Positions 1 through 64,000 of a DNA stretch of 64,000 bases are shown here, piece by piece; within the stretch, counting starts at the first letter, position 1, and the number at the start of each line of letters is the position of its first letter. Made by a program: the position numbers and the translations under genes. Source of the DNA: Hydrogenovibrio marinus. Lineage in GTDB: Bacteria > Pseudomonadota > Gammaproteobacteria > Thiomicrospirales > Thiomicrospiraceae. The stretch covers positions 248,001 through 312,000 of the forward strand of contig NZ_AP020335.1 in the NCBI RefSeq assembly GCF_013340845.1, written 5' to 3'. The notes under the pieces are model-generated. The model had not been told where the DNA came from. It searched no databases and worked only from the letters and a program-made list of their open reading frames with translations.

Positions 1-260
1 TGAGTCGCCTAAAGACGGCAACGCGCTTTATTTATGGCAATATGCCGTTGGGGACTCATGCCGACCAACCTGTGTTGACGGTCAGTCAGGCTTATGACAT
101 TGCGGCCTATGTTGAGTCGTTGCCAAGACCAAAAAAGGCTGGCAGAGAGCATGACTTCCCGAATCCGAAGTTCCGTCCAGACGACTATCCGGTTCCTGCT
201 TATTTCAAAGGGAATAAAGCGGCGCTCGAAAAAGCGAAATATGGTCCTTACGACAAATAA
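1..260 (+). CDS. c-type cytochrome, C-terminal fragment (TsdA-like diheme family)
   Basis: The reading frame is open from the left edge to the TAA, so the 5' part lies outside the window. The visible C-terminus has NMPLG, a typical distal heme-ligand methionine motif, then a helix with AYDIAAYVESLPRP and a tail ending YGPYDK. This pattern is known from diheme c-type cytochromes related to thiosulfate dehydrogenase TsdA, which work in the periplasm. No CXXCH heme motif is inside the fragment, so family assignment rests on the C-terminal pattern only. A terminator follows directly. It could equally be another class I cytochrome c of sulfur metabolism. Confidence 0.6.
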   Translation, partial: SRLKTATRFIYGNMPLGTHADQPVLTVSQAYDIAAYVESLPRPKKAGREHDFPNPKFRPDDYPVPAYFKGNKAALEKAKYGPYDK

Positions 261-274
261 GGGAAGTCCAGAAA

Positions 275-305
275 CAAAAAAGCCCGCTTTATGCGGGCTT
301 TTTAT
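275..305. terminator. bidirectional rho-independent terminator
   Basis: A stem AAAAAGCCCGC / GCGGGCTTTTT with a TTTAT loop sits between the convergent cytochrome gene and typA. A-run and T-run on either side let it serve both directions. Confidence 0.85.
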
Positions 306-318
306 TGAGCAGGTAGTT

Positions 319-2142
319 TTATTCTTTAGAACGACCTGCTTTTTTACGTTCGTTTTCGGTCAATAGCTTTTTACGAATACGAATGCTTTCTGGAGTGACT
401 TCAACCAACTCATCATCATCGATAAACTCAAGCGCTTGTTCAAGAGAAAAGCGAATTGGCGGTGTTAGAACTTGTGCTTCGTCTGTACCTGATGCACGCA
501 TGTTGGTCAGCTGCTTCCCTTTTAGAGGGTTTACCGTTAGGTCGTTTGCGCGACTGTGCAGACCAATGATCATACCTTCATAAACCTCTTCACCATGACC
601 GATATACAGACGACCACGATCCTGTAGGTTGAATAGGGCAAAGGTTAATGCTTTACCTTGACCGATAGAGATCAACACACCATTGGTACGTTCACCCAAA
701 GTGCCTGCAAACTTAGGACCGTAATGAGAGAAGCTTGAGAAGATCAAACCGTTCCCTTGGGTTGCCGTCATAAACTCAGTACGGAAACCAATCAAACCAC
801 GTGAAGGGATGATGAAGTCGATACGCACGCGACCATGTCCATCTGGCACCATGTCTTGCATTTCAGCTTTACGTTGCCCTAGTTTTTCCATGATGGTGCC
901 TTGCGCGTCTTCAGGGACATCAACGGTTAGGTTCTCATAAGGTTCTTGTATTTCACCGTTAACTTCTTTGAAGATAACTTCAGGGCGTGAAATCCCCATC
1001 TCAAATCCTTCACGACGCATGGTTTCGATCAGTACGGACAAGTGAAGTTCACCACGACCAGAAACACGGAATTTATTCGCGTCTTCAGTATCTTCAACGC
1101 GCAACGCAACGTTGGTTAGCAGTTCTTTGTCTAGACGCTCGCGGATTTGGCGAGAAGTCAGTAACTTACCTTCTTGTCCTACGAACGGAGAATTGTTGAC
1201 TTGGAAAGTCATGCTAACAGTCGGTTCGTCAACCGTTAATGGCGGTAATGCTTCAACGGCATTAGGATCACAAAGTGTGTCTGAAATGTTCAGAGGATCC
1301 AAACCAGAGAATGCGATGATGTCACCAGCGTGAGCCTCATCTACATTGATACGCTCAAGGCCTAGGTAACCAAAGATTTCGCCCACTTTTCCATTACGTT
1401 TAGCACCGTTTTTATCGATAATCGAGAGGCTCATACCTGCTTTGACTGAGCCACGTTTGATACGTCCGGTTCCAATAATACCCTTATAGGTGTCGTAGTC
1501 CAGGGAAATACATTGCATTTGGAAAGGGCCTTCGAAATCGACATCAGGCGGGCTTACTTTTTCAACAATCGTTTCAAAAATAGGCGTCATATCCCCTTCG
1601 CGAACAGATTCATCATGTCCTGCAAAACCGTTCAATCCAGAAGCATAGATAACATCGAAATCCATCTGTTCATCTGTTGCACCTAGGCGGTCAAATAAAT
1701 CGAAAGTTTGATCCAGTACCCAGTCAGGGCGCGCACCTGGACGGTCAATTTTGTTGATGACTACAATCGGGTTAAGTCCTTGTTGTAGTGCTTTTTCGGT
1801 TACGAAACGCGTTTGAGGCATAGGCCCTTCAACCGCATCAACCAGCAGCAGTACAGAGTCAACCATCGACAAGATACGCTCAACTTCACCACCGAAGTCG
1901 GCATGGCCCGGGGTGTCTACGATGTTGATACGGTAGTCGTTCCAGTTGATCGCAGTGTTCTTTGAAAGAATGGTGATACCACGTTCTTTTTCCAGATCGT
2001 TCGAGTCCATGACGCGCTCACCCAGGTCTTTTCGAACATCGTCGAAAGTACCTGACTGCTTAAGTAACTGGTCGACAAGGGTTGTCTTACCATGGTCAAC
2101 GTGGGCGATAATCGCAATATTGCGGATATGATCTGCTTTCAT
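319..2142 (-). CDS. typA: ribosome-associated translational GTPase TypA/BipA
   Basis: This 607-residue protein has the full length of TypA/BipA. The GTPase domain is at the N-terminus: P-loop AHVDHGKT at residues 13-20, [14 protein letters not shown] (G3) and [10 protein letters not shown] (G4). EF-G-like domains follow, and the family C-terminal domain ends the protein. TypA binds the 70S ribosome and supports ribosome assembly and stress adaptation, including cold and nutrient stress in other bacteria. The gene is transcribed leftward and appears monocistronic: it shares a terminator with the convergent cytochrome gene, and the terminator of the pmpB-like gene lies upstream. The Shine-Dalgarno is weak. 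Confidence 0.96.
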
Positions 2143-2233
2143 GAAGAACGCTCTCTGGAAAATTAAAAGAGCGTATTATACTGAAAAGCAGAACCGTTTT
2201 TTTTAATTGATTGAAATAATTGGTCTTTTAAAT

Positions 2234-2263
2234 AAAAAAGGCGACAAAAATGCCGCCTTTTTA
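2234..2263 (-). terminator. rho-independent terminator after the pmpB-like gene
   Basis: Inverted arms AAAAAGGCG and CGCCTTTTT surround an A-rich loop just past the stop of the leftward pmpB-like gene and before the typA start. Confidence 0.75.
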
Positions 2264-2275
2264 CGAAAAGTCGCT

Positions 2276-2830
2276 TCAGGAGTCGCAACTGTTATCTGGG
2301 CAATGAAGCTTGGCTTTGTTCTCGTCGTCCAAATTCAAGGCTTTATGACGGCGAGCCATCATCAAGTAAGTTTGTAACAGGCCGTATGCCATGGTGCCGA
2401 TGAGCAGCCCGATCAAAGCGAAAATCGCGCCGATTTTCCCTTCTCCGATCATTGCAGGGATTGTGCCCGGACAGGATGCGCTCATTCCCCAGCCGATACC
2501 GAAGAGCAGTGCGCCAACCATCAGACCTTTCTGGTAAGGCTTTTTGACGAAATCTACTTCATTTCCTGTAGCGATTGCGCGTACTTTGAGACGTTTCAAG
2601 ATCAGAACCCCAACCATCGCAACCGTTACCGCGGTGCCGATGACGATCATCAACTGGAAGTTTTCAAACAAAAACATTTTGGCATGAAAGTCATAGGTGG
2701 TCGCACCTGCATGGCTCATCAGAAGCCCAAAAATAATGCCTGTTAGCAGTCCGAAAAAGTTGTTTCGATAAACAAATACAAACGAAACCACATAGTTACG
2801 GATGCCATCTTTTACTGGTAATTCGTGCAT
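2276..2830 (-). CDS. YeeE/YedE family sulfur transporter, second half (PmpB-like)
   Basis: Integral membrane protein of 184 residues with about four hydrophobic segments. The conserved motif SASCPGTIPAMIGEG, with Cys120 at the membrane, marks the second half of the YeeE/YedE (DUF395) family; known members carry thiosulfate or other sulfur species past conserved cysteines. The tail CPDNSCDS holds two more cysteines. An upstream in-frame extension is possible, but AGGAGAG nine bases before the ATG at 2830 fixes this start. It lies 11 bases after the pmpA-like gene. The two together equal one full-length YeeE, as in split PmpA/PmpB pairs. Substrate is inferred, not shown. Confidence 0.85.
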   Translation of the reverse strand: MHELPVKDGIRNYVVSFVFVYRNNFFGLLTGIIFGLLMSHAGATTYDFHAKMFLFENFQLMIVIGTAVTVAMVGVLILKRLKVRAIATGNEVDFVKKPYQKGLMVGALLFGIGWGMSASCPGTIPAMIGEGKIGAIFALIGLLIGTMAYGLLQTYLMMARRHKALNLDDENKAKLHCPDNSCDS

Positions 2831-2841
2831 CGTATTCTCTC

Positions 2842-3330
2842 CTAGGTTCCGAACAGCAAACGTGTGGTAATAAAGGCGCTGACAAAGAAGATTGTGCCAG
2901 CTAAAAGGCTTGGAGGGTTCAGCATTGCACCACCCACAAGAGCATGCCCTGTTGTGCAGGCGCCTGCCAAGCGCGCGCCGAAGCCTAACAGTGCGCCACC
3001 TAGGATTAGCCAAATTGCTCTACCGGCATCGGTTTGAGGGAAGATGGTGTCATACATCCCCATGTCGAAAGAAAAATGCCAAGGCTCGGGTGAGGAAAGG
3101 GTGCTCAAAAAACCACCGAATGGAATGCCAATCAAAAACCACAGTCTTGAATTGTTCAGGTTGGAGTACTCACCAACACGGAAGTATTCAACCTTTTTGA
3201 AGATCAGTCCGCAGAAATTTCCGTACCCTGTTGAGCAACCGGCAGGCTTCCCCATGAGCCAGAAATGAAAGATAACAAATAGCCCGATTGCTAAACCAGC
3301 AATCCAAGGACTCCAAACCACGATTTCCAT
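2842..3330 (-). CDS. YeeE/YedE family sulfur transporter, first half (PmpA-like)
   Basis: Membrane protein of 162 residues. It carries the family motif AGACTTGHALVGGAML (Cys125), and two further cysteines near the first membrane segment (Cys32, Cys40). It pairs with the next gene, which supplies the second YeeE half-domain, so the two products probably form one sulfur-compound channel in the inner membrane. AAGG lies nine bases before the ATG. A secreted rhodanese gene upstream on the same strand supports a sulfur-handling role. The exact substrate (thiosulfate, persulfide, sulfite) cannot be read from sequence. Confidence 0.85.
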   Translation of the reverse strand: MEIVVWSPWIAGLAIGLFVIFHFWLMGKPAGCSTGYGNFCGLIFKKVEYFRVGEYSNLNNSRLWFLIGIPFGGFLSTLSSPEPWHFSFDMGMYDTIFPQTDAGRAIWLILGGALLGFGARLAGACTTGHALVGGAMLNPPSLLAGTIFFVSAFITTRLLFGT

Positions 3331-3483
3331 GCGTTTTTACCTTAAAAAAATCAACTAAGTGCTGCTATTTTATGGCTAGGTAAATCCATCTGCAAAATGA
3401 GGTTTTTTGCTTCGCCATAAGAAAATTTAATGGAATAAAATTATTATTTATTCGTATTAGAGTATTAGTATATTCTTAATAAT

Positions 3484-3511
3484 AAAAAAGGGAGCCATTG
3501 GCTCCCTTTTA
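3484..3511 (-). terminator. rho-independent terminator after the rhodanese gene
   Basis: Perfect stem GGGAGCC / GGCTCCC with a three-base loop, A-run before and TTTT after, 18 bases beyond the stop of the leftward rhodanese gene. It separates this gene from the pmpAB-like pair, so the two are probably separate units. Confidence 0.85.
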
Positions 3512-3528
3512 AACGCAGTGATCTTGAA

Positions 3529-4104
3529 TTATTGTAGGTCAAGAACGTCTTTGTTTAGTTTTTGCGTGAATGGTAGGTTGTCGTTCATCCAGCCTACTTT
3601 GTTACGCTTACCATGGTCAGCTTTGTTTGGACCACCTTGGAAACCACCAACTAGTGTATAAGCATGAGTGTAACCCGCTTTAGCCATCATGTTTGCAGCA
3701 ACAGCTGAACGGTCACCAGAGCGGCACATGAAGATGATTGTTCCATCTTTACCAAGACCGTGCGTTTTAGCCAAAGCTTCAACGTCTTTTACAAAGTTTT
3801 TGTTTTTAACCGTCGCGAAACGTTTTTTCTTAGCGTCATATTTTGAGAAATCGCGATAAACAAGAGGGATGTTTTTGTCGATATCAGTTGGTACACCAAC
3901 GAATTCTAGTTCTGCAGGTGTTCTAACGTCGATGAAAAGAACCTTTTCACCACCTTTCTTTTTCATTTCATATGCTTCATGTGGAGATGCATATAGGCCA
4001 AGAGTTGTTTGTTTCTTCTTGCTTGATGGCGTTGGAGCCGCAAAAGCAGAAACAGAAGATAAAGCGAAAGTTACTGCTGCGAAGGTAAGTAATAGTTTTT
4101 TCAT
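3529..4104 (-). CDS. exported rhodanese-like sulfurtransferase
   Basis: 191 residues. A signal peptide (KK, then LLLTFAAVTFALSSVSAFA) directs it to the periplasm. One rhodanese domain follows, with FIDVRTPAELEF and the active-site loop CRSGDRS (Cys127), so the catalytic cysteine is intact. Rhodaneses move sulfane sulfur between donors such as thiosulfate or persulfides and acceptors. Two ATGs occur six bases apart; AAGGA is properly spaced only from the inner one, so I start there. It lies beside the PmpAB-like transporter genes but behind its own terminator. A link to sulfur oxidation is inference. Confidence 0.88.
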   Translation of the reverse strand: MKKLLLTFAAVTFALSSVSAFAAPTPSSKKKQTTLGLYASPHEAYEMKKKGGEKVLFIDVRTPAELEFVGVPTDIDKNIPLVYRDFSKYDAKKKRFATVKNKNFVKDVEALAKTHGLGKDGTIIFMCRSGDRSAVAANMMAKAGYTHAYTLVGGFQGGPNKADHGKRNKVGWMNDNLPFTQKLNKDVLDLQ

Positions 4105-4273
4105 TATCATATCCTTAGATAACTATTTTTATAGTAAAGTTCATGACTCGAATGTCCGAGAACATAAGCATAGTAGCAACTCTTAAAATTAAGCGCTAAG
4201 AAATTTTTTTTTGCACTTATAAAAGCGTTTGATAGTTGTGATGGGGATTAGGGTTTGCTAGTTCGCGACAGGG

Positions 4274-5722
4274 TTAATCTGAGACAACTTTATTCTTTCC
4301 ACCTTTTTTGGCGGCATACATCGCATCGTCAAGACGGTGGAAAATACTGTCTTGCGTATCACTTTTCTTGCAGGTGGTGACACCGATACTGACGGTAATC
4401 GGTTTGCCGCCAAGTTCATTGAGGACAGGGTCAAGTTCGATTTTCGTGCATAGTTTCTCCGCTATTGCACTAGCTTCATTTAAGGACGTGTCGTTTAGCG
4501 CGATGATAAACTCTTCGCCACCCCAACGAGCAATCAGGTTACTATCGCCAAAGTTGGAAAGCAGAATCTGTCCGATTCTAGCCAGCACGTTATCGCCCAC
4601 TTGATGCCCAAGTTCATCGTTGATTTTCTTGAAGTCATCGACATCAAAAAATATCAGGCTAAGCGCATGATGATTGTGCCTTTGGTATTGAGGGAGCAAG
4701 CTATCAAAGTACTCATTGAATGAACGGCGATTTTTCAATTTCGTTACCGGGTCATTGTGAGCGAAATACTCCAATTTACTGTTGTAGCGGCGCACAATGG
4801 CAAGTACAAATAAGGTAACAATCAGTGTGATGACCAAAGAGATTGATAAGTTCAAATAGAAAGTACGGCGTACCTGCTTGGTGAAATCATCCAACTTTGC
4901 TTGCACAATCAAGTACGAGTCCAATTCGGGAATATATTGGGTGTTCAATAAAAAGCGCTGACCTTTGTTGGAATACTCCAGCACTTTTTTGGATTTGGAG
5001 AATATCTGGTTTTTGATGTGATCCAGGTTAGGGATGTCCGAGATATTCTTCAGCTTGTTGACTTCACGCTCACGCAAAATCACCTTCCCGGTCTTGTTGA
5101 TGAAGAATACGGTGAACTGATATTGGGTACGGAAGCGTTTCAAAATATCGTCAATATAAGACATTCTCATGCCTATTCCGGTCGCACCAAGCAGTCGGCC
5201 ATCTGAGCCGGTAATCTTGTGGTTGATGAACATGATCATGCTGTTGCTGAACTTGTCGTTGTAGTCCAGATTGATCTCATGACCTTGTTTCTCGTTTTTA
5301 AATCGGAAATACCATTGGTTGTCCGGTTTATCCGGGTTCAACTTTTCTACAAACCCTTTTTGCGAGTAATAGCGGAGCGTGTCTTCAGAAACCAAAAACG
5401 TGAGGAACATGCCATATTTCTTCTGGATGGTTTCCAGATAGTTTTTGATTTTTGTGGTGTCGTCTTCATCATGCAATAACCAGTGTTGCACAAAGGTGTC
5501 ATGCGCCATGATCGATGAAATCAGGTTAGGCTGAACAATGTTGCGTTGAATTTCAGTTGAAATGTTGTCGACAGACAGGGGAAGAGAACGGGTTTTCAGC
5601 TCTTTTTGTTTAGCGTTAAGCGAAACAGAAAAGTTAATCAGAGATATTGAAATCGATAAAAATACCAGCAATAACGAGATTGCAGCAACAATTTTAATAT
5701 TGGAATCGACTTTCACAGCCAA
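4274..5722 (-). CDS. membrane-bound diguanylate cyclase with periplasmic sensor
   Basis: About 482 residues. An N-terminal membrane helix (IVAAISLLLVFLSISISL), a periplasmic Cache-like sensor of about 250 residues, a second helix (SLVITLIVTLFVLAIV), and a C-terminal GGDEF domain. The active-site motif is RWGGEEF, so it should make c-di-GMP from two GTP. No ATG fits the N-terminus. I chose TTG at 5722, six bases after AAGG; GTG at 5716 is an alternative, and a TTG further out at 5794 would add residues before the first helix. It is a single gene lying just after metH on the same strand. The sensed ligand is unknown. Confidence 0.88.
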   Translation of the reverse strand: MAVKVDSNIKIVAAISLLLVFLSISISLINFSVSLNAKQKELKTRSLPLSVDNISTEIQRNIVQPNLISSIMAHDTFVQHWLLHDEDDTTKIKNYLETIQKKYGMFLTFLVSEDTLRYYSQKGFVEKLNPDKPDNQWYFRFKNEKQGHEINLDYNDKFSNSMIMFINHKITGSDGRLLGATGIGMRMSYIDDILKRFRTQYQFTVFFINKTGKVILREREVNKLKNISDIPNLDHIKNQIFSKSKKVLEYSNKGQRFLLNTQYIPELDSYLIVQAKLDDFTKQVRRTFYLNLSISLVITLIVTLFVLAIVRRYNSKLEYFAHNDPVTKLKNRRSFNEYFDSLLPQYQRHNHHALSLIFFDVDDFKKINDELGHQVGDNVLARIGQILLSNFGDSNLIARWGGEEFIIALNDTSLNEASAIAEKLCTKIELDPVLNELGGKPITVSIGVTTCKKSDTQDSIFHRLDDAMYAAKKGGKNKVVSD

Positions 5723-5818
5723 ATGAAACCTTGGTTCGTTGATTAGAAAAAAACTTTCACAATTATAGCCAAATAACCTCCTCAAAGACCTCAAAAATCA
5801 TAGGGAGATTTTGGGGAA

Positions 5819-8800
5819 TTAATTGGCGAAGTCTTCCGGGTCGTAACCCAAGTTCGGCGCCAGCCAGGTTTCAGCTTTTTCAATGCTCCAGCCTTTACGC
5901 TGTGCATAGTCTTCGACTTGATCGCGACCCAACGAACCAACACCAAAATAGCTCGATTCAGGGTGTGCAAAGTAAGTTCCCGAAACCGCCGCAGTTGGCG
6001 TCATGGCAAAATTTTCGGTAATCTCTAAGCCGATTTTGGCATCAGGTTGCAGGATTTCCCAAATGGTGCCTTTTTCAGTATGGTCTGGGCAAGCAGGATA
6101 GCCAGCAGCTGGACGAATACCTTGGTAACGCTCTTTGATCAAATCTTCGTTATCCAGGTTCTCATCTGAGGCATACCCCCAGTCTTCTTTACGGACGATT
6201 TCGTGTAGCTTCTCTGCAAAGGCTTCGGCAAAACGGTCGGCAAGCGCTTTCAGCATGATGGCGTTATAGTCATCGTGGGCTTTTTCAAAACGCTCGACAT
6301 GCTCGTCGATACCGATGCCTGCTGTCACCGCAAACAAACCGACATAGTCAGCAACGCCACTTTCTTTTGGCGCAACGAAATCAGATAGACAGCCGTTGGC
6401 ACCACCACGCTTTTTCTCTGCCTGTTGGCGAAGGTGGTGCAGTTTATGCGCCACTTCACTGCGGGTTTCATCGGTATAGATTTCAATGTCGTCACCTACG
6501 CGGTTGGCAGGGAAGAAACCATAGACGGCTTTTGCGGTCAGCCATTTTTCATCCAGAATTTTTTGTAGCATGGCTTGTGCATCGGCAAAGAGTTTCTTCG
6601 CTTCTTCACCGACGACCTTGTCCTCAAGAATGCGAGGGTACAAGCCGTGTAATTCCCAAGATTGGAAGAAAGGCGACCAGTCGAAACGCTCGACCAGTTT
6701 TTCCAATGGATAATCTTCCAGGACTTTGGTGCCGAGGAAACTCGGTTTGCCCGGCGTGTAGTCTTGCCATGCATCTGTAGTAAGTGATGGGTTTTCACGT
6801 GCCTTGTTGATTGGAATGCGCTTGACCTGCTTGGCACGTGCTTTACGTTCTTCACGCACCTGCTCGTATTCGGCGCGGATTTTTGTTGCGAAGTCGACTT
6901 TTAAATCCGGAGAAATCAAGCTTTGTGCAACACCGACGGCACGAGAGGCGTCTTTGACGTAAACCACCGGATGTTCATATTGTGGTTCAATTTTTACCGC
7001 AGTATGCGCTTTGGAAGTGGTGGCGCCACCAATCAACAGAGGTAGGTTCATGCCGCGCTCTTTCATCAGCTTGGCGACATTGACCATCTCTTCCAAAGAA
7101 GGGGTAATCAAACCGGATAGACCAATGACATTCGCGCCTTGTTCAGTGGCGGTATCAAGAATCTTTTCCGCAGGCACCATCACGCCAAGATCAATGACCT
7201 CGAAGTTATTACATTGCAGTACCACGCCGACGATGTTCTTACCAATATCATGTACGTCACCTTTAACGGTCGCCATGACGATTTTGCCTTGCACCTGGCC
7301 TTCGGATTTTTCTGCTTCCAGGAATGGGTCAAGATAGGCTACGGCGCGTTTCATGACGCGCGCGGATTTAACCACTTGTGGCAGGAACATTTTCCCGGAT
7401 CCGAACAGGTCGCCGACCACGTTCATGCCGTCCATCAATGGACCTTCAATGACATTAATCGGCGCACCAAGTTTGAGGCGAGCTTCTTCGGTATCATCTT
7501 CGATATAGTCGGTGATGCCTTTCACCAAGGCATATTCCAAACGTTTTTCGATAGGGTTTTCACGCCATGATAAATCGGCAACTTTGCTCGCTGCCGAACC
7601 ATCGCCACGGAATTCTTCGGCCACTTCCAGTAGGCGTTCTCCGGCTTCCGGGTCTTTGTTGAGGATGACGTCTTCTACCGCCAAACGCAGTTTTTCCGGT
7701 AGGTCGTCATAAATCGCCATTTGCCCAGCATTCACAATCCCCATGTCCATGCCTTCTTTGATGGCGTAGTAAAGGAATACCGAGTGAATCGCTTCACGAA
7801 CCGGGTTGTTACCACGGAAGGAAAAGGACACGTTGGACACCCCACCGGACACTTTTGCGTGTGGTAGGTTTTGTTTAATCCAAGTCACGGCATTGATGAA
7901 ATCTAAACCGTAGTTATTGTGTTCTTCAATCCCGGTGGCGACGGCGAAAATGTTCGGGTCGAAAATAATGTCTTGCGGCAGGAAACCGACTTTCTCAGTC
8001 AGCACTTTGTATGAGCGAGAACAGATTTCTATTTTGCGCTCCAGCGTGTCTGCCTGACCAACTTCGTCGAATGCCATGACGATGGCTGCTGCACCATATT
8101 TTTTCACCAGTCTGGCTTGTTCAATGAACTTTTCTTCGCCTTCTTTCAAGGAAATAGAGTTGACGATGCCTTTGCCTTGAATGCACTTCAAGCCGGCTTC
8201 AATGACTTCCCATTTGGAAGAGTCGATCATAATCGGTACGCGGGACGCTTCCGGCTCGGAGGCCAGCAGGTTTAAGAAGCGGGTCATACAAGCTTTGGCG
8301 TCCAACATGCCTTCGTCCATGTTGACGTCGATAATCTGTGCGCCTTCTTCTACCTGTTTAACGGCGATTTCAATCGCTTCGTCGTAGTTGTCTTCGATAA
8401 TCAGGCGTTTGAATTTTGCAGAACCGGTGACGTTGTTACGCTCTCCGACGTTGACGAACAGTGAACTTTCGTCAATATTTAGCGGCTCGAGGCCAGACAA
8501 GCGACACGCTGCTTTCACTTCAGGCAGTTGACGGCGAGGATGTTTCTGCGCGACTTCCGCCATGGCAGCAACGTGATCCGGCGTAGTACCGCAACAGCCA
8601 CCGATAATGTTGATCCAGCCTTTTTCTGCCCAAACATTGATTTCAGCCGCCATTTGTTCCGGGGTTTCATCATATTCGCCAAACTCGTTCGGCAGACCGG
8701 CATTCGGGTGGATAGACACATAGCTTTCGCAAACTCGGCTCAATTCTTCGACATATGGGCGAAGTTCTTCTGGCCCCAAGGCACAGTTCAGACCAACCGA

Positions 8801-9529
8801 TAATGGTTCGGCATGCGCGACCGCATTATAAAACGCTTCGGTGGTTTGACCGGAAAGCGTACGACCAGAAGCGTCGGTAATGGTGCCGGACAACATGATC
8901 GGTACTTCATAACCGACTTCGTCTTCCACTTCTTTGACGGCGAAAATCGCGGCTTTGGCATTCAGTGTGTCGAAGATGGTTTCAATCAGGATGGTGTCGA
9001 CGCCGCCTTCAAGCAAAGCGTGAGTTGCCTGCTTGTAGGCTCCGACAAGTTCATCAAAAGACGTGTTGCGGAAGCCCGGATCATTGACGTCAGGTGAAAT
9101 CGATGCAGTACGGTTTGTTGGCCCAAGCACCCCGGCAACGAAACGCGGTTTACCATCTTCCTGTTCGGCGATGTCGCAGGCTTCTCGCGCCACTTTGGCG
9201 GCAGCTAGGTTTAGCTCGGAGACGTAATCCTGCATGTCGTAATCGGCCTGTGCGATGGTGGTGCCGTTGAAGGAGTTGGTCTCGATGATGTCGACGCCAT
9301 TGCGCAAAAACTGTAGATGAATATCGCGAATAACTTCCGGTTGGGTCATCACAAGGATGTCGTTGTTGCCTTTGATATCCATGTGGTAGTCGGCAAAGCG
9401 CGTTCCGCGAAACTCCTCTTCGGTTAACTCCAGGCCTTGGATCATTGTTCCCATTGCGCCATCAAGCACCACGACGCGTTCGTTAAGTAGAGTTTTGAGG
9501 AGGTTAAGTCTGTCTGTTCTTGTTGTCAT
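5819..9529 (-). CDS. metH: cobalamin-dependent methionine synthase
   Basis: Full-length 1236-residue MetH. In order: homocysteine-binding barrel with zinc ligands Cys249, Cys312 and Cys313 ([10 protein letters not shown]); pterin-binding domain ([15 protein letters not shown]); B12 cap; cobalamin domain with the base-off motif [11 protein letters not shown], whose His ligates cobalt; and the C-terminal AdoMet reactivation domain (PASSYFGVG-like [10 protein letters not shown]). It transfers the methyl group of 5-methyltetrahydrofolate to homocysteine. The gene stands alone, divergent from the AEC permease. I see no cobalamin riboswitch in the upstream gap. Confidence 0.98.
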
Positions 9530-9635
9530 TGCCGGTTATTCAATTCAGTCATCGATAAACCGCGTATTTTACCCGAATAGCCGATGAGTTCCTAATCTTG
9601 CTTACTTGTTGGTATGTTTGCTCAAGATAATTGAT

Positions 9636-9654
9636 AAAATCTGCCAGGTTGGGG
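9636..9654 (+). repeat. dispersed 19-bp repeat, copy 1 (exact)
   Basis: Exact match to AAAATCTGCCAGGTTGGGG with one more G after it. It lies in the 236-bp gap between the divergent metH and AEC permease genes. Confidence 0.8.
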
Positions 9655-9765
9655 GTTGGCTTAATCGGACGATTGGCGTTTGCTGTCGCGCCTTGCATTG
9701 CGTGATTTTGCGTTGCGTGCTAACTTGTTTCTCTCTAATCTGTTTCTGAATGTAAATCTATTTCC

Positions 9766-10728
9766 ATGCTTGGCACTTTTTCTATTCTATTACCTATTTT
9801 CGGCCTGATTATTGCCGGATTTTTGAGTCGCAAAACCAAGGTTTTGGGGGCGACCGCTGCCAGTGAACTCAACCGTTTCGTTGTTTGGCTGGCACTCCCG
9901 GCATTGTTGTTCGACATCATGGCGAACAGCCATTGGTCTGAGCTGTATCTGCCGAACTTCATCAGTGTTTACCTGATTGGTTCGGTGATGACTTTTTTAC
10001 TGGTGCTTGTATGGCGACTTAAGCAGGGACGTCCCTTGGCGGATGCGAGTATCGATAGTGTGTCGGCGGCCTATTCCAATGCGGCGTATGTCGGTTTTCC
10101 TCTGTTGTTTTTGGTGTTCGGTGCAGCTGGGCAAGTGCCGACGACCATCGCCAGTATCATTGTCGTAAGTGTTGTTTTCGCAATGGCGATAATTTTGATT
10201 GAGGTAGGACTTCAGGCAGAAGTCGCCTTGCATATTAAAGCGAAAAACGTCCTTAAAGCGGTGTTCCTCAATCCGTTGATTTTGTCTCCAATCGCCGGGG
10301 TTGCGGTGGCGGCTATGTCTATCCATTTGCCACAAGGTGTGGAAACTTTTTTGAAACTTTTGGGCAGTGCGGCGAGTCCTGTAGCACTGGTGAGTTTAGG
10401 GTTGTTTTTGGCGGACGCCATGGTAGCTCAATCGACGGCTGCAAAAAATCATGGTGGTAGTTCTTCGAGTAAAACGGCTTGGACGCTAACGTTTATTAAG
10501 CTGATTATCCAACCGCTATTGGTGGCTTGGCTGGCGCTTTATGTGTTTGACATGAATCACGAATTGGCAATGATGGCGATTCTCCTGGCGGCTTTGCCGA
10601 CAGGCACCGGGCCTTTTATGTTGGCAGAGTATTACCGGCGTGAAGCGGTGGTGACCGCGCAAACCGTGCTGTTTTCTACGGCGGTTTCCTTGCTGACTTT
10701 ATCGGTCCTACTAGCGTTTATCAAATAG
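9766..10728 (+). CDS. AEC (auxin efflux carrier) family permease
   Basis: 320-residue polytopic protein with about ten hydrophobic segments. N-terminal ILLPIFGLIIAGFLSRK and the helix-break motifs NAAYVGFPLL and LPTGTGPFMLAEYY are characteristic of the AEC/bile-acid-arsenite-riboflavin transporter superfamily. Bacterial members carry organic acids such as malate or malonate, or unknown solutes; the substrate is not predictable here. A glycine/serine-rich insert (HGGSSSSK) lies in the central cytoplasmic loop. Its stop is only two bases from the stop of the convergent next gene, with no visible terminator. Confidence 0.88.
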   Translation: MLGTFSILLPIFGLIIAGFLSRKTKVLGATAASELNRFVVWLALPALLFDIMANSHWSELYLPNFISVYLIGSVMTFLLVLVWRLKQGRPLADASIDSVSAAYSNAAYVGFPLLFLVFGAAGQVPTTIASIIVVSVVFAMAIILIEVGLQAEVALHIKAKNVLKAVFLNPLILSPIAGVAVAAMSIHLPQGVETFLKLLGSAASPVALVSLGLFLADAMVAQSTAAKNHGGSSSSKTAWTLTFIKLIIQPLLVAWLALYVFDMNHELAMMAILLAALPTGTGPFMLAEYYRREAVVTAQTVLFSTAVSLLTLSVLLAFIK

Positions 10729-10730
10729 CG

Positions 10731-11876
10731 CTAAAGGTATTGCCACCAGCGCACAGCCGGTTCTTCGGCAAGCATGGGGCGAATGAATCGCTCCACTTCT
10801 TTTTCCTTGCCTTGGTTGCTATAGGCCATTTCATTGCGGGTGAAGTTTTGCAAGATGCGCTCCCGTGATTGCTGTTCCTTGCCGTCGGTCAAACCCGGAT
10901 GGTGACGCAATACGAAATCCGGTTGGAAAAAGAAGTAGGTGTAGTCAAACCCATACGGGTTTCTAGGGTGCTTTAGCGGGTAGCAAGTACCGAAAGCGGT
11001 CAAGAAGAAGGGTTCACCTGCCCAAGACATTTTCCAGCCGTCGGCTTCAATGTCTTGTTGTAAGCAGTCGGAATGGACGGGGTCAATGTCATTCAAAGCG
11101 GTTAGAAAGCGAGCAACCGTTTGCGCCAGCTGGTCAACAGTGTCACTGTAATAAGCCGGCATCCTCAAGGCGTAGCCTTTAAGTTTTTCTTTCTTACTGA
11201 CGGTCATGAAACGGAAAAAACCTTCAGCGAAACGCTGCACATTCTGTTCAAAAGTCAGGTTGTCATGCCATTTATCCGCTCCCCAGTATTTACCTGTTTG
11301 CGCGAAGATGCATTGGGTTTTGTCAACCGCACCTAAAAACTGACGATGGGTCGAAGAAAACACCGGTTCGTACGGGGCTTCATCACGCGCGAACTTTTGT
11401 AAGGTCGTCATACTCCCTGCCCAATGCGCTTCCAAATCTTTTAACTGAGAAGGGAAGTTGACTGCCAACATGGCAAACAGCCGATTGGTCAGGTCTTGAA
11501 CGCTCGGTAAATGGTTTTCCGGAATAGGGCTTTGGATGTGTATCGAGTCATAAAAACGCAGGGTTTCAGCCAACTGTTTTAAGGTTGGGAGCAGGTTTTC
11601 TTCCTCAAAAGTTTCCGCATGCTCCGGCTTTTGGCAGTGGTTGAGAAGGCGATCGGCAAAGACGTAATGGCGATAGGCGGTTTGCAAAATCACAAAGCTG
11701 AGCAGGGATTTGACACCTTGGTCTCGCCAGTTGCTGTACTGTTCGAGTTGTTGCACCAAATATTCGATGAGGTTGATGGTGGTTTGGTTGTTGAGCTGCA
11801 AGTGCTGCTCGGTGGCAAAGGCCTCGGCGCGGCGTTGCGCAATCACGAATTGTTTGAGTAGGTTAATCACTTCCAC
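10731..11876 (-). CDS. YqcI/YcgG-like protein with N-terminal extension
   Basis: 381 residues, no signal or membrane segment. The C-terminal 210 residues have features I associate with the YqcI/YcgG family: a CIFAQTGKYWG segment, AGEPFFLTAFGTCYPLKHPR and FFFQPDFVLRHHPG. A characterised member, GntA, is a heme-dependent N-hydroxylase, but no function can be carried over at this distance. The first 170 residues (MEVINLLKQFVIAQRRAEAF and on) are helical, with no motif I recognise, and are extra compared with ordinary family members. It is a single gene, convergent with the AEC permease and divergent from trmA. Confidence 0.5.
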   Translation of the reverse strand: MEVINLLKQFVIAQRRAEAFATEQHLQLNNQTTINLIEYLVQQLEQYSNWRDQGVKSLLSFVILQTAYRHYVFADRLLNHCQKPEHAETFEEENLLPTLKQLAETLRFYDSIHIQSPIPENHLPSVQDLTNRLFAMLAVNFPSQLKDLEAHWAGSMTTLQKFARDEAPYEPVFSSTHRQFLGAVDKTQCIFAQTGKYWGADKWHDNLTFEQNVQRFAEGFFRFMTVSKKEKLKGYALRMPAYYSDTVDQLAQTVARFLTALNDIDPVHSDCLQQDIEADGWKMSWAGEPFFLTAFGTCYPLKHPRNPYGFDYTYFFFQPDFVLRHHPGLTDGKEQQSRERILQNFTRNEMAYSNQGKEKEVERFIRPMLAEEPAVRWWQYL

Positions 11877-12246
11877 ATGTCCTTGTCTTAACTTGGCTCA
11901 CTTAATTCAGAACGGGATTCTGTCCTTAAGGTGGCTTTATAAGTCGGCTTTACTAAGGCTGTGGCGCATCCGTGTTCCCGTGCCTGATGAAGTCGTTTGC
12001 TGCTTTGGGCGGGGATGATAACGAAATTGCGTTTTGGATAGCAAGTTTCTCGGCTTTTTTCACAGGACGAGTTGCATAAAAATGAAAGAGTTGAGACTCG
12101 AAAATCACCGCCGTTGGCTTTTGAATCGTTCAGCTATGCTTTTAGATTCTCAATGTTTTTGGTCGATATTGCAACCACCACCGGATTCAATGCCGGTATC
12201 AATCTGTTATAATTCGCGCTTTACAGAGAATTTCAAGTTAACTTCA
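11877..12246. other. 370-bp intergenic region upstream of trmA
   Basis: Divergent gap between the YqcI/YcgG-like gene and trmA. An in-frame extension of trmA reaches back to about 12034 but does not resemble TrmA, so I treat it as non-coding. The only feature I can support is the extended -10 promoter near its right end. I see no RNA gene or strong hairpin. Confidence 0.5.
12205..12213 (+). promoter_or_regulatory. extended -10 promoter of trmA
   Basis: TGTTATAAT is a perfect extended -10 (TGnTATAAT), ending 33 bases before the chosen trmA ATG. There is no good -35 hexamer, as is usual for extended -10 promoters. Confidence 0.5.
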
Positions 12247-13338
12247 ATGCTTTGTCAGGTTTTTCCCGAAAATTATCAGGCACAATTAACCGAAAAGAAA
12301 GATCGGTTGCAGGCGCTGGTACCCCATTTAAAAGAACTGTCCGTTTTTGAGTCTTCCTCGGAGCACTATCGCGCTCGTGCGGAATTTCGCGTTTGGCATG
12401 AGGGGGATGAAACCTTTTACATCATGTTTGATTCGGAAACCAAGGAAAAGGTTCGCATTGACCGTTGTCCAATGGCGGTAGCGGCGATTGATGCCTTGAT
12501 GCCGACATTGATGCAGGCGATTATCGCCGTACCGGTGTTGCGTGAAAAATTGTTTCAAGTGGATTTTCTGGCGACCTTGAGCGGTGAAATGCTGGTAACG
12601 TTGATTTACCGAAAATCCATTGCTGAAGATGATGTTTGGCATGACGCGGCGCAAGCCTTGAAAAACGATTTGGGCATCACGTCGGTTATTGGTCGCGCAC
12701 GCAAACAAAAGATTCTGTTGGATCAAGACTATGTGGTAGAACGCCTGGCGGTGGACGACAAAACCTTTGTCTACCAGCAAGTGGAAAACAGTTTTACCCA
12801 ACCGAATGCCGGCGTCGCACAGAAAATGCTGTATTGGGCAAGGTTGATGGCGAAAACCTATGTGGATCCTCAGTCAGATTTGATCGAGTTGTATTGTGGC
12901 AACGGTAACTTTTCTATCGCCTTGTCCGAATACTTCAATCGCGTGTTGGCAACGGAAATCTCTAAGACCTCAGTGCATTCGGCACAGTTCAATATCGAAG
13001 CCAATCAGGTGGAGAATCTGGTAGTGGTGAAAATGGCCGCGGTAGAGATTTCGCAAGCTCTACAAGGGCAAAGCTTCAATCGCTTGGCGGATGTTGATTT
13101 GGCGAGCTATGATTTTAAAACCATTTTTGTCGACCCACCGCGTGCCGGGTTGGATGACCTGACGCGAAGCATGGTGGCTGAGTTTGACAACATTTTGTAC
13201 ATTTCCTGCAACCCGGAAACATTGGCGCGGGATTTGGTGGAAATCGAAAAAACTCATGAAATCGTCGAATCTGCATTGTTCGACCAATTTCCTTATACCC
13301 ATCACATCGAAAGCGGTGTGTTTTTGAAAAGAAAATAA
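12247..13338 (+). CDS. trmA: tRNA (uracil-5-)-methyltransferase TrmA
   Basis: 363 residues from the chosen ATG, close to E. coli TrmA (366). It uses AdoMet to methylate U54 of tRNA, giving ribothymidine. The AdoMet site is [13 protein letters not shown], followed by DPPRAGLDD, and the nucleophilic cysteine is in [13 protein letters not shown] near residue 320. The C-terminal [12 protein letters not shown] matches the family end. The N-terminus [17 protein letters not shown] aligns with the start of TrmA, so the longer in-frame extension to 12034 is rejected. It lacks the TRAM domain and iron-sulfur cysteines of RlmD, which separates it from that relative. Confidence 0.95.
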
Positions 13339-13370
13339 GACTAGATTAAATCAATTAAAGGGATAACGTA

Positions 13371-14138
13371 ATGACGTTGGCATGGATAGGCGCATTGTTT
13401 ATTGGATTGAGCTTAGGGCTGTTGGGTTCTGGTGGTTCGATTTTGACGGTGCCTGTCTTGGTGTATCTGGTCGGACAAGATCCAAAAGTAGCGATGGCAG
13501 GTTCGCTGCTGATTGTGGGTATTATCAGCGTTGCCTCTGTGATGAGTTACTCGCGCCATAGTCTGATTCAGTGGCGCACGGTCATGTTGTTTGGTGTGCC
13601 GGGTATGTTGGGTGCGTTCATCGGTGCTTGGGCAGGACATTTCGTTTCCAGTGTGTTCCAAATGTTGGTGTTTTCGGTTCTGTTGTTGTCAGCGTCTTAC
13701 CTGATGTTCAAACCGATAAAAATGGAAGATGCGGATGAGCCTCATGTAGAACGCGCACTTTACAAAATTGCTACCGACGGATTGTTGGTAGGGATGGTGA
13801 CCGGATTGGTCGGGGTCGGTGGTGGCTTTTTGATTATCCCTGCATTGGTGTTGCTGGGTGGGTTGTCGATGCGACTGGCCGTGGGGACGAGCTTGGCGAT
13901 TATTTCTCTGAACTCTTTTGTCGGGTTTGCCGAACACTTGCGCGTGTTAGATGCGCGTCACCTGTCATTGGACTGGCATGTGATCCTGGTATTTACTCTA
14001 ATCGGTATTGTGGGAAGCTGGGTTGGAAAATTCGCTAGCCAGCGAATTGATCAGGAGAAATTGAAAAAAATCTTTGCGGTATTTTTGGTGCTGATCGGCG
14101 CTTTCATTCTGTATAAAAACGTTCCTAACCTTTTTTAG
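13371..14138 (+). CDS. TauE/SafE (TSUP) family sulfite/anion permease
   Basis: 255-residue membrane protein with two repeats of the TSUP fold. Each begins with a glycine-rich motif: GLSLGLLGSGGSILTVPVLV at the N-terminus and GLVGVGGGFLIIPALVLLGG in the middle. Family members export sulfite, sulfoacetate or other sulfur anions across the inner membrane; the substrate here is inferred only. It follows trmA by 32 bases on the same strand, with AGGGATAACGTA before the ATG as a plausible ribosome site, so the two may be cotranscribed. Confidence 0.88.
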   Translation: MTLAWIGALFIGLSLGLLGSGGSILTVPVLVYLVGQDPKVAMAGSLLIVGIISVASVMSYSRHSLIQWRTVMLFGVPGMLGAFIGAWAGHFVSSVFQMLVFSVLLLSASYLMFKPIKMEDADEPHVERALYKIATDGLLVGMVTGLVGVGGGFLIIPALVLLGGLSMRLAVGTSLAIISLNSFVGFAEHLRVLDARHLSLDWHVILVFTLIGIVGSWVGKFASQRIDQEKLKKIFAVFLVLIGAFILYKNVPNLF

Positions 14139-14188
14139 GTCTTTTTTAAGCCTGTTTTAGAAATGTACGCTTCGGTTAGAAGGTTAAG

Positions 14189-14833
14189 CTAGAAGCCGAA
14201 GTCGAATTTCAAATCAATGGAATCTTTTTTCTCAAACCCTTTTGGTGAAGAAGTTGGTTGTTGGTTCATTAATGGCGAGTTGGATTGGTAACTGAAGCTC
14301 ACGCCAAAACTCTTCCAGTTTTGACGCGAATAGCGGACACCCACCCCAAATTGCAATTGGGTTTTATTGACCCGATCACTTTCTATGTAGTTAGGATTGA
14401 AATAGGTCGCTCGATTTTCATCATAACCTAACCCAACTTTGGCGAATGGACGGAAACGCTCTCTTGACACGTCAATGGAGTGTCCAAAGTTGGCAAATGC
14501 TGAATAAGACTTAGGATTCAACAGGGTTTGCGTTGGGTCGTTGCGGGTTTTCAGTGCTTTCATATCCAGCTCCAAATCAAACCAGTTGTTCAGTTCGTAG
14601 TTGGAGAAGGTGGTTATTTCCTGCCGGGTTTGCTGTTGGTAGAAGTAATTTGGAGAACTGTCAGCGTCTTTTTTACTTTGAACCGCTTTGGCTTTCGATG
14701 GAATCGAGAAATTTAAATGGTCTATATCGTTTGCCCAGACTGAAGTTGTGACTATGCCCAAAAAGATTGAAACAAGCAGCTTCGACAGCTTTGCCGAGGA
14801 TTTGCTTTGCTTGGTAAATTGCCATTCAGACAT
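14189..14833 (-). CDS. predicted outer-membrane beta-barrel protein
   Basis: I do not recognise a named family. From ATG 14833 the protein is 214 residues, with a signal peptide (KLSKLLVSIFLGIVTTSVWA, cut before ND). The mature part alternates polar and hydrophobic residues in strands, such as FRPFAKVGLGYDENRATYF and KTQLQFGVGVRYSRQNWKS, and ends LKFDFGF with a terminal phenylalanine, typical of barrels inserted by BamA. Longer in-frame starts exist (14872, 14947) but add residues unlike a signal peptide. It is a single gene, convergent with the TauE/SafE gene. Confidence 0.65.
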   Translation of the reverse strand: MSEWQFTKQSKSSAKLSKLLVSIFLGIVTTSVWANDIDHLNFSIPSKAKAVQSKKDADSSPNYFYQQQTRQEITTFSNYELNNWFDLELDMKALKTRNDPTQTLLNPKSYSAFANFGHSIDVSRERFRPFAKVGLGYDENRATYFNPNYIESDRVNKTQLQFGVGVRYSRQNWKSFGVSFSYQSNSPLMNQQPTSSPKGFEKKDSIDLKFDFGF

Positions 14834-15003
14834 TTTCAGTGGTTCCAGGTAAGCCAAGTTGAGGAATTTCATTTTAGAAGTCTTGCTTAAGAATTCAATG
14901 AAATGTTGATGACAAAAAATAGAAAATGCAAACTGTTGCGAAATCACAACAAATTTAATGACTTAGAAACGAATAACCTATTTTTAATAGGGTTTTAAGG
15001 GCG

Positions 15004-16014
15004 CTATTTTGGGGTGAATGGATAAAAACGGATGTCGCCGTTTTCTGCTCCATCTTTCGCCATCCAGATACCTTGCCCCCAACCTGGCAGGTTTTGTGTG
15101 GCAATGGCTTCCGGGTTACCCTCGTTTTGCTGGGTTGGAAGCGCCAGCTTTTCATGCGTCGGCGAGAGTTGAGTTTTACCGTCCCAAGCATAAAGGCTAA
15201 AACGGTTCGGCACAGCGTTGACCGGACCGGACAGTAGCAGGAAGCCATCTTCCATTGCCTGCATATCTCTAATGCCGAAACCGCCAAGGTTGACCAGTAA
15301 TAATTTCGACTTTTTCACCTCAAACCGCTTGGCTCTCAAGGTCAGTTTGAGAATTGGCGTTAAGTTTCCGCGTAATACTGGCCCCCGAAAGCCGACGAAC
15401 AGTTGGGTTTTCCCATTATGTTCACGAACCGCGAGTCCTTCGATATCGATACCGTTTTCCTTGCTGGGAATCGCTAGAAATGGTGAGAGAATCGGGTCGT
15501 TTTTGATTTCGTTCAAAAGACTGATTTTGTCGATGTGCAATGGCTTGAGTGTCTCACTTAATTCTACGCGGAACAAAACCCTGCGATCCGGTTCGTCAAT
15601 CACGGGGGTGATGCGTTCCATGTTTTTTTTCACACTCCAGTCAAGCTTAAGTTTCTTGCGTTTCTTGGAATGAGAGCCAATGACATAAAGATAAGGTTTT
15701 TGCCAAGCCATGGCTTCCAGGTCAAACTCTTTGATGGCTCGTTGAGTTTGGTTGAGGTCGATAACGCCACTATTGGTAGCAACATAGCCTTGACTGGATT
15801 GAGGGAGAATTTGTATTTGCGTTCCTTCGTCGGTGGCGAGCGCTAGAAATTGGTCGGTCTTGACCATACCGCTGATATTGACCGCATTGATGCCGAGTTT
15901 ACCGATAATCGACAAGGCTGGGTTTTGTGAGCTGGTCTGTGCTTGAACAGCTAAAGGCAGTAGAACGACGAGCAGGAGTATTGTGTGAAAGGCGAATCTA
16001 AGAGGGCTGAACAT
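15004..16014 (-). CDS. exported DUF3616-like beta-propeller protein
   Basis: 336 residues from an ATG preceded by AGGAAG at good spacing; in-frame extensions upstream are rejected because the signal peptide (FAFHTILLLVVLLPLAVQA) begins here. The body has repeating blade-like strands with IDIEGLAVREHNGKTQLFVGFRGP, which resembles DUF3616 / esterase-like phytase propellers. No catalytic residues can be named. A copy of the dispersed 19-bp repeat is in frame near the 3' end and encodes the residues NLPGWG. The gene diverges from the MOSC gene across a gap with a Fur-like site. Confidence 0.65.
   Translation of the reverse strand: MFSPLRFAFHTILLLVVLLPLAVQAQTSSQNPALSIIGKLGINAVNISGMVKTDQFLALATDEGTQIQILPQSSQGYVATNSGVIDLNQTQRAIKEFDLEAMAWQKPYLYVIGSHSKKRKKLKLDWSVKKNMERITPVIDEPDRRVLFRVELSETLKPLHIDKISLLNEIKNDPILSPFLAIPSKENGIDIEGLAVREHNGKTQLFVGFRGPVLRGNLTPILKLTLRAKRFEVKKSKLLLVNLGGFGIRDMQAMEDGFLLLSGPVNAVPNRFSLYAWDGKTQLSPTHEKLALPTQQNEGNPEAIATQNLPGWGQGIWMAKDGAENGDIRFYPFTPK
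15077..15095 (-). repeat. dispersed 19-bp repeat, copy 2 (18/19, in coding sequence)
   Basis: Read on the minus strand it is AAAACCTGCCAGGTTGGGG, one change from the consensus. It lies inside the DUF3616-like gene and is read there as NLPGWG. Confidence 0.75.
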
Positions 16015-16053
16015 GACAAACTTCCTGAAAAAGCTCACAACCAGATGGGGTTT

Positions 16054-16072
16054 TTGTATGATAATCATCATA
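16054..16072. promoter_or_regulatory. possible Fur box
   Basis: The core TGATAATCAT matches the centre of the Fur consensus, with 13 of 19 positions in agreement. It lies between the divergent DUF3616-like and MOSC genes. Confidence 0.4.
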
Positions 16073-16142
16073 ACAGAGAAGCCGAATTCGTCACCGAAAA
16101 TCTGCCGTTCGTTTTTTGTAAGACTTTGGAATTGCGCTAGAC

Positions 16143-16805
16143 ATGAAAATATTATCCGTAAATATTGGGCAAACACGTCCTTACCCTTGGCGTAACGGAA
16201 CGGAATCCGCTATTTTGAAAAGCCCTGTTGAAGGTAACGGGGTTGCTGTCACCACTTTAGGATTGGAAGGGGATGAGCAGGCGGACTTGAGAGTGCATGG
16301 TGGGGAAGATAAAGCTGTACTGTGCATCCCTCAAAGTAATTATGCGTTGTTTGAGATTCATCAGGGATTTGGCTTTTTGGGTGAAAACCTGACCTTGTCT
16401 GATGTGGATGAAACGCAAATTCAGCTTGGCGACCAGCTTCAGGTTGGAAGCGCAGTGTTGGAAGTGACACAGCCACGTTCGCCATGTTGGAAGCTTAATG
16501 AAATCACTCAGGATTCGCAGTTTTTAAAACGTTATGCCGATAGTGGTCGGGTAGGGTTTTATTGCCGAGTATTGCAGCCGGGAACATTGGAACGAAACGA
16601 ACAGGTCTCGTTGCTTCACCCGGAAGTGGATAATGAGCACCCTGCAATTTCGATTCAATCACTGTTTTTGGCAAAGCACCGTGTACAAAGCCGCAATGCG
16701 CAAAGTGGTGATTTGGAGTTGTTAGCGCTTGCCGTGCAGCACCCGGCGTTGTCGAGTGCCTGGCGACAAGAGTTAACGAAATTACTGGAAAACCAACAGC
16801 CTTAA
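16143..16805 (+). CDS. MOSC domain protein (YiiM-like)
   Basis: 220 residues. The MOSC fold is shown by GLEGDEQADLRVHGGEDKAVL near residues 40-60, GENLTLSDVDE, and the conserved cysteine motif QPRSPCWKLNEI. In molybdenum cofactor sulfurases and YiiM this cysteine region takes part in cofactor or sulfur transfer; YiiM-like proteins help reduce N-hydroxylated compounds. A helical C-terminal tail matches the YiiM 3-alpha extension. The start fits (MKILSVNIGQTRPYPW is a typical N-terminus), though I see no strong Shine-Dalgarno. It is followed by convergent ferritin. Confidence 0.88.
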   Translation: MKILSVNIGQTRPYPWRNGTESAILKSPVEGNGVAVTTLGLEGDEQADLRVHGGEDKAVLCIPQSNYALFEIHQGFGFLGENLTLSDVDETQIQLGDQLQVGSAVLEVTQPRSPCWKLNEITQDSQFLKRYADSGRVGFYCRVLQPGTLERNEQVSLLHPEVDNEHPAISIQSLFLAKHRVQSRNAQSGDLELLALAVQHPALSSAWRQELTKLLENQQP

Positions 16806-16849
16806 GTTTCTTTGGCAGTTTCTTTTGCTTGGAGACTTGCCTGCACGGA

Positions 16850-17356
16850 TTATTTGTCTGGGTTGATAAACTTCAGATAAGTATCCATGATGTGTAGTTG
16901 TTGCCCCGGTTGTCCGGTGAAGCCAAGCATTTCTGCCTTGCTCAGAATTTTTCCAAACAAAACTTCTTCTTCATGCTGCTCGGCGATAAACCACTCAATA
17001 AAGTTGAAAGTGGTGTAGTCCTGTAGCTCAAAAGCCGTTTTGGCAATATGGTTAATCATCGCTGTGACTTTCACCTCATGCTGGTAAGCGGCATGGATGG
17101 CATCCATCAAATTTGCATGGTTATTTGGTGGTGCATCGATTTGCCCGATGGTGACCGACAGATTGCATTCACACATATAGTCGAAAATCTTATCCATGTG
17201 CGTGCGTTCTTCCAAACTATGACCGCGGAAGAATTTGGCGGAACCTTCCAGTCCTGCATTTTCCGCCCAGGCACTCAATTGTAGATAAACGTTGGAGGCA
17301 TAAAACTCCGCGTTGACCTGCTTGTTCAATAACTCAGCTATTTCCGGTGTAAGCAT
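16850..17356 (-). CDS. ftnA: non-heme ferritin
   Basis: 168 residues forming the ferritin four-helix bundle. Ferroxidase ligands Glu17, Glu50 and His53 (LEERTH) are present, with further acidic ligands in HEVKVT and EQHEEEV. No bacterioferritin heme methionine context is evident. It oxidises ferrous iron and stores it in a 24-subunit cytoplasmic shell. AAAGGAGAAGGTC before the ATG is a strong ribosome site. It follows hugZ on the same strand by 74 bases, next to the heme-uptake genes, which suggests storage of iron released from heme. A small hairpin lies just upstream. Confidence 0.95.
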   Translation of the reverse strand: MLTPEIAELLNKQVNAEFYASNVYLQLSAWAENAGLEGSAKFFRGHSLEERTHMDKIFDYMCECNLSVTIGQIDAPPNNHANLMDAIHAAYQHEVKVTAMINHIAKTAFELQDYTTFNFIEWFIAEQHEEEVLFGKILSKAEMLGFTGQPGQQLHIMDTYLKFINPDK

Positions 17357-17372
17357 GACCTTCTCCTTTTAG

Positions 17373-17405
17373 CTTGTTTGTCTCTGGGAGACATTGAAAA
17401 ACAAG
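17373..17405 (-). promoter_or_regulatory. hairpin in the leader of the ferritin gene
   Basis: On the minus strand TGTCTC-CCA-GAGACA is a perfect 6-bp stem, flanked by outer arms CTTGTTT and AAACAAG. It sits 17 to 50 bases before the ferritin ATG. It may be a weak terminator of hugZ or a leader structure; there is no U-run. Confidence 0.3.
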
Positions 17406-17430
17406 ACAGTTTCACTGCCGTTGCAAAGCT

Positions 17431-17958
17431 TTAAGCGCGTTTCTTACCGTGACCGCGGTCTCTCAGGTGTGTGACTTCATCCAAGTCGTCACCCGTCAGC
17501 GTATAGGCTTGTGCAAATCCACGAACGTAGTTGATGGATTCAGGGGTGAGTTCAAACAGGTGGAAGTCTTCCAAAGGTCTCAACATCTGGATGATTTCTC
17601 CGAATTTACCTTCCATCTTATTCAAGATATCCGCCCATTGTTCGGAATCTCTTTCTACCGTCGCAGCGTTTACTCTAATCGTGACGCGTTGTCTGGCAAA
17701 GAGGTGATCCGCTTTTTCTTCCGGCTCGATGAATAGCATGCTTGCTCTTGGATTTTCCAAGAGGTTGAACGTGTGGCTCGCCAACTCTGAAATATAAATA
17801 TAGAAGCGTTGATTTTCCTGAAAGACGGGCGCGTAACTGCTATCTGGCTCGCTGTTTTTGTTGAGCGTTGCCAGCACGACAGTTTGAAAACCATCAATGA
17901 ATGTCATGCATTCTTTATAGATGGACTGAAGGGGTTTTCTTTCAGAGTTTGCAGTCAT
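17431..17958 (-). CDS. hugZ: HugZ-like heme utilisation protein (FMN-binding split barrel)
   Basis: 175 residues with the pyridoxamine-phosphate-oxidase-like split barrel: TFIDGFQTVVLATLNKNSEPDSSYAPV and RASMLFIEPEEKADHLFARQRVTI. The C-terminus LRDRGHGKKRA carries the histidine tail seen in HugZ/HutZ, where it binds heme; these proteins bind or oxidatively cleave heme in the cytoplasm. It diverges from the TonB receptor across a Fur-controlled gap and precedes ferritin. Together this strongly suggests a heme-iron role. A general flavin oxidase is the alternative. Confidence 0.85.
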   Translation of the reverse strand: MTANSERKPLQSIYKECMTFIDGFQTVVLATLNKNSEPDSSYAPVFQENQRFYIYISELASHTFNLLENPRASMLFIEPEEKADHLFARQRVTIRVNAATVERDSEQWADILNKMEGKFGEIIQMLRPLEDFHLFELTPESINYVRGFAQAYTLTGDDLDEVTHLRDRGHGKKRA

Positions 17959-18043
17959 ATTGTTGTTTCCTTTATGAGTTTCATTGTAGTCAACAATCGT
18001 TGATTGTCTAGGTTAAAAAAATGCCAATTTCCTTAAAAGACTC

Positions 18044-18071
18044 TTGACATAAATTAATTGATGTAAATAAT
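18044..18071 (+). promoter_or_regulatory. sigma-70 promoter of the heme receptor
   Basis: A perfect -35 TTGACA, 16-base spacer and -10 AATAAT. The Fur box begins three bases downstream, over the expected transcription start. Confidence 0.6.
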
Positions 18072-18074
18072 AGC

Positions 18075-18093
18075 ATCAATGATAATCATTATC
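18075..18093. promoter_or_regulatory. Fur box
   Basis: ATCAATGATAATCATTATC matches the 19-base Fur consensus GATAATGATAATCATTATC at 16 positions, including the whole 16-base right part. It lies between hugZ and the receptor gene and can control both. Confidence 0.85.
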
Positions 18094-18149
18094 AATTAAA
18101 TTAGAATTATCAAATTTGCACACACAAAAACACACAGGAAACTTCTCTT

Positions 18150-20126
18150 ATGAACACGAACATGGAAAGAAATGGCATGAAGCTGCTCCCCTTTTTAATA
18201 GGCAGCTTATTTGGATTGAATAGCATGAATGCCTATGCGGATGATGCAAAAGACACTCAGAAAGTAACCAACAAACTGGAAGAAATTCAGGTGGTCACGG
18301 GCACGAAAACGCCAGTGCCGTTAGCACAAACCCCGGTGAGAACATTGGTGGTTTCAAAGCAGGAAATTGAAGCAAAACACGCACAAAATCTAGCGGATGT
18401 TTTAAGCGATGTTCCAGGTTTGCGTTTAACGTCCCCAACGGGAAACTACACGGGGGGTAAAGGTGTTCAAATGCAGGGATTTGATTCTAACCGCGTTTTG
18501 ATCCTGATTGACGGTAGCCCAGTGACACCTAGCTCGGAAACCACCGTTGATTTAACGCAAATTTCTGTGGGCGATATTGAGCGAGTAGAAGTGGTGAAAG
18601 GGGCGACTTCAGCCTTATATGGTACGTCTGCCATGGGCGGTGTGATCAACGTCATTACCAAAAACCCACCCCATAAATTGAAAGCAAAAGTTGATGTTTC
18701 CGGCGGAAACTGGGGCAATGAAAGCAAACCGGATAACCCGTTAGCGCATAAGAATGCAAATATTGAGTTATCGACCAAACAGGGAAAATGGTCAGGTCAG
18801 GTCATTGCTGATTTGAACCAGTCTTCAAGTTTTAGACCGGATGCCTCCAGTCCAATTACTTACGGTTATGACGGGCACAAAAACAATTTTTCCGGTAAAT
18901 ACACTTACGACTTCGACAGTGGGCTGAAACTTTCATTGATGCCGAGAATTTATGACGAGGATGCAAAAAATGTCCAGAAATCTTCGGGAAATTACTACAC
19001 CTATCACTCACTGACGGATACCAAGACCCTGAACTCCATACTGGAACAGCCAATGAAAAATGGTAAGGGTTGGAAGCTACAAGGTATGTGGGAAGACTTC
19101 CACAATAACTCGACCACCACGGTGAAGCGTGAAACCAAAACGAATCATGGTGAGCTGGGGTTTCAATATGATTGGGCAATTCACTCAAGTCATTTGCTGA
19201 CCATGGGAGTGAAGGCAAACTATGAAAAGATGGACAGAAACAACCTGACCAAGAAGAACAAGGAAGTCGACAACAAAACCAAAGACTCTCAGGAACTCTT
19301 TGCTCAGGATAGTTGGTTTGTTACCCCAAACTTTGAAGTCATTCCCGGGGTGCGTGCCGAAAAGGACTCCAAGTTTGGTGACCATGTTTCACCGTCCATC
19401 AACACGCTTTACAGTAGAACGGATTGGCTACCGGGAAGATTGAACTTCCGAGCAAGTGTCGGTAATGGCTACAGAACGCCAAGCCTTAAAGAGCTTTACT
19501 ATTATTTTGACCAGACTTTCTATAAAGTCATAGGTAATGAAAACCTGAAACCGGAAAGTTCCACCAACTATCAGTTGGGAGCGGAGTGGATTTTCCTTCA
19601 GGATGGTAGTCTTGAAGTCAATCTATATCACAATGATATTGATAACTTGATTGATACCGTTCAGGTCGGTTCATCGACGACTTATCAATATGAAAATATC
19701 GAACGTACCAGAACGCAAGGGGTTGAGACGGTGTTTCGCAAACACCTGACGTCTGCGGTGAATTTCAATTTGAGCTATACCTATCTGGATGCGGTTGATT
19801 TGAGAACCAACAAGAAGCTGACAGATCGCCCGGAACACCAAGCCAAAATGGGTGTGGATGTTAATCTGATGAAAAACACAGTGTTCTCGACACAAATGAA
19901 TTATCAGTCGGATCACTACAACAACAGTAGCAACACCACAAAAAGCCCGGGCTATGCGACTTGGGACTTTCGCCTGAATCACGAAGTTAACCGAGATTGG
20001 TCGGTCTATGCAGGGGTGAACAACGCATTTGATGAGCAGCGTACCTTTAGCGATACCAATGACTTTAGACCGGAAGAAGGGCGCTATGTTTATGTCGGTG
20101 CCAAGTGGCAATTAGTGAATCCATAA
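18150..20126 (+). CDS. TonB-dependent outer-membrane receptor, probably for heme
   Basis: 658 residues: signal peptide (LLPFLIGSLFGLNSMNAYA), plug domain with TPVRTLVVSKQEIEAKHAQN, IDGSPV and VEVVKGATSALYGTSAMGGVINVIT, then a 22-strand barrel ending YVYVGAKWQL. The motif YRTPSLKELYY followed by GNENLKPES resembles the FRAP/NPNL region of heme receptors. It would bring heme across the outer membrane using TonB energy; TonB-ExbBD genes are not in this window. AGGAAA precedes the first ATG. The hmu genes follow on the same strand. A siderophore or cobalamin receptor is less likely given the neighbours. Confidence 0.88.
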   Translation: MNTNMERNGMKLLPFLIGSLFGLNSMNAYADDAKDTQKVTNKLEEIQVVTGTKTPVPLAQTPVRTLVVSKQEIEAKHAQNLADVLSDVPGLRLTSPTGNYTGGKGVQMQGFDSNRVLILIDGSPVTPSSETTVDLTQISVGDIERVEVVKGATSALYGTSAMGGVINVITKNPPHKLKAKVDVSGGNWGNESKPDNPLAHKNANIELSTKQGKWSGQVIADLNQSSSFRPDASSPITYGYDGHKNNFSGKYTYDFDSGLKLSLMPRIYDEDAKNVQKSSGNYYTYHSLTDTKTLNSILEQPMKNGKGWKLQGMWEDFHNNSTTTVKRETKTNHGELGFQYDWAIHSSHLLTMGVKANYEKMDRNNLTKKNKEVDNKTKDSQELFAQDSWFVTPNFEVIPGVRAEKDSKFGDHVSPSINTLYSRTDWLPGRLNFRASVGNGYRTPSLKELYYYFDQTFYKVIGNENLKPESSTNYQLGAEWIFLQDGSLEVNLYHNDIDNLIDTVQVGSSTTYQYENIERTRTQGVETVFRKHLTSAVNFNLSYTYLDAVDLRTNKKLTDRPEHQAKMGVDVNLMKNTVFSTQMNYQSDHYNNSSNTTKSPGYATWDFRLNHEVNRDWSVYAGVNNAFDEQRTFSDTNDFRPEEGRYVYVGAKWQLVNP

Positions 20127-20222
20127 CCCATCTGCCCAAGTTCGCTTGTGCAGCAAAGATAAAGAAAACACGTTAACACACAAGAGAAAACTCCGAATCC
20201 ACATTAAAACAGGGAGTAAATA

Positions 20223-21263
20223 ATGGATCGAGAAACGTTAAAACAGAAAAAGCTCGAACTTGCTCAGTCTGAAAGGCCACCACGGGCGCGGGAAGCCGCC
20301 AAAACCCTCGGTATTTCCGAAGCCGAATATGTTGCATTGGATTGTGGCGAGGGGGTGCAGGCACTTAATATGGCGCGCATTACCGAAATCCTGCTTGGGG
20401 TGCCGCTGATTGGTGACGTTATGGCATTGACGAGAAATGATGCTGCTGTCATGGAACATCACGGTAAGTATGCCGGTGCGGCAATGCGCAAAGGATTGTT
20501 GGTATTTTCGTCGACCGACTCTTTGATTGACCTGCGGTTGCGAATCAATGCCTGGCAGTTCGGCTTTGCTGTGGATGAAAACGGCAGACACAGTTTGCAG
20601 TTTTTCGACCAGTACGGCCGTGCCGCACACAAAATTTACATGACGGAGCACAGTGACTTTGAAGCCTATTTAGAGTTGATTGCAGAGTTTGAAGCAGCGG
20701 ATTGCTTTGAAGAAATTAAACGCCTCAAAATGCCCGTGGAGACCGAAGTTACACTTCCGGAAGTCGATGTACAGGCGTTGAGAAAGGACTGGCGTTCCAT
20801 TGAAGATTCGCATCATGTTAACGCACTGTTAAAGGCTTATGGGTTAACGCGTCCGCAGGTTTATGAGCGCTTAGGTGAAGATGCCATACAACTTGATAAA
20901 GATGGACTGAAGACTTTGCTTGAAAAAGCCTCAGAGCAGCAATGGCGACTGAATATGTTTACGCCAAATGGCATTGCAACGCAGGTGCACAGTGGAACAG
21001 TCGCTAAAATCGTTGAAATGGGACCTTGGTTGAATGTGTTGGATCCTAAATTCAATCTTCATCTGAATGCAACTTTGGTGACGCAAGTTTGGTTGGTGTG
21101 TAAGTATCTGGACGGACAGGTCAATTCTCGTTCTGTAGAGTTATTTGATGCCGACCAACAAAGTGTGATGATGGTGTACTTCGCACCAGAAATGGCAAAC
21201 ACTCCACAAGAAGCATCTTGGAATGCATTTTTAGATGAGTGGGAGGCCGAGTCATGCAAGTAA
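20223..21263 (+). CDS. hmuS: hemin-degrading factor HmuS/HemS
   Basis: 346 residues with the duplicated HemS/ChuS fold. Typical segments are ARITEILLGVPLIGDVMALTRNDAAVMEHHGKY in the first half and GIATQVHSGTVAKIVEMGPWLNVLDPKFNLHL in the second; the histidine of QVHSG matches a likely heme ligand region. Family members carry or degrade cytoplasmic heme. AGGGAGTAAATA precedes the ATG. Its end overlaps the hmuT start by ten bases, so the two are translationally coupled. Confidence 0.93.
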   Translation: MDRETLKQKKLELAQSERPPRAREAAKTLGISEAEYVALDCGEGVQALNMARITEILLGVPLIGDVMALTRNDAAVMEHHGKYAGAAMRKGLLVFSSTDSLIDLRLRINAWQFGFAVDENGRHSLQFFDQYGRAAHKIYMTEHSDFEAYLELIAEFEAADCFEEIKRLKMPVETEVTLPEVDVQALRKDWRSIEDSHHVNALLKAYGLTRPQVYERLGEDAIQLDKDGLKTLLEKASEQQWRLNMFTPNGIATQVHSGTVAKIVEMGPWLNVLDPKFNLHLNATLVTQVWLVCKYLDGQVNSRSVELFDADQQSVMMVYFAPEMANTPQEASWNAFLDEWEAESCK

Positions 21264-22153
21264 TGACGATGAAGAACATGTTAAAAACAGGTTTTGCGAC
21301 CTTTCTATTGATGGCTTTAGTATTGCTTTATAGTAATGCTATGGCAAACTTTCATAGAGTTATTGCTATAGATGGGTCAATTACCGAGATTATCTATGCA
21401 CTGGGCAAAGAGCAGAGTTTGGTAGGAAGGGATGTCACCAGCTTGTATCCAAAAGATGCTGAAAAACTCCCTAGTGTGGGGTATATGCGCAGTCTTTCTG
21501 CTGAGGGGATTCTGTCGCTGAAGCCGACACTGGTGCTGGCAACATCCGACGCCAAGCCGCAAAGTGTTTTGAAGCGTCTTAAAGATGCAGGGGTGCATAT
21601 TCAAATCGTACCGAATACTTACTCCATTGATGGTGTCAAGCAGAAAATTCTGACGGTGGCGCGCGCTTTGAATGATGAATCGGCAGGTGAAAAGCTGGCA
21701 ACGGAGTTTCAGCAAAAAGCAGATAAAGCGATTGCACTAGCTAAAGAACGCGTTTCTCAACACGGTGAACGCAAGGCACTGTTTCTGTTGAATGCACGGG
21801 GCAATCAGTTGTTGGTCGCCGGTACGCAAACCCGTGCAGATGAGGTTTTGCGGTTAGCAGCCATCCAAAATCCGGCGGCGAAAGACATGCAGGGCTACAA
21901 GCCTCTGACGGCGGAAGGCGCAATTCAGTATAATCCCAACTATATCATTGCCCTGCAAACACAAATGAGCGAGCAGCATCTCGAATCCTTGTTGGAGCAA
22001 CCTGCGTTGAAAATGACTTCAGCAGCCAAGGAAAAGCATTTCATGGTGTTGGCTGGCGATGACCTGAGTTTTGGGCCGCGTTTACCGGAAGTGATTCGTA
22101 AGCTTTCCGATAAGGTTTACGGGCAGATAGAGACGAATAGGACAGAAGATTGA
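21254..22153 (+). CDS. hmuT: periplasmic heme-binding protein HmuT
   Basis: 299 residues. A signal peptide (MLKTGFATFLLMALVLLYSNAMA) precedes a class III solute-binding protein: RVIAIDGSITEIIYALGKEQSLVGRD and SLSAEGILSLKPTLVLATSDAKP are typical of HmuT/BtuF-like proteins. It hands heme from the receptor to HmuUV. GGGAGG lies eight bases before the ATG at 21254, inside the end of hmuS, and decides the start among GTG 21239 and several nearby ATGs. Confidence 0.93.
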   Translation: MQVMTMKNMLKTGFATFLLMALVLLYSNAMANFHRVIAIDGSITEIIYALGKEQSLVGRDVTSLYPKDAEKLPSVGYMRSLSAEGILSLKPTLVLATSDAKPQSVLKRLKDAGVHIQIVPNTYSIDGVKQKILTVARALNDESAGEKLATEFQQKADKAIALAKERVSQHGERKALFLLNARGNQLLVAGTQTRADEVLRLAAIQNPAAKDMQGYKPLTAEGAIQYNPNYIIALQTQMSEQHLESLLEQPALKMTSAAKEKHFMVLAGDDLSFGPRLPEVIRKLSDKVYGQIETNRTED

Positions 22154-23181
22154 GAACATCCATAAACCCTAAACTGGCGCTAGGTCTACTCGGTATAGGC
22201 TTGATCGTGTTTTGCGCGATCTCCTTGAGTGTTGGTGCCATGAATTTAAGCGTTAGCGACGTATTGGGCAGTATTTTCGGGCAAGCAGTCGATCAGCAAA
22301 CTGATTTGGTGGTGATGGATATTCGCCTGCCAAGAGTGTTGCTCGGTGTCATGGTCGGCGCAGCACTGGCGATTTCGGGTGCGGTGATGCAAGGGCTGTT
22401 TCGCAATCCGTTGGCTGATCCTGCCTTGGTTGGTGTGTCCAGCGGTGCAGCGTTGGCGGCGGTGACGGTGATTGTACTAGGTGGTACCTGGTTACAGTCC
22501 TGGACGGGTTGGTTGGATTCATTGGCGATTCCTCTGGCAGCCTTTTTAGGCGGCATCCTCGTTACCATAATTATTTTCAAGTTTTCGACCCGAAATGGGC
22601 GCACCGATGTCGGACTGATGTTGTTGAGTGGTATCGCTATCAACGCGATTGCCGGCTCTGCAACCGGACTCTTGACCTATGTCGCCAGTGATGAAGCCCT
22701 GAGATCGCTGACTTTCTGGAGTATGGGCTCTTTGGCAAGTGCCACGTGGCAGGATGTTGCGATTGTGACCGTTCCCACGCTATTGGCGCTGGCGATATTG
22801 CCGTTTTTTGCGCGTGCTTTAAACAGCTTTTTGATGGGGGAGTCGGTTTCCTATCAAAGTGGGTTTAATGTTAAGCAATTGAAGCGAGTCACCATTGCTC
22901 TGACGGCTTTAGCGGTTGGTGCTGCGGTGTCGGTGAGTGGTTTGATTGGCTTTGTCGGGCTGGTCGCTCCCCATTTGGTACGTTTGATTCTCGGGCCGGA
23001 TCATCGTTGGGTGATTCCCGGTAGTGCCTTGATGGGCGGGATGCTGGTGCTGGTGTCGGATATTTTGGCAAGAACGTTATTGTCTCCGGCAGAGTTGCCA
23101 ATTGGGATTCTGATGTCCGCCATCGGTGGACCTTTCTTCTTATGGTTGCTGATGCAGCACCGTTCACGCATCAGACTGTAG
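22150..23181 (+). CDS. hmuU: heme ABC transporter permease HmuU (FecCD family)
   Basis: 343 residues with about ten membrane helices of the FecCD/BtuC type. Family motifs are visible: RLPRVLLGVMVGAALAISGA, VMQGLFRNPLADPALVGVSS, and GLIGFVGLVAPHLVRLILGPDHRW near the coupling helix. It forms the inner-membrane channel with HmuV. The start appears to be TTG, overlapping the hmuT stop as TTGA, which implies coupled and perhaps reduced translation. The gap to hmuV is ten bases. Confidence 0.93.
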   Translation: MRTSINPKLALGLLGIGLIVFCAISLSVGAMNLSVSDVLGSIFGQAVDQQTDLVVMDIRLPRVLLGVMVGAALAISGAVMQGLFRNPLADPALVGVSSGAALAAVTVIVLGGTWLQSWTGWLDSLAIPLAAFLGGILVTIIIFKFSTRNGRTDVGLMLLSGIAINAIAGSATGLLTYVASDEALRSLTFWSMGSLASATWQDVAIVTVPTLLALAILPFFARALNSFLMGESVSYQSGFNVKQLKRVTIALTALAVGAAVSVSGLIGFVGLVAPHLVRLILGPDHRWVIPGSALMGGMLVLVSDILARTLLSPAELPIGILMSAIGGPFFLWLLMQHRSRIRL

Positions 23182-23191
23182 GGGATTAATC

Positions 23192-23998
23192 ATGTTGTCA
23201 ACGATTGATTTACAACTGGCCTTGGAGTCCAAACAGGGCAGTAAAACGATTCTGAACAAAGTCTCTTTGAATGTATCCGCAGGCGAATTGATGGTGGTGC
23301 TTGGACCCAACGGTGCGGGGAAATCCACCTTGTTGAAATGCTTATCCGGTGAAATGAAGCCGTCTGAGGGCTGTGCGATGATGGATGCGGTTCCACTGCA
23401 TTTATTGGCGCCGGAAGATCTCGCATTACGCCGTGCGGTGATGCCGCAGTCGGTGCAGTTGGACTTTCCTTTTTCGGTGACGGAAGTCGTGGAAATGGGG
23501 CAGCGTCATGCCCTATCAACCATCGAGCTACAACAGATCGTCGATAAAGCGCTGAGCATGTTTGACGTACAACACCTGAAAGATCGCGATTATTTGACGT
23601 TATCCGGTGGAGAGCAGCAACGTGTGCAGCTTGCTCGAGTGGTCGGGCAGCTTTTGGCGGCCATGGAATTCAAGCAGGTCGCACCGGGGTATCTGTTATT
23701 GGATGAATGTACTTCGAGTTTGGATTTGTCCCATCAACACTTGGTGTTTAAAGTCGCAAGACAGCTGGCGGATCACCATGGGATGGGCGTGCTGATGATT
23801 TTGCATGATCTGAATCTCGCTTCTCAGTATGCTGACCGACTGGTGCTGATGAAGCAAGGTGAAATCCGTTATCAAGGCTCGCCGATGGAGATATTGACCA
23901 AAGCGGTGGTGCAGGAAATTTATGATTTTCCAGTGAAGGTTTTACCACCGCAAGCGGGAGTGAATGATTGGCCGTTGGTGTTGCCTTTGAGTTATTAA
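23192..23998 (+). CDS. hmuV: heme ABC transporter ATPase HmuV
   Basis: 268 residues. Walker A GPNGAGKST at 38-46, Q-loop near MPQSVQLDFPF, signature LSGGEQQRVQLARV, Walker B YLLLDECTSSLD and H-loop MILHDLNLA. The usual DEPTS after Walker B reads DECTS, but the catalytic glutamate is kept. It powers heme import through HmuU. It is the last gene of the heme operon; I see no hairpin terminator after it, but a copy of the dispersed repeat begins nine bases past the stop. Confidence 0.93.
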   Translation: MLSTIDLQLALESKQGSKTILNKVSLNVSAGELMVVLGPNGAGKSTLLKCLSGEMKPSEGCAMMDAVPLHLLAPEDLALRRAVMPQSVQLDFPFSVTEVVEMGQRHALSTIELQQIVDKALSMFDVQHLKDRDYLTLSGGEQQRVQLARVVGQLLAAMEFKQVAPGYLLLDECTSSLDLSHQHLVFKVARQLADHHGMGVLMILHDLNLASQYADRLVLMKQGEIRYQGSPMEILTKAVVQEIYDFPVKVLPPQAGVNDWPLVLPLSY

Positions 23999-24007
23999 CG
24001 TCCGATA

Positions 24008-24026
24008 CCCCAACCTGGCAGATTTT
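24008..24026 (-). repeat. dispersed 19-bp repeat, copy 3 (exact)
   Basis: Exact consensus on the minus strand, in the 76-bp gap between hmuV and ttcA. Confidence 0.8.
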
Positions 24027-24074
24027 CGCTATCGTTTGCGGTAAAATACGCGGATTTAATGAAACGAGTCGATC

Positions 24075-24926
24075 ATGTCAGAACCTTTACCAAATGAATT
24101 GTCTGTTGAAGCCTTGTCCGAAATCGCTGCGGAAGTGCTTGAGCCGAAACTGTCTAAAAAAGAACGCACCAAAGACTGGATTATTCCGCCGAAAGCGATT
24201 CTAAAACCAGTGGGTCGAGCGATTGCTCAGTATAAGATGATTCAGGAAGGGGATAGAATCCTATTAGGCTTATCTGGCGGTAAGGATTCTCTTGCTCTTC
24301 TGGCGGTATTGAAGTATATGCAACGTCACTCGCCAGTGAAGTTCGAGTTGGCGGCTTGTACCATTGATCCTGAAATTCCCGGATTCGATCCGTCGCCATT
24401 GAAACAATGGGTTGCTGAGAAGATGGGTATTCCTTATTTCTATGAAGCGGAAGACTTGGTGGCGCTCGCCAATGCACATATGAAAGGGAATTCCTTCTGT
24501 AGTTTTTGTGCACGCCAGAAGCGAGGCAAGCTTTATACTGTCTGTCGTCGTGAGGGTTACAACGTGTTGGCGTTGGCGCAGCACTTGGATGACTTGGCGG
24601 AGAGTTTCATTATGTCGGCATTCAATGCCGGTGAATTGCGCACCATGAAGGCGCATTATCTGAACAATGAAAAAGACATCCGTATTATTCGCCCGTTTGT
24701 TCGTGTGCGCGAAAATCAAACCAGAGATTTTGCCCGCTCAGCAGAGTTGCCGGTGATTCCGGATAACTGCCCGGCTTGCTATGCCAAGCCGCAGGAGCGT
24801 CAACGCATGAAAGAGTTGCTGTTGGCGGAAGAAAAGCATAACAAACATCTCTATGCCAATCTGTGGACAGCCATGCAACCTTTAATTGCTGATGATAACC
24901 ATGCTGGCGAGGCCGAGCTGAGTTAA
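24075..24926 (+). CDS. ttcA: tRNA 2-thiocytidine synthetase TtcA
   Basis: 283 residues. The ATP pyrophosphatase PP-loop is SGGKDS at 67-72. The cysteines that bind the 4Fe-4S cluster are visible: CSFC at 142-145 and CPAC at 232-235. TtcA thiolates C32 of certain tRNAs. The C-terminal helix after the core is normal length. It starts just after the repeat downstream of hmuV and ends ten bases before the lipid A acyltransferase gene, so these two may share a transcript. Confidence 0.95.
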   Translation: MSEPLPNELSVEALSEIAAEVLEPKLSKKERTKDWIIPPKAILKPVGRAIAQYKMIQEGDRILLGLSGGKDSLALLAVLKYMQRHSPVKFELAACTIDPEIPGFDPSPLKQWVAEKMGIPYFYEAEDLVALANAHMKGNSFCSFCARQKRGKLYTVCRREGYNVLALAQHLDDLAESFIMSAFNAGELRTMKAHYLNNEKDIRIIRPFVRVRENQTRDFARSAELPVIPDNCPACYAKPQERQRMKELLLAEEKHNKHLYANLWTAMQPLIADDNHAGEAELS

Positions 24927-24935
24927 GGGTAGACA

Positions 24936-25856
24936 ATGGCTGAATACGCAAAAATGGATTGGAAAGGTCGTGTTTTTATTGGACTTTTGAAGTTTTTTTC
25001 ATGGTTTTCTTTCCCGGTTAACCATCGTTTAGGAAGTGCCATTGGTTACCTGCTTTGGTGGCTTCCGGAGTCTATTAGTGGGGCAAAGCGCGTTACTCGG
25101 ATCAATCTTCAGACCGCTTACCCTAAACTGTCATCAGAAGAAATTCAGTCCTTGGTCAAATTGCATATGATGCAACTTGGAAAAACGGCGACAGAGTTGG
25201 GTCCTTTGTGGCTGTGGGATAAAAACAGAATCCTATCGTTAATCAAAAGTGTGTCAGGTCAAGAAGAACTTGATAGAGCCTTTGCACAGCATAAAGGTGT
25301 TATTGTGATTTGCCCGCACTTAGGCAGTTGGGAAATTGTTGGTTTGTACTTGTCTGAACGCTATGAAACGACCAATTTGTATGAACCACCGAATATTCCA
25401 TCATTGGAAAGTTTTATTGTTGAGGTTCGGGGACGAGCAGGCGCTAAATTAGCACCAACCGATCGTAGTGGTGTGATGAAATTGATTAAAGCGCTAAAAA
25501 ACAATGGCGTTACAGGGATTTTGCCTGACCAAGACCCCGGAGAAGTGGGTGGCGTTTATGCACCTTTTTTCGGCCATCCGGCGAGAACCATGACTTTACT
25601 TTCCAAGTTGGCAGCTAAAACCGGTTGTGAACTCGTTTATATGTCCGCTGAGCGTTTGCCAAATGGGGAAGGGTTTCATATTCATATCTTGCCAGCAGAT
25701 AGGGAAGCGATTGCTGCAGAGGATGAGCTTGCGGCCACTGCAGCATTGAACAAAGGAATAGAACAACTGATCGAGACAGTTTCTACGACTCAATATCATT
25801 GGAATTACAAACGCTACCGTCATCCACCGCAAGGTGTAAACGATATCTATAAATAG
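24936..25856 (+). CDS. lipid A biosynthesis acyltransferase (LpxL/HtrB family)
   Basis: 306 residues. One hydrophobic N-terminal segment anchors it to the inner membrane. The catalytic H-x4-E motif is PHLGSWE (His128, Glu133), followed by DRSGVMKLIKALKNNGVTGI and LPDQDPGEVGGVYAPFFG, which are family hallmarks. It adds a secondary acyl chain (lauroyl or myristoyl) to Kdo-lipid A. AAGGGTAGACA before the ATG is a good ribosome site. LpxL versus LpxM or LpxP cannot be separated here. Confidence 0.92.
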   Translation: MAEYAKMDWKGRVFIGLLKFFSWFSFPVNHRLGSAIGYLLWWLPESISGAKRVTRINLQTAYPKLSSEEIQSLVKLHMMQLGKTATELGPLWLWDKNRILSLIKSVSGQEELDRAFAQHKGVIVICPHLGSWEIVGLYLSERYETTNLYEPPNIPSLESFIVEVRGRAGAKLAPTDRSGVMKLIKALKNNGVTGILPDQDPGEVGGVYAPFFGHPARTMTLLSKLAAKTGCELVYMSAERLPNGEGFHIHILPADREAIAAEDELAATAALNKGIEQLIETVSTTQYHWNYKRYRHPPQGVNDIYK

Positions 25857-25877
25857 TCATCCGGCTGTTTATTAAAA

Positions 25878-26795
25878 TCATAAAGTTTTCGCTTCAGATT
25901 TTTTGAACGTCAGTAAAGTCACCCCGAGTGTTACCAAAATCATACCGATAGCATGATAGATGGTGAAGGGTTCGTGCAAAATCCAAATGGCCAGAAAGAT
26001 TGTCATAATCGGTCCGAGTGTTCCGATAATACCTGTCTGCGCTGGACCGATACGATGTATCGCTTCGGCAATCATAAAGCTGGGAATCACTGTACTGAAA
26101 ATCGCCAGTAAAACCAGCCATAGCCAGGCTTCTTGCGTGATAACAAGTGCGGAGAAGTCGAAAAAGGTGAAATAGTAAACCAACACAAACACACTCGACA
26201 CGGTCATCGCCAAACTGGTGAACCATAAGCTACCGATAGCGGTAATCGCCTGTTTCCCGAACGACACGTAGATGGCAAAACTCACCGCCGCCAAGAAGAC
26301 AAATAATGTTCCCCAGATGGTTTCCTCTCCAAAGACTTTTAACTCCTCGGCGAAGACCACCCACAAACCGCTATAGGTGATGATGAAGGACAAAATCACT
26401 TTTCGGGTCAGGGGCGTTTTGAAAAACAAAGCACCCAGAATGGCAGTGATAATCGGATAAGTGAATAGGGTCAAACGCTCCAATTGTGCGGTGATGTATT
26501 CCAAACCTTTCAAGTCCAACCATGACGATAGGAAATACCCCATAAAGCCAAGCAGCAGGATACTGACGAAACGATTTTTCAAAACCGTGCGTTCCAAGGG
26601 TTGGTAGCGAGCCAACCAGATCATTATGGCAAGGTAAATTGGTAGGGAAATAGCCATACGGAGCATCAGCACGCTGTCGGTATCCAGTCCTTGCGCATAA
26701 GCCAGTTTGATGAAAATTGACTTAAGCGAAAATAAGGCAGTGCCGGCAATAGCTAAAAAAAAGCCGACCAAGATTTGCGGCGATTGTAATTGCAT
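25878..26795 (-). CDS. EamA (DMT superfamily) permease
   Basis: 305 residues with ten predicted membrane helices in two EamA repeats. FFLAIAGTALFSLKSIFIKLAY opens the first, and STVIPSFMIAEAIHRIGPAQTGIIGTLGP lies in the second; the latter is typical of drug/metabolite exporters. Substrate unknown. GGAAG precedes the ATG. It is convergent with the acyltransferase gene and follows the methyltransferase gene on the same strand, separated by 112 bases that hold a dispersed repeat copy. Confidence 0.88.
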   Translation of the reverse strand: MQLQSPQILVGFFLAIAGTALFSLKSIFIKLAYAQGLDTDSVLMLRMAISLPIYLAIMIWLARYQPLERTVLKNRFVSILLLGFMGYFLSSWLDLKGLEYITAQLERLTLFTYPIITAILGALFFKTPLTRKVILSFIITYSGLWVVFAEELKVFGEETIWGTLFVFLAAVSFAIYVSFGKQAITAIGSLWFTSLAMTVSSVFVLVYYFTFFDFSALVITQEAWLWLVLLAIFSTVIPSFMIAEAIHRIGPAQTGIIGTLGPIMTIFLAIWILHEPFTIYHAIGMILVTLGVTLLTFKKSEAKTL

Positions 26796-26844
26796 GATGA
26801 TGCTTCCGTAGGTTGAAAAGTGAGTGCAAAGAAAAACCGTCTAA

Positions 26845-26863
26845 CCCCAACCTGGCAGATTTT
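26845..26863 (-). repeat. dispersed 19-bp repeat, copy 4 (exact)
   Basis: Exact consensus on the minus strand, between the EamA permease gene and the methyltransferase gene. Confidence 0.8.
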
Positions 26864-26907
26864 AACTATTCTTAGGAGAGTGTCTGTGCGCAGTGCGTGA
26901 GACGGGG

Positions 26908-27519
26908 TTAATTTAACGGTTTGCTTCCAATATACCATGCTTGACGGGTGGTATTGGGGGTTTTGTCGCGGTTGGGAGAGTCTTGTTCTGCTTGTACGCT
27001 AGGTAAGAGTCCTTCACCATAGATTTCGGTAGTAAGCGAAGGGAACGCTTTACTGAGCTCCGACGACTTGAGGTAGAAGTCAGGATTGCTCGGTGCATTC
27101 ACTTGAATAGGCGCAAGATAGGTTTGATAAAACAGTTTTCCGCCCGGTTTCAAAGCTTGCTCTATTTGCGGGAAGAGTTGTCTATCTAGATAGAGGCCAA
27201 CAGTAATGACGTCAAAGCGTTGGTATGGCAGTAACATTTGCGTTAAGTCGCACAGGGTTGGTTGTATCGGCAGTCGGTTTACCGCTGCCCAGTTGTTGAG
27301 CTCGGTTAAGGCAACATCGGAAATATCCCAAGCTTCCACAGACAAGCCGCATTGCGCCATAAAGCGGGCATTGCCGCCAAGGCCGCAAGCCAAGTCGAGC
27401 CCTTTTCCTTTTAATGGAAGCAGCTCAGGGTGTTGTTGCAAAACCCATGCCGGTGAAACGGGTTGCTTCAGGTCTTGTTGTTGGTATTTTTCGTCCCACT
27501 TCTGTGCCACACTGGTCAT
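26908..27519 (-). CDS. class I SAM-dependent methyltransferase
   Basis: 203 residues. AdoMet motif I is LDLACGLGGNARFMAQCG, followed by EAWDISDVAL (motif II) and FDVITVGLYLDRQLFPQIEQALKPGGKLFYQTY (post-II and III). It resembles TehB-like small-molecule methyltransferases, but the substrate is not identifiable. GGAG lies ten bases before the ATG. It begins three bases after the trkH stop, so it is probably the last-but-one gene of the long leftward run. Confidence 0.85.
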   Translation of the reverse strand: MTSVAQKWDEKYQQQDLKQPVSPAWVLQQHPELLPLKGKGLDLACGLGGNARFMAQCGLSVEAWDISDVALTELNNWAAVNRLPIQPTLCDLTQMLLPYQRFDVITVGLYLDRQLFPQIEQALKPGGKLFYQTYLAPIQVNAPSNPDFYLKSSELSKAFPSLTTEIYGEGLLPSVQAEQDSPNRDKTPNTTRQAWYIGSKPLN

Positions 27520-27522
27520 GGA

Positions 27523-28974
27523 TTATGATCTCCAGAAGGAAGCGGTAAAGAGTACCAATAGGGTGAAAATTTCCAAACGACCTAACAGCATGGCAAAGGT
27601 CAGCACCCATTTCATCGGGGAGGTAAGCGATTGATAGTTAGTCGAAACATCCCCTAATCCCGGCCCTAAGTTGTTGATGGTTGCCGCGATGGCTGAGAAG
27701 GCGGTGACCTGATCCATTCCGAGCATCATCAATATCATCATCAGCCCGATAAAAGAGACGACATACAGCGAGAAGAATCCCCAGACAGAGGTGATGACCC
27801 GATCGGGTACGGCTCTGCCGTTGAGCTTAACCGGCATCAAGGCGTTAGGGTGTAGCAGGCGTTTGATTTCACGGCTTCCTTGTTTAGCCAAGAGCAAGAA
27901 ACGAATGACTTTCATCCCACCTGCTGTTGAGCCAGCCGAGCCGCCGATAAAGCTCATGAAAATCAACATGACAGGCAGAAATGCCGGCCAAATAGTGAAT
28001 TCTGCGCTGGAAAAGCCTGTGGTGGTGGCAATTGAAATTGTTTGGAATGCGCCATACCGTAGCGCTTCAAGCCAATCGTGATAAAACCCTTTGTAGTGCA
28101 AATAAAAGGTGGTTACGGCTATCCCGATGATGAGAATGAAGGTGTAAACCTTAAACTCAGGATCTAACAGATAAGGTTTGTTCGACAAACTTCTGAAGGC
28201 AGTGAAATGGAGCGCGAAATTTATCCCTGCCAAGTACATGAACACCATTGAGACAATTTCAATATTGACGTTATGGTAGTAGCCGATACTGGCATCATGG
28301 GTTGAGAAGCCTCCAATTGCCACCGTGGAAAAACTGTGAGCGAAAGCATCGAACCAGTTCATACCAGCAAACCAGTAGGAAACAGCACAAGCAAGCGTCA
28401 ACCCGAGATAGATGAGCCATAAGGCTTTTGCAGTCTCGGAGATACGTGGCGCAAGTTTGGAGTCTTTCAGTGGCCCCGGCATTTCAGCACGGTAGAGCTG
28501 CATGCCACCAATGCCCAGCATCGGTAGAATGGCGACTGCTAAGACGATAATCCCCATACCGCCCATCCATTGTAGTTGTTGGCGATACCAGAGAATGGAG
28601 TGTGGCAGCGTGTCCAAAGAAGTTAAGACAGTCGCCCCGGTGGTTGTTAGAGCCGAGAAGGATTCAAAAATCGCATCGGTTGGCGGCATAAAGGTGTTGG
28701 ATGCAAAGTACATCGGAATGGCACCGGCAAAGCCTAGAGCCGTCCAGAACATGACAACAATCAGAAAGCCGTCGCGTATCTTGAGCTCATGGTGATTGTG
28801 GCGCGTTGGATACCACATAACGACACCTAGCGCGAAGAGTCCGATCATGGATTTGACAAAGTCCTCCAGACCGCCATCCTGATAGATGAATGCAATCAAT
28901 ATAGGTGGAATCAGCGTCAAACTGAAGACCATCAACAGCAGACCAAGAATTTTTATAATGAGTCTTTTATGCAT
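27523..28974 (-). CDS. trkH: Trk potassium uptake protein, membrane subunit TrkH
   Basis: 483 residues with the MPM architecture of TrkH/KtrB. The four pore loops carry selectivity-filter motifs: FSALTTTGATVLTSLDTLP, STVAIGGFSTHDASIGYY, ISIATTTGFSSAEF and AIAATINNLGPGLGDV. It forms the potassium channel gated by TrkA, encoded 49 bases upstream on the same strand. Length matches family. The two together support potassium and turgor balance, as expected for a marine organism. Confidence 0.96.
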   Translation of the reverse strand: MHKRLIIKILGLLLMVFSLTLIPPILIAFIYQDGGLEDFVKSMIGLFALGVVMWYPTRHNHHELKIRDGFLIVVMFWTALGFAGAIPMYFASNTFMPPTDAIFESFSALTTTGATVLTSLDTLPHSILWYRQQLQWMGGMGIIVLAVAILPMLGIGGMQLYRAEMPGPLKDSKLAPRISETAKALWLIYLGLTLACAVSYWFAGMNWFDAFAHSFSTVAIGGFSTHDASIGYYHNVNIEIVSMVFMYLAGINFALHFTAFRSLSNKPYLLDPEFKVYTFILIIGIAVTTFYLHYKGFYHDWLEALRYGAFQTISIATTTGFSSAEFTIWPAFLPVMLIFMSFIGGSAGSTAGGMKVIRFLLLAKQGSREIKRLLHPNALMPVKLNGRAVPDRVITSVWGFFSLYVVSFIGLMMILMMLGMDQVTAFSAIAATINNLGPGLGDVSTNYQSLTSPMKWVLTFAMLLGRLEIFTLLVLFTASFWRS

Positions 28975-29023
28975 TGTCGATTCTTAGAGGGTTTTAACGT
29001 GATTAATCGTATAACCAATCATC

Positions 29024-30424
29024 TTATAGCCAACTGGTCTTTTCTTTTGGAATGAAGAGTTCTGCAACATCCTTGGCGCGAGAGCGGTCGGTCAAGAAAA
29101 GTACTACATGGTCTTCAGCTTCGATGGTGATATCACGATGGGCAATCATCACATGGTCTTCGCGGATGACGCAACCAATGGTGATGTCCGTCGGCCAATC
29201 AATTTCACCAATGCGCTTGCCGATGATTTTGGATGTGTTTTCACTGCCGTGAACGATTACTTCCATCGCTTCTGCCGCGCCTCGTCTCAGGGTGAAGGCT
29301 TTTACCGTGTCTCCCTGACGCATATAGTGCAGCAAGTGGCTGGTGGTGATCTGGTCAGCAGAGATAGCGACATCAATACTGTTCAGGTGAATCAAGTCAA
29401 TGTAAGACTGGTTGTTGACCAATGCGATAACACGTTTAACGCCCAGCTTCTTCGCCAACATACCCGAAATAATATTGGCCTCGTCCGAGTTGGTGACGGC
29501 AAGGAAAAGATCGATTTCATCGATGTTTTCTTCAACCAACAAGGATTTATCCGACACGTCACCGTGAATGATGATGGTTTCGTCCAACGTTTCGGCAATA
29601 ATGCGAGCGCGTTCGATGTTGTGGTCGATGATTTTGACCTTATGTTTCTGTCTTTCCAATTCTTTAGCTAGGTTGTAGCCAATGTTTCCGCCACCTGCAA
29701 TCATGATATTACGGGTTGGGCGCAATTTGCTTTGACGCAGGCTTTTGATGATGGTTGGGATGGCATTTGGAACTGCCATGAAAAAGACCTCATCATCTTC
29801 TCTAAGGCGAACACTTCCCGTTGGCATCACTACTTCACCTTTACGGTAGATGGCAACAATCCGGGTCTCTATGCCAGCAGGTAAGTGGTTTTTGATATCG
29901 CGAATTTCTTTATTGATCAGTAGACTGCCAGCACGCACGCGAAGTGCAAGGATTCGTACCTTTGAGTCGGCAAAATCGACGACCTGTAACGATCCAGGAT
30001 AGGCGATCAGCTGTAGGATATAGTCCTTCACCAAACTTTCCGGACTAATGAGTACGTTGATTGGAATAGCATCGGTGTTTTGATTGCGGTCGAACAGCTC
30101 AGGATGGTTCAGGAAGCTTGGGCTTCGTACCCTCGCAATCTTGGTGGGTGTCTTGTGCATGACATGCGCCAACTGGCAGGCGACGATATTGGTATCATCA
30201 TTTTGGGTGGTGGCAATCAGCATGTCTGCTTCTTCAATGTCCGCTTGCAACAAAATATCCGGGTCGGAGGCGTGTCCGGTGATGGTGCGAATGTCAAGAC
30301 GATCTTGAAGTTGTCGTAGGCGTCCCTGATCCAAATCGACGACTGTGACATCGTTGTTTTCGTCGGAGAGTAGCTCTGCAAGTGATGTGCCGACCTGTCC
30401 GGCGCCTAAGATGATAATATTCAT
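29024..30424 (-). CDS. trkA: Trk potassium uptake regulator TrkA
   Basis: 466 residues with two RCK units. Each starts with a dinucleotide-binding Rossmann motif: GAGQVGTSLAELL at residues 7-19 and GGGNIGYNLAKEL near residue 240. Each is followed by a TrkA_C domain. It binds NAD(H)/ATP in the cytoplasm and gates TrkH. It sits between ntrX and trkH, a common gammaproteobacterial order, in the same leftward run. Confidence 0.96.
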   Translation of the reverse strand: MNIIILGAGQVGTSLAELLSDENNDVTVVDLDQGRLRQLQDRLDIRTITGHASDPDILLQADIEEADMLIATTQNDDTNIVACQLAHVMHKTPTKIARVRSPSFLNHPELFDRNQNTDAIPINVLISPESLVKDYILQLIAYPGSLQVVDFADSKVRILALRVRAGSLLINKEIRDIKNHLPAGIETRIVAIYRKGEVVMPTGSVRLREDDEVFFMAVPNAIPTIIKSLRQSKLRPTRNIMIAGGGNIGYNLAKELERQKHKVKIIDHNIERARIIAETLDETIIIHGDVSDKSLLVEENIDEIDLFLAVTNSDEANIISGMLAKKLGVKRVIALVNNQSYIDLIHLNSIDVAISADQITTSHLLHYMRQGDTVKAFTLRRGAAEAMEVIVHGSENTSKIIGKRIGEIDWPTDITIGCVIREDHVMIAHRDITIEAEDHVVLFLTDRSRAKDVAELFIPKEKTSWL

Positions 30425-30445
30425 AGTTTCTGGAATTCGTTCATT

Positions 30446-31804
30446 CTATTTCGGGTTTTTCGGGTCGATATTCAGTGTTTTCAACTTGCGATAAAGATTC
30501 GTGCGTTCTACACCGGAAAGTTTAGCCGTTTCGGTAACATTTCCACCTGTTTCGCGCAGCATCTGGCTCAAATAGGCAGCTTCAAAGCGCTCTTTTGCCT
30601 GTTTCAAATTGATGGAAGTGTCCACTGTTGCCAACGGCAGGCTGCTGTCTTGTTTGTTACTTTCCAGCAGCTTTTTGACTTCCACATCCGTGACCTCGCC
30701 ATCACCAAGAATCAACAAGCGTTGGATGCAGTTCTTCAATTCTTTGAAGTTGCCCGGCCAGCTGTATTGTCTCAAGACATTTTTTGCCGACAAATCGAAT
30801 TCCCGATAGTTTAAGCCTTCCGTAGTCAAAAAGAAATCGACAAAGTAATCAATTAGCTCTGGAATGTCTTCAGTATGTTGTCTTAATGAAGGAACATAAA
30901 CCGGCATAACATTAAGCCGGTTAATCAGGTCTTCGCGAATATAACGGGATTTTGCCAGCTCTTCAGGGTCAACTTCGGTCAAGACGATGACTCGGACATT
31001 GAGTTGGATTTTTCGATCCGATCCTAGGCGCGAGTAGCTATTGTCATAAATGAGTTGTGTCAGGCAGTCTTGTCCGTGAGAACTTAAAGACTCAAAGTTA
31101 GAGACAATCAACGTGCCGCCATCTGCACGGTCGAATTCCCCTCGAAAAATATGACCATTACTTTCTTCCCCTACCAGTAAACGCTCCTGATCATCAAAGT
31201 CTGCGCCATTGATTTCCACGATTTTGTGGTCTTTACGGTCACTGATTTTGTGGATAGCTTCCGCCAGACGGTGCTTTCCGGTACCGGATTCCCCCACCAC
31301 CAGCACAGGCATGGTGTACTTCGATAAACGTTTGATAGTATTGCGCAATTCAGCGATGACTTTGCTTTTGCCGATTGGTAGGATTTGGTCTGGAATTTTT
31401 TGTTTTAGGTGGCGGTTTTCTTGATGAAGCTGGATGTGCTCCATCGCACGTTCGGCAGTAATTAACAGTTTGGCAAGCGATAGAGGTTTTTCCAAGAAGT
31501 CGTAAGCACCGAGGCGAGTCGCTTCAATGGCTGTCTCGATGGTACCATGGCCGGACATCATGACCACACAGCTGTTTTCCAGAACTTGCTCGTCAATCAT
31601 TTGTTTTAGCAGGGTGATACCATCGATGTCAGGCATCCAGATATCGAGAAAAACCAAGTCAGCCGATTGCTCTCGCCAGGCTTTTTGTGCTTGTTGACCA
31701 TTGGCTGCAGTCGTTACCTGATAGCCCTCTTCGGTAAAGATTTCTTCCATCAGGTTACGAATATCTTTTTCGTCATCTATGATCAGGATTTTGCCAGGTT
31801 TCAT
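30446..31804 (-). CDS. ntrX: NtrX-type response regulator with degenerate AAA+ domain
   Basis: 452 residues: receiver domain with the phospho-acceptor aspartate in FLDIWMPDIDG, central AAA+ domain, and a Fis-type HTH near the C-terminus (GNVTETAKLSGVERTNLYRK). Walker A (GESGTGKHRLA), the arginine finger (REDLINRLNV) and sensor II (WPGNFKELKN) remain. The GAFTGA loop that contacts sigma-54 is missing and Walker B reads TLIVSNFE instead of TLFLDEI. It is therefore unlikely to open sigma-54 promoters by ATP hydrolysis. NtrX orthologues lacking GAFTGA are known. It is paired with ntrY just upstream. Confidence 0.9.
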   Translation of the reverse strand: MKPGKILIIDDEKDIRNLMEEIFTEEGYQVTTAANGQQAQKAWREQSADLVFLDIWMPDIDGITLLKQMIDEQVLENSCVVMMSGHGTIETAIEATRLGAYDFLEKPLSLAKLLITAERAMEHIQLHQENRHLKQKIPDQILPIGKSKVIAELRNTIKRLSKYTMPVLVVGESGTGKHRLAEAIHKISDRKDHKIVEINGADFDDQERLLVGEESNGHIFRGEFDRADGGTLIVSNFESLSSHGQDCLTQLIYDNSYSRLGSDRKIQLNVRVIVLTEVDPEELAKSRYIREDLINRLNVMPVYVPSLRQHTEDIPELIDYFVDFFLTTEGLNYREFDLSAKNVLRQYSWPGNFKELKNCIQRLLILGDGEVTDVEVKKLLESNKQDSSLPLATVDTSINLKQAKERFEAAYLSQMLRETGGNVTETAKLSGVERTNLYRKLKTLNIDPKNPK

Positions 31805-31834
31805 GCGTTTTTCGTGGCCTACTGCGTTTATAGC

Positions 31835-34012
31835 TTAAAACGTTGGATTTAAAGGCAAAGTAATGATGAACTTTGTGCCCTGCTCTAACTCAGATTCTAC
31901 CTGAATTTGACCTTGATGTTCATCAACAATTTTCTTAACGATGGCAAGTCCAAGCCCAGTACCTTTTGGTTTGTCGGTCGCATAGGGCTCAAAAATCCAA
32001 TTCCTGGTTTTTTCCGGAATCCCCGGCCCATTGTCGCTGACGCTGATAAGTACCCGAGTTTCCAAGCATTGCGTGGTGACAAGAATCAACGGCTTATCGG
32101 TGTTTTCAGTCGCCTCAATGCCGTTTTTGATCAGGTTGTGCAGCAGTTGTCTTAACTTGTAGGCATCAGCGTGGATGATATGGCAGTTAGGGTCAATGTC
32201 GTAACGAACTTGCCAGTTTGATTTCGGATCTTGGTACATACTGGTGATGTCTTTTATCAAGGCATTGATGTCAAAAGGACTGATTTCCAAATCGGGCGTA
32301 TCGGCATATTCCGTAAAGGCCTGAACCATGTTTTGCATGGCATTGACCTGTTCAATAATGGTATCGGTCATGCGACCAAGCAGCTTTTGGTCGTCGGCAT
32401 CAAGCTTGTCTTCCAGCTTGTAGTGAAGGCGCTCTGCGGAGAGTTGTATCGGCGTTAGCGGATTCTTGATTTCATGCGCCAAACGTTTTGCAACATCTCG
32501 CCAAGCGGCATGCAATTGTGCCTGTACCAGTGCGGTAATGTCTTCTATCACAATGACATAACCCCCCAGTTTCTGATCAAGGCTGGGTAAGGTGGAGCCA
32601 TGTACCAAAAGAATCTTTTCGCCTTCTTTGCAGTTGAAGGTGAATTGCTCGCTCCAGGCTTTGGTGTCTTTGTTGAAATAAGGGATGATCTCATCAAAAA
32701 AGTGATTCAAGTGCGCCGAATCATCACGTTGCAGTACTTCACTCAATGGTTTGCCGAGGTGTTTGTAGAAGTCTGCATTCAGAATATAGTTGGAGGCATC
32801 GTTGATGGTTTTCAATCGCATGTTTTTATCCAGCGTCAGTACACCACTTTTCAGGTTTTTAATGATGGCTTGTAGATAAAGCTTTTGTACTTCAGCTTGC
32901 TGATGACCGAACTTGATTTCGTTTCGTGCCCGTGCGATTTGCTGAATCATGTCATTGAACGACTGAACCAATTGTCCCATCTCGTCGTTTTGCTCTACTG
33001 GCATGGCGATGGAGTAGTCGCCTTCAGCAACCGCTTTAGTCCCTTTTGCCAAGGTCTGTAGCGGGCGAACCATATTTTCGAACATTTGAATGGTAAAGAG
33101 AATCGCACTCACCAATGTCAGTAACAGCAATAAGGTTAAAACAACGGTGAAACTGGTTTTAAGCGGCGTTTTCAGGTACGAGCGCTCTTTGTACTGGCTG
33201 GCGGACAATCTTACCGTATCTGCCAAACTACTGAGCTGATCGGGAATAGGGTAAACCGCCTGCAAAGCATATTTCTTGTTGGTGAAAATATCATAGACCG
33301 GCACCATGATACGAATGATTTGGTAACTTTGATTCACGCTTGCCAAGGTCTCGATTGCGGCATAGGTGCGGTCATTTCGGATTTGCTGGAAAATCCCTGC
33401 GGAAGGGGTTTTAGGTAAATCAGTATCATTGGTTTGGCTACTGTAGGCAACTAATTCGCCATTTAGGGTATAGAGCGCCGCTTCCCGTATGTTGAACTGT
33501 TTACGCAGTTTATTGATGGTCAAAACGGGCGTGATTGATAATGCGTTTTGGTATTGGTCGGCTGCTTGTAATGTGGATTTTAGGTGGTTTCGTGTTTGGT
33601 CGTCCAGCGTAATTTTTACCAGTTTGACTGCATTGGTCAGAGCTACATCGGTTTTGATATCAAACCATTGGTCGATACCTTTGTTAACAAAAGTAATTGA
33701 GAAAAAGTAAGTGATCAGCAGTGGAACCCCGATAATCAAACTGACCAAGAAGGTCAAGCGACTGGTCATTTTTGAGCCAGGAATCTGGTTGCGGTAATTG
33801 CGCTTCAAACGTTGTAATGTTTTCACGAGCATGGTGAAAAGCACGGCAATTCCGACGAAACTGGCGAATAGCAAAGAGGTATAAACCTGTGCGAACTGAG
33901 AGGCGTTTTGCAGGATTTGACTCATCACCGTCAAGGAAATAAGCAATAAACTGCTGATGATTGCTAGCCAGCCATATTGTTTGATGAATAGGGATTTCTT
34001 ACGATTTGCCAT
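31835..34012 (-). CDS. ntrY: sensor histidine kinase NtrY
   Basis: 725 residues. Several N-terminal membrane helices, a periplasmic loop, a further helix (VVLTLLLLLTLVSAILFTIQ), HAMP (MVRPLQTLAKGTKAVAEGDY), PAS, then the kinase core: H-box AHEIKNPLTPIQLSAERL, N-box NLIKNGIEAT and G-boxes DNGPGIPEK and KGTGLGLAIVKK. All kinase residues seem intact, unlike its partner's ATPase. NtrYX systems respond to nitrogen or redox state. It lies 30 bases before ntrX and six bases after the DUF4390 gene. Confidence 0.94.
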   Translation of the reverse strand: MANRKKSLFIKQYGWLAIISSLLLISLTVMSQILQNASQFAQVYTSLLFASFVGIAVLFTMLVKTLQRLKRNYRNQIPGSKMTSRLTFLVSLIIGVPLLITYFFSITFVNKGIDQWFDIKTDVALTNAVKLVKITLDDQTRNHLKSTLQAADQYQNALSITPVLTINKLRKQFNIREAALYTLNGELVAYSSQTNDTDLPKTPSAGIFQQIRNDRTYAAIETLASVNQSYQIIRIMVPVYDIFTNKKYALQAVYPIPDQLSSLADTVRLSASQYKERSYLKTPLKTSFTVVLTLLLLLTLVSAILFTIQMFENMVRPLQTLAKGTKAVAEGDYSIAMPVEQNDEMGQLVQSFNDMIQQIARARNEIKFGHQQAEVQKLYLQAIIKNLKSGVLTLDKNMRLKTINDASNYILNADFYKHLGKPLSEVLQRDDSAHLNHFFDEIIPYFNKDTKAWSEQFTFNCKEGEKILLVHGSTLPSLDQKLGGYVIVIEDITALVQAQLHAAWRDVAKRLAHEIKNPLTPIQLSAERLHYKLEDKLDADDQKLLGRMTDTIIEQVNAMQNMVQAFTEYADTPDLEISPFDINALIKDITSMYQDPKSNWQVRYDIDPNCHIIHADAYKLRQLLHNLIKNGIEATENTDKPLILVTTQCLETRVLISVSDNGPGIPEKTRNWIFEPYATDKPKGTGLGLAIVKKIVDEHQGQIQVESELEQGTKFIITLPLNPTF

Positions 34013-34018
34013 GACTAA

Positions 34019-34684
34019 TTAATACCAGCTACTCGGTGATTGAATAGTAACGTCATGCCAGCCACTAGACAAGTGCCAGTCTTGAGAGATAAGGGTTTCT
34101 ATCAACAGGGGGGAAGGTAAGTTCCATGGGTCGAATTTCAGCCGTAACTTGAGTGTATAGCGTGTATTGGGGTGTAGTTCGGCAAGGTCGGTCAGCATGA
34201 AGTTGTCGATGGTGCCGAGCGTGTTGAGCGCTTCTTTCAGGCTTTCAAACGACTGGGTTTGACCGTTGCGCAAGTTCGTAATGAAATAAAGACCGTTATA
34301 AGTGAAGTAGTAAAGCTTGGTTTTGTAGAGGATATGCACACGGTCACGCGTGAGGTTCAGACCGAGAAAGTTAAAACGCTCATTGAGCTGTAGCTCGGTT
34401 TCAAAAGTCAGTGGAATCTCATGTTGCAATGCATCTTGCATGCGCTGGGACAAAACGATATTGACCTGTGCATCGACCTTGAGTTGTTGGTTTTCATGAT
34501 AGTCGCTGAGTTGGTCGATATGTATCATACCTTTGGTAGAAGGTTGCTCCGTCATCTCGGACTGGCATTGTGCGGAAATCGGTAGGCAGGCGAGACAACC
34601 CAGCCACAAGAAACGACTCATGGCATGAGAGATAGTACGACGGCAAAGAAGAAATTGCTTAAAGATGGAATCGAGTAACATCAT
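34019..34684 (-). CDS. DUF4390 domain exported protein
   Basis: 221 residues, function unknown. A signal peptide is likely (RFLWLGCLACLPISAQC), preceded by a basic stretch. The mature part matches the DUF4390 pattern: VNIVLSQRMQDALQHEIPLTFETELQL, TKLYYFTYNGLYFI and YTLKLRLKFDPWNLPSPL. The gene nearly always lies between rsmB and ntrY in gammaproteobacteria, as here. The ribosome site GGAAG just before ATGATG supports a start at 34684 or 34681; an inner ATG at 34621 would give a shorter signal peptide but has no ribosome site. Confidence 0.85.
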   Translation of the reverse strand: MMLLDSIFKQFLLCRRTISHAMSRFLWLGCLACLPISAQCQSEMTEQPSTKGMIHIDQLSDYHENQQLKVDAQVNIVLSQRMQDALQHEIPLTFETELQLNERFNFLGLNLTRDRVHILYKTKLYYFTYNGLYFITNLRNGQTQSFESLKEALNTLGTIDNFMLTDLAELHPNTRYTLKLRLKFDPWNLPSPLLIETLISQDWHLSSGWHDVTIQSPSSWY

Positions 34685-34709
34685 ATTCTTCCGCCGCTTT
34701 CCCGTTCAA

Positions 34710-36029
34710 CTACTCGGACTTTTCCAAAAGGCAGTAGTAAAAACCATCCATGCCTTCTGAGCCGGGTAGGATTTGTTTACCGGGTAAATCCTGCTTAAAT
34801 CCCCATTCCCTTTCAATAGGAATTTCTTTGGCATCCGCAGTTTCTGCAAGAAATGCTTCCATTTGTAACCCATTTTCTTGCGGCATCACCGAGCAAGTCG
34901 AGTAGAGCAATCGTCCGCCCGGTTTTAAGGTCTGCCAGAGTGCACGTAAGATATCGGACTGAGTCTCTACCAACGCTTCGATGTCTTCCATGGTGCGGTG
35001 CCACTTGATGTCCGGATGACGGCGAATAATACCGGTGGCAGAGCAAGGCGCATCCAGTAGAATTTTATCGAATCGCGTGCCGTTCCACCAGTCATCGGGC
35101 TGAGAGGCATCGCCAACATCAACCTCAGCATCCAGCTGCAACCGGTGCAGGTTTTCCGATAGTCGTTCAATACGCTCCGGCTCTTTTTCCAAGGCCAGTA
35201 AATCCAGTTGATTGTTCGCCAGTTCAAGCAGGTGGGTGGTTTTGCCGCCGGGCGCAGCGCAGGCATCCAGCACGCGTTCGTTCGGTTGAGGGTTAAGGAT
35301 GTAAGCCGCCTGTTGGGCCGCGATGTCCTGCACGCTGAATCCGCCGTCGTCATAAGTTGGCAGTTGTGTGATATCCAATGCCTGTTCCAACACCAGTGCG
35401 GCTGGTGAGTATGGGTGCGTTTGGCAGGCAACGCCTTCGGCTTCCAGCGCCGCTTTAAAGGTTTCCAATGGTTGGAAATGAGTGTTCACTCTCAAGCTCA
35501 AGGGAGCAGGTTCATTATTGGCGGTCAGGATAGCTTGCCAATCATCCGGGTAAGCCTTGCGCATTGCTTTGGTGAACCATTGCGGATGACTGAATTTATA
35601 AGCTGGTTTCAAATCGACTTCGGCTTGAATGGTCTCTGCATCGCGTAGAAAATTTCGCAAAACACCATTGACCAAAGCCTTTGCCCAAGGTTTTTTCAAC
35701 TTTTGTGTGAGGGTGACGGTTTCAGACACGGCAGCATGTTCAGGTGTATCCATGTAAAGAATTTGATAAAGACCAATTAAGATCAATTGGTTGACGTCTT
35801 CATCTTTGGCTTTAAGGGGTTTTTTCAGTAAATGTGCGCGGATGGCGGCGAGTCGTTCCTGCCAGCGCAGTGTCCCCAAAACCAGGTTTTGGGTAAAGGC
35901 ACGCTCGCGGCGGTCAGAGAATTGTGCCAACCCTTCTGCTAATGTCTGGCTGAGTGATCGACCATGTTCAATGACATTTAGACACATTTTCAGTGCGACA
36001 TAGCGACTATTGGGTTGGTTATCGCTCAT
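34710..36029 (-). CDS. rsmB: 16S rRNA (cytosine-967-C5)-methyltransferase RsmB
   Basis: 439 residues. The N-terminal NusB-like RNA-binding domain is followed by a Rossmann methyltransferase: CAAPGGKTTHLLEL (AdoMet), DAPCSATGIIRRHPDIKW and YSTCSVMPQENGLQ, which hold the two cysteines of m5C enzymes. It methylates C967 of 16S rRNA. Its ATG overlaps the fmt stop (ATGA), so def, fmt and rsmB are coupled. Confidence 0.96.
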   Translation of the reverse strand: MSDNQPNSRYVALKMCLNVIEHGRSLSQTLAEGLAQFSDRRERAFTQNLVLGTLRWQERLAAIRAHLLKKPLKAKDEDVNQLILIGLYQILYMDTPEHAAVSETVTLTQKLKKPWAKALVNGVLRNFLRDAETIQAEVDLKPAYKFSHPQWFTKAMRKAYPDDWQAILTANNEPAPLSLRVNTHFQPLETFKAALEAEGVACQTHPYSPAALVLEQALDITQLPTYDDGGFSVQDIAAQQAAYILNPQPNERVLDACAAPGGKTTHLLELANNQLDLLALEKEPERIERLSENLHRLQLDAEVDVGDASQPDDWWNGTRFDKILLDAPCSATGIIRRHPDIKWHRTMEDIEALVETQSDILRALWQTLKPGGRLLYSTCSVMPQENGLQMEAFLAETADAKEIPIEREWGFKQDLPGKQILPGSEGMDGFYYCLLEKSE

Positions 36030-37015
36030 TCAGAAGTTGCTCCGAAGATTTCGCCTACCAAGTTTCTGGCTTGGGCAAAGTCATAAGCTGCCATCGCTTT
36101 TTTGCCGGAAGGCTGCAGTTGGGTGATGCGCAATACACCCGTGCCCGCGGCAACATCAACGCCGGTCTTGGCTACTTGCACCACTTCTCCAGGCGCCGTG
36201 CTGTTACCCCAACCTGGCAGATTTCTCATTTCATCTTCGCTAAGCGCTTTGGCTTGCCAAATGCGCAAGGGTTGTCCTTGGTATTGGGTGAAAGCCACCG
36301 GCCACGGGTTGAAGGCCTGCACTTTGCGCTGAATCACTTCTGCATCTTGTTGCCAGTCAACTTTCGCTTCTGCTTTATTGAGCTTTTCCGCGTAGGTGAC
36401 CAGGCTGTCGTCTTGTTTGATAGGATTTAATGCATTGTTTTGGATGTCGGTCAGGGTTTGTATCAAAGCATCGCAGCCCAGTTTGCTCAAACGGTCGTGA
36501 AGTGTTTGCGCGGTATCCTCAGCGGTGATGGGCGTGCTCAAAGTGGTGAGCATATCGCCGGTATCCAACCCTACATCCATTTGCATGATGGTGACACCGC
36601 TTTCGGCATCACCACTTTCAATGGCTCGTTGAATGGGTGCAGCACCACGCCAGCGCGGTAATAGCGAGGCATGAATGTTCAAGCATCCGAAACGAGGCAT
36701 GTCCAAAACGGCTTTGGGCAAGATAAGACCATAAGCCACCACAATCATGACATCGGCATTGAGCGCGGCCAATTCGGCTTGTGCATCTTCTGAGCGCAGG
36801 GTCTGTGGTTGGTAAACAGGGATGTCGAATTCAATTGCAGCTTGCTTGACCGGGCTGGCGGTGAGTTTTTGTCCACGCCCTGCTGGACGATCCGGCTGCG
36901 TGTAGACGGCAATGACATCATGTTCAGATGCCATTAAGCGCTTAAGCGGCGCCACGGAAAAATCCGGTGTGCCGGCAAAAACGATACGAAGGGGTTGTGT
37001 CATTGGCTGGTTCAC
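36026..37015 (-). CDS. fmt: methionyl-tRNA formyltransferase
   Basis: 329 residues. The N-terminal formyltransferase domain has IVFAGTPDFSVAPLKRL, the folate-site motif GCLNIHASLLPRWRGAAPIQRAI and MQMDVGLDTGDML; the C-terminal OB-like domain binds tRNA. It formylates initiator Met-tRNA. Between the strand LRIWQAKAL and APGEVVQV there is extra sequence, EDEMRNLPGWGNST, compared with my recollection of E. coli Fmt, and part of it is encoded by a copy of the dispersed 19-bp repeat. The gene overlaps def and rsmB by four bases each. Confidence 0.96.
   Translation of the reverse strand: MNQPMTQPLRIVFAGTPDFSVAPLKRLMASEHDVIAVYTQPDRPAGRGQKLTASPVKQAAIEFDIPVYQPQTLRSEDAQAELAALNADVMIVVAYGLILPKAVLDMPRFGCLNIHASLLPRWRGAAPIQRAIESGDAESGVTIMQMDVGLDTGDMLTTLSTPITAEDTAQTLHDRLSKLGCDALIQTLTDIQNNALNPIKQDDSLVTYAEKLNKAEAKVDWQQDAEVIQRKVQAFNPWPVAFTQYQGQPLRIWQAKALSEDEMRNLPGWGNSTAPGEVVQVAKTGVDVAAGTGVLRITQLQPSGKKAMAAYDFAQARNLVGEIFGATSE
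36207..36225 (-). repeat. dispersed 19-bp repeat, copy 5 (18/19, inside fmt)
   Basis: On the minus strand GAAATCTGCCAGGTTGGGG, one change at the first base. It is read in frame as NLPGWG, in a loop of the C-terminal domain of Fmt. Confidence 0.8.
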
Positions 37016-37521
37016 TCGCTGTCTCGTTCCACCATTTCTTTTTTGTATTTTTGCATGGCGCGAGTGCGCTTCAACCCAGAAAGATGGTCAATAAACAGCT
37101 TGCCGTTCAAGTGATCGATTTCATGCTGGATACATACCGCCAGCAAATCCCTTGCTTCGACTTCAATGATTTTGCCGTCACGGTTCATGCCGCGCACAAG
37201 GATTTCCGAAGGACGATCCACCTTGCCGTAAATGCCAGGAATCGATAAACAGCCTTCTTCCCAGGTGATTTTACCGGCAGATTGGATGATTTCCGGGTTC
37301 ATCAGGGCAAGTGGTTCGTTTTTGGTTTCAGAAACATCGACCACGATTAAACGCTGTTGTACCGCAACTTGCGGCGCAGCTAAACCGATGCCGGGGGCAT
37401 CGTACATGGTGTAAAACATTTCGTCGATCAGCTTGTCGAGATCATCATTCATCTCCGCGATGGGTGCACAGACTTCGCGAAGGCCTTCATCAGGGTAAAG
37501 TACAATGTCGAGCGGTGTCAT
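37012..37521 (-). CDS. def: peptide deformylase
   Basis: 169 residues with all three family motifs: GIGLAAPQ at 44-51, EEGCLSIPG (metal ligand Cys91) and HEIDHLNG (His133, Glu134, His137). It removes the formyl group from new proteins. First gene of the def-fmt-rsmB-DUF4390-ntrY-ntrX-trkA-trkH run, divergent from dprA across a 109-base gap that must hold both promoters. Confidence 0.97.
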   Translation of the reverse strand: MTPLDIVLYPDEGLREVCAPIAEMNDDLDKLIDEMFYTMYDAPGIGLAAPQVAVQQRLIVVDVSETKNEPLALMNPEIIQSAGKITWEEGCLSIPGIYGKVDRPSEILVRGMNRDGKIIEVEARDLLAVCIQHEIDHLNGKLFIDHLSGLKRTRAMQKYKKEMVERDSE

Positions 37522-37630
37522 AATTCGTTATACTAGCTTCTTTTTGCAATTGACGACTATTATAGCCTATTCCTAATTTTGGCGTTATTTTGAGTCGATT
37601 GCGACCTTGTGGAATTGAGTTTCGGTAGAG

Positions 37631-38749
37631 ATGAATCGGACAGGTACTTATCTAAAACTACACTTTGCTAGAGTAAAAGCCACGCAATTGGAGGCGATTC
37701 GCAGCCGTTTCGGATCGCTCGATAAAGCGGTTGAAGCTTCTCAGGCAGAGTGGGAAAAGTCCGGCATATTGACGCAACGTCAGTTGGAACGCTTGTTTGA
37801 CGATGAGCTGTCCGAGCGTCTTCAGCAGGCGGAAGCCTGGGCGCAGCAAGAAAATCATCATATTGTATGCATCGAAGGTGAAGCTTACCCTCCGATGCTG
37901 GCAGAGATTTCTGATCCGCCTATTTTGCTCTATGCGATGGGCAAGGTTGAGCTACTGAGTGACCCGCAAATTGGGATTGTCGGTAGTCGTAATGCGACCA
38001 AATATGGCATCAGCATTGCCAAAGATTTTGCGGAGTACTTTACCAAAGTTGGGATGACGGTTACGAGCGGGTTGGCGAGTGGTATTGATCAAGCCGCACA
38101 TGAAGGTGCATTGCATTCCGAGCGATTTCCCGGCACGACGATTGCGGTGGTAGCGACAGGGTTGGACCGTGTCTATCCGGCATCCAATCGAGACTTGGCG
38201 TATAAAATCAGCCAGGTTGGGGTGTTGGTGTCCGAGTATCCTTTAGGTACCAAACCTTTGGCACATCAGTTTCCGGAGCGGAATCGCATTATTTCCGGGT
38301 TAAGTCTTGGGGTGTTGGTGGTGGAAGCAGCGTTGAAAAGTGGTTCACTCATCACGGCGCGCTTGGCGATGGAGCAGGGGCGTGAGGTATTTGCGGTGCC
38401 AGGTTCCATCAATAGCCCGCATTCCAAAGGTTGCCATCAATTGATTCGCCAAGGTGCAAAATTGGCAGAGTCCGGGCAAGATGTGTTGGAAGATTTGTCT
38501 GGTTTGATCGAGTTGTCATTATCGGATGAATTTACTTCCCTGTCGTCTTCCTTTAATCAGGAAAAAACAGCGGAGAAGCTTTCTGAAGAGGGGCTGCTAA
38601 AGTGGATTGAATACGAACCCATCAGCTTGGATGAACTGTCAGTGCTGAGTAAATGGCCAGTGTCGGAAATCCAAAGTCAGTTGTTGATCCTTGAAGTGAC
38701 TGGGCGTATCGAAGCAATGTCAGCAGGGCGCTGGCGACGGTTGAAATAA
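37631..38749 (+). CDS. dprA: DNA processing protein DprA (natural transformation)
   Basis: 372 residues. The Rossmann-like core has GIVGSRNATKYG, GLASGIDQAAHEGAL, ATGLDRVYPASNRDLA and PLAHQFPERNRIISGLS; the winged-helix domain ends the protein (LLKWIEYEPISLDELS). DprA binds incoming single-stranded DNA and loads RecA during natural transformation. The N-terminal helical region is normal. A near-exact copy of the dispersed repeat lies inside it. It diverges from def, a common order. The ATG is preceded by GGTAGAG. Confidence 0.95.
   Translation: MNRTGTYLKLHFARVKATQLEAIRSRFGSLDKAVEASQAEWEKSGILTQRQLERLFDDELSERLQQAEAWAQQENHHIVCIEGEAYPPMLAEISDPPILLYAMGKVELLSDPQIGIVGSRNATKYGISIAKDFAEYFTKVGMTVTSGLASGIDQAAHEGALHSERFPGTTIAVVATGLDRVYPASNRDLAYKISQVGVLVSEYPLGTKPLAHQFPERNRIISGLSLGVLVVEAALKSGSLITARLAMEQGREVFAVPGSINSPHSKGCHQLIRQGAKLAESGQDVLEDLSGLIELSLSDEFTSLSSSFNQEKTAEKLSEEGLLKWIEYEPISLDELSVLSKWPVSEIQSQLLILEVTGRIEAMSAGRWRRLK
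38204..38222 (+). repeat. dispersed 19-bp repeat, copy 6 (18/19, inside dprA)
   Basis: AAAATCAGCCAGGTTGGGG, one change (T to A). It is read in frame as KISQVG, a different frame from the copies in fmt and the DUF3616-like gene. Confidence 0.65.
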
Positions 38750-38756
38750 TTTTACA

Positions 38757-39662
38757 TTAGAGTTTGCTGGTCACACACACCGCGGTAGTACCATTGTCGG
38801 CGTAACCTAAGGCATCAAAACTGAGCTTGTTTGCCATCATGATGCCACGACCGTGGTTGTCCATTGCTCGTTCGAGAGAGAAGTCCATGTATTTTTCAAA
38901 CTCGAACCCTTTGCCCATGTCTTTAATGCTGATAGTGAGTTTGCCGTCACCTCTGTTTAAATCGACAGTGACGAACTTTTCTCGGTGCTCGCTAGAAGTG
39001 AGCCGGCGCGAAATTTCGTTTTTTAACTCTCCGGTGGCAACAAGCTGGGTTTTTTCGTCGTAAGTGATGCCGAGATTGCCATGCTCAATGGCGTTGACCA
39101 TCAGTTCCAACAGTCCCATGGCGATGGTTTCCGGTTCATTGGTCATCAATGCGAGGAATTGGGCGAGGTTTTTGGCTTCTTTAATAGTTTTGAAAGTGAA
39201 CTGACCGCTTTTCAATAGCGGAGAAGGTTCTTTGATTTCATGTAAAGAGCGGGCGGCTTCACGATAGTTTTCATAGTCTTGTAGTGCCGCTGTGATGAGC
39301 GAAATCAGGGTTTCTTTGGTGATGGGTTTTAGCAAGTAGTAAAACGCACCAAGTTCTAACCCTTTCTGGATGTCTTCTTCACCGGATACGGCTGTTTGCA
39401 GGATAACGGGAATATGCTTGCGATCCGGGTCTTGTTTGAGTTGTTTCAGTAGATCGATACCACTCATCTCCGGCATATTGATGTCGGAAATAATGCACTG
39501 GAAGTGATCCGGAGAGTGGTTGGCAAGAATTTCACTTGCCTGCTTGCCGTTGCGGGCAATGGTTAGCTTGAAAGGCTCATCTTTTAAAAAGAACTCGAGC
39601 AATTTGAGACTGGTCAGTTCATCTTCTACCAGCAATAGGTTTTTTAATTTCATTGAAACCAT
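38757..39662 (-). CDS. receiver domain fused to RsbW-like ATPase domain
   Basis: 301 residues. N-terminal receiver with acidic LLVEDE, phospho-acceptor in CIISDINMPEMSG and the conserved lysine in LLKPITKE. After a helical linker comes a HATPase_c domain: N-box GLLELMVNAIEHGNLG, G1 DMGKGFEF and G2 NHGRGIMMANKL. There is no histidine-phosphorylation domain, so it is not a classical kinase; the ATPase part resembles RsbW-type anti-sigma kinases. An inner ATG at 39653 is an alternative start. No RsbV-like partner or sigma factor gene is next to it. Confidence 0.82.
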   Translation of the reverse strand: MVSMKLKNLLLVEDELTSLKLLEFFLKDEPFKLTIARNGKQASEILANHSPDHFQCIISDINMPEMSGIDLLKQLKQDPDRKHIPVILQTAVSGEEDIQKGLELGAFYYLLKPITKETLISLITAALQDYENYREAARSLHEIKEPSPLLKSGQFTFKTIKEAKNLAQFLALMTNEPETIAMGLLELMVNAIEHGNLGITYDEKTQLVATGELKNEISRRLTSSEHREKFVTVDLNRGDGKLTISIKDMGKGFEFEKYMDFSLERAMDNHGRGIMMANKLSFDALGYADNGTTAVCVTSKL

Positions 39663-39868
39663 GCTTTATTAATAGTGTGCGTTACTTTGATTATATAGAA
39701 TCCCATAGAATTCTACGAGGGCAAAATAAATTGATAAAAAAATCAAATGATTATGATTAAAAGATATTAGAATACGCTATTTTTTTAACGCGCGAATTTA
39801 GATATTGCATTTCAATTTTATTTTTTGCACTCTAATAAAAAGACATCATTTCGAGACACTAAAGTATT

Positions 39869-42307
39869 ATGACAAATCTTGTGATTGTGGAGTCACCGGC
39901 CAAAGCCAAGACGATTGAAAAGTATTTGGGCAAAGGGTTTACCGTACGCTCAAGCTACGGGCATATTCGTGACATCCAGAAAAAAGGTATGGGGATTGAT
40001 ATCCCTAATGGATTTGCTCCGCAATACGAGATTTCTCCAGACAAAAAGAAAACGGTTTCCGAACTGAAAAAATTGGCCAAGACTGCCGAAACGGTTTGGC
40101 TGGCAACGGATGAGGACCGCGAAGGGGAAGCCATCGCATGGCACCTAGCGGAAGCCCTGAACCTGAATGTTGCCGAGACCAAGCGTATTGTTTTTCACGA
40201 AATTACGCAGACCGCGATTCAAAAAGCCATTGCCGAACCTCGTACCGTTGATATGGATTTGGTAGATGCCCAGCAAGCGCGACGCATTCTAGACCGAATC
40301 GTCGGGTTTGAACTGTCGCCTGTATTGTGGAAAAAAATTCGCACCGGGTTGTCGGCGGGGCGTGTGCAATCAGTCGCCGTGCGCTTGATTGTCGAGCGTG
40401 AAAGAGAAATTGATGCGTTTGAATCCGAGTATGTTTTCCGTCTGCAAGGTAAGCTAGGTTTGCTGGATACTCAACAGAACACGGTAGGTGAAGTGGATGT
40501 GAAGCGCAATGCGGCATTCGACACGGAAGAAGAAGCGGAAAGCTTCTTGAAAATGTTGTCGCAAGGTCAGTTGAGTGTTGCCAGCTTGGAAGAAAAGCCT
40601 GCGAAAAAATCGCCAAAACCCCCTTTTACCACGTCGACGCTACAGCAGGAAGCGGCCTCTAAACTGGGTTTTTCCGTTAAGCAAACCATGTCGGTTGCCC
40701 AGCGTTTATATGAGTCTGGGAAAATCACCTATATGCGTACCGACTCGTTGAATTTGTCGGAAGAAGCATTGGCAAGTGCATCGAAAGTGATTGCGAGCCA
40801 ATATGGTGATGCTTTTGTCCATACTCGCCGCTATAAAACCAAAAAAGCCGATGCCCAAGAAGCGCATGAGGCCATTCGTCCGACCGATTTTTCCGTGTCT
40901 GAAGTGTCAGGCGAAAGAAATGAACAACGACTTTACCAATTGATCTGGCGCCGTGCTATAGCTTCGCAAATGGCGGATGCCAGACTGAAACGCACCACTG
41001 TTGAAATCGCCATCTCCAATATGCCGGCGGAAAAGCTAGTAGCCAAAGGCGAGGTCATCGAGTTTGAAGGCTTCCTAAAAGTTTATCAGTTGGACGCTGA
41101 CAATGAAGAAGGTATGTTGCCGCCAATGACTATTGGACAAGCTTTGAGCTTGGGGGCTTTGGTTGTGCGTCAGAGTTACTCTCGAGCACCAGCTCGCTAT
41201 AACGAAGCCAGCTTGGTTCGTACCCTTGAAGAAATGGGGATTGGGCGTCCATCTACCTATGCACCGACCATTGATACCATTCAGGCGCGTGGTTATGTCG
41301 TGAAAGAAGATCGTGAAGGTCAGCCAAGAAATTATCGTCAACTTGAACTGACGGCAGACGGTATTGATGCCGAGACCTTGACCGAGATGGCAGGTAGTGA
41401 GAAGAACAAACTTTTCCCAACCGATATTGCTGGTATCGTTACCGATTTCCTAGTGAAGCACTTCGGTGATGTGTTGGATTATCAGTTCACTGCCCATGTT
41501 GAAGATGAGTTCGATGAAATCGCGCAAGGCAAAGAGTCTTGGCAGCAGATGTTGCAGAATTTCTATCAGCAATTCCACCCAAGAGTGGAAGCCGCTGAAG
41601 ACGTGTCTCGTGAAGAAGCGGGTCAATCGCGTGCATTGGGGAATGACCCGACGACCGGAAAACCGATGTTTGTCAAAATCGGTCGATTCGGTCCTTACGT
41701 GCAATTGGGTGATGGTGAGAATGATGAGAAGCCTACCTTTGCGAGCTTGGTAACTGGGCAAAAAATGGACACCATTAAGCTTGAAGAAGCGTTGGAATTG
41801 TTCAAACTACCTCGTGTGGTTGGCGAAGCGCCGGAAGGTTTTAGTGCTTCTGCCATTGATGGTACCGTTTTCTCAGTAGAAAAAGGTCAGGAAATTATCG
41901 CCAAACAAGGGCCTTTTGGACCTTATTTGGAGTATGGCCCGAAGAAATATGCGCCAATCAAGGGGTTCGATCCTCTGGCGATTACGCTGGAAGAGTCCAT
42001 GGCGTTGATTGAGGCCAAAATCGTAGCGGAAGCGGAAAAAATCGTACGTGTGTTTGAAGGTACGGATGTAGTGATTTTAAAAGGTCGTTGGGGGCCTTAT
42101 ATCACGGATGTGACGACGAAGAAAAATGCGAAGATTGCCAAAACTGAAGACCCTCAAAAGCTGACGTTGGAAGAGTGTCAAAAACGTTTGGACGAAGCGC
42201 CTGAGCCTAAAAAACGTGGGCGTGCTGCAGCGAAGAAAACGACGGCTAAAAAGGCACCTGCGAAAAAAGTGGCGACCAAAAAAGCACCGGCAGCTAAAAA
42301 GTCTTAA
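39869..42307 (+). CDS. topA: DNA topoisomerase I
   Basis: 812 residues. The Toprim domain (VIVESPAKAKTIEKYLG and ATDEDREGEAIAWH) and the type IA core are complete; the active-site tyrosine is in GKITYMRTDSLNLS. It relaxes negative supercoils. The C-terminus lacks the CxxC zinc ribbons of E. coli TopA; instead there are repeats of the GRFGPYVQLG / GPFGPYLEYG / GRWGPYIT type (Toprim C-terminal repeats), then a lysine-alanine tail like that of histone H1. An AT-rich gap of about 206 bases lies upstream. Confidence 0.96.
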   Translation: MTNLVIVESPAKAKTIEKYLGKGFTVRSSYGHIRDIQKKGMGIDIPNGFAPQYEISPDKKKTVSELKKLAKTAETVWLATDEDREGEAIAWHLAEALNLNVAETKRIVFHEITQTAIQKAIAEPRTVDMDLVDAQQARRILDRIVGFELSPVLWKKIRTGLSAGRVQSVAVRLIVEREREIDAFESEYVFRLQGKLGLLDTQQNTVGEVDVKRNAAFDTEEEAESFLKMLSQGQLSVASLEEKPAKKSPKPPFTTSTLQQEAASKLGFSVKQTMSVAQRLYESGKITYMRTDSLNLSEEALASASKVIASQYGDAFVHTRRYKTKKADAQEAHEAIRPTDFSVSEVSGERNEQRLYQLIWRRAIASQMADARLKRTTVEIAISNMPAEKLVAKGEVIEFEGFLKVYQLDADNEEGMLPPMTIGQALSLGALVVRQSYSRAPARYNEASLVRTLEEMGIGRPSTYAPTIDTIQARGYVVKEDREGQPRNYRQLELTADGIDAETLTEMAGSEKNKLFPTDIAGIVTDFLVKHFGDVLDYQFTAHVEDEFDEIAQGKESWQQMLQNFYQQFHPRVEAAEDVSREEAGQSRALGNDPTTGKPMFVKIGRFGPYVQLGDGENDEKPTFASLVTGQKMDTIKLEEALELFKLPRVVGEAPEGFSASAIDGTVFSVEKGQEIIAKQGPFGPYLEYGPKKYAPIKGFDPLAITLEESMALIEAKIVAEAEKIVRVFEGTDVVILKGRWGPYITDVTTKKNAKIAKTEDPQKLTLEECQKRLDEAPEPKKRGRAAAKKTTAKKAPAKKVATKKAPAAKKS

Positions 42308-42339
42308 GTTTGTTCAAGCGCTACCTAATGTGATAAAAG

Positions 42340-43878
42340 CTACTGTAGCGTTTGACGGATGTCATCCGGGTCGAAAATGCGGTGCTGGCCTTTACCGGAT
42401 TTCTTCGCTTCATACATGGCAAGATCGGCGTTTTGCAACAATTCCGTTTGTGTTGCGCCGTGGTCAGGGTAAATTGCCATACCGATACTAGAGCCGATAT
42501 TGACTTGGTGTTCGCCAAGATTAAAAGGTTTTTCTAAAAGCTTGTTCAGATGTTGTCCAACTTGCTCCAGTTGTTCCTTGCTGGTGTGCGCTCTACAGAG
42601 TATGACAAACTCATCCCCTCCTACACGCGCCAGAATCGTATCTTGAGCGATTTGGTCAGAAATCAGTTCACTCACTGAACGAAGTAATGAGTCTCCCACG
42701 CCGTGACCCAAAGTGTCGTTGATGGTTTTAAAATTGTCCAAATCTAAGAACATCACGGTGAATTTTTCGTCTTTGTGTTTCACCTCATCTAGCAGGTTTT
42801 CTAAAGCGTTGTAGAAGAAATTTCGATTGGGCAGCCCAGTCACCATGTCGGTATGTGCAAGGTGGTCAAGCTCCATTTGAGTTGCCTTCAATTGGGTGAT
42901 GTCGGTATAGACCATGGTGTAGTGAATGTTATCGGTTGTCTGATGGTGCACCCTGTGGACATCCACTAAGCTGGCTCTTGCCAGGCGACCATTAGTGTGG
43001 TGCAGTAGGAGTTCTCCACGCCATTCATCGCTTTCTTCCAGTTTACCGATGATATCAATGGCTGGAGCATCCTGAAGATTGTCCAAAAGGATTCTCAAAT
43101 TCAGTTGTTTCAGTTCATCTTCGGAAAATCCAAGTGACTTGTGGAAAGCAGGATTGGTACGGATAAAATTTAATTTTGCATCGGTAATGGCGATGGACTC
43201 ACTGGTCGAATCTAGCAATGTTCTATCTAGTGTCAGCTCTTCTTCGGTCTGCTTTTGTTGGGTGACGTCTAGGCGTACGCAGATCAATCGCTCGATTTCG
43301 CCTTGTGGCGAGAAAATGGTCTGACCTCTGTCGTACACCCAGATATACTCGCCTTCACTATTCATTAATCGATGAACATCTTCATAAACGGTTGATCGGT
43401 TGCTGAGCAGTTTAAGCATCTTTTTCTGTACGGAAGTTTGGTCCGATGGGTGGATGCGTGCTTGCCATGCATGTAAGTCTTGAGGGAAGTCGTGGTTGTG
43501 AAAACCAATCATTTCTTGCCATAAGTCGGAAAAAAAGGCAGTGTTTTTCTTGATATTCCACTCCCAGTAAGCGATTCGGCTACTGTCGAGAATGATAGTT
43601 AGGCGATCTTTTTCTTTCTTATGCGCCTTGCGCATTTTTTTCAGCTCAAGTTGATTCGCTTCATTTTGTTGAATAAGTTTTTGCGACGTAACTTGGTAAG
43701 CTCGATAGCTCAGGGCAAAAGCCACTAGTAAGATCAGGTTGGAATATTGGGTAAAAGAGGTAAAAGGGTTTTCGATGTCGAAAATCTTTTCGGGCAGCCA
43801 AGACATCGCAGCAATCAAAATTGATAGGACGATCAGTGTCAGGACGAACTTATTTTGTGTCTTGGTCGTTTGCGGCAT
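42340..43878 (-). CDS. membrane-anchored PAS-GGDEF diguanylate cyclase
   Basis: 512 residues. Two N-terminal membrane helices (FVLTLIVLSILIAAMSWL; LILLVAFALSYRAY), a coiled-coil, two PAS domains (YWEWNIKKNTAFFSDLWQEM and ITDAKLNFIRTNPAFHKSLG), then GGDEF with the intact motif ARVGGDEFVIL and the typical GMAIYPDHG ending. There is no EAL domain, so it should only make c-di-GMP. GGAAA precedes the ATG. It is convergent with topA. Confidence 0.9.
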   Translation of the reverse strand: MPQTTKTQNKFVLTLIVLSILIAAMSWLPEKIFDIENPFTSFTQYSNLILLVAFALSYRAYQVTSQKLIQQNEANQLELKKMRKAHKKEKDRLTIILDSSRIAYWEWNIKKNTAFFSDLWQEMIGFHNHDFPQDLHAWQARIHPSDQTSVQKKMLKLLSNRSTVYEDVHRLMNSEGEYIWVYDRGQTIFSPQGEIERLICVRLDVTQQKQTEEELTLDRTLLDSTSESIAITDAKLNFIRTNPAFHKSLGFSEDELKQLNLRILLDNLQDAPAIDIIGKLEESDEWRGELLLHHTNGRLARASLVDVHRVHHQTTDNIHYTMVYTDITQLKATQMELDHLAHTDMVTGLPNRNFFYNALENLLDEVKHKDEKFTVMFLDLDNFKTINDTLGHGVGDSLLRSVSELISDQIAQDTILARVGGDEFVILCRAHTSKEQLEQVGQHLNKLLEKPFNLGEHQVNIGSSIGMAIYPDHGATQTELLQNADLAMYEAKKSGKGQHRIFDPDDIRQTLQ

Positions 43879-44136
43879 TGCATTTGGTTTCCGTTCTGGA
43901 AAAAGACAGACTCCTTCCTTTACTGGGCAGAGTATAGCGAGTTTTCATGAAGGAATATAATTTAACTTAATGAAACTACTATAAAAATTATTGATATTAA
44001 TGGAGTGTTTTGTAAGCGTTTTTTCGGATCAAAAGCGTGAAATTCTTGCAGTAGTAACGAATTTAGCCGCATTTCAATCGGCTATTTTGAGTAAAATATC
44101 GACTAATTTTTGATAGAGATTTTATAGAGTTGTCCC

Positions 44137-45918
44137 ATGAAGCAACAGGTAATCGAATTACTGATTCAAGTCGTTGATACTTTAAAGCAAACAGGCGTCC
44201 TGCCGGAAGATGCCCATCCGAATATTCACTTGGAAAACACCAAAGACAAGTCGCATGGTGATTTCGCCACCAACTTGGCGATGATGTTGACCAAGCTTGT
44301 CGGCAAGCCGCCTAGAGAGGTCGCTAATCTGATTATCGAGGCGTTACCGGCATCTGATGTGGTGGAAAAGGTAGAAATCGCGGGCCCTGGGTTCATCAAC
44401 TTTTTCGTTCAGGAAACGGCGAAGTTCGATGTTGTGGCAGACGTTTTGGCAAAAGGGGACACCTTCGGTAAATGTGATGTCGGTAATGGACGCTCGGTAC
44501 TGCTGGAGTATGTTTCCGCCAACCCAACAGGGCCTTTGCATGTTGGGCATGGTCGTGGTGCGGCTTATGGGGCAAGTGTCGCCAATGTATTGTCGGAAGC
44601 TGGTTATAACGTTTCGCGAGAATACTATGTGAATGATGCCGGACGTCAAATGGATATTCTGGCAGCATCAACCTGGTTGCGTTATTTGCAGCAGGTTGGT
44701 GAAACATTGAAGTTCCCGAGCAACGGTTATCAGGGCGACTACATTATCGAGATAGCACAGGAGTTGGTGCATCAGCACGGAGAAGCCTTTAAGGTGGAAG
44801 CAAGTGACGTGTTCGATGGCGTTGCAGCTGATGAAGTCAAGGATGCAGAAGGTAATGTTGTCTCCGGCGACAAAGAAGAGCATATCGATGATTTGATCAT
44901 GAAAGCGAAAAGCCTGTTGGGTGCTGACAAATATGAAATCGTCTTCCAGCAAGCACTAACTGTTATTTTGTCTGATATCCGTGAAGACTTGGGTGAGTTT
45001 GGTGTGGAATTCGATAACTGGTTCTCCGAGCGTTCGCTGATGGATTCTGGTGTGATTGATGCTGCATTGGAAAAATTGCAGGCTGCCGGTAAAGTCTATG
45101 AGCAGAATGGTGCCTTGTGGTTTAAATCAACCGAATATGGTGACGAGAAAGATCGCGTTGTCGTCCGTGATAATGGCTTGAAAACCTATTTTGCATCGGA
45201 TATCGCTTACCACTTCAATAAGCTTGAGCGTGGATTTGATGTGTTGATTGATATTTGGGGTTCCGACCACCACGGTTATGTTCCGCGTGTCAAAGCGGCG
45301 ATGCAGGCAATGGATACCAATCCAGATGCCTTGGAAGTCTTGTTGGTTCAGTTTGCGATTTTGTATCGTGGAGGCGAAAAGCTGGCGATGTCCACGCGTT
45401 CCGGTCAGTTTGTGACCTTGCGTGAGTTAAGAGAAGAGGTTGGTTCGGATGCGGCGCGTTTTTTCTACGTACAGCGTAAGTCGGAGCAGCACATGGACTT
45501 TGATTTGGATTTGGCAAAATCCCAATCCAACGACAATCCGGTTTACTACATCCAATATGCCCATGCGCGTATTTGCCGTGTATTTGAGCAGGCGCAGGAA
45601 AAAGGCTATTCGGTCGTTATTGACCCCAACCTGGCGGATTTTACATTGCTGACATCAGAGCACGAAACCGATTTGGCAACGCAGTTGGCGAAGTACCCTG
45701 AAGTGATTGCACGTGCAGCGCAGGCTTATGAGCCTCATCAAGTCGCTTATTACTTGAAAGACTTGGCGAATGGCCTTCATTCCTATTACAACGCGTGTCA
45801 GTTTGTGGTGGAAGATGATGCTTTGCGTCAATCTCGACTCGTGTTGATTGCTGCCGTTAGACAAGTATTGAGAAACGGTTTGAGACTATTGGGCGTGTCC
45901 GCGCCACAAAGTATGTAA
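44137..45918 (+). CDS. argS: arginyl-tRNA synthetase
   Basis: 593 residues. N-terminal Add-1 domain for tRNA, class I catalytic core with the HIGH-type motif ANPTGPLHVGHGRGA, and the KMSKS equivalent weakly kept (GEKLAMSTRSGQFV), as usual for ArgRS. The DALR anticodon-binding domain ends the protein. A copy of the dispersed repeat lies in the DALR-proximal part, read as DPNLADF. The next gene, a SPOR protein, begins ten bases on. argS followed by a SPOR gene is common in gammaproteobacteria. Confidence 0.97.
   Translation: MKQQVIELLIQVVDTLKQTGVLPEDAHPNIHLENTKDKSHGDFATNLAMMLTKLVGKPPREVANLIIEALPASDVVEKVEIAGPGFINFFVQETAKFDVVADVLAKGDTFGKCDVGNGRSVLLEYVSANPTGPLHVGHGRGAAYGASVANVLSEAGYNVSREYYVNDAGRQMDILAASTWLRYLQQVGETLKFPSNGYQGDYIIEIAQELVHQHGEAFKVEASDVFDGVAADEVKDAEGNVVSGDKEEHIDDLIMKAKSLLGADKYEIVFQQALTVILSDIREDLGEFGVEFDNWFSERSLMDSGVIDAALEKLQAAGKVYEQNGALWFKSTEYGDEKDRVVVRDNGLKTYFASDIAYHFNKLERGFDVLIDIWGSDHHGYVPRVKAAMQAMDTNPDALEVLLVQFAILYRGGEKLAMSTRSGQFVTLRELREEVGSDAARFFYVQRKSEQHMDFDLDLAKSQSNDNPVYYIQYAHARICRVFEQAQEKGYSVVIDPNLADFTLLTSEHETDLATQLAKYPEVIARAAQAYEPHQVAYYLKDLANGLHSYYNACQFVVEDDALRQSRLVLIAAVRQVLRNGLRLLGVSAPQSM
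45624..45642 (-). repeat. dispersed 19-bp repeat, copy 7 (18/19, inside argS)
   Basis: On the minus strand AAAATCCGCCAGGTTGGGG, one change (T to C). Here the gene runs opposite to the motif and reads it as PNLADF. Confidence 0.7.
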
Positions 45919-45928
45919 TACGCTTTCC

Positions 45929-46660
45929 ATGGCCAGAGATTACAAGCAAAAACACTATATCGCCAAGCAGCCTTATCAGCGACGCTCTCAGGTGGAGGCT
46001 CGTACTGACGAGCCTGTTTCTTCACCTATGAAATGGGTGTGGTTGATGGCATTGGTTGTGACGGTAGGCTTGCTGGGTGGTTTTTTTGTCGTTCAACATT
46101 TCGCCGATAAAGGCGTGAAGTCGAACGAAACTAAGGCAAGCGGCGCTAATGCAGCGTTGGTGGTGAGCGAAAAAACAGAAGATATCAAAAAAGAACCGGT
46201 TGCAAAATCTGCTGAGAAAAAAGTCTTTGAAGCGACGGTGGTTGAAAAACCGGCAGATAATGATCCTAAGATTCACTATAGTTTTTATCAGGGATTGGCA
46301 AAAACTGAAGTGGTGGTCAATGCAGAACCCATCTCAATCGAATTACCAGCACCATACTACATTCAAGCAGGTACTTTCACAGAAGCAGATGCTGCACTAA
46401 AAGAACAGAAGCGTTTGGCTGGGTATGATCAGGTGCTTCAAGTGACCAGTATTCAGTCTAGAGGTAAAACCTATTACCGTTTGCGTTTGGGGCCTTTTAC
46501 CGATCGATTGGTGATGAACCGCAAGCGAAATGAGTTGAGAAAGCTGGGGGTGGATACTTTGTTGATTCGCGCTAAGCAAACCAGTGATCCCCAAGCGGAT
46601 AAAGACGCTAAATCCGCTGGGAATCAATCAGAGGCGGATGCCTCTTCCGATAGTCAGTAA
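45929..46660 (+). CDS. SPOR domain cell-division/peptidoglycan-binding protein
   Basis: 243 residues. A short basic cytoplasmic part, one membrane helix (WVWLMALVVTVGLLGGFFVV), a charged linker, and a SPOR domain (YYIQAGTFTEADAALKEQKR ... YYRLRLGPFTDRLVMNRKRN). SPOR domains bind denuded glycan at the septum; this topology resembles FtsN. The usual argS-linked SPOR protein is sometimes annotated ftsN, but the essential FtsN N-terminal motif cannot be judged. A polar tail follows the domain. Confidence 0.88.
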   Translation: MARDYKQKHYIAKQPYQRRSQVEARTDEPVSSPMKWVWLMALVVTVGLLGGFFVVQHFADKGVKSNETKASGANAALVVSEKTEDIKKEPVAKSAEKKVFEATVVEKPADNDPKIHYSFYQGLAKTEVVVNAEPISIELPAPYYIQAGTFTEADAALKEQKRLAGYDQVLQVTSIQSRGKTYYRLRLGPFTDRLVMNRKRNELRKLGVDTLLIRAKQTSDPQADKDAKSAGNQSEADASSDSQ

Positions 46661-46665
46661 GTGCG

Positions 46666-47733
46666 CTATTCAGCCGCTTGCTGCGCTTCTAAATCCAGTT
46701 CAGTTTTAACCTGATTACGACCTTGTTCTTTGGCAAGGTAGAGTGCGTCATCTGCACGTTTGATGAATTCGTCTACTGTCTCTTCCAAACCTTTGTAAGT
46801 CGCGATCCCGAAAGAGGCAGTGATTAACCCTAGCTCTTTGGTGGAATCTTTACGTTTCAATTTTGCGGTTTCTATGTTGTGACGAATCGACTCTGCGCGT
46901 TCCATAGCAGACTCAAGGTCTGAATCCGACAGAATAACGGCGAACTCTTCCCCGCCGTAGCGGCAGATGGTTTCATTTTCCAGTTTGCTTTTCTTCATGG
47001 TGTTGGCGAAATAACGCAACACGCTGTCACCTACCAAGTGCCCGAAGTTGTCATTGAAACGTTTGAAATGATCGATGTCGGTCATGATTAATACTAAACT
47101 TTCAGGGTTACCGCTCGCTTGAGCGGAGTCCATCATTTCCGCCATGGCAATATTGAAGGCTTTGCGGTTACCTACTTCAGTCAGCTCGTCCAGCATCACT
47201 TGCGCACGTGCTTCAATCAACTGTTTGCGTAAGCGTGTGATTTCCTCATTGCTGGACATCAATTCTTTTTGTAAATCCGCGCTCGATTCCTGCATTGAGG
47301 TGACAGTGCTTTGAACGGTATGAGTCAGCTCTTTCAGGGTAGCGGCATCAATGTTCGGATCATTGAGTGAGGTGGCGAATTTATCGAGTTCTTCCGATTG
47401 CTGGGCGAGCTTGTCGCTCCAGATGTTCATTTTCTTGATGACAAGGCTGATTAAGCGTTTGAGGGCTTTGTCGAATTCGTTGTCGGCAGAGTCGTCGTCA
47501 TCTGCGAAATATTCGTCATAAAGGCGACGACCGAGGCGGTCATTATAACCAAAAGGGTCACTCAGGATTTTATCCATCTCCTGACGGAATTTCGGATTAT
47601 CCCCTTTGTAATATTCGTACCAGATAAAATAATTCAACGGCGTTGGGTTAATCGACTGTTCTTCAAAAATATCGATTAACTGCCCAAAGATACGAATCGA
47701 TTTTTCAGGTGCGTCGTTAATATCAAGTAACAT
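46666..47733 (-). CDS. cytoplasmic GGDEF diguanylate cyclase
   Basis: 355 residues, no membrane segment. An N-terminal helical domain (IFGQLIDIFEEQSINPTPLNYFIWYEYYKGDNP) of unknown ligand, a long coiled-coil with LMSSNEEITRLRKQLIEARAQ, then GGDEF with the active motif CRYGGEEFAVIL. It should make c-di-GMP. The architecture resembles cyclases whose helical N-terminus controls dimerisation. It is convergent with the SPOR gene and divergent from ubiK. Confidence 0.9.
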   Translation of the reverse strand: MLLDINDAPEKSIRIFGQLIDIFEEQSINPTPLNYFIWYEYYKGDNPKFRQEMDKILSDPFGYNDRLGRRLYDEYFADDDDSADNEFDKALKRLISLVIKKMNIWSDKLAQQSEELDKFATSLNDPNIDAATLKELTHTVQSTVTSMQESSADLQKELMSSNEEITRLRKQLIEARAQVMLDELTEVGNRKAFNIAMAEMMDSAQASGNPESLVLIMTDIDHFKRFNDNFGHLVGDSVLRYFANTMKKSKLENETICRYGGEEFAVILSDSDLESAMERAESIRHNIETAKLKRKDSTKELGLITASFGIATYKGLEETVDEFIKRADDALYLAKEQGRNQVKTELDLEAQQAAE

Positions 47734-47945
47734 GATGTGCCTTAGATTACGAATAATATTTATGTTTCTATTTTACACAAAACGCTTTGTATAGAAACAG
47801 ATTTGAGCGCTTTTGCGTAAGGGACGATTGGTCAAGGTGTTGGCCGATTCTAATGGTATTAGAGGAAAAATTCGAGTATAGTTTCTAGCTTAGTTTCTAT
47901 GTCGTGACATTCTGCTCACGGCGTCATCCTCAATTTGGAGACACT

Positions 47946-48188
47946 ATGCTGGATTCGAAACAAATTGCATCTTTGGTGGAAACCGTCTCAAAAGTGTTGC
48001 CACAGGGATTTGGTGAATTGCCGGAACAGGCTCAGAAAAATTTCAAGGCAAGTTTGAGCCGTGCTTTTGAAAAAATGGATTTGGTTTCAAGAGAAGAATT
48101 TGATATCCAAACTGCCGTGTTAGCCAAGACCCGACAAAAGCTCGAAGCTTTGGAAGCAAAGGTCGACGCACTCGAAAATAACGAGTAA
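47946..48188 (+). CDS. ubiK: ubiquinone biosynthesis accessory factor UbiK (YqiC/BMFP)
   Basis: 80 residues, cytoplasmic: an amphipathic helix (ASLVETVSKVLPQGF) and a C-terminal coiled-coil (LAKTRQKLEALEAKVDALE), the known BMFP/YqiC layout. UbiK is a lipid-associated helper of the aerobic ubiquinone pathway. GGAG at the right distance before ATG 47946 sets the start; a longer frame from 47904 has unlikely residues. It lies nine bases before comM. Confidence 0.9.
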   Translation: MLDSKQIASLVETVSKVLPQGFGELPEQAQKNFKASLSRAFEKMDLVSREEFDIQTAVLAKTRQKLEALEAKVDALENNE

Positions 48189-48197
48189 ACACGGGTT

Positions 48198-49730
48198 GTG
48201 TTAACGCAGTATGCCACACTGGAAACCCGCGCTCTTTCCGGTATGGAAGCGCCTGTGGTACAAGTTGAAGTACATGTTACCAACGGCTTGCCGCAGTTGT
48301 CTTTGGTTGGTCTTCCCGAAGCTGCCGTTAAAGAAAGTAAAGACCGTGTCCGCTCTGCACTGTTGAGTAGCGGTTTTCAACTCCCTCCTAAACGTATTAC
48401 CGTCAACCTGGCGCCTGCTGATGTGCCCAAGCAGGGAAGTCGTTATGACTTACCAATTGCAACCGGCATTTTATTGGCATCAGGCCAACTCAATACGCAA
48501 TTGGATTTATCCAAATTAGAACTTATTGGAGAGCTAGGGCTGAACGGTGAAATCCGTCGCGTTGACGGCATTTTGTCAGCCGTACTTCAAGCCAAGCAAG
48601 CTGGAAAAACGTTAATCATTCCTCAGGACAATCTTGAAGAGGCTGCTGTAATAGAAGGCGCGGAGATTTTAGCCGCCAGTCATTTATTGGAAGTCAGTGC
48701 ATTTTTGACAGCATCCGGCGATCTCCATTTGCCACAAGAGATGGCATCCTCTGACGAGAGTGATTGGAACTATCATGAAGATCTCGCAGATATTCAAGGG
48801 CAATTTCAAGCTAAACGTGTGCTGGAACTCTGTGCTGCTGGTGGTCATTCGCTGTTGATGGTTGGGCCGCCGGGCTCCGGTAAAAGTATGTTGGCGTCCC
48901 GATTGATTACGCTCCTGCCGGATTTAACACAACAGCAGGCGATAGAAGTTGCGGTAGTTCGTTCTCTGGCAGGCAAGCCTGTAAATGGTAAAGATTTTTT
49001 CAAACGCATGTTGGTTCATCCTCACCATACGGCAACGGCACCATCCATGGTGGGGGGCGGTTCAGGGGCGACTGCAAAACCGGGAGCTTTATCATTGGCG
49101 CACCACTCGGTGTTGTTTTTGGATGAGCTGACGGAATTCAATCGTAATGTGCTTGAAGCTTTGAGAGAGCCATTGGAAACCAAACGCGTTGAAATCTCGC
49201 GAGTTAACCAGCAGGTGTCTTATCCAGCGGATGTTCAGCTCGTGTGTGCGACAAACCCTAGTCCATCAGGATTTTTCAGTGATGACCCCCTGGGACGTTG
49301 TACTGATACCCCCGAGCAAATTAACCGATATCTAAAGAAGATTTCCGGGCCTTTGCTGGATCGTATTGACTGCCACCTGGAAGTGTCGCCAGTCGAGTTT
49401 CAACATCTGAGTCAAACGGCTGAAAAGTCCGGGGAAACCTCGGCAGAAGTTAAAAGTCGAGTCGTTGAGTGTCAGCAAAGGCAACTGAACCGCCAAGGCA
49501 AACTTAATGCAAAACTGACGCCTCAGGAGTTGAATGAACTGTTTCAGCCCGATAGCACGTCTTTGGCATTGCTGGAGAAGTCGGTGAATCAACTTGGTAT
49601 GTCAGCCAGAAGTTATCATAAAGTGCTGCGTGTGGCTTTGTCTTTAGCCGATATGGCAAAGGATGATATTGTCAGTATCAAGCATATTGCGGAAGCCTTA
49701 TCGTACCGTAAACTGGATAAACTGTCATGA
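48198..49730 (+). CDS. comM: ComM/YifB, Mg-chelatase-like AAA+ helicase of transformation
   Basis: 510 residues from a GTG start. N-terminal LonC-like domain (VVQVEVHVTNGLPQLSLVGL, AVKESKDRVRSALL), AAA+ core with Walker A GPPGSGKSM and Walker B VLFLDELTEF, a cysteine-containing insert (VCATNPSPSGFFSDDPLGRC) and a C-terminal Mg_chelatase_C domain. ComM drives branch migration to extend donor DNA integration in natural transformation. Close to ubiK and upstream of a UrmA-like permease on the same strand. Confidence 0.94.
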   Translation: MLTQYATLETRALSGMEAPVVQVEVHVTNGLPQLSLVGLPEAAVKESKDRVRSALLSSGFQLPPKRITVNLAPADVPKQGSRYDLPIATGILLASGQLNTQLDLSKLELIGELGLNGEIRRVDGILSAVLQAKQAGKTLIIPQDNLEEAAVIEGAEILAASHLLEVSAFLTASGDLHLPQEMASSDESDWNYHEDLADIQGQFQAKRVLELCAAGGHSLLMVGPPGSGKSMLASRLITLLPDLTQQQAIEVAVVRSLAGKPVNGKDFFKRMLVHPHHTATAPSMVGGGSGATAKPGALSLAHHSVLFLDELTEFNRNVLEALREPLETKRVEISRVNQQVSYPADVQLVCATNPSPSGFFSDDPLGRCTDTPEQINRYLKKISGPLLDRIDCHLEVSPVEFQHLSQTAEKSGETSAEVKSRVVECQQRQLNRQGKLNAKLTPQELNELFQPDSTSLALLEKSVNQLGMSARSYHKVLRVALSLADMAKDDIVSIKHIAEALSYRKLDKLS

Positions 49731-49744
49731 AGGGGGAATAGCTG

Positions 49745-50437
49745 ATGCACGAGTCTTTGCTGTTCACCGCATTGATGGTTGGCTTCCTTGGCGGTGTGCA
49801 TTGTTTGGGGATGTGTAGTGGTGTTGTCGGCACTTTATCTTTTAATCTTCGTCCCGAGGTGCAATTGAGCCTGTGGCGAATGTTTCCGTATCAGCTCGCC
49901 TATAATTTAGGGCGGGTGACGAGTTATGCGCTAATCGGTGCTTTGTTTGGTTGGTTAGGACATACGGTAACTTCTTTAGCGACTTTCTTGCCGGCACAGC
50001 AAGCATTGCAGATTTTTGCTGGTGCATTCATGCTCGCGTTGGGCTTATATGTTGCGGGCATCTGGAATGGCGTGGTGGTGGTTGAAAAGCTCGGGACTTT
50101 CATTTGGAAGCGTCTTCAGCCAGTGGTTTCCAAAATGACTTCGGTGCGAACGATTCCTCAGGCTTGGCTATATGGCATGATTTGGGGCTGGTTGCCATGT
50201 GGTTTGGTTTATAGCATGGTGATTATGGCGATTTCGGCTGGGGGTGCGCTACAAGGTGCCGCTGTCATGATTGCATTTGGGTTGGGAACGATGCCAAATC
50301 TGCTATTGATGGGGTCTTTTGCATTTTTCTTCACACGCTTGTCGCGTAATCAGCGAGTGAGACGTGCGGCAGGTTTTCTAATTATGCTGATGGGGGCGTG
50401 GCAAATCTGGTTGGCAGTGTCAGTACACGTTTCATAA
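49745..50437 (+). CDS. TauE/SafE-DsbD-like permease (UrmA/UreH family)
   Basis: 230 residues, six membrane helices. The paired cysteine motifs GGVHCLGMCSG near the start and GWLPCGLVYS in the middle are those of the DsbD-like sulfite exporter/UreH family, often linked to copper delivery or cbb3 oxidase maturation. Whether it moves electrons or metals cannot be told. It follows comM by 14 bases. The inverted pair of dispersed repeats lies directly downstream. Confidence 0.85.
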   Translation: MHESLLFTALMVGFLGGVHCLGMCSGVVGTLSFNLRPEVQLSLWRMFPYQLAYNLGRVTSYALIGALFGWLGHTVTSLATFLPAQQALQIFAGAFMLALGLYVAGIWNGVVVVEKLGTFIWKRLQPVVSKMTSVRTIPQAWLYGMIWGWLPCGLVYSMVIMAISAGGALQGAAVMIAFGLGTMPNLLLMGSFAFFFTRLSRNQRVRRAAGFLIMLMGAWQIWLAVSVHVS

Positions 50438-50462
50438 CTGAAATCACATGGCGTACTAAGAA

Positions 50463-50481
50463 ACCCAACCTGGTAGATTTT
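50463..50481 (-). repeat. dispersed 19-bp repeat, copy 8 (left arm of inverted pair, 17/19)
   Basis: On the minus strand AAAATCTACCAGGTTGGGT, two changes from consensus. It faces copy 9 and forms the left arm of a long stem. Confidence 0.75.
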
Positions 50482-50521
50482 GATTAAATGAAGCGCTCGC
50501 CGCCCGAAAGGGTAAGGCGAG

Positions 50522-50540
50522 AAAATCTGCCAGGTTGGGG
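50522..50540 (+). repeat. dispersed 19-bp repeat, copy 9 (exact, right arm of inverted pair)
   Basis: Exact consensus followed by more G residues, directly downstream of the tolC stop on the opposite strand. Confidence 0.8.
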
Positions 50541-50548
50541 GGGAAGGA

Positions 50549-51892
50549 TTATTCGTTATCGTATTGCTTTTCAGCATCAACAAAGCTGTATTGAATGGAT
50601 AAGACATTCAGCAACTCACCTGTCGCCGCCAAAATGCGATATTTGGCAATCAGTTCATCCGCTTCATTGTTAATCAAAGTACGCAGGGCACTGGTATATT
50701 CGTTTTCCGTGTTCAGTAAATCCAGTAGTGATCTGCGCCCCAAGTTGAACTGCTTGCGGTAACCGACCAATGTCTCATGCGTTAGCTTGATGTGTTTGTT
50801 GATATAAGGGATTTGATCGCCGATGTATTGGTAGGCGTTCCAAGCATACCTCAGGTTTTCAATCACCTGACGACGACTGTTGTTGCGCACTTCTGTTGCT
50901 TGCATGTATTCCGATGAGGTTCTCTTAACTTCCGACGAGTCGCGCCCCCCGTTGTACAGGTTATATTTCAAACGCAACATCGCTTGCATATAGTCGTTTT
51001 CGCCCTTGATGCCGGAAAGGTTGTTGTTAAACGTCTTTTCCACTTCAAGGTTGATGGTTGGATAGTAGTTCTTATCACTGGCGTCATATTGTGCTCGGGC
51101 CGCAGCGACATCCGCATTTGCAGACTCTAGAGTCGGATGGTTTTGCATGGCGATTTTGGTTGCAGCATCCAAGGACTGAGGCAGAGTGTATTTGAATTTT
51201 GGTTTGATTAGCGAGTTGTCCGGCTGACGACCCAAAATGCGTTGAAACTTTGCCAAAGCATCATAGTAATTGTTTTGTTCTGATCCGAGGTTGGATTGTG
51301 CCAAGGCAAGACGCGCTTCTGCTTGGTCAACCTCAACTTGGTTACCAATCCCTGCTTGGTTACGCTTCAGGATTTGATCATGAATTTTAAGGTGAGTGTC
51401 CAAGCTGTCTTTCGCTAGCTTCAACAGTTCTTTTTCTTTTAGCAGGTTGATATAGGCAGTTGCCATATCCAATGCGACCGTGTTTGCAGCGGCTTGAGCT
51501 TTGTAAGCGGCAGAATCTTGACGGTATTTTTGACGTCTGACTTCTTCTTGTGTCGCAAAGCCTTGAAACAGGTTTTGTGTCAGTTTGATGGAACCTTCCT
51601 GACGTTCAAGTCCGTTGCCTTGGTTGTCGATGCCACCTGAATAGCCTTGTTTGACTTCTTCATAACCTATCCCGGCACTGAGGTCTATGCTAGGGTAGTA
51701 ACCACCTTCTGCAGAACGAACCTGTGCTTGAGTGGCGCGGAAGGCTTTGACTTCTTTACGGAATTCGGGATTGTGGACGATGGCATCTTCAATCGCCTCT
51801 TTTAGGGTCAGTGCATGTGCAGATGGACTCGTGAGTAGACCAGCTGATAACAAGCCAAGATGTAAATAGATAAGTGCGTTTTGGAATCTCAT
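50549..51892 (-). CDS. TolC-family outer-membrane channel of a type I secretion system (LapE-like)
   Basis: 447 residues. Signal peptide (IYLHLGLLSAGLLTSPSAHA) then the OEP repeats: LTLKEAIEDAIVHNPEFR, GIGNQVEVDQAEARLALAQSNL and QFNLGRRSLLDLLNTENEYTSALRTLINNE. It forms the outer-membrane tunnel for the LapB/LapC exporter. It is the last gene of the leftward Lap module, nine bases after the LuxR-type regulator gene, and ends close to the repeat-pair stem-loop. Confidence 0.93.
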   Translation of the reverse strand: MRFQNALIYLHLGLLSAGLLTSPSAHALTLKEAIEDAIVHNPEFRKEVKAFRATQAQVRSAEGGYYPSIDLSAGIGYEEVKQGYSGGIDNQGNGLERQEGSIKLTQNLFQGFATQEEVRRQKYRQDSAAYKAQAAANTVALDMATAYINLLKEKELLKLAKDSLDTHLKIHDQILKRNQAGIGNQVEVDQAEARLALAQSNLGSEQNNYYDALAKFQRILGRQPDNSLIKPKFKYTLPQSLDAATKIAMQNHPTLESANADVAAARAQYDASDKNYYPTINLEVEKTFNNNLSGIKGENDYMQAMLRLKYNLYNGGRDSSEVKRTSSEYMQATEVRNNSRRQVIENLRYAWNAYQYIGDQIPYINKHIKLTHETLVGYRKQFNLGRRSLLDLLNTENEYTSALRTLINNEADELIAKYRILAATGELLNVLSIQYSFVDAEKQYDNE

Positions 51893-51901
51893 GGATTGTT
51901 T

Positions 51902-52507
51902 CTAATTTTCATCCTGCCAGTTTTGTATGCACAGTACCAGCGCCAATCGATCCTTGACGGAAAACTTCTCCAATAAATGGCTGATGTGTGCTTTGACAGT
52001 GCGTTCACTAATATGCATTGACTCTGCAATTTCCATATTGCTTAAGCCTAGCATGACCAATTTCAATGTTTCTTCTTCACGTTCTGTCACTTGTTTTTTC
52101 CAGCTTTCAGAACGCTTTGGTTGACTGGTAGCTTGCGTGATAAGCGCTTGCATTACACTCTGCCCCAACCAAATGCTACCGGATTGAACTGCGTCAATTG
52201 CTTGACGGATTCGTTCTTCATTTGCGTATAGATTAAGATAACCCTTAACACCTAGCGCGAACCATGCCAATGCCTCTTCCGATGTAGGAAGGTTGGAGAG
52301 TAGAATAATTGGATATTCTTTTTCAATCAAGGACTCTATTTGTGCTTGCTGCATGCGCTCATTCAATGCCACTAATAGCATGACTTCGGTCGGCAAATAA
52401 CTTAACACTTCTTCCAAATCAAAGACAACTTCACAGTCACGGCTTGCTGCAATGGATGCGTTGTTGACGATATTTTCGTCAGTCGTATATAGCAGTAAGT
52501 GCGTCAT
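51902..52507 (-). CDS. LuxR/NarL-type regulator with pseudo-receiver domain
   Basis: 201 residues. The C-terminal HTH is canonical: TEREEETLKLVMLGLSNMEI and ISERTVKAHISHLLEKFSVKDRL. The N-terminal half has the receiver fold pattern, but the phospho-acceptor position reads VMLLVALNERM (no Asp) and the switch lysine position reads GYLNL. It is probably not controlled by phosphorylation. It stands inside the Lap module, after a 103-base gap from lapC and nine bases before tolC. Regulation of the module or its adhesin is inference. Similar LuxR genes occur in other Lap loci. Confidence 0.85.
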   Translation of the reverse strand: MTHLLLYTTDENIVNNASIAASRDCEVVFDLEEVLSYLPTEVMLLVALNERMQQAQIESLIEKEYPIILLSNLPTSEEALAWFALGVKGYLNLYANEERIRQAIDAVQSGSIWLGQSVMQALITQATSQPKRSESWKKQVTEREEETLKLVMLGLSNMEIAESMHISERTVKAHISHLLEKFSVKDRLALVLCIQNWQDEN

Positions 52508-52610
52508 GTCTCTATTACTTTGACTCTAATCTACGGGTTAAGTATTTTTACTATCATTTGACTAAATGCGCCTATTGTACCGATTTTTTTTATCCGTATA
52601 TTAAAAAAAC

Positions 52611-53951
52611 TTAAGATTCACGTAAAGCCAGATCTTTAGCTTTGATGATCGGTTTAATCAAGTAGTCCATAATAGTTTGTTTTCCAACTACAACGTCCAC
52701 CGTTGCCTGCATGCCTGGCAACAAATAGAGCGGACTTTTGTCCGTTCCCAAATGGTTTTTGTTGGTTTTAATGCGGGCGATGTAAAAGCTGTTACCTTTA
52801 TCATCGACGATAGTGTCCGCAGAAATATTTTCAACAGTCCCTTCCAAGCCGCCATAAATTGCAAAGTCATAGGCGGTAAATTTAATTTTCGCTTTCAGGC
52901 CTGGGTAAACAAATCCGATATCTGAAGGCAGTATTTTGGTTTCCAGCACCAATGAAGCATCGTTTGGTACAATCTTGATAATATCACTACCCGGTTTGAC
53001 GACCTCACCGATGGTTGAAACCATCAACTGGTTGATCACACCATTAACCGGTGAGCGGATATTGGTACGACGCACCTTGTCCTCAATGGCGGTTTGCGAG
53101 TTTTCAATCTGCTCAAGTTTGGCCAAAACCTCATTCAGTTTTTCCTGCGCTTTGTTTTGGAAGTCCTGCTTAGCTTCTTTTTGTTTTGATTCCGCTTCTT
53201 TTACTGCCGATTGTAGTTTTGGAATGGAAATTTGAGTTGATTGCAGTTTAGTGTAAGCATCGTTGGCATCGCGTCTGGTTTTCAATAAATCCACTTGCGA
53301 AGCAATACCTTCTCGAACCAAAGGCTCCATGATTTTGATTTCTTTTTCCAGAAGTTCGTAGGATTTTTTAAGCTGTGTAGCTTGGTTTTGCGCTTCTTCT
53401 AATTCAGAGCGGTGTTGCACTATCTGCTGCTCAAGAATGTGTATATTGGTTTCAAGTTGGTTTAGCTGGTTCTGGTAGAGCGTTTTCTCCCGGTCAAACA
53501 TTCTGACTACGCTAGGGTCGTCAGAAGGGTATTTTTCAATGAATGGTCGGTCAAATGCCTCGGCTTTCAAACGCTCAGATTGTGCCTGAAGATCATATTT
53601 TTGTGTTTCCGCTTCACCAAAGCTACTGGCGTACTGGGTGTTGTCTAGTTTAAGAAGGGTTTCGCCTTTACGAACCTTGTCACCGGTTTTTACGAAAATA
53701 TTGGAGACGATACCGCCTTCCAGGTTCTGTACAACCTGAATTTGGCTGGAAGGTACAACCTTGCCTTCCCCTCTCACGATTTTGTCTAGTGTTGTTAAAC
53801 TTGCCCAAACGATCAAAAAGACAATCACCAGAAAGATCAACCACACCAAAACTTGGGATTTGATGGTTGGTTTTTCCAGTGCAGCTTGGCTCAAGCTGGA
53901 CATGAACTCCAAATCGGATTCAGATACGTCAGGTTGCTTTGTTATCTTCAT
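52611..53951 (-). CDS. HlyD-family membrane fusion protein of type I secretion (LapC-like)
   Basis: 446 residues. One N-terminal membrane helix (VLVWLIFLVIVFLIVWASL), a lipoyl/barrel-sandwich part (EGKVVPSSQIQVVQNLEGGI), a long coiled-coil hairpin, and the HlyD C-terminal barrel with RSPVNGVINQLMVSTIGEVV. It bridges LapB and TolC in the periplasm. Its ATG overlaps the lapB stop by four bases, so their products are made together. Confidence 0.93.
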   Translation of the reverse strand: MKITKQPDVSESDLEFMSSLSQAALEKPTIKSQVLVWLIFLVIVFLIVWASLTTLDKIVRGEGKVVPSSQIQVVQNLEGGIVSNIFVKTGDKVRKGETLLKLDNTQYASSFGEAETQKYDLQAQSERLKAEAFDRPFIEKYPSDDPSVVRMFDREKTLYQNQLNQLETNIHILEQQIVQHRSELEEAQNQATQLKKSYELLEKEIKIMEPLVREGIASQVDLLKTRRDANDAYTKLQSTQISIPKLQSAVKEAESKQKEAKQDFQNKAQEKLNEVLAKLEQIENSQTAIEDKVRRTNIRSPVNGVINQLMVSTIGEVVKPGSDIIKIVPNDASLVLETKILPSDIGFVYPGLKAKIKFTAYDFAIYGGLEGTVENISADTIVDDKGNSFYIARIKTNKNHLGTDKSPLYLLPGMQATVDVVVGKQTIMDYLIKPIIKAKDLALRES

Positions 53952-56128
53952 GCATCTACCCGTTGTTTATTCAATTGTCCTGACTTCAAGGCTTCTAGAA
54001 CCGTGTCTTTTTGACCATCAGCAATCAGTCTACCGTTGTCCAAAACAATCAAGCGGTCTACCAACTGCAAAATACTCATCTTATGAGTAACGACGATCAT
54101 CGTGTTCTGAATCGTATTTTCTTTTAAGCGCTGGATAAGCGTCATTTCTGTGCTTGAATCCATCGCGTTGGTCGGTTCGTCGAATAAGTAAATTGGAGCC
54201 GGTAATAGCAGTGCACGTGCAACACCGATGCTTTGTCTTTGACCGCCGGATAATGAAGTTCCGCCTTCGTTGATCATTAAGCCGTATCCAGACGGGTGCG
54301 TTTTGATGAAGTCATCCACCCCCGCAAGTTTTGCAGCACGTAGAATCAAGTCGTCTTCAATATAGGGTGCTTTATAGGCAATATTTTCTCTAACGTCACC
54401 ACTGAAGAGCGTTACTTCCTGCGGGACATAATTGATGTTGTGCCTCAACGCTGCTGGATCAAGTTGGGTGATATCAATACCGTCAATCAGGATTGAGCCA
54501 CTGTCCGGTTTGTAAAAGCCAAGAATCAGCTTTTCAATGGTGGTTTTTCCTGAGCCGACTCGACCAATTACCCCGATTTTATCACCAGCTTCTATTTTGA
54601 AGGAAACCTCATGTAATGCTTCCTTTGAGTCGCCTGGGTAAGTGAAGGTAACATTGTTGAATTCGATTTTCCCGCTGAAAACAGGGTGTTGAATGAAACG
54701 CTTGCCAATTGGGCGCTCAGTTTCCTTCTTCATCAGGTCGTTCAGAGAATTCAAGGCGGTGCGTGTTTGCTGGTAGGACGCGGTAAGGTTTGCAAATTGT
54801 CCCATCGGGCCGATAGCGCGCTGACTTAGCATAACGGTTGCAATCAAGCCCCCCATCGTCAAGTCACCGTTCTTGATTAAATATACCCCGGCCAGTACGA
54901 TGAAAACGGTACTCATTTGTTGCATGAATCCGGTCATTCTGCCAATTGAGCTTTGCATCATCTTGGATTTGATGCTGGCTTTGGCGATCTCACCAACAGC
55001 CTGTTCCCACTTCCATTGTGAGCGTGCTTCAACGCCAAGAGCCTTGATGGTTTCAATGGCGGTTAGGGTTTCGATGAGTACCGCGTTTTTCTGTGCAGAT
55101 GCCTCATAGGTCGCTTCAATACTGCTCATGATGCGATCTTTCATAATCAAACTGTAGAGTAGGATAATCATGATAATCAGCATAGGAACAAGTACGATGG
55201 CACCAGCGATGTAGGTGATTACCAATAAGAAGATGATGACAAAAGGCAAATCAACAATAGACGCGATGGTGCCGGAGGTGAAGAAGTTACGGATGCTGTC
55301 AAATTCTTTTAGGTTGTTGGCAAACGCACCGATGGAACCTTGGCGATTCTCCATCGTCAAATCAAGCGTATGCTCGAAGAGTTTAGCCGACATAATGACA
55401 TCACTTTTCTTTCCGGCGATTTCCAGGAAATAAGAGCGCAGTGACTTGAGCAACAAGTCAAACATGTACACGACACTGATTCCGAGCGCCAACACCCATA
55501 GCGATTCAACGGCATTGTTCGGCACAATGCGGTCGTATACGTTCATGACGAACAGCGGGTTAGCGAGTATGAAAATATTGATGACGACAGAAGCGATAAT
55601 GACGTCGCGATAAATGGTTCTGTTGTCCCAGAAGGTGTGCCAGAACCAATGCCCCTCATTTTTTTTGACCAAGCTGTCTTTTTTGTTGGCTTGGCTGACT
55701 TTCTTGCCTAGATAGATGGCATAGCCCAAGTAATCTTTTTCCAGCGCTTTTAACGAAACTGTTTTGAGGCTGCCGCCCATGTCCGGCATGATGATATTGG
55801 CTTGACTGCCGGATATGGACTCCAGGATACATGCTTGATTGTCTTTAAGATTAATAATGCAAGGCATGACGAGGTTTGGAATGTCGGCAAGCTCACGCTG
55901 AACGAATTTCGCATGGATTTGGGCACGTTCGGCAGCTCGAATGAATAATTCTGGAGTCAGTCGTTCGCCGTCGCTGATAGGTAAACCTGCTACGAGAGCA
56001 TGGCTTGAAAGGTTTTGTCCCTGCGTTTTGCAGTAAAGGACCAAGCAATCAAGCAGGGGATCGTGAAAATCTAGATCCTGGCTTTCGGTTTGTTCCGTTT
56101 TCAATGCGTTCGATCCGGTGTTCGACAT
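53948..56128 (-). CDS. type I secretion ABC transporter (LapB/LssB type)
   Basis: 726 residues. A C39-like N-terminal domain, ABC transmembrane domain, and ATPase: Walker A GRVGSGKTT, signature SLSGGQRQSIGVARAL, Walker B IYLFDEPTNAMD and H-loop VVTHKMS. The C39-like domain lacks the catalytic Cys and His context (PCIINLKDNQACIL), so it is a docking, not a processing, domain, as in exporters of large RTX adhesins. It exports an unprocessed giant substrate. No such substrate gene is in the window. Confidence 0.92.
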   Translation of the reverse strand: MSNTGSNALKTEQTESQDLDFHDPLLDCLVLYCKTQGQNLSSHALVAGLPISDGERLTPELFIRAAERAQIHAKFVQRELADIPNLVMPCIINLKDNQACILESISGSQANIIMPDMGGSLKTVSLKALEKDYLGYAIYLGKKVSQANKKDSLVKKNEGHWFWHTFWDNRTIYRDVIIASVVINIFILANPLFVMNVYDRIVPNNAVESLWVLALGISVVYMFDLLLKSLRSYFLEIAGKKSDVIMSAKLFEHTLDLTMENRQGSIGAFANNLKEFDSIRNFFTSGTIASIVDLPFVIIFLLVITYIAGAIVLVPMLIIMIILLYSLIMKDRIMSSIEATYEASAQKNAVLIETLTAIETIKALGVEARSQWKWEQAVGEIAKASIKSKMMQSSIGRMTGFMQQMSTVFIVLAGVYLIKNGDLTMGGLIATVMLSQRAIGPMGQFANLTASYQQTRTALNSLNDLMKKETERPIGKRFIQHPVFSGKIEFNNVTFTYPGDSKEALHEVSFKIEAGDKIGVIGRVGSGKTTIEKLILGFYKPDSGSILIDGIDITQLDPAALRHNINYVPQEVTLFSGDVRENIAYKAPYIEDDLILRAAKLAGVDDFIKTHPSGYGLMINEGGTSLSGGQRQSIGVARALLLPAPIYLFDEPTNAMDSSTEMTLIQRLKENTIQNTMIVVTHKMSILQLVDRLIVLDNGRLIADGQKDTVLEALKSGQLNKQRVDA

Positions 56129-56157
56129 AGTATAGATTGTCCTAAAGTATACCTTTT

Positions 56158-58104
56158 TTATTGTGGGGAGAATAGCGGTTTAGGCGCGCCATACAGATAT
56201 CCTTGGAAAGTGGTGACACCAAGCGCTTCAAAAGCTTGTCGCTGTGCATCACTTTCAATTCCCATGGCAATGATCAAAATGTCTAAGCTGGTACACATAT
56301 CGACAACACTGGCGACATAAGAGCGGGTTTGCTCATCTTTTTCAATGACGTTGGTGAATGACATATCCAGTTTGATGAAGTCAGGACGCAAGTCTTGAAG
56401 GAATGCCAGTTTCGTGAACTGTGAGCCAAAGTTATCAATGCCGAACTCATACCCTTGTTTACTCAAGTTTTTCAAGAAATCCCGTGTTTGACTATTGCTG
56501 TCCGAAATCAAGTCTTCTGCAACTTCAAACGAGAAATGCTTAGGATCATGCATTTTGATGTGTTCGAGCAGGCCTTCGCGTTCTTTCGCCGATTCCAATG
56601 TTGCCCCGCTCAAGTTGATGGACAGTCTTGATACGATTTGGTGAGGGCAAGAGGTAATAAAACTTGCTGCCAATTCTGCGACCAGACGGTCAATTTCACT
56701 CTCTCTATGTAGGCGAATAACCGTTGGCATAAAGAAACCAGCGGACTGTAATTCTCCATTATCATCCTTCATGCGAATGAGTAGCTCGCTGGAGTGAACT
56801 TGGCGCGTTGCTGAGTAGGCACCTTGTTGGAACAATACGAAGCGATTGTCTTTTATTGCTCGCTCAATGATGTCATGCCATATCTGTTCGTCGGTATGTT
56901 CATCCTCGTTTGCAGTGTAACAATAGGTGTTTCGACCTTTCTGCACAGCTTCGGTTACCGCTATGTCAAGGTTGGTAAGCAGTGCACCACGGGTTTGACC
57001 TGGCTCATAGTGAATGATGCCGATGTTGATGTTGAGGTAATCTTCCGGCATGTTCAGTTCGGATAAAATGTCATTTACGGAAGTTAAAAACGCTTCTGTT
57101 TGTTTGATGACGATTTCTATACGGCAGTTAGGCATAACCGATATCAGCTCAGTACCATTCAAACGTGCATTGAGCATTTGCTTGAAATTAAGGTGTTGGA
57201 TAAGCTTGGCTGAAAGCAATTTCACGAATTTGTCTCCAATCGGGTAACCAAATTCGTCATTGATGTCTTTCAGATTTTGAATGCGAACCAATGCCATAGC
57301 GCCTGGTAGCGCTTCACTTTTAGGGTCGATTAAGCTGTCGATGTTCATCTCAAAGTGCAAGCGGTTTGATAAACCGGTAACACTGTCTTGATAAGCGATC
57401 TTTTGTAGTTTTTCCGACATTTTGGCATCACGGTCGAAAACATCTTTCATCTTATGAACCATGGTGTTCATTGCCGAAACCACTTGTTTGAATTCTGTGG
57501 TGTTGGGCAGGTCTTCTTGCAACAAGTATTCTTTTTTAACAATAGCTTCTGCTTGCTGTTCCAGTTTTTTGAGTGGATTGAGCATAACTCTAAGGGCATA
57601 AATCGCTAGAGCGATAGCAAGTACAGCTGCGATAACGAACCATATGGTTAGAGTAAGAGTGGTTTTCCATAGTTCGATATAGGCATAACCTGGATGACTT
57701 TCAACTTTTAGCTTTCCGACAGGAATCCATCCTGTTTGGACTAGGGACTGTGCCATGGGCGCCTTAATACGGATAAGGTGTATGAACCAGTTCGGGATGC
57801 CTCGGATGCTATCTGAGTTGGTTCGCTCGTAAATCACTTTGCCATCAACATCATAAAGCGCGATCATGGAATAGTAGCCTCGGTCAAAAACCGCATTAAT
57901 CATGGTTTCCATGGAAGAGGTATCTTCACCATCAGCAACTGAACTTAGGGATAAGCCAAGAGAGGTAGCAGTGTCCTGTGAATGGGAGACCAGTTGATGT
58001 TCCAAGAAGGTTTTGGTGTTGTTGAAATTTAGGATAAATGTGCCTACCAACAATATCATCAACATGCCAGCGATGAATAAAATCATTTGCTTGCTTAAGC
58101 TCAT
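56158..58104 (-). CDS. lapD: c-di-GMP receptor LapD with degenerate GGDEF and EAL
   Basis: 648 residues. Membrane helix (MILFIAGMLMILLVGTFIL), periplasmic LapD_MoxYZ domain, second helix (WFVIAAVLAIALAIYAL), HAMP, GGDEF, EAL. The cyclase motif reads ARLNGTEL and the EAL motif region reads SSELLIRM, so both are inactive; LapD binds c-di-GMP in its EAL domain and in that state holds LapG. It overlaps the lapG stop by four bases. Confidence 0.92.
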   Translation of the reverse strand: MSLSKQMILFIAGMLMILLVGTFILNFNNTKTFLEHQLVSHSQDTATSLGLSLSSVADGEDTSSMETMINAVFDRGYYSMIALYDVDGKVIYERTNSDSIRGIPNWFIHLIRIKAPMAQSLVQTGWIPVGKLKVESHPGYAYIELWKTTLTLTIWFVIAAVLAIALAIYALRVMLNPLKKLEQQAEAIVKKEYLLQEDLPNTTEFKQVVSAMNTMVHKMKDVFDRDAKMSEKLQKIAYQDSVTGLSNRLHFEMNIDSLIDPKSEALPGAMALVRIQNLKDINDEFGYPIGDKFVKLLSAKLIQHLNFKQMLNARLNGTELISVMPNCRIEIVIKQTEAFLTSVNDILSELNMPEDYLNINIGIIHYEPGQTRGALLTNLDIAVTEAVQKGRNTYCYTANEDEHTDEQIWHDIIERAIKDNRFVLFQQGAYSATRQVHSSELLIRMKDDNGELQSAGFFMPTVIRLHRESEIDRLVAELAASFITSCPHQIVSRLSINLSGATLESAKEREGLLEHIKMHDPKHFSFEVAEDLISDSNSQTRDFLKNLSKQGYEFGIDNFGSQFTKLAFLQDLRPDFIKLDMSFTNVIEKDEQTRSYVASVVDMCTSLDILIIAMGIESDAQRQAFEALGVTTFQGYLYGAPKPLFSPQ

Positions 58105-58766
58105 GATGAACTCCTCTTATCTAATTTTTTGAGCAGCGCTTGCCATTGTTCGAGTTGTTTATTACCGCCTTCCACTGCTTGTCCGTTGCCGCGTTGTTTT
58201 GCGAGCCAGAGTCCGCTACCGTTAAAGCTGTAGATAGGGAGCAGGTCAGGGCGTTGTGTTGCTTTTCGAATTTGGGTATTGAGGTTATCGAGAACAAGAG
58301 GGATAGATTTTGGGGTCTTGAAGTAGGTTAAAACCATGTGTGCTTGTTTGAGTCGAATGGCTTTAACATAGGTCAAATAAAGCTTTTGATCTGAAATGCC
58401 AAGTGCCCTTAGTGTGAAGTATTTTGCAATCACGTAATCCTCACAGTCACCGGCGTCCTTTATCAGCATTTCAATCGGGGTTGCCCAGTAATCTGGTTTC
58501 CCCCAGTTTTTTTCATCGGAAACATATTTGGCACCATTGAAAAAGTTATTCACCATGCTCAATTGCAGCCTTTCAGGTTTGCCATAAGCATCATTAACCA
58601 AGTTTTGCCAGGCTTTTAGGCGGTTGGCAGCCAGCATGCCGTATTTTTGGTTAACCTTTTGAATCTCGGCGTTACTGACAACGCTGGGGGCACCGGATGC
58701 GTCGGCTAACTTGATGTGGTACAAGCTTAGTGCTATCAATCCCACCCAAAAAATTAACCGTTGCAT
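58101..58766 (-). CDS. lapG: periplasmic adhesin protease LapG
   Basis: 221 residues with a signal peptide (LIFWVGLIALSLYHIKLADA). The transglutaminase-like cysteine protease triad is visible: Cys108 in AGDCEDY, His143 in AHMVLTY and Asp160 in LVLDNL. LapG cuts the N-terminus of LapA-type adhesins to release them from the cell; LapD bound to c-di-GMP prevents this. It lies 25 bases after the OmpA-family gene and overlaps lapD. Confidence 0.93.
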   Translation of the reverse strand: MQRLIFWVGLIALSLYHIKLADASGAPSVVSNAEIQKVNQKYGMLAANRLKAWQNLVNDAYGKPERLQLSMVNNFFNGAKYVSDEKNWGKPDYWATPIEMLIKDAGDCEDYVIAKYFTLRALGISDQKLYLTYVKAIRLKQAHMVLTYFKTPKSIPLVLDNLNTQIRKATQRPDLLPIYSFNGSGLWLAKQRGNGQAVEGGNKQLEQWQALLKKLDKRSSS

Positions 58767-58791
58767 CCCGCTAGCCTTTCCTCAATATTGA

Positions 58792-59712
58792 TTACTTCTT
58801 CAAACGCATCTCAGGAGGAATTTCGTGACGAGCTATCGGCGACAATTTATCCATTTTTAGAACTTGGAATTCAATGCGTCGGTTATGCTCTCTACCTTCC
58901 TTGGTGGCGTTTGAGGCGATAGGGCTCTGCTCCCCCATCCCCATGATATAGAACTTATCTTTCGGATAGCTGAAGTTGTTCAGGATGTAATCCTTAACGC
59001 TGTTGGCTCTTTCCCAAGACAGTTTCATGTTTGTGTCAGCTTTACCGCTGTTGTCTGTGAACCCGGAAATTAATACCACTTCATCCGGCTGTAGCTCTTT
59101 CAGTTTACTGGCTTCTCTTTCCAACAATTCTTTTTGGGTTGATGGAATATTCCATGAACCTACTGGGAATGTGATTTGGATGGTAACCTTCGTTTGTGGC
59201 GGACAACCATATTTGTTAACGATATAGCCTTTAGGCGTATTAGGACACTGATCAATCGAATCCAGAACGCCGTCACCATCCTTGTCATTGTCGATCTTAC
59301 AACCATATTGGTTGACCTTAACGCCTAATGGCGTGCCCGGACATTTATCTTTGCTGTCTAGCACGCCATCTTTATCTTCATCCCCTTCACAGCCAAGGAA
59401 ATTGACAGATACACCTGGCGCGGAGTTAGGGCATTGATCCGTTTTGTCATAAATACCATCGCCATCGCTGTCTAGCTCACAACCATGTTTGTCTACTTTC
59501 GTGCCTTTGGCGGTGTTGGCGCAGAAATCGTCTTTATCGGGTACGCCGTCTTGGTCTAAATCCTTATATTCCTCAACATCTTTTTTCGTATGCTCACCGT
59601 CATCCATGAGAGTTTGCATTGCGGGAGTGTTGGCATAATTGTTTTCAGCATCTTGGGCATAAGCGAAAAAAGGTAACCCACAGAGGGCGATGAGAGGAAG
59701 TGTGCGTAACAT
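58792..59712 (-). CDS. OmpA-family protein with thrombospondin type 3 calcium repeats
   Basis: 306 residues. Signal peptide (LRTLPLIALCGLPFFAYA), then four or five calcium-binding TSP3 repeats (DQDGVPDKDDFC, DSDGDGIYDKTDQCPNS, DKDGVLDSKDKCPGTP, DGDGVLDSIDQCPNTP), then an OmpA C-terminal peptidoglycan-binding domain (GFTDNSGKADTNMKLSWERA). It would tie the outer membrane to the wall. First gene of the Lap module, upstream of lapG; OmpA genes are common companions of lapDG. Confidence 0.9.
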   Translation of the reverse strand: MLRTLPLIALCGLPFFAYAQDAENNYANTPAMQTLMDDGEHTKKDVEEYKDLDQDGVPDKDDFCANTAKGTKVDKHGCELDSDGDGIYDKTDQCPNSAPGVSVNFLGCEGDEDKDGVLDSKDKCPGTPLGVKVNQYGCKIDNDKDGDGVLDSIDQCPNTPKGYIVNKYGCPPQTKVTIQITFPVGSWNIPSTQKELLEREASKLKELQPDEVVLISGFTDNSGKADTNMKLSWERANSVKDYILNNFSYPKDKFYIMGMGEQSPIASNATKEGREHNRRIEFQVLKMDKLSPIARHEIPPEMRLKK

Positions 59713-59884
59713 AATTATTTTTATACCTAAATAAAAGACATATTGCCCACAATTCTACTGAAAACTACGAACGCTATCCAGTGTTTTGCATAACGTGCCA
59801 CAGAAAGTTTCTTGTAATGATAAATTTGTGATTTTATCTTACGCGATTTTTTTGAGTAAATGCTTAATTTATAAGGTTTTTTAT

Positions 59885-61084
59885 TCATAGTGTTTGGTAA
59901 AGCGCATTTTGTAGTTGTTGATCAGACAGTACAACGGGATTTCCTAACATGCTTCCCGAACGACAGTTTTCGATGACCGGATCGAATTGGCATGGCGTAA
60001 TGCCATATTCTGATAAGGAGATCGGTGCGTAACGTTCTGTTAGAAGTTGTAAGTTTAAGATTAAATCCGATAAATCGTCTTCAAGGGTTGCGGCGGTTGG
60101 TTCAAGCCCATCTTTGTTTGAAAGCAGGCGACCGATTCGGGCATATTTATAGCGTGTCGCTTGAGAAAATGCATCATCCTGCTGTTGTAGGGTTTCGATA
60201 TTTGCTGTAGTAATCGGAGCCAGTAACCTTGCGCAAACGATACCGTGCGGCGCTTCAAAAAAGGCGCCGATTGGACCTGCTAAACCGTGTACTGCGCCTA
60301 ATCCGGCATTAGCCAGTGTTATTCCAGATAAGCTAGCAGCTAGCATCAGGTTGCCATAGCCGGTTTCCTTGTCAGCGTCTGAAGCGCTCTCCAATAATTC
60401 GAATGCGCCTTTGAAGAGTGTCATGCCTTGCCAAGCAAGCGCATTGGTTATCGGGTTTGCTTTTAGGGTAGTGTAGGATTCTAATAGCTGGGTAAAAGCA
60501 TCCATGCCAGTGCTGTAGAGTACTGGTTGTGGACAACTTACCAAAAGTTCTGGATCGAGCCAGACATTTTTAGCGAGGAGTTTGTTGTCTCGGAAAGATT
60601 TCTTGAACTGCCCCAGTCTCGACAATACCGCGTTTTTGGTGGTTTCACTGCCGGTTCCCGCGGTGGTCGGCACGGCGATGAAGGGGAGGGTGTCCACATC
60701 AAACGGTTCACCTTTGCCGACGCCTTCCAAGTAGTTCATTACCGAGTTGCCAGAGGGAATCAGTCCAGCGACCGCTTTGGCGGTATCTAAAACGCTCCCG
60801 CCGCCGATGCCGACGACGGCTTGTGCATTCTTAGGGCAGCCTTCAACGATGTTGTCGACCATGTCCGGTGAAGGTTCGCCGGAAACCAGAAACAACGCAA
60901 CGCGTGTCCCTTGTTCTTGAAGTTGAGTGAGTAAATCCGCTGAAAATCTGCCAGGTTGGGCTAGGGTGCGGCTGGAAATTAATACCACAGATGCATATTC
61001 CGACAAACTCTTCGCCAAGTCTTGTCGGCAGCCCCAGCCAAAATGGATTTCAGGAATTTGCGCAATTTGAAAGGGGGCGATCAT
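59885..61084 (-). CDS. iron-containing alcohol dehydrogenase family protein
   Basis: 399 residues. The NAD-binding motif GIGGGSVLDTAKAV and the metal-site region TGMDAFTQLLESY, then NAGLGAVHGLAGPIG and APHGIVCARLL. Of the usual metal ligands (Asp, three His), the first His is Gln here (DAFTQ), a change also seen in other family members, so metal identity and activity are uncertain. It would oxidise or reduce an unknown alcohol/aldehyde. A copy of the dispersed repeat lies near its 5' end, read as AQPGRFS. It is 25 bases from rep. Confidence 0.88.
   Translation of the reverse strand: MIAPFQIAQIPEIHFGWGCRQDLAKSLSEYASVVLISSRTLAQPGRFSADLLTQLQEQGTRVALFLVSGEPSPDMVDNIVEGCPKNAQAVVGIGGGSVLDTAKAVAGLIPSGNSVMNYLEGVGKGEPFDVDTLPFIAVPTTAGTGSETTKNAVLSRLGQFKKSFRDNKLLAKNVWLDPELLVSCPQPVLYSTGMDAFTQLLESYTTLKANPITNALAWQGMTLFKGAFELLESASDADKETGYGNLMLAASLSGITLANAGLGAVHGLAGPIGAFFEAPHGIVCARLLAPITTANIETLQQQDDAFSQATRYKYARIGRLLSNKDGLEPTAATLEDDLSDLILNLQLLTERYAPISLSEYGITPCQFDPVIENCRSGSMLGNPVVLSDQQLQNALYQTL
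60943..60961 (+). repeat. dispersed 19-bp repeat, copy 10 (18/19, inside the alcohol dehydrogenase)
   Basis: AAAATCTGCCAGGTTGGGC: 18 positions match and the last G is C. It is read on the opposite strand as AQPGRF, a third context different from the NLPGWG copies. Confidence 0.75.
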
Positions 61085-61109
61085 TTTGTCTACTCCTGTC
61101 GTGTTGAGT

Positions 61110-63146
61110 TTAGCCGTTTGAGGCCAGCATGGCCTTGAGGCTATCTAGTGCGGCATTGCCTTTTTCCAGTTTTTCTTCGGCGGAAATTTCAACACCCGGT
61201 TTGCCTTCCCAATCAAGCAAATCTTCCGGTAACTCGCTCAAGAAGCGACTAGGCTCACAGCGCATTTCTTCACCATATTTACGGCGTTTTTTCGCATAGG
61301 TCATGGTCAGGCTTCTTTGCGCGCGGGTAATGCCCACATAAGCCAAGCGTCGTTCTTCTTCCAAGCCTGGAGATTCCAGGTTCTGTTTATGTGGCAACAA
61401 TTCTTCTTCCATACCAATGAGGAATACATGTGGGAATTCAAGACCTTTAGAGGCATGAAGGGTCATCATGGTCACTTCATTTTGCTCGACTTCTTCTTCA
61501 TTCCGTTCCAGCATGTCCATCAAAGTCATGTAGGACACGATTTTATTGAGCATGATGTCTTCGTCGTCTTCGTTTTTGGCTTTGTCGATAATGCGCTCAA
61601 TCCATTGGAACAAATCGCGCGTATTCTCCATGCGCTTTTCCGCTTGTCTTGGTGTGTTGGAGGTTTCGCGCAACCAGTTGTCATACTCAATGTCTTCATT
61701 CAGCTTGCGAATGAACTCGATGACTTCCGTCCCCGCCAAAGTTTCCGAGTCTTTAATCCACTTAAGAACAAGGTCGCCAAAATAGCTCACGCGTTTTAGT
61801 GCCTTTTCATCCAGCACCGTGCTCAAGCCGAGTTCTTGTGTGGCATCAAACAAACTTACATGACGTTGTGTGGCGTAGCTTGCCAGTTTGGTCAAGGTGG
61901 TGGCGCCAATTTCACGTCGAGGGGTGTTGACCACACGTAAAAACGCGGCATCATCGTCCGGGTTTACAATCAGTTTCAGGTAAGACAATAGGTCTTTGAT
62001 TTCCGTTTTATCAAAGAAAGATTGTCCACCGGATAGCTTGTAAGGAATGTTTTGCTCACGCAACGCACGCTCAAATAATCGTGATTGGAAATTCCCGCGA
62101 TACAGAATTGCATAGTCCTTGAACTGGGTGCGGTTCTTGAATTTATGGACGATGATTTCGGAGATAACACGTTCCGCTTCATGGTTTTCATTATTACAGG
62201 CGATGACACGAAGCATGTCCCCCATCCCCATTTCTGACCAAAGCGATTTCTCGAATTCATGCGGGTTATTGGCAATCAAGGCGTTAGCTGATTGCAGGAT
62301 GCGGTTTGACGAACGGTAGTTTTGTTCCAGTTTGATGACTTCAAGATTCGGGAAGTCTTCTTTCAGTAATGACAGGTTTTCCGGTTGGGCACCACGCCAA
62401 GCGTAGATGGATTGGTCATCATCGCCTACCACGGTGAAGCGCGCTTGGATACCGACCAATTGTTTTACCAACGCGTACTGCGCCGCATTGGTGTCTTGAT
62501 ACTCATCGACCAATAAATAGCGGACTTTGTTCTGCCACTTATCAAGAATCTCGCGATTTTCGTCAAACAGTCGAACCGGTAATCCAATCAGGTCATCAAA
62601 ATCCACCGCATTGTAGGCTTTGAGTTGCTGCTGGTAGAGGTCATACAAAATCGCACGTGCTTGCTGTAGGTTGTCTTCAGCTTGCTCCAACGCCTGTTGT
62701 GGCGAAATATGCGCGTTTTTCCAGTTGGAAATATCCCATTGTGCGTTTTCCAAGGCTTCTTCGTCTAGCGATTGTTTTTTCAGCAAGTCTTTGATGATTT
62801 GACGGGTATCCGTTGCGTCCATAATCGAGAAGTTTGACTTATAACCCAGTGCTTTGTATTCCTGGCGGATGATATTCAGTCCAAGGTTATGGAAGGTCGA
62901 TACATTCAGGCCTTTCGACGGGTCGTCTTTCAGAAGTTTGCTGACACGCTCCTTCATTTCTCTCGCCGCTTTGTTGGTAAAGGTCAAGGCGTAAATATTG
63001 TGAGGTTTGATGTCATGCTTGCGAATCAGGTGCGCGATTTTCTCGGTGATTACCCGCGTTTTTCCGGAGCCAGCACCTGCCAACACTAAAGCGGGGGTGT
63101 GGACATGGAGAACAGCTTCCAATTGACGTTTATTGAGTGAATGCAT
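61110..63146 (-). CDS. rep: ATP-dependent DNA helicase Rep
   Basis: 678 residues, UvrD/Rep superfamily 1. Motif I AGAGSGKT at 23-30, Ia TFTNKAAREMKER, II LLVDEYQDTN, III VGDDDQSIYAWRGA, V TLHASKGLEFPHV and VI YVGITRAQRSL. The N-terminus (NKRQLEAVLHVHTPALVLAG) and length fit Rep better than UvrD (about 720). Rep clears protein roadblocks ahead of replication forks. Divergent from the methyltransferase gene. Confidence 0.95.
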   Translation of the reverse strand: MHSLNKRQLEAVLHVHTPALVLAGAGSGKTRVITEKIAHLIRKHDIKPHNIYALTFTNKAAREMKERVSKLLKDDPSKGLNVSTFHNLGLNIIRQEYKALGYKSNFSIMDATDTRQIIKDLLKKQSLDEEALENAQWDISNWKNAHISPQQALEQAEDNLQQARAILYDLYQQQLKAYNAVDFDDLIGLPVRLFDENREILDKWQNKVRYLLVDEYQDTNAAQYALVKQLVGIQARFTVVGDDDQSIYAWRGAQPENLSLLKEDFPNLEVIKLEQNYRSSNRILQSANALIANNPHEFEKSLWSEMGMGDMLRVIACNNENHEAERVISEIIVHKFKNRTQFKDYAILYRGNFQSRLFERALREQNIPYKLSGGQSFFDKTEIKDLLSYLKLIVNPDDDAAFLRVVNTPRREIGATTLTKLASYATQRHVSLFDATQELGLSTVLDEKALKRVSYFGDLVLKWIKDSETLAGTEVIEFIRKLNEDIEYDNWLRETSNTPRQAEKRMENTRDLFQWIERIIDKAKNEDDEDIMLNKIVSYMTLMDMLERNEEEVEQNEVTMMTLHASKGLEFPHVFLIGMEEELLPHKQNLESPGLEEERRLAYVGITRAQRSLTMTYAKKRRKYGEEMRCEPSRFLSELPEDLLDWEGKPGVEISAEEKLEKGNAALDSLKAMLASNG

Positions 63147-63369
63147 ACCTAGTGACTAGTAAAAAGCTCGTTAATGATGATTTCGATGAATCAAGCTGTG
63201 AACGATGAATCCTGTATAATTTCCGATAACTTCGGGAAACGGCATTAAATCGGCATTTTTAGCCACCGTTTTTACAATGAATTTTATGGGTAAATATTTT
63301 ATCAGCTAGCGCAAAGTTTAAGCGTGAATTTGATGGTTATTTGCATCAGGACAGATCGGGGCAACGATA

Positions 63370-63951
63370 GTGAGCACAATCGACGAACTTAAAAAAGACA
63401 TTCAGTTTCAAGCGGAACTTAAAGGGCATGGTTTGACCTTTAACTCAACTTGGGGCATTTTTTCGCCACGAGAAATCGATTCGGGTACCGACTTGTTGTT
63501 GAGACACCTGGATATTCAGCCGGACGAAGTGGCGTTGGATATCGGTTGTGGTTACGGACCAATTGGCCTGACCATCGCAGCTTGTGCGCCGCAAGGCGAA
63601 GTGCACATGGTCGATAAGGATTTCGTTGCGGTGGATTATGCCAATAAGAACGCGCAGCAAAATGGTCTGAGTCACGCAAAGGCATATTTATCGAATGGAT
63701 TAAGTGCCGTGCCGAAAGATAAGGTTTTCACCACCGTAGTGTCCAATATTCCGGCAAAAGTCGGTAAGGAAATGCTATCGATTATTCTGCATGATGTGCA
63801 TCAGCAGTTAGCGCCGGGCGGTCAGTTCGTGGTGGTGACCATTAATGGACTGAGACAATACATGAAGCGTAACTTCATGGAAGTATTCGGCAACTATGAC
63901 AAGGTCAAACAAGGCAAAGACTACACTATTTCCCGTTGCGTTAAATCTTAA
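63370..63951 (+). CDS. RsmC-like class I SAM-dependent methyltransferase
   Basis: 193 residues from a GTG start. MTS domain with motif I ALDIGCGYGPIGLTIA and VHMVDKDFVAVDYANKNA. The catalytic NPPF/NPPY position reads VSNIPAKVGKE, seen in small RsmC-like proteins. Single-domain, half the length of RsmC. The substrate (rRNA or other) is not known. A TATAAT-like sequence 150 bases upstream may be its promoter. Its stop is four bases from that of a leftward gene at the window edge. Confidence 0.85.
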   Translation: MSTIDELKKDIQFQAELKGHGLTFNSTWGIFSPREIDSGTDLLLRHLDIQPDEVALDIGCGYGPIGLTIAACAPQGEVHMVDKDFVAVDYANKNAQQNGLSHAKAYLSNGLSAVPKDKVFTTVVSNIPAKVGKEMLSIILHDVHQQLAPGGQFVVVTINGLRQYMKRNFMEVFGNYDKVKQGKDYTISRCVKS

Positions 63952-63955
63952 TCGC

Positions 63956-64000
63956 TTATAACCAACCTTTGCGCTTGAAATAAAAGTAAGGCGCAAAGCC
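63956..64000 (-). CDS. 3' end of a leftward gene, possibly CorA-like
   Basis: The minus strand reads GFAPYFYFKRKGWL then TAA, and the frame is open to the window edge. An aromatic-basic ending of this kind is common after the last membrane helix of CorA-type metal transporters, but 14 residues cannot establish the family. Confidence 0.4.
   Translation of the reverse strand, partial: GFAPYFYFKRKGWL

Follow-up and report, generated by a model that had tools for sequence, protein, structure and literature searches.

The 76-nt element that separates two convergent genes in the 64,000-nt stretch of DNA analysed here (the window) is probably a 3'-end hairpin shared by both genes and, as judged from its sequence, formed by two inverted copies of an uptake-sequence-like repeat. 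The window lies in a 2.49-Mb Hydrogenovibrio genome (G000); G001 denotes a close relative of this genome and G004 a sister species of the same genus. Pair, strand and gene-context statistics were obtained from an 852-kb sample of G000 (34% of the genome), and the pair and dialect statistics of G004 from 400 kb, with the gene calls behind the gap and context counts made by a crude codon-usage method. The element and its two neighbours are listed in Table 1. The gene labelled as a UrmA-like permease in the preliminary description encodes a membrane protein of the PF13386 (DsbD_2) type.

Table 1. Features of the convergent gap and its flanking genes (positions in the window)
Feature	Position	Strand	Basis
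Upstream convergent gene, DsbD_2 family membrane protein (PF13386)	49745..50437	+	Domain match
Left arm of the hairpin, repeat copy AAAATCTACCAGGTTGGG (A-flavour)	50464..50481	-	1 of 394 genome-wide copies
Nested 36-bp hairpin unit AAATGAAGCGCTCGCCGCCCGAAAGGGTAAGGCGAG, between the two arms	50486..50521	+	Folding, repeat family
Right arm of the hairpin, repeat copy AAAATCTGCCAGGTTGGG (consensus), then GGGG	50522..50539	+	Sequence match
Downstream convergent gene, TolC-like outer membrane efflux protein (PF02321, OEP)	50549..51892	-	Domain match

The two arms are 94% complementary over 18 nt and are separated by 40 nt. The head-to-head pairing over 17 bases that had been claimed for these copies was confirmed, since they are inverted and form 17 Watson-Crick pairs out of 18, the last being G-U in the plus-strand transcript or C-A in the minus-strand transcript. 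The second stem reported between them is also real, with 10 pairs at 50496-50521 (CTCGCC-GCCC / GGGT-AA-GGCGAG), but it belongs to a separate 36-bp repeat family and is not a mere spacer. The minimum free energy of the fold is -46.3 kcal/mol on the plus strand and -38.6 kcal/mol on the minus strand, versus means of -24.1 and -20.1 for dinucleotide shuffles (z = -6.7 and -6.4, respectively), and none of 200 shuffles was as stable. The DsbD_2 gene stops at 50437, 26 nt upstream of the left arm; tolC stops at 50549, 9 nt beyond the right arm. The 76-nt element is a stable hairpin directly 3' of a gene, as expected of a terminator. As to the U-tract also expected there, the terminator scan gave nothing at the stem between the DsbD_2 gene and tolC; the strand of the DsbD_2 gene has no U-tract and that of tolC only a weak UUUCUU.

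The arms belong to an abundant family. The pattern AAAATCT(G/A)CCAGGTTGGG, searched with up to 3 mismatches, has 394 copies in G000 (183 on the plus and 211 on the minus strand), 10 of them in the window, against 3 for the same pattern reversed. In the 852-kb sample, the edges of the motif are sharp, with 18 well-conserved positions followed by a weak G/T. The copies in this sample are divided 63/67 between the strands, and the sign of the GC skew is the same throughout, a combination that speaks against a polar motif such as Chi or KOPS. Unpaired copies are found inside genes in 44 of 86 cases, in either strand (same sample), and degenerate partners beside single copies show no clear excess compared with random positions. 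Over-representation on both strands, lack of polarity and presence both within and between genes are all properties of uptake sequences. It can be added that the 18-bp motif contains CCWGG. Among the open-licence literature we found no relevant paper on this motif or on uptake sequences in Thiomicrospira or Thiomicrorhabdus.

Other inverted pairs are common in the genome. When perfect cores are considered genome-wide, 15 head-to-head and 15 tail-to-tail pairs are counted; with looser cores, the 852-kb sample contains 22 close inverted pairs, their copies being separated by 112 nt or less, and direct pairs under 500 bp are absent. The enrichment between convergent genes that was to be checked proved strong: 17 of these 22 pairs are located in convergent gaps and 5 in tandem gaps, with none in divergent gaps or inside genes, while convergent gaps represent only 44 of the 367 gaps of at least 60 nt (p about 3e-12 by count and 7e-10 by gap length). 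The 10 pairs found in G004 are likewise all inverted, with no direct pair, and all lie 3' of a gene (3 in convergent and 7 in tandem gaps). Downstream of head-to-head stems the T content is at background (2.4 of 8). In tail-to-tail pairs, A- and T-runs lie inside the motif itself, and this configuration may fit an intrinsic terminator better. Pairs and canonical terminators appeared to be mutually exclusive in convergent gaps (1/17 versus 20/41, p = 0.002). We do not count this as independent evidence, because the 13-153 nt left over in pair-bearing gaps (median 33) offer almost no room for a second terminator; control gaps trimmed in the same way have one in 9% of cases.

The comparison of the gap downstream of tolC is more telling. 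G001 carries the same composite as G000, G004 a pair with a short loop, in the G004 dialect, and G008 a single copy of its own dialect (AAAAATCGCCAGGGGTGG), while G002 and G011 present a canonical GC hairpin with an A-run and a T-run. Nothing obvious was seen in this gap in the remaining genomes. The apparent exchange of an ordinary terminator for a repeat pair at the tolC locus is, in our opinion, the one observation that argues most strongly for a 3'-end role of this pair. The earlier proposal that the pair serves as a terminator can be kept as a positional and comparative inference, but not in the sense of a hairpin followed by a U-tract.

The strongest indication that the repeat is recognised comes from its dialects. 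In G004 the motif reads AAAATCTGCCAGGCTGGG, with GCTGGG. Of the 59 G000 copies that could be mapped through their flanks to G004, 51 are still present there, and at 49 of these 51 conserved copies position 14 has changed from T (G000) to C (G004). The flanks of the conserved copies are mostly 68-85% identical between the two genomes, and just 9% of control 18-mers from the same regions were kept with 0-1 mismatches. In intragenic copies, the shift reads as an asparagine-to-serine replacement at the same site (for example PNLADF/PSLADF). More distant relatives usually lack the motif at the orthologous site but align there without a gap, which suggests substitution and not insertion. Species dialects that are uniform within each genome are a further property of uptake sequences, and the genome-wide T-to-C shift is a concerted dialect change of the kind that a recognised uptake-type motif should undergo. 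Without a sequence-specific reader, it is hard to see how hundreds of scattered sites could have changed together. The assignment of the repeat to the uptake class, for which the pair itself had been put forward as the best argument, is supported, but better by this shift than by the pair.

In other genera of the family the commonest motif is a palindrome, ACCAGGCCTGG. Many genomes (e.g. G005, G034, G056 and G081) contain 160-780 copies of it per strand, versus 0 or 1 for the reversed control, and some others lack it. One of the latter, G032, from another genus, is rich in a different palindrome, ACCGGCCGGT(AA). The palindrome ACCAGGCCTGG and the G000 repeat share no positions: both are present in 2 gaps and one alone in 7 and 3 (p = 0.19). 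Since positions are not shared, we infer the common descent of these two motifs from the AAAAT...CCAGG resemblance only.

We propose that a receptor with sequence specificity would recognise each single copy in double-stranded DNA, natural transformation being the simplest setting, and that this reading would keep the copies uniform and let the dialect drift in concert. Inverted pairs would have been co-opted from this recognition repeat as RNA 3'-end hairpins: copies facing each other downstream of genes would give a hairpin that ends transcription or blocks 3' exonucleases. As the head-to-head form has no U-tract above background, it is not filed as an intrinsic terminator, and it would probably act by Rho-assisted termination or by 3'-end protection. 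Regarding the uptake machinery, the ComEC and ComEA models score over the cut-off in G000, a ComM-type gene is located in the window, and PilQ model matches are below the cut-off. ComEC is also found in organisms for which no uptake sequences are known.

The repeat could instead be the site of another genome-wide DNA-binding protein, involved in nucleoid or chromosome organisation or HIP1-like, the pairs still being 3'-end hairpins. Any sequence-specific reader would suffice for concerted change, the palindrome ACCAGGCCTGG of other genera fits a dimeric binder, and CCWGG lies within the motif. A methylase as the reader, however, would require 5 bp and would not fix 18. In addition, the inverted pairs after genes, the copies within genes on both strands and the one-base differences in dialect between sister species jointly match the DUS and USS uptake sequences (PMC3630211, PMC1852404), and we consider a binding protein of this other kind rather unlikely. 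The pair at tolC could also be a classical bidirectional intrinsic terminator, as its very stable stem between convergent genes and the canonical terminators at the same place in relatives would suggest. The composition of both strands beside the stem and the negative scan speak against it, as does the missing T enrichment after head-to-head pairs generally, and this reading is an unlikely one.

Stems without U-tract after genes, with a tandem hairpin unit within, also recall REP/BIME elements, and the pairs could be mRNA 3' stabilisers only, the repeat spreading as a hairpin element. This is improbable: about half of the single copies lie partnerless inside genes, orthologous copies have been substituted in place and not moved, and the Y1/RAYT transposase was not found in G000. 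The same points mark the distance from REP/BIME as a known system, which shares with the present one the hairpins downstream of genes and the tandem hairpin units but does not have outer arms that also occur singly inside genes. Finally, the arm ends CCCAAC...GTTGGG resemble the R boxes of an integron attC-like site, for which the pattern is RYYYAAC/GTTRRRY. The match is superficial. The copies are dispersed over the genome, mostly as singles or in the opposite configuration, many of them are intragenic, and no cassette array was seen; such a site can hardly be envisaged here.

Our preferred reading, an uptake-type repeat whose inverted pairs serve as 3'-end hairpins, has precedents. Kingsford et al. 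reported that close inverted pairs of uptake sequences are enriched between tail-to-tail genes in Neisseria and Pasteurellaceae (PMC1852404), and inverted DUS pairs between such genes have also been described for Neisseria elsewhere (PMC2397512). Frye et al. found that related species have DUS dialects one base apart, which inside genes leads to predictable amino-acid replacements (PMC3630211). The Hydrogenovibrio repeat resembles the neisserial DUS in being an abundant short motif on both strands, with inverted pairs at gene ends and one-base dialects. It differs from it by its unrelated sequence, its conservation over 18 bp instead of 10-12, and its lower density, about one copy per 6 kb (394 in 2.5 Mb); moreover, the two pair configurations are equally frequent in G000 (15 and 15), whereas Neisseria favours the one opposite to head-to-head, with terminal T-runs (PMC1852404). 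Some loops here also hold the 36-bp hairpin unit. With the USS of Pasteurellaceae the repeat has in common an A-rich start, occurrence on both strands and inverted pairs at terminators, but its core differs from AAGTGCGGT, the family is another one, and the uptake role is here a proposed one. The very frequent palindrome ACCAGGCCTGG of the related genera is reminiscent of HIP1 of cyanobacteria; unlike HIP1, the G000 motif is not palindromic, nor does it share places with the palindromic form.

In the open-licence literature consulted, Neisseriaceae and Pasteurellaceae are the only families for which uptake repeats with sequence specificity are described. The family of Hydrogenovibrio might be a third, independent lineage of uptake-type sequences with several dialects, some of them palindromic, in which in addition a 36-bp unit colonises the loops of pairs, inserting and multiplying there; we put this wider proposal forward tentatively. 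If it is true, uptake sequences would extend to free-living sulfur oxidisers. The one-base difference between sister species at nearly every orthologous copy would then be a natural experiment on the joint change of a receptor and its hundreds of sites, and the old debate on how uptake sequences originated (drive versus selection) could be put to the test. It would also be another case of uptake-type repeats serving as transcript 3' ends.

The nested stem belongs to a 36-bp hairpin unit of its own, which would have entered the loop between the arms. The unit family (AAACGAAGnACTCGCCGCCCGAAGGGGTAAGGCGAG) has 16 copies at 12 places in G000, two of these places having triplets in tandem inside a repeat pair. 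Among 26 distinct unit sequences, 98% of the stem cells are paired; compensatory changes (C-G, A-U, G-C) are seen at one stem position, so that covariation rests on that single pair. The Rfam search gave no family match up to E 5. A Y1/RAYT transposase (PF01797) was considered as a driver of the unit and rejected, none being found in G000, nor in G004, G005 or G006. The unit is located in the loops of inverted pairs in G000, G001 and G004, and at one locus it is present in G001 (L274) and absent in G000 (404659). In G005/G006 the outer repeat does not accompany the unit, which instead sits at two distinct positions of another repeat, with GAAA flanks each time. The unit has the look of a small hairpin that is mobile or can expand. 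The repeat that hosts it in G005/G006 is dispersed and roughly 150 bp long (GTCGTAATCA...TACGAC...CTTGTGAAAACAAG). In G001, contigs C1 and C12 end (L266 and L275) within tandem arrays of this unit, which suggests that these arrays are too long for assembly.
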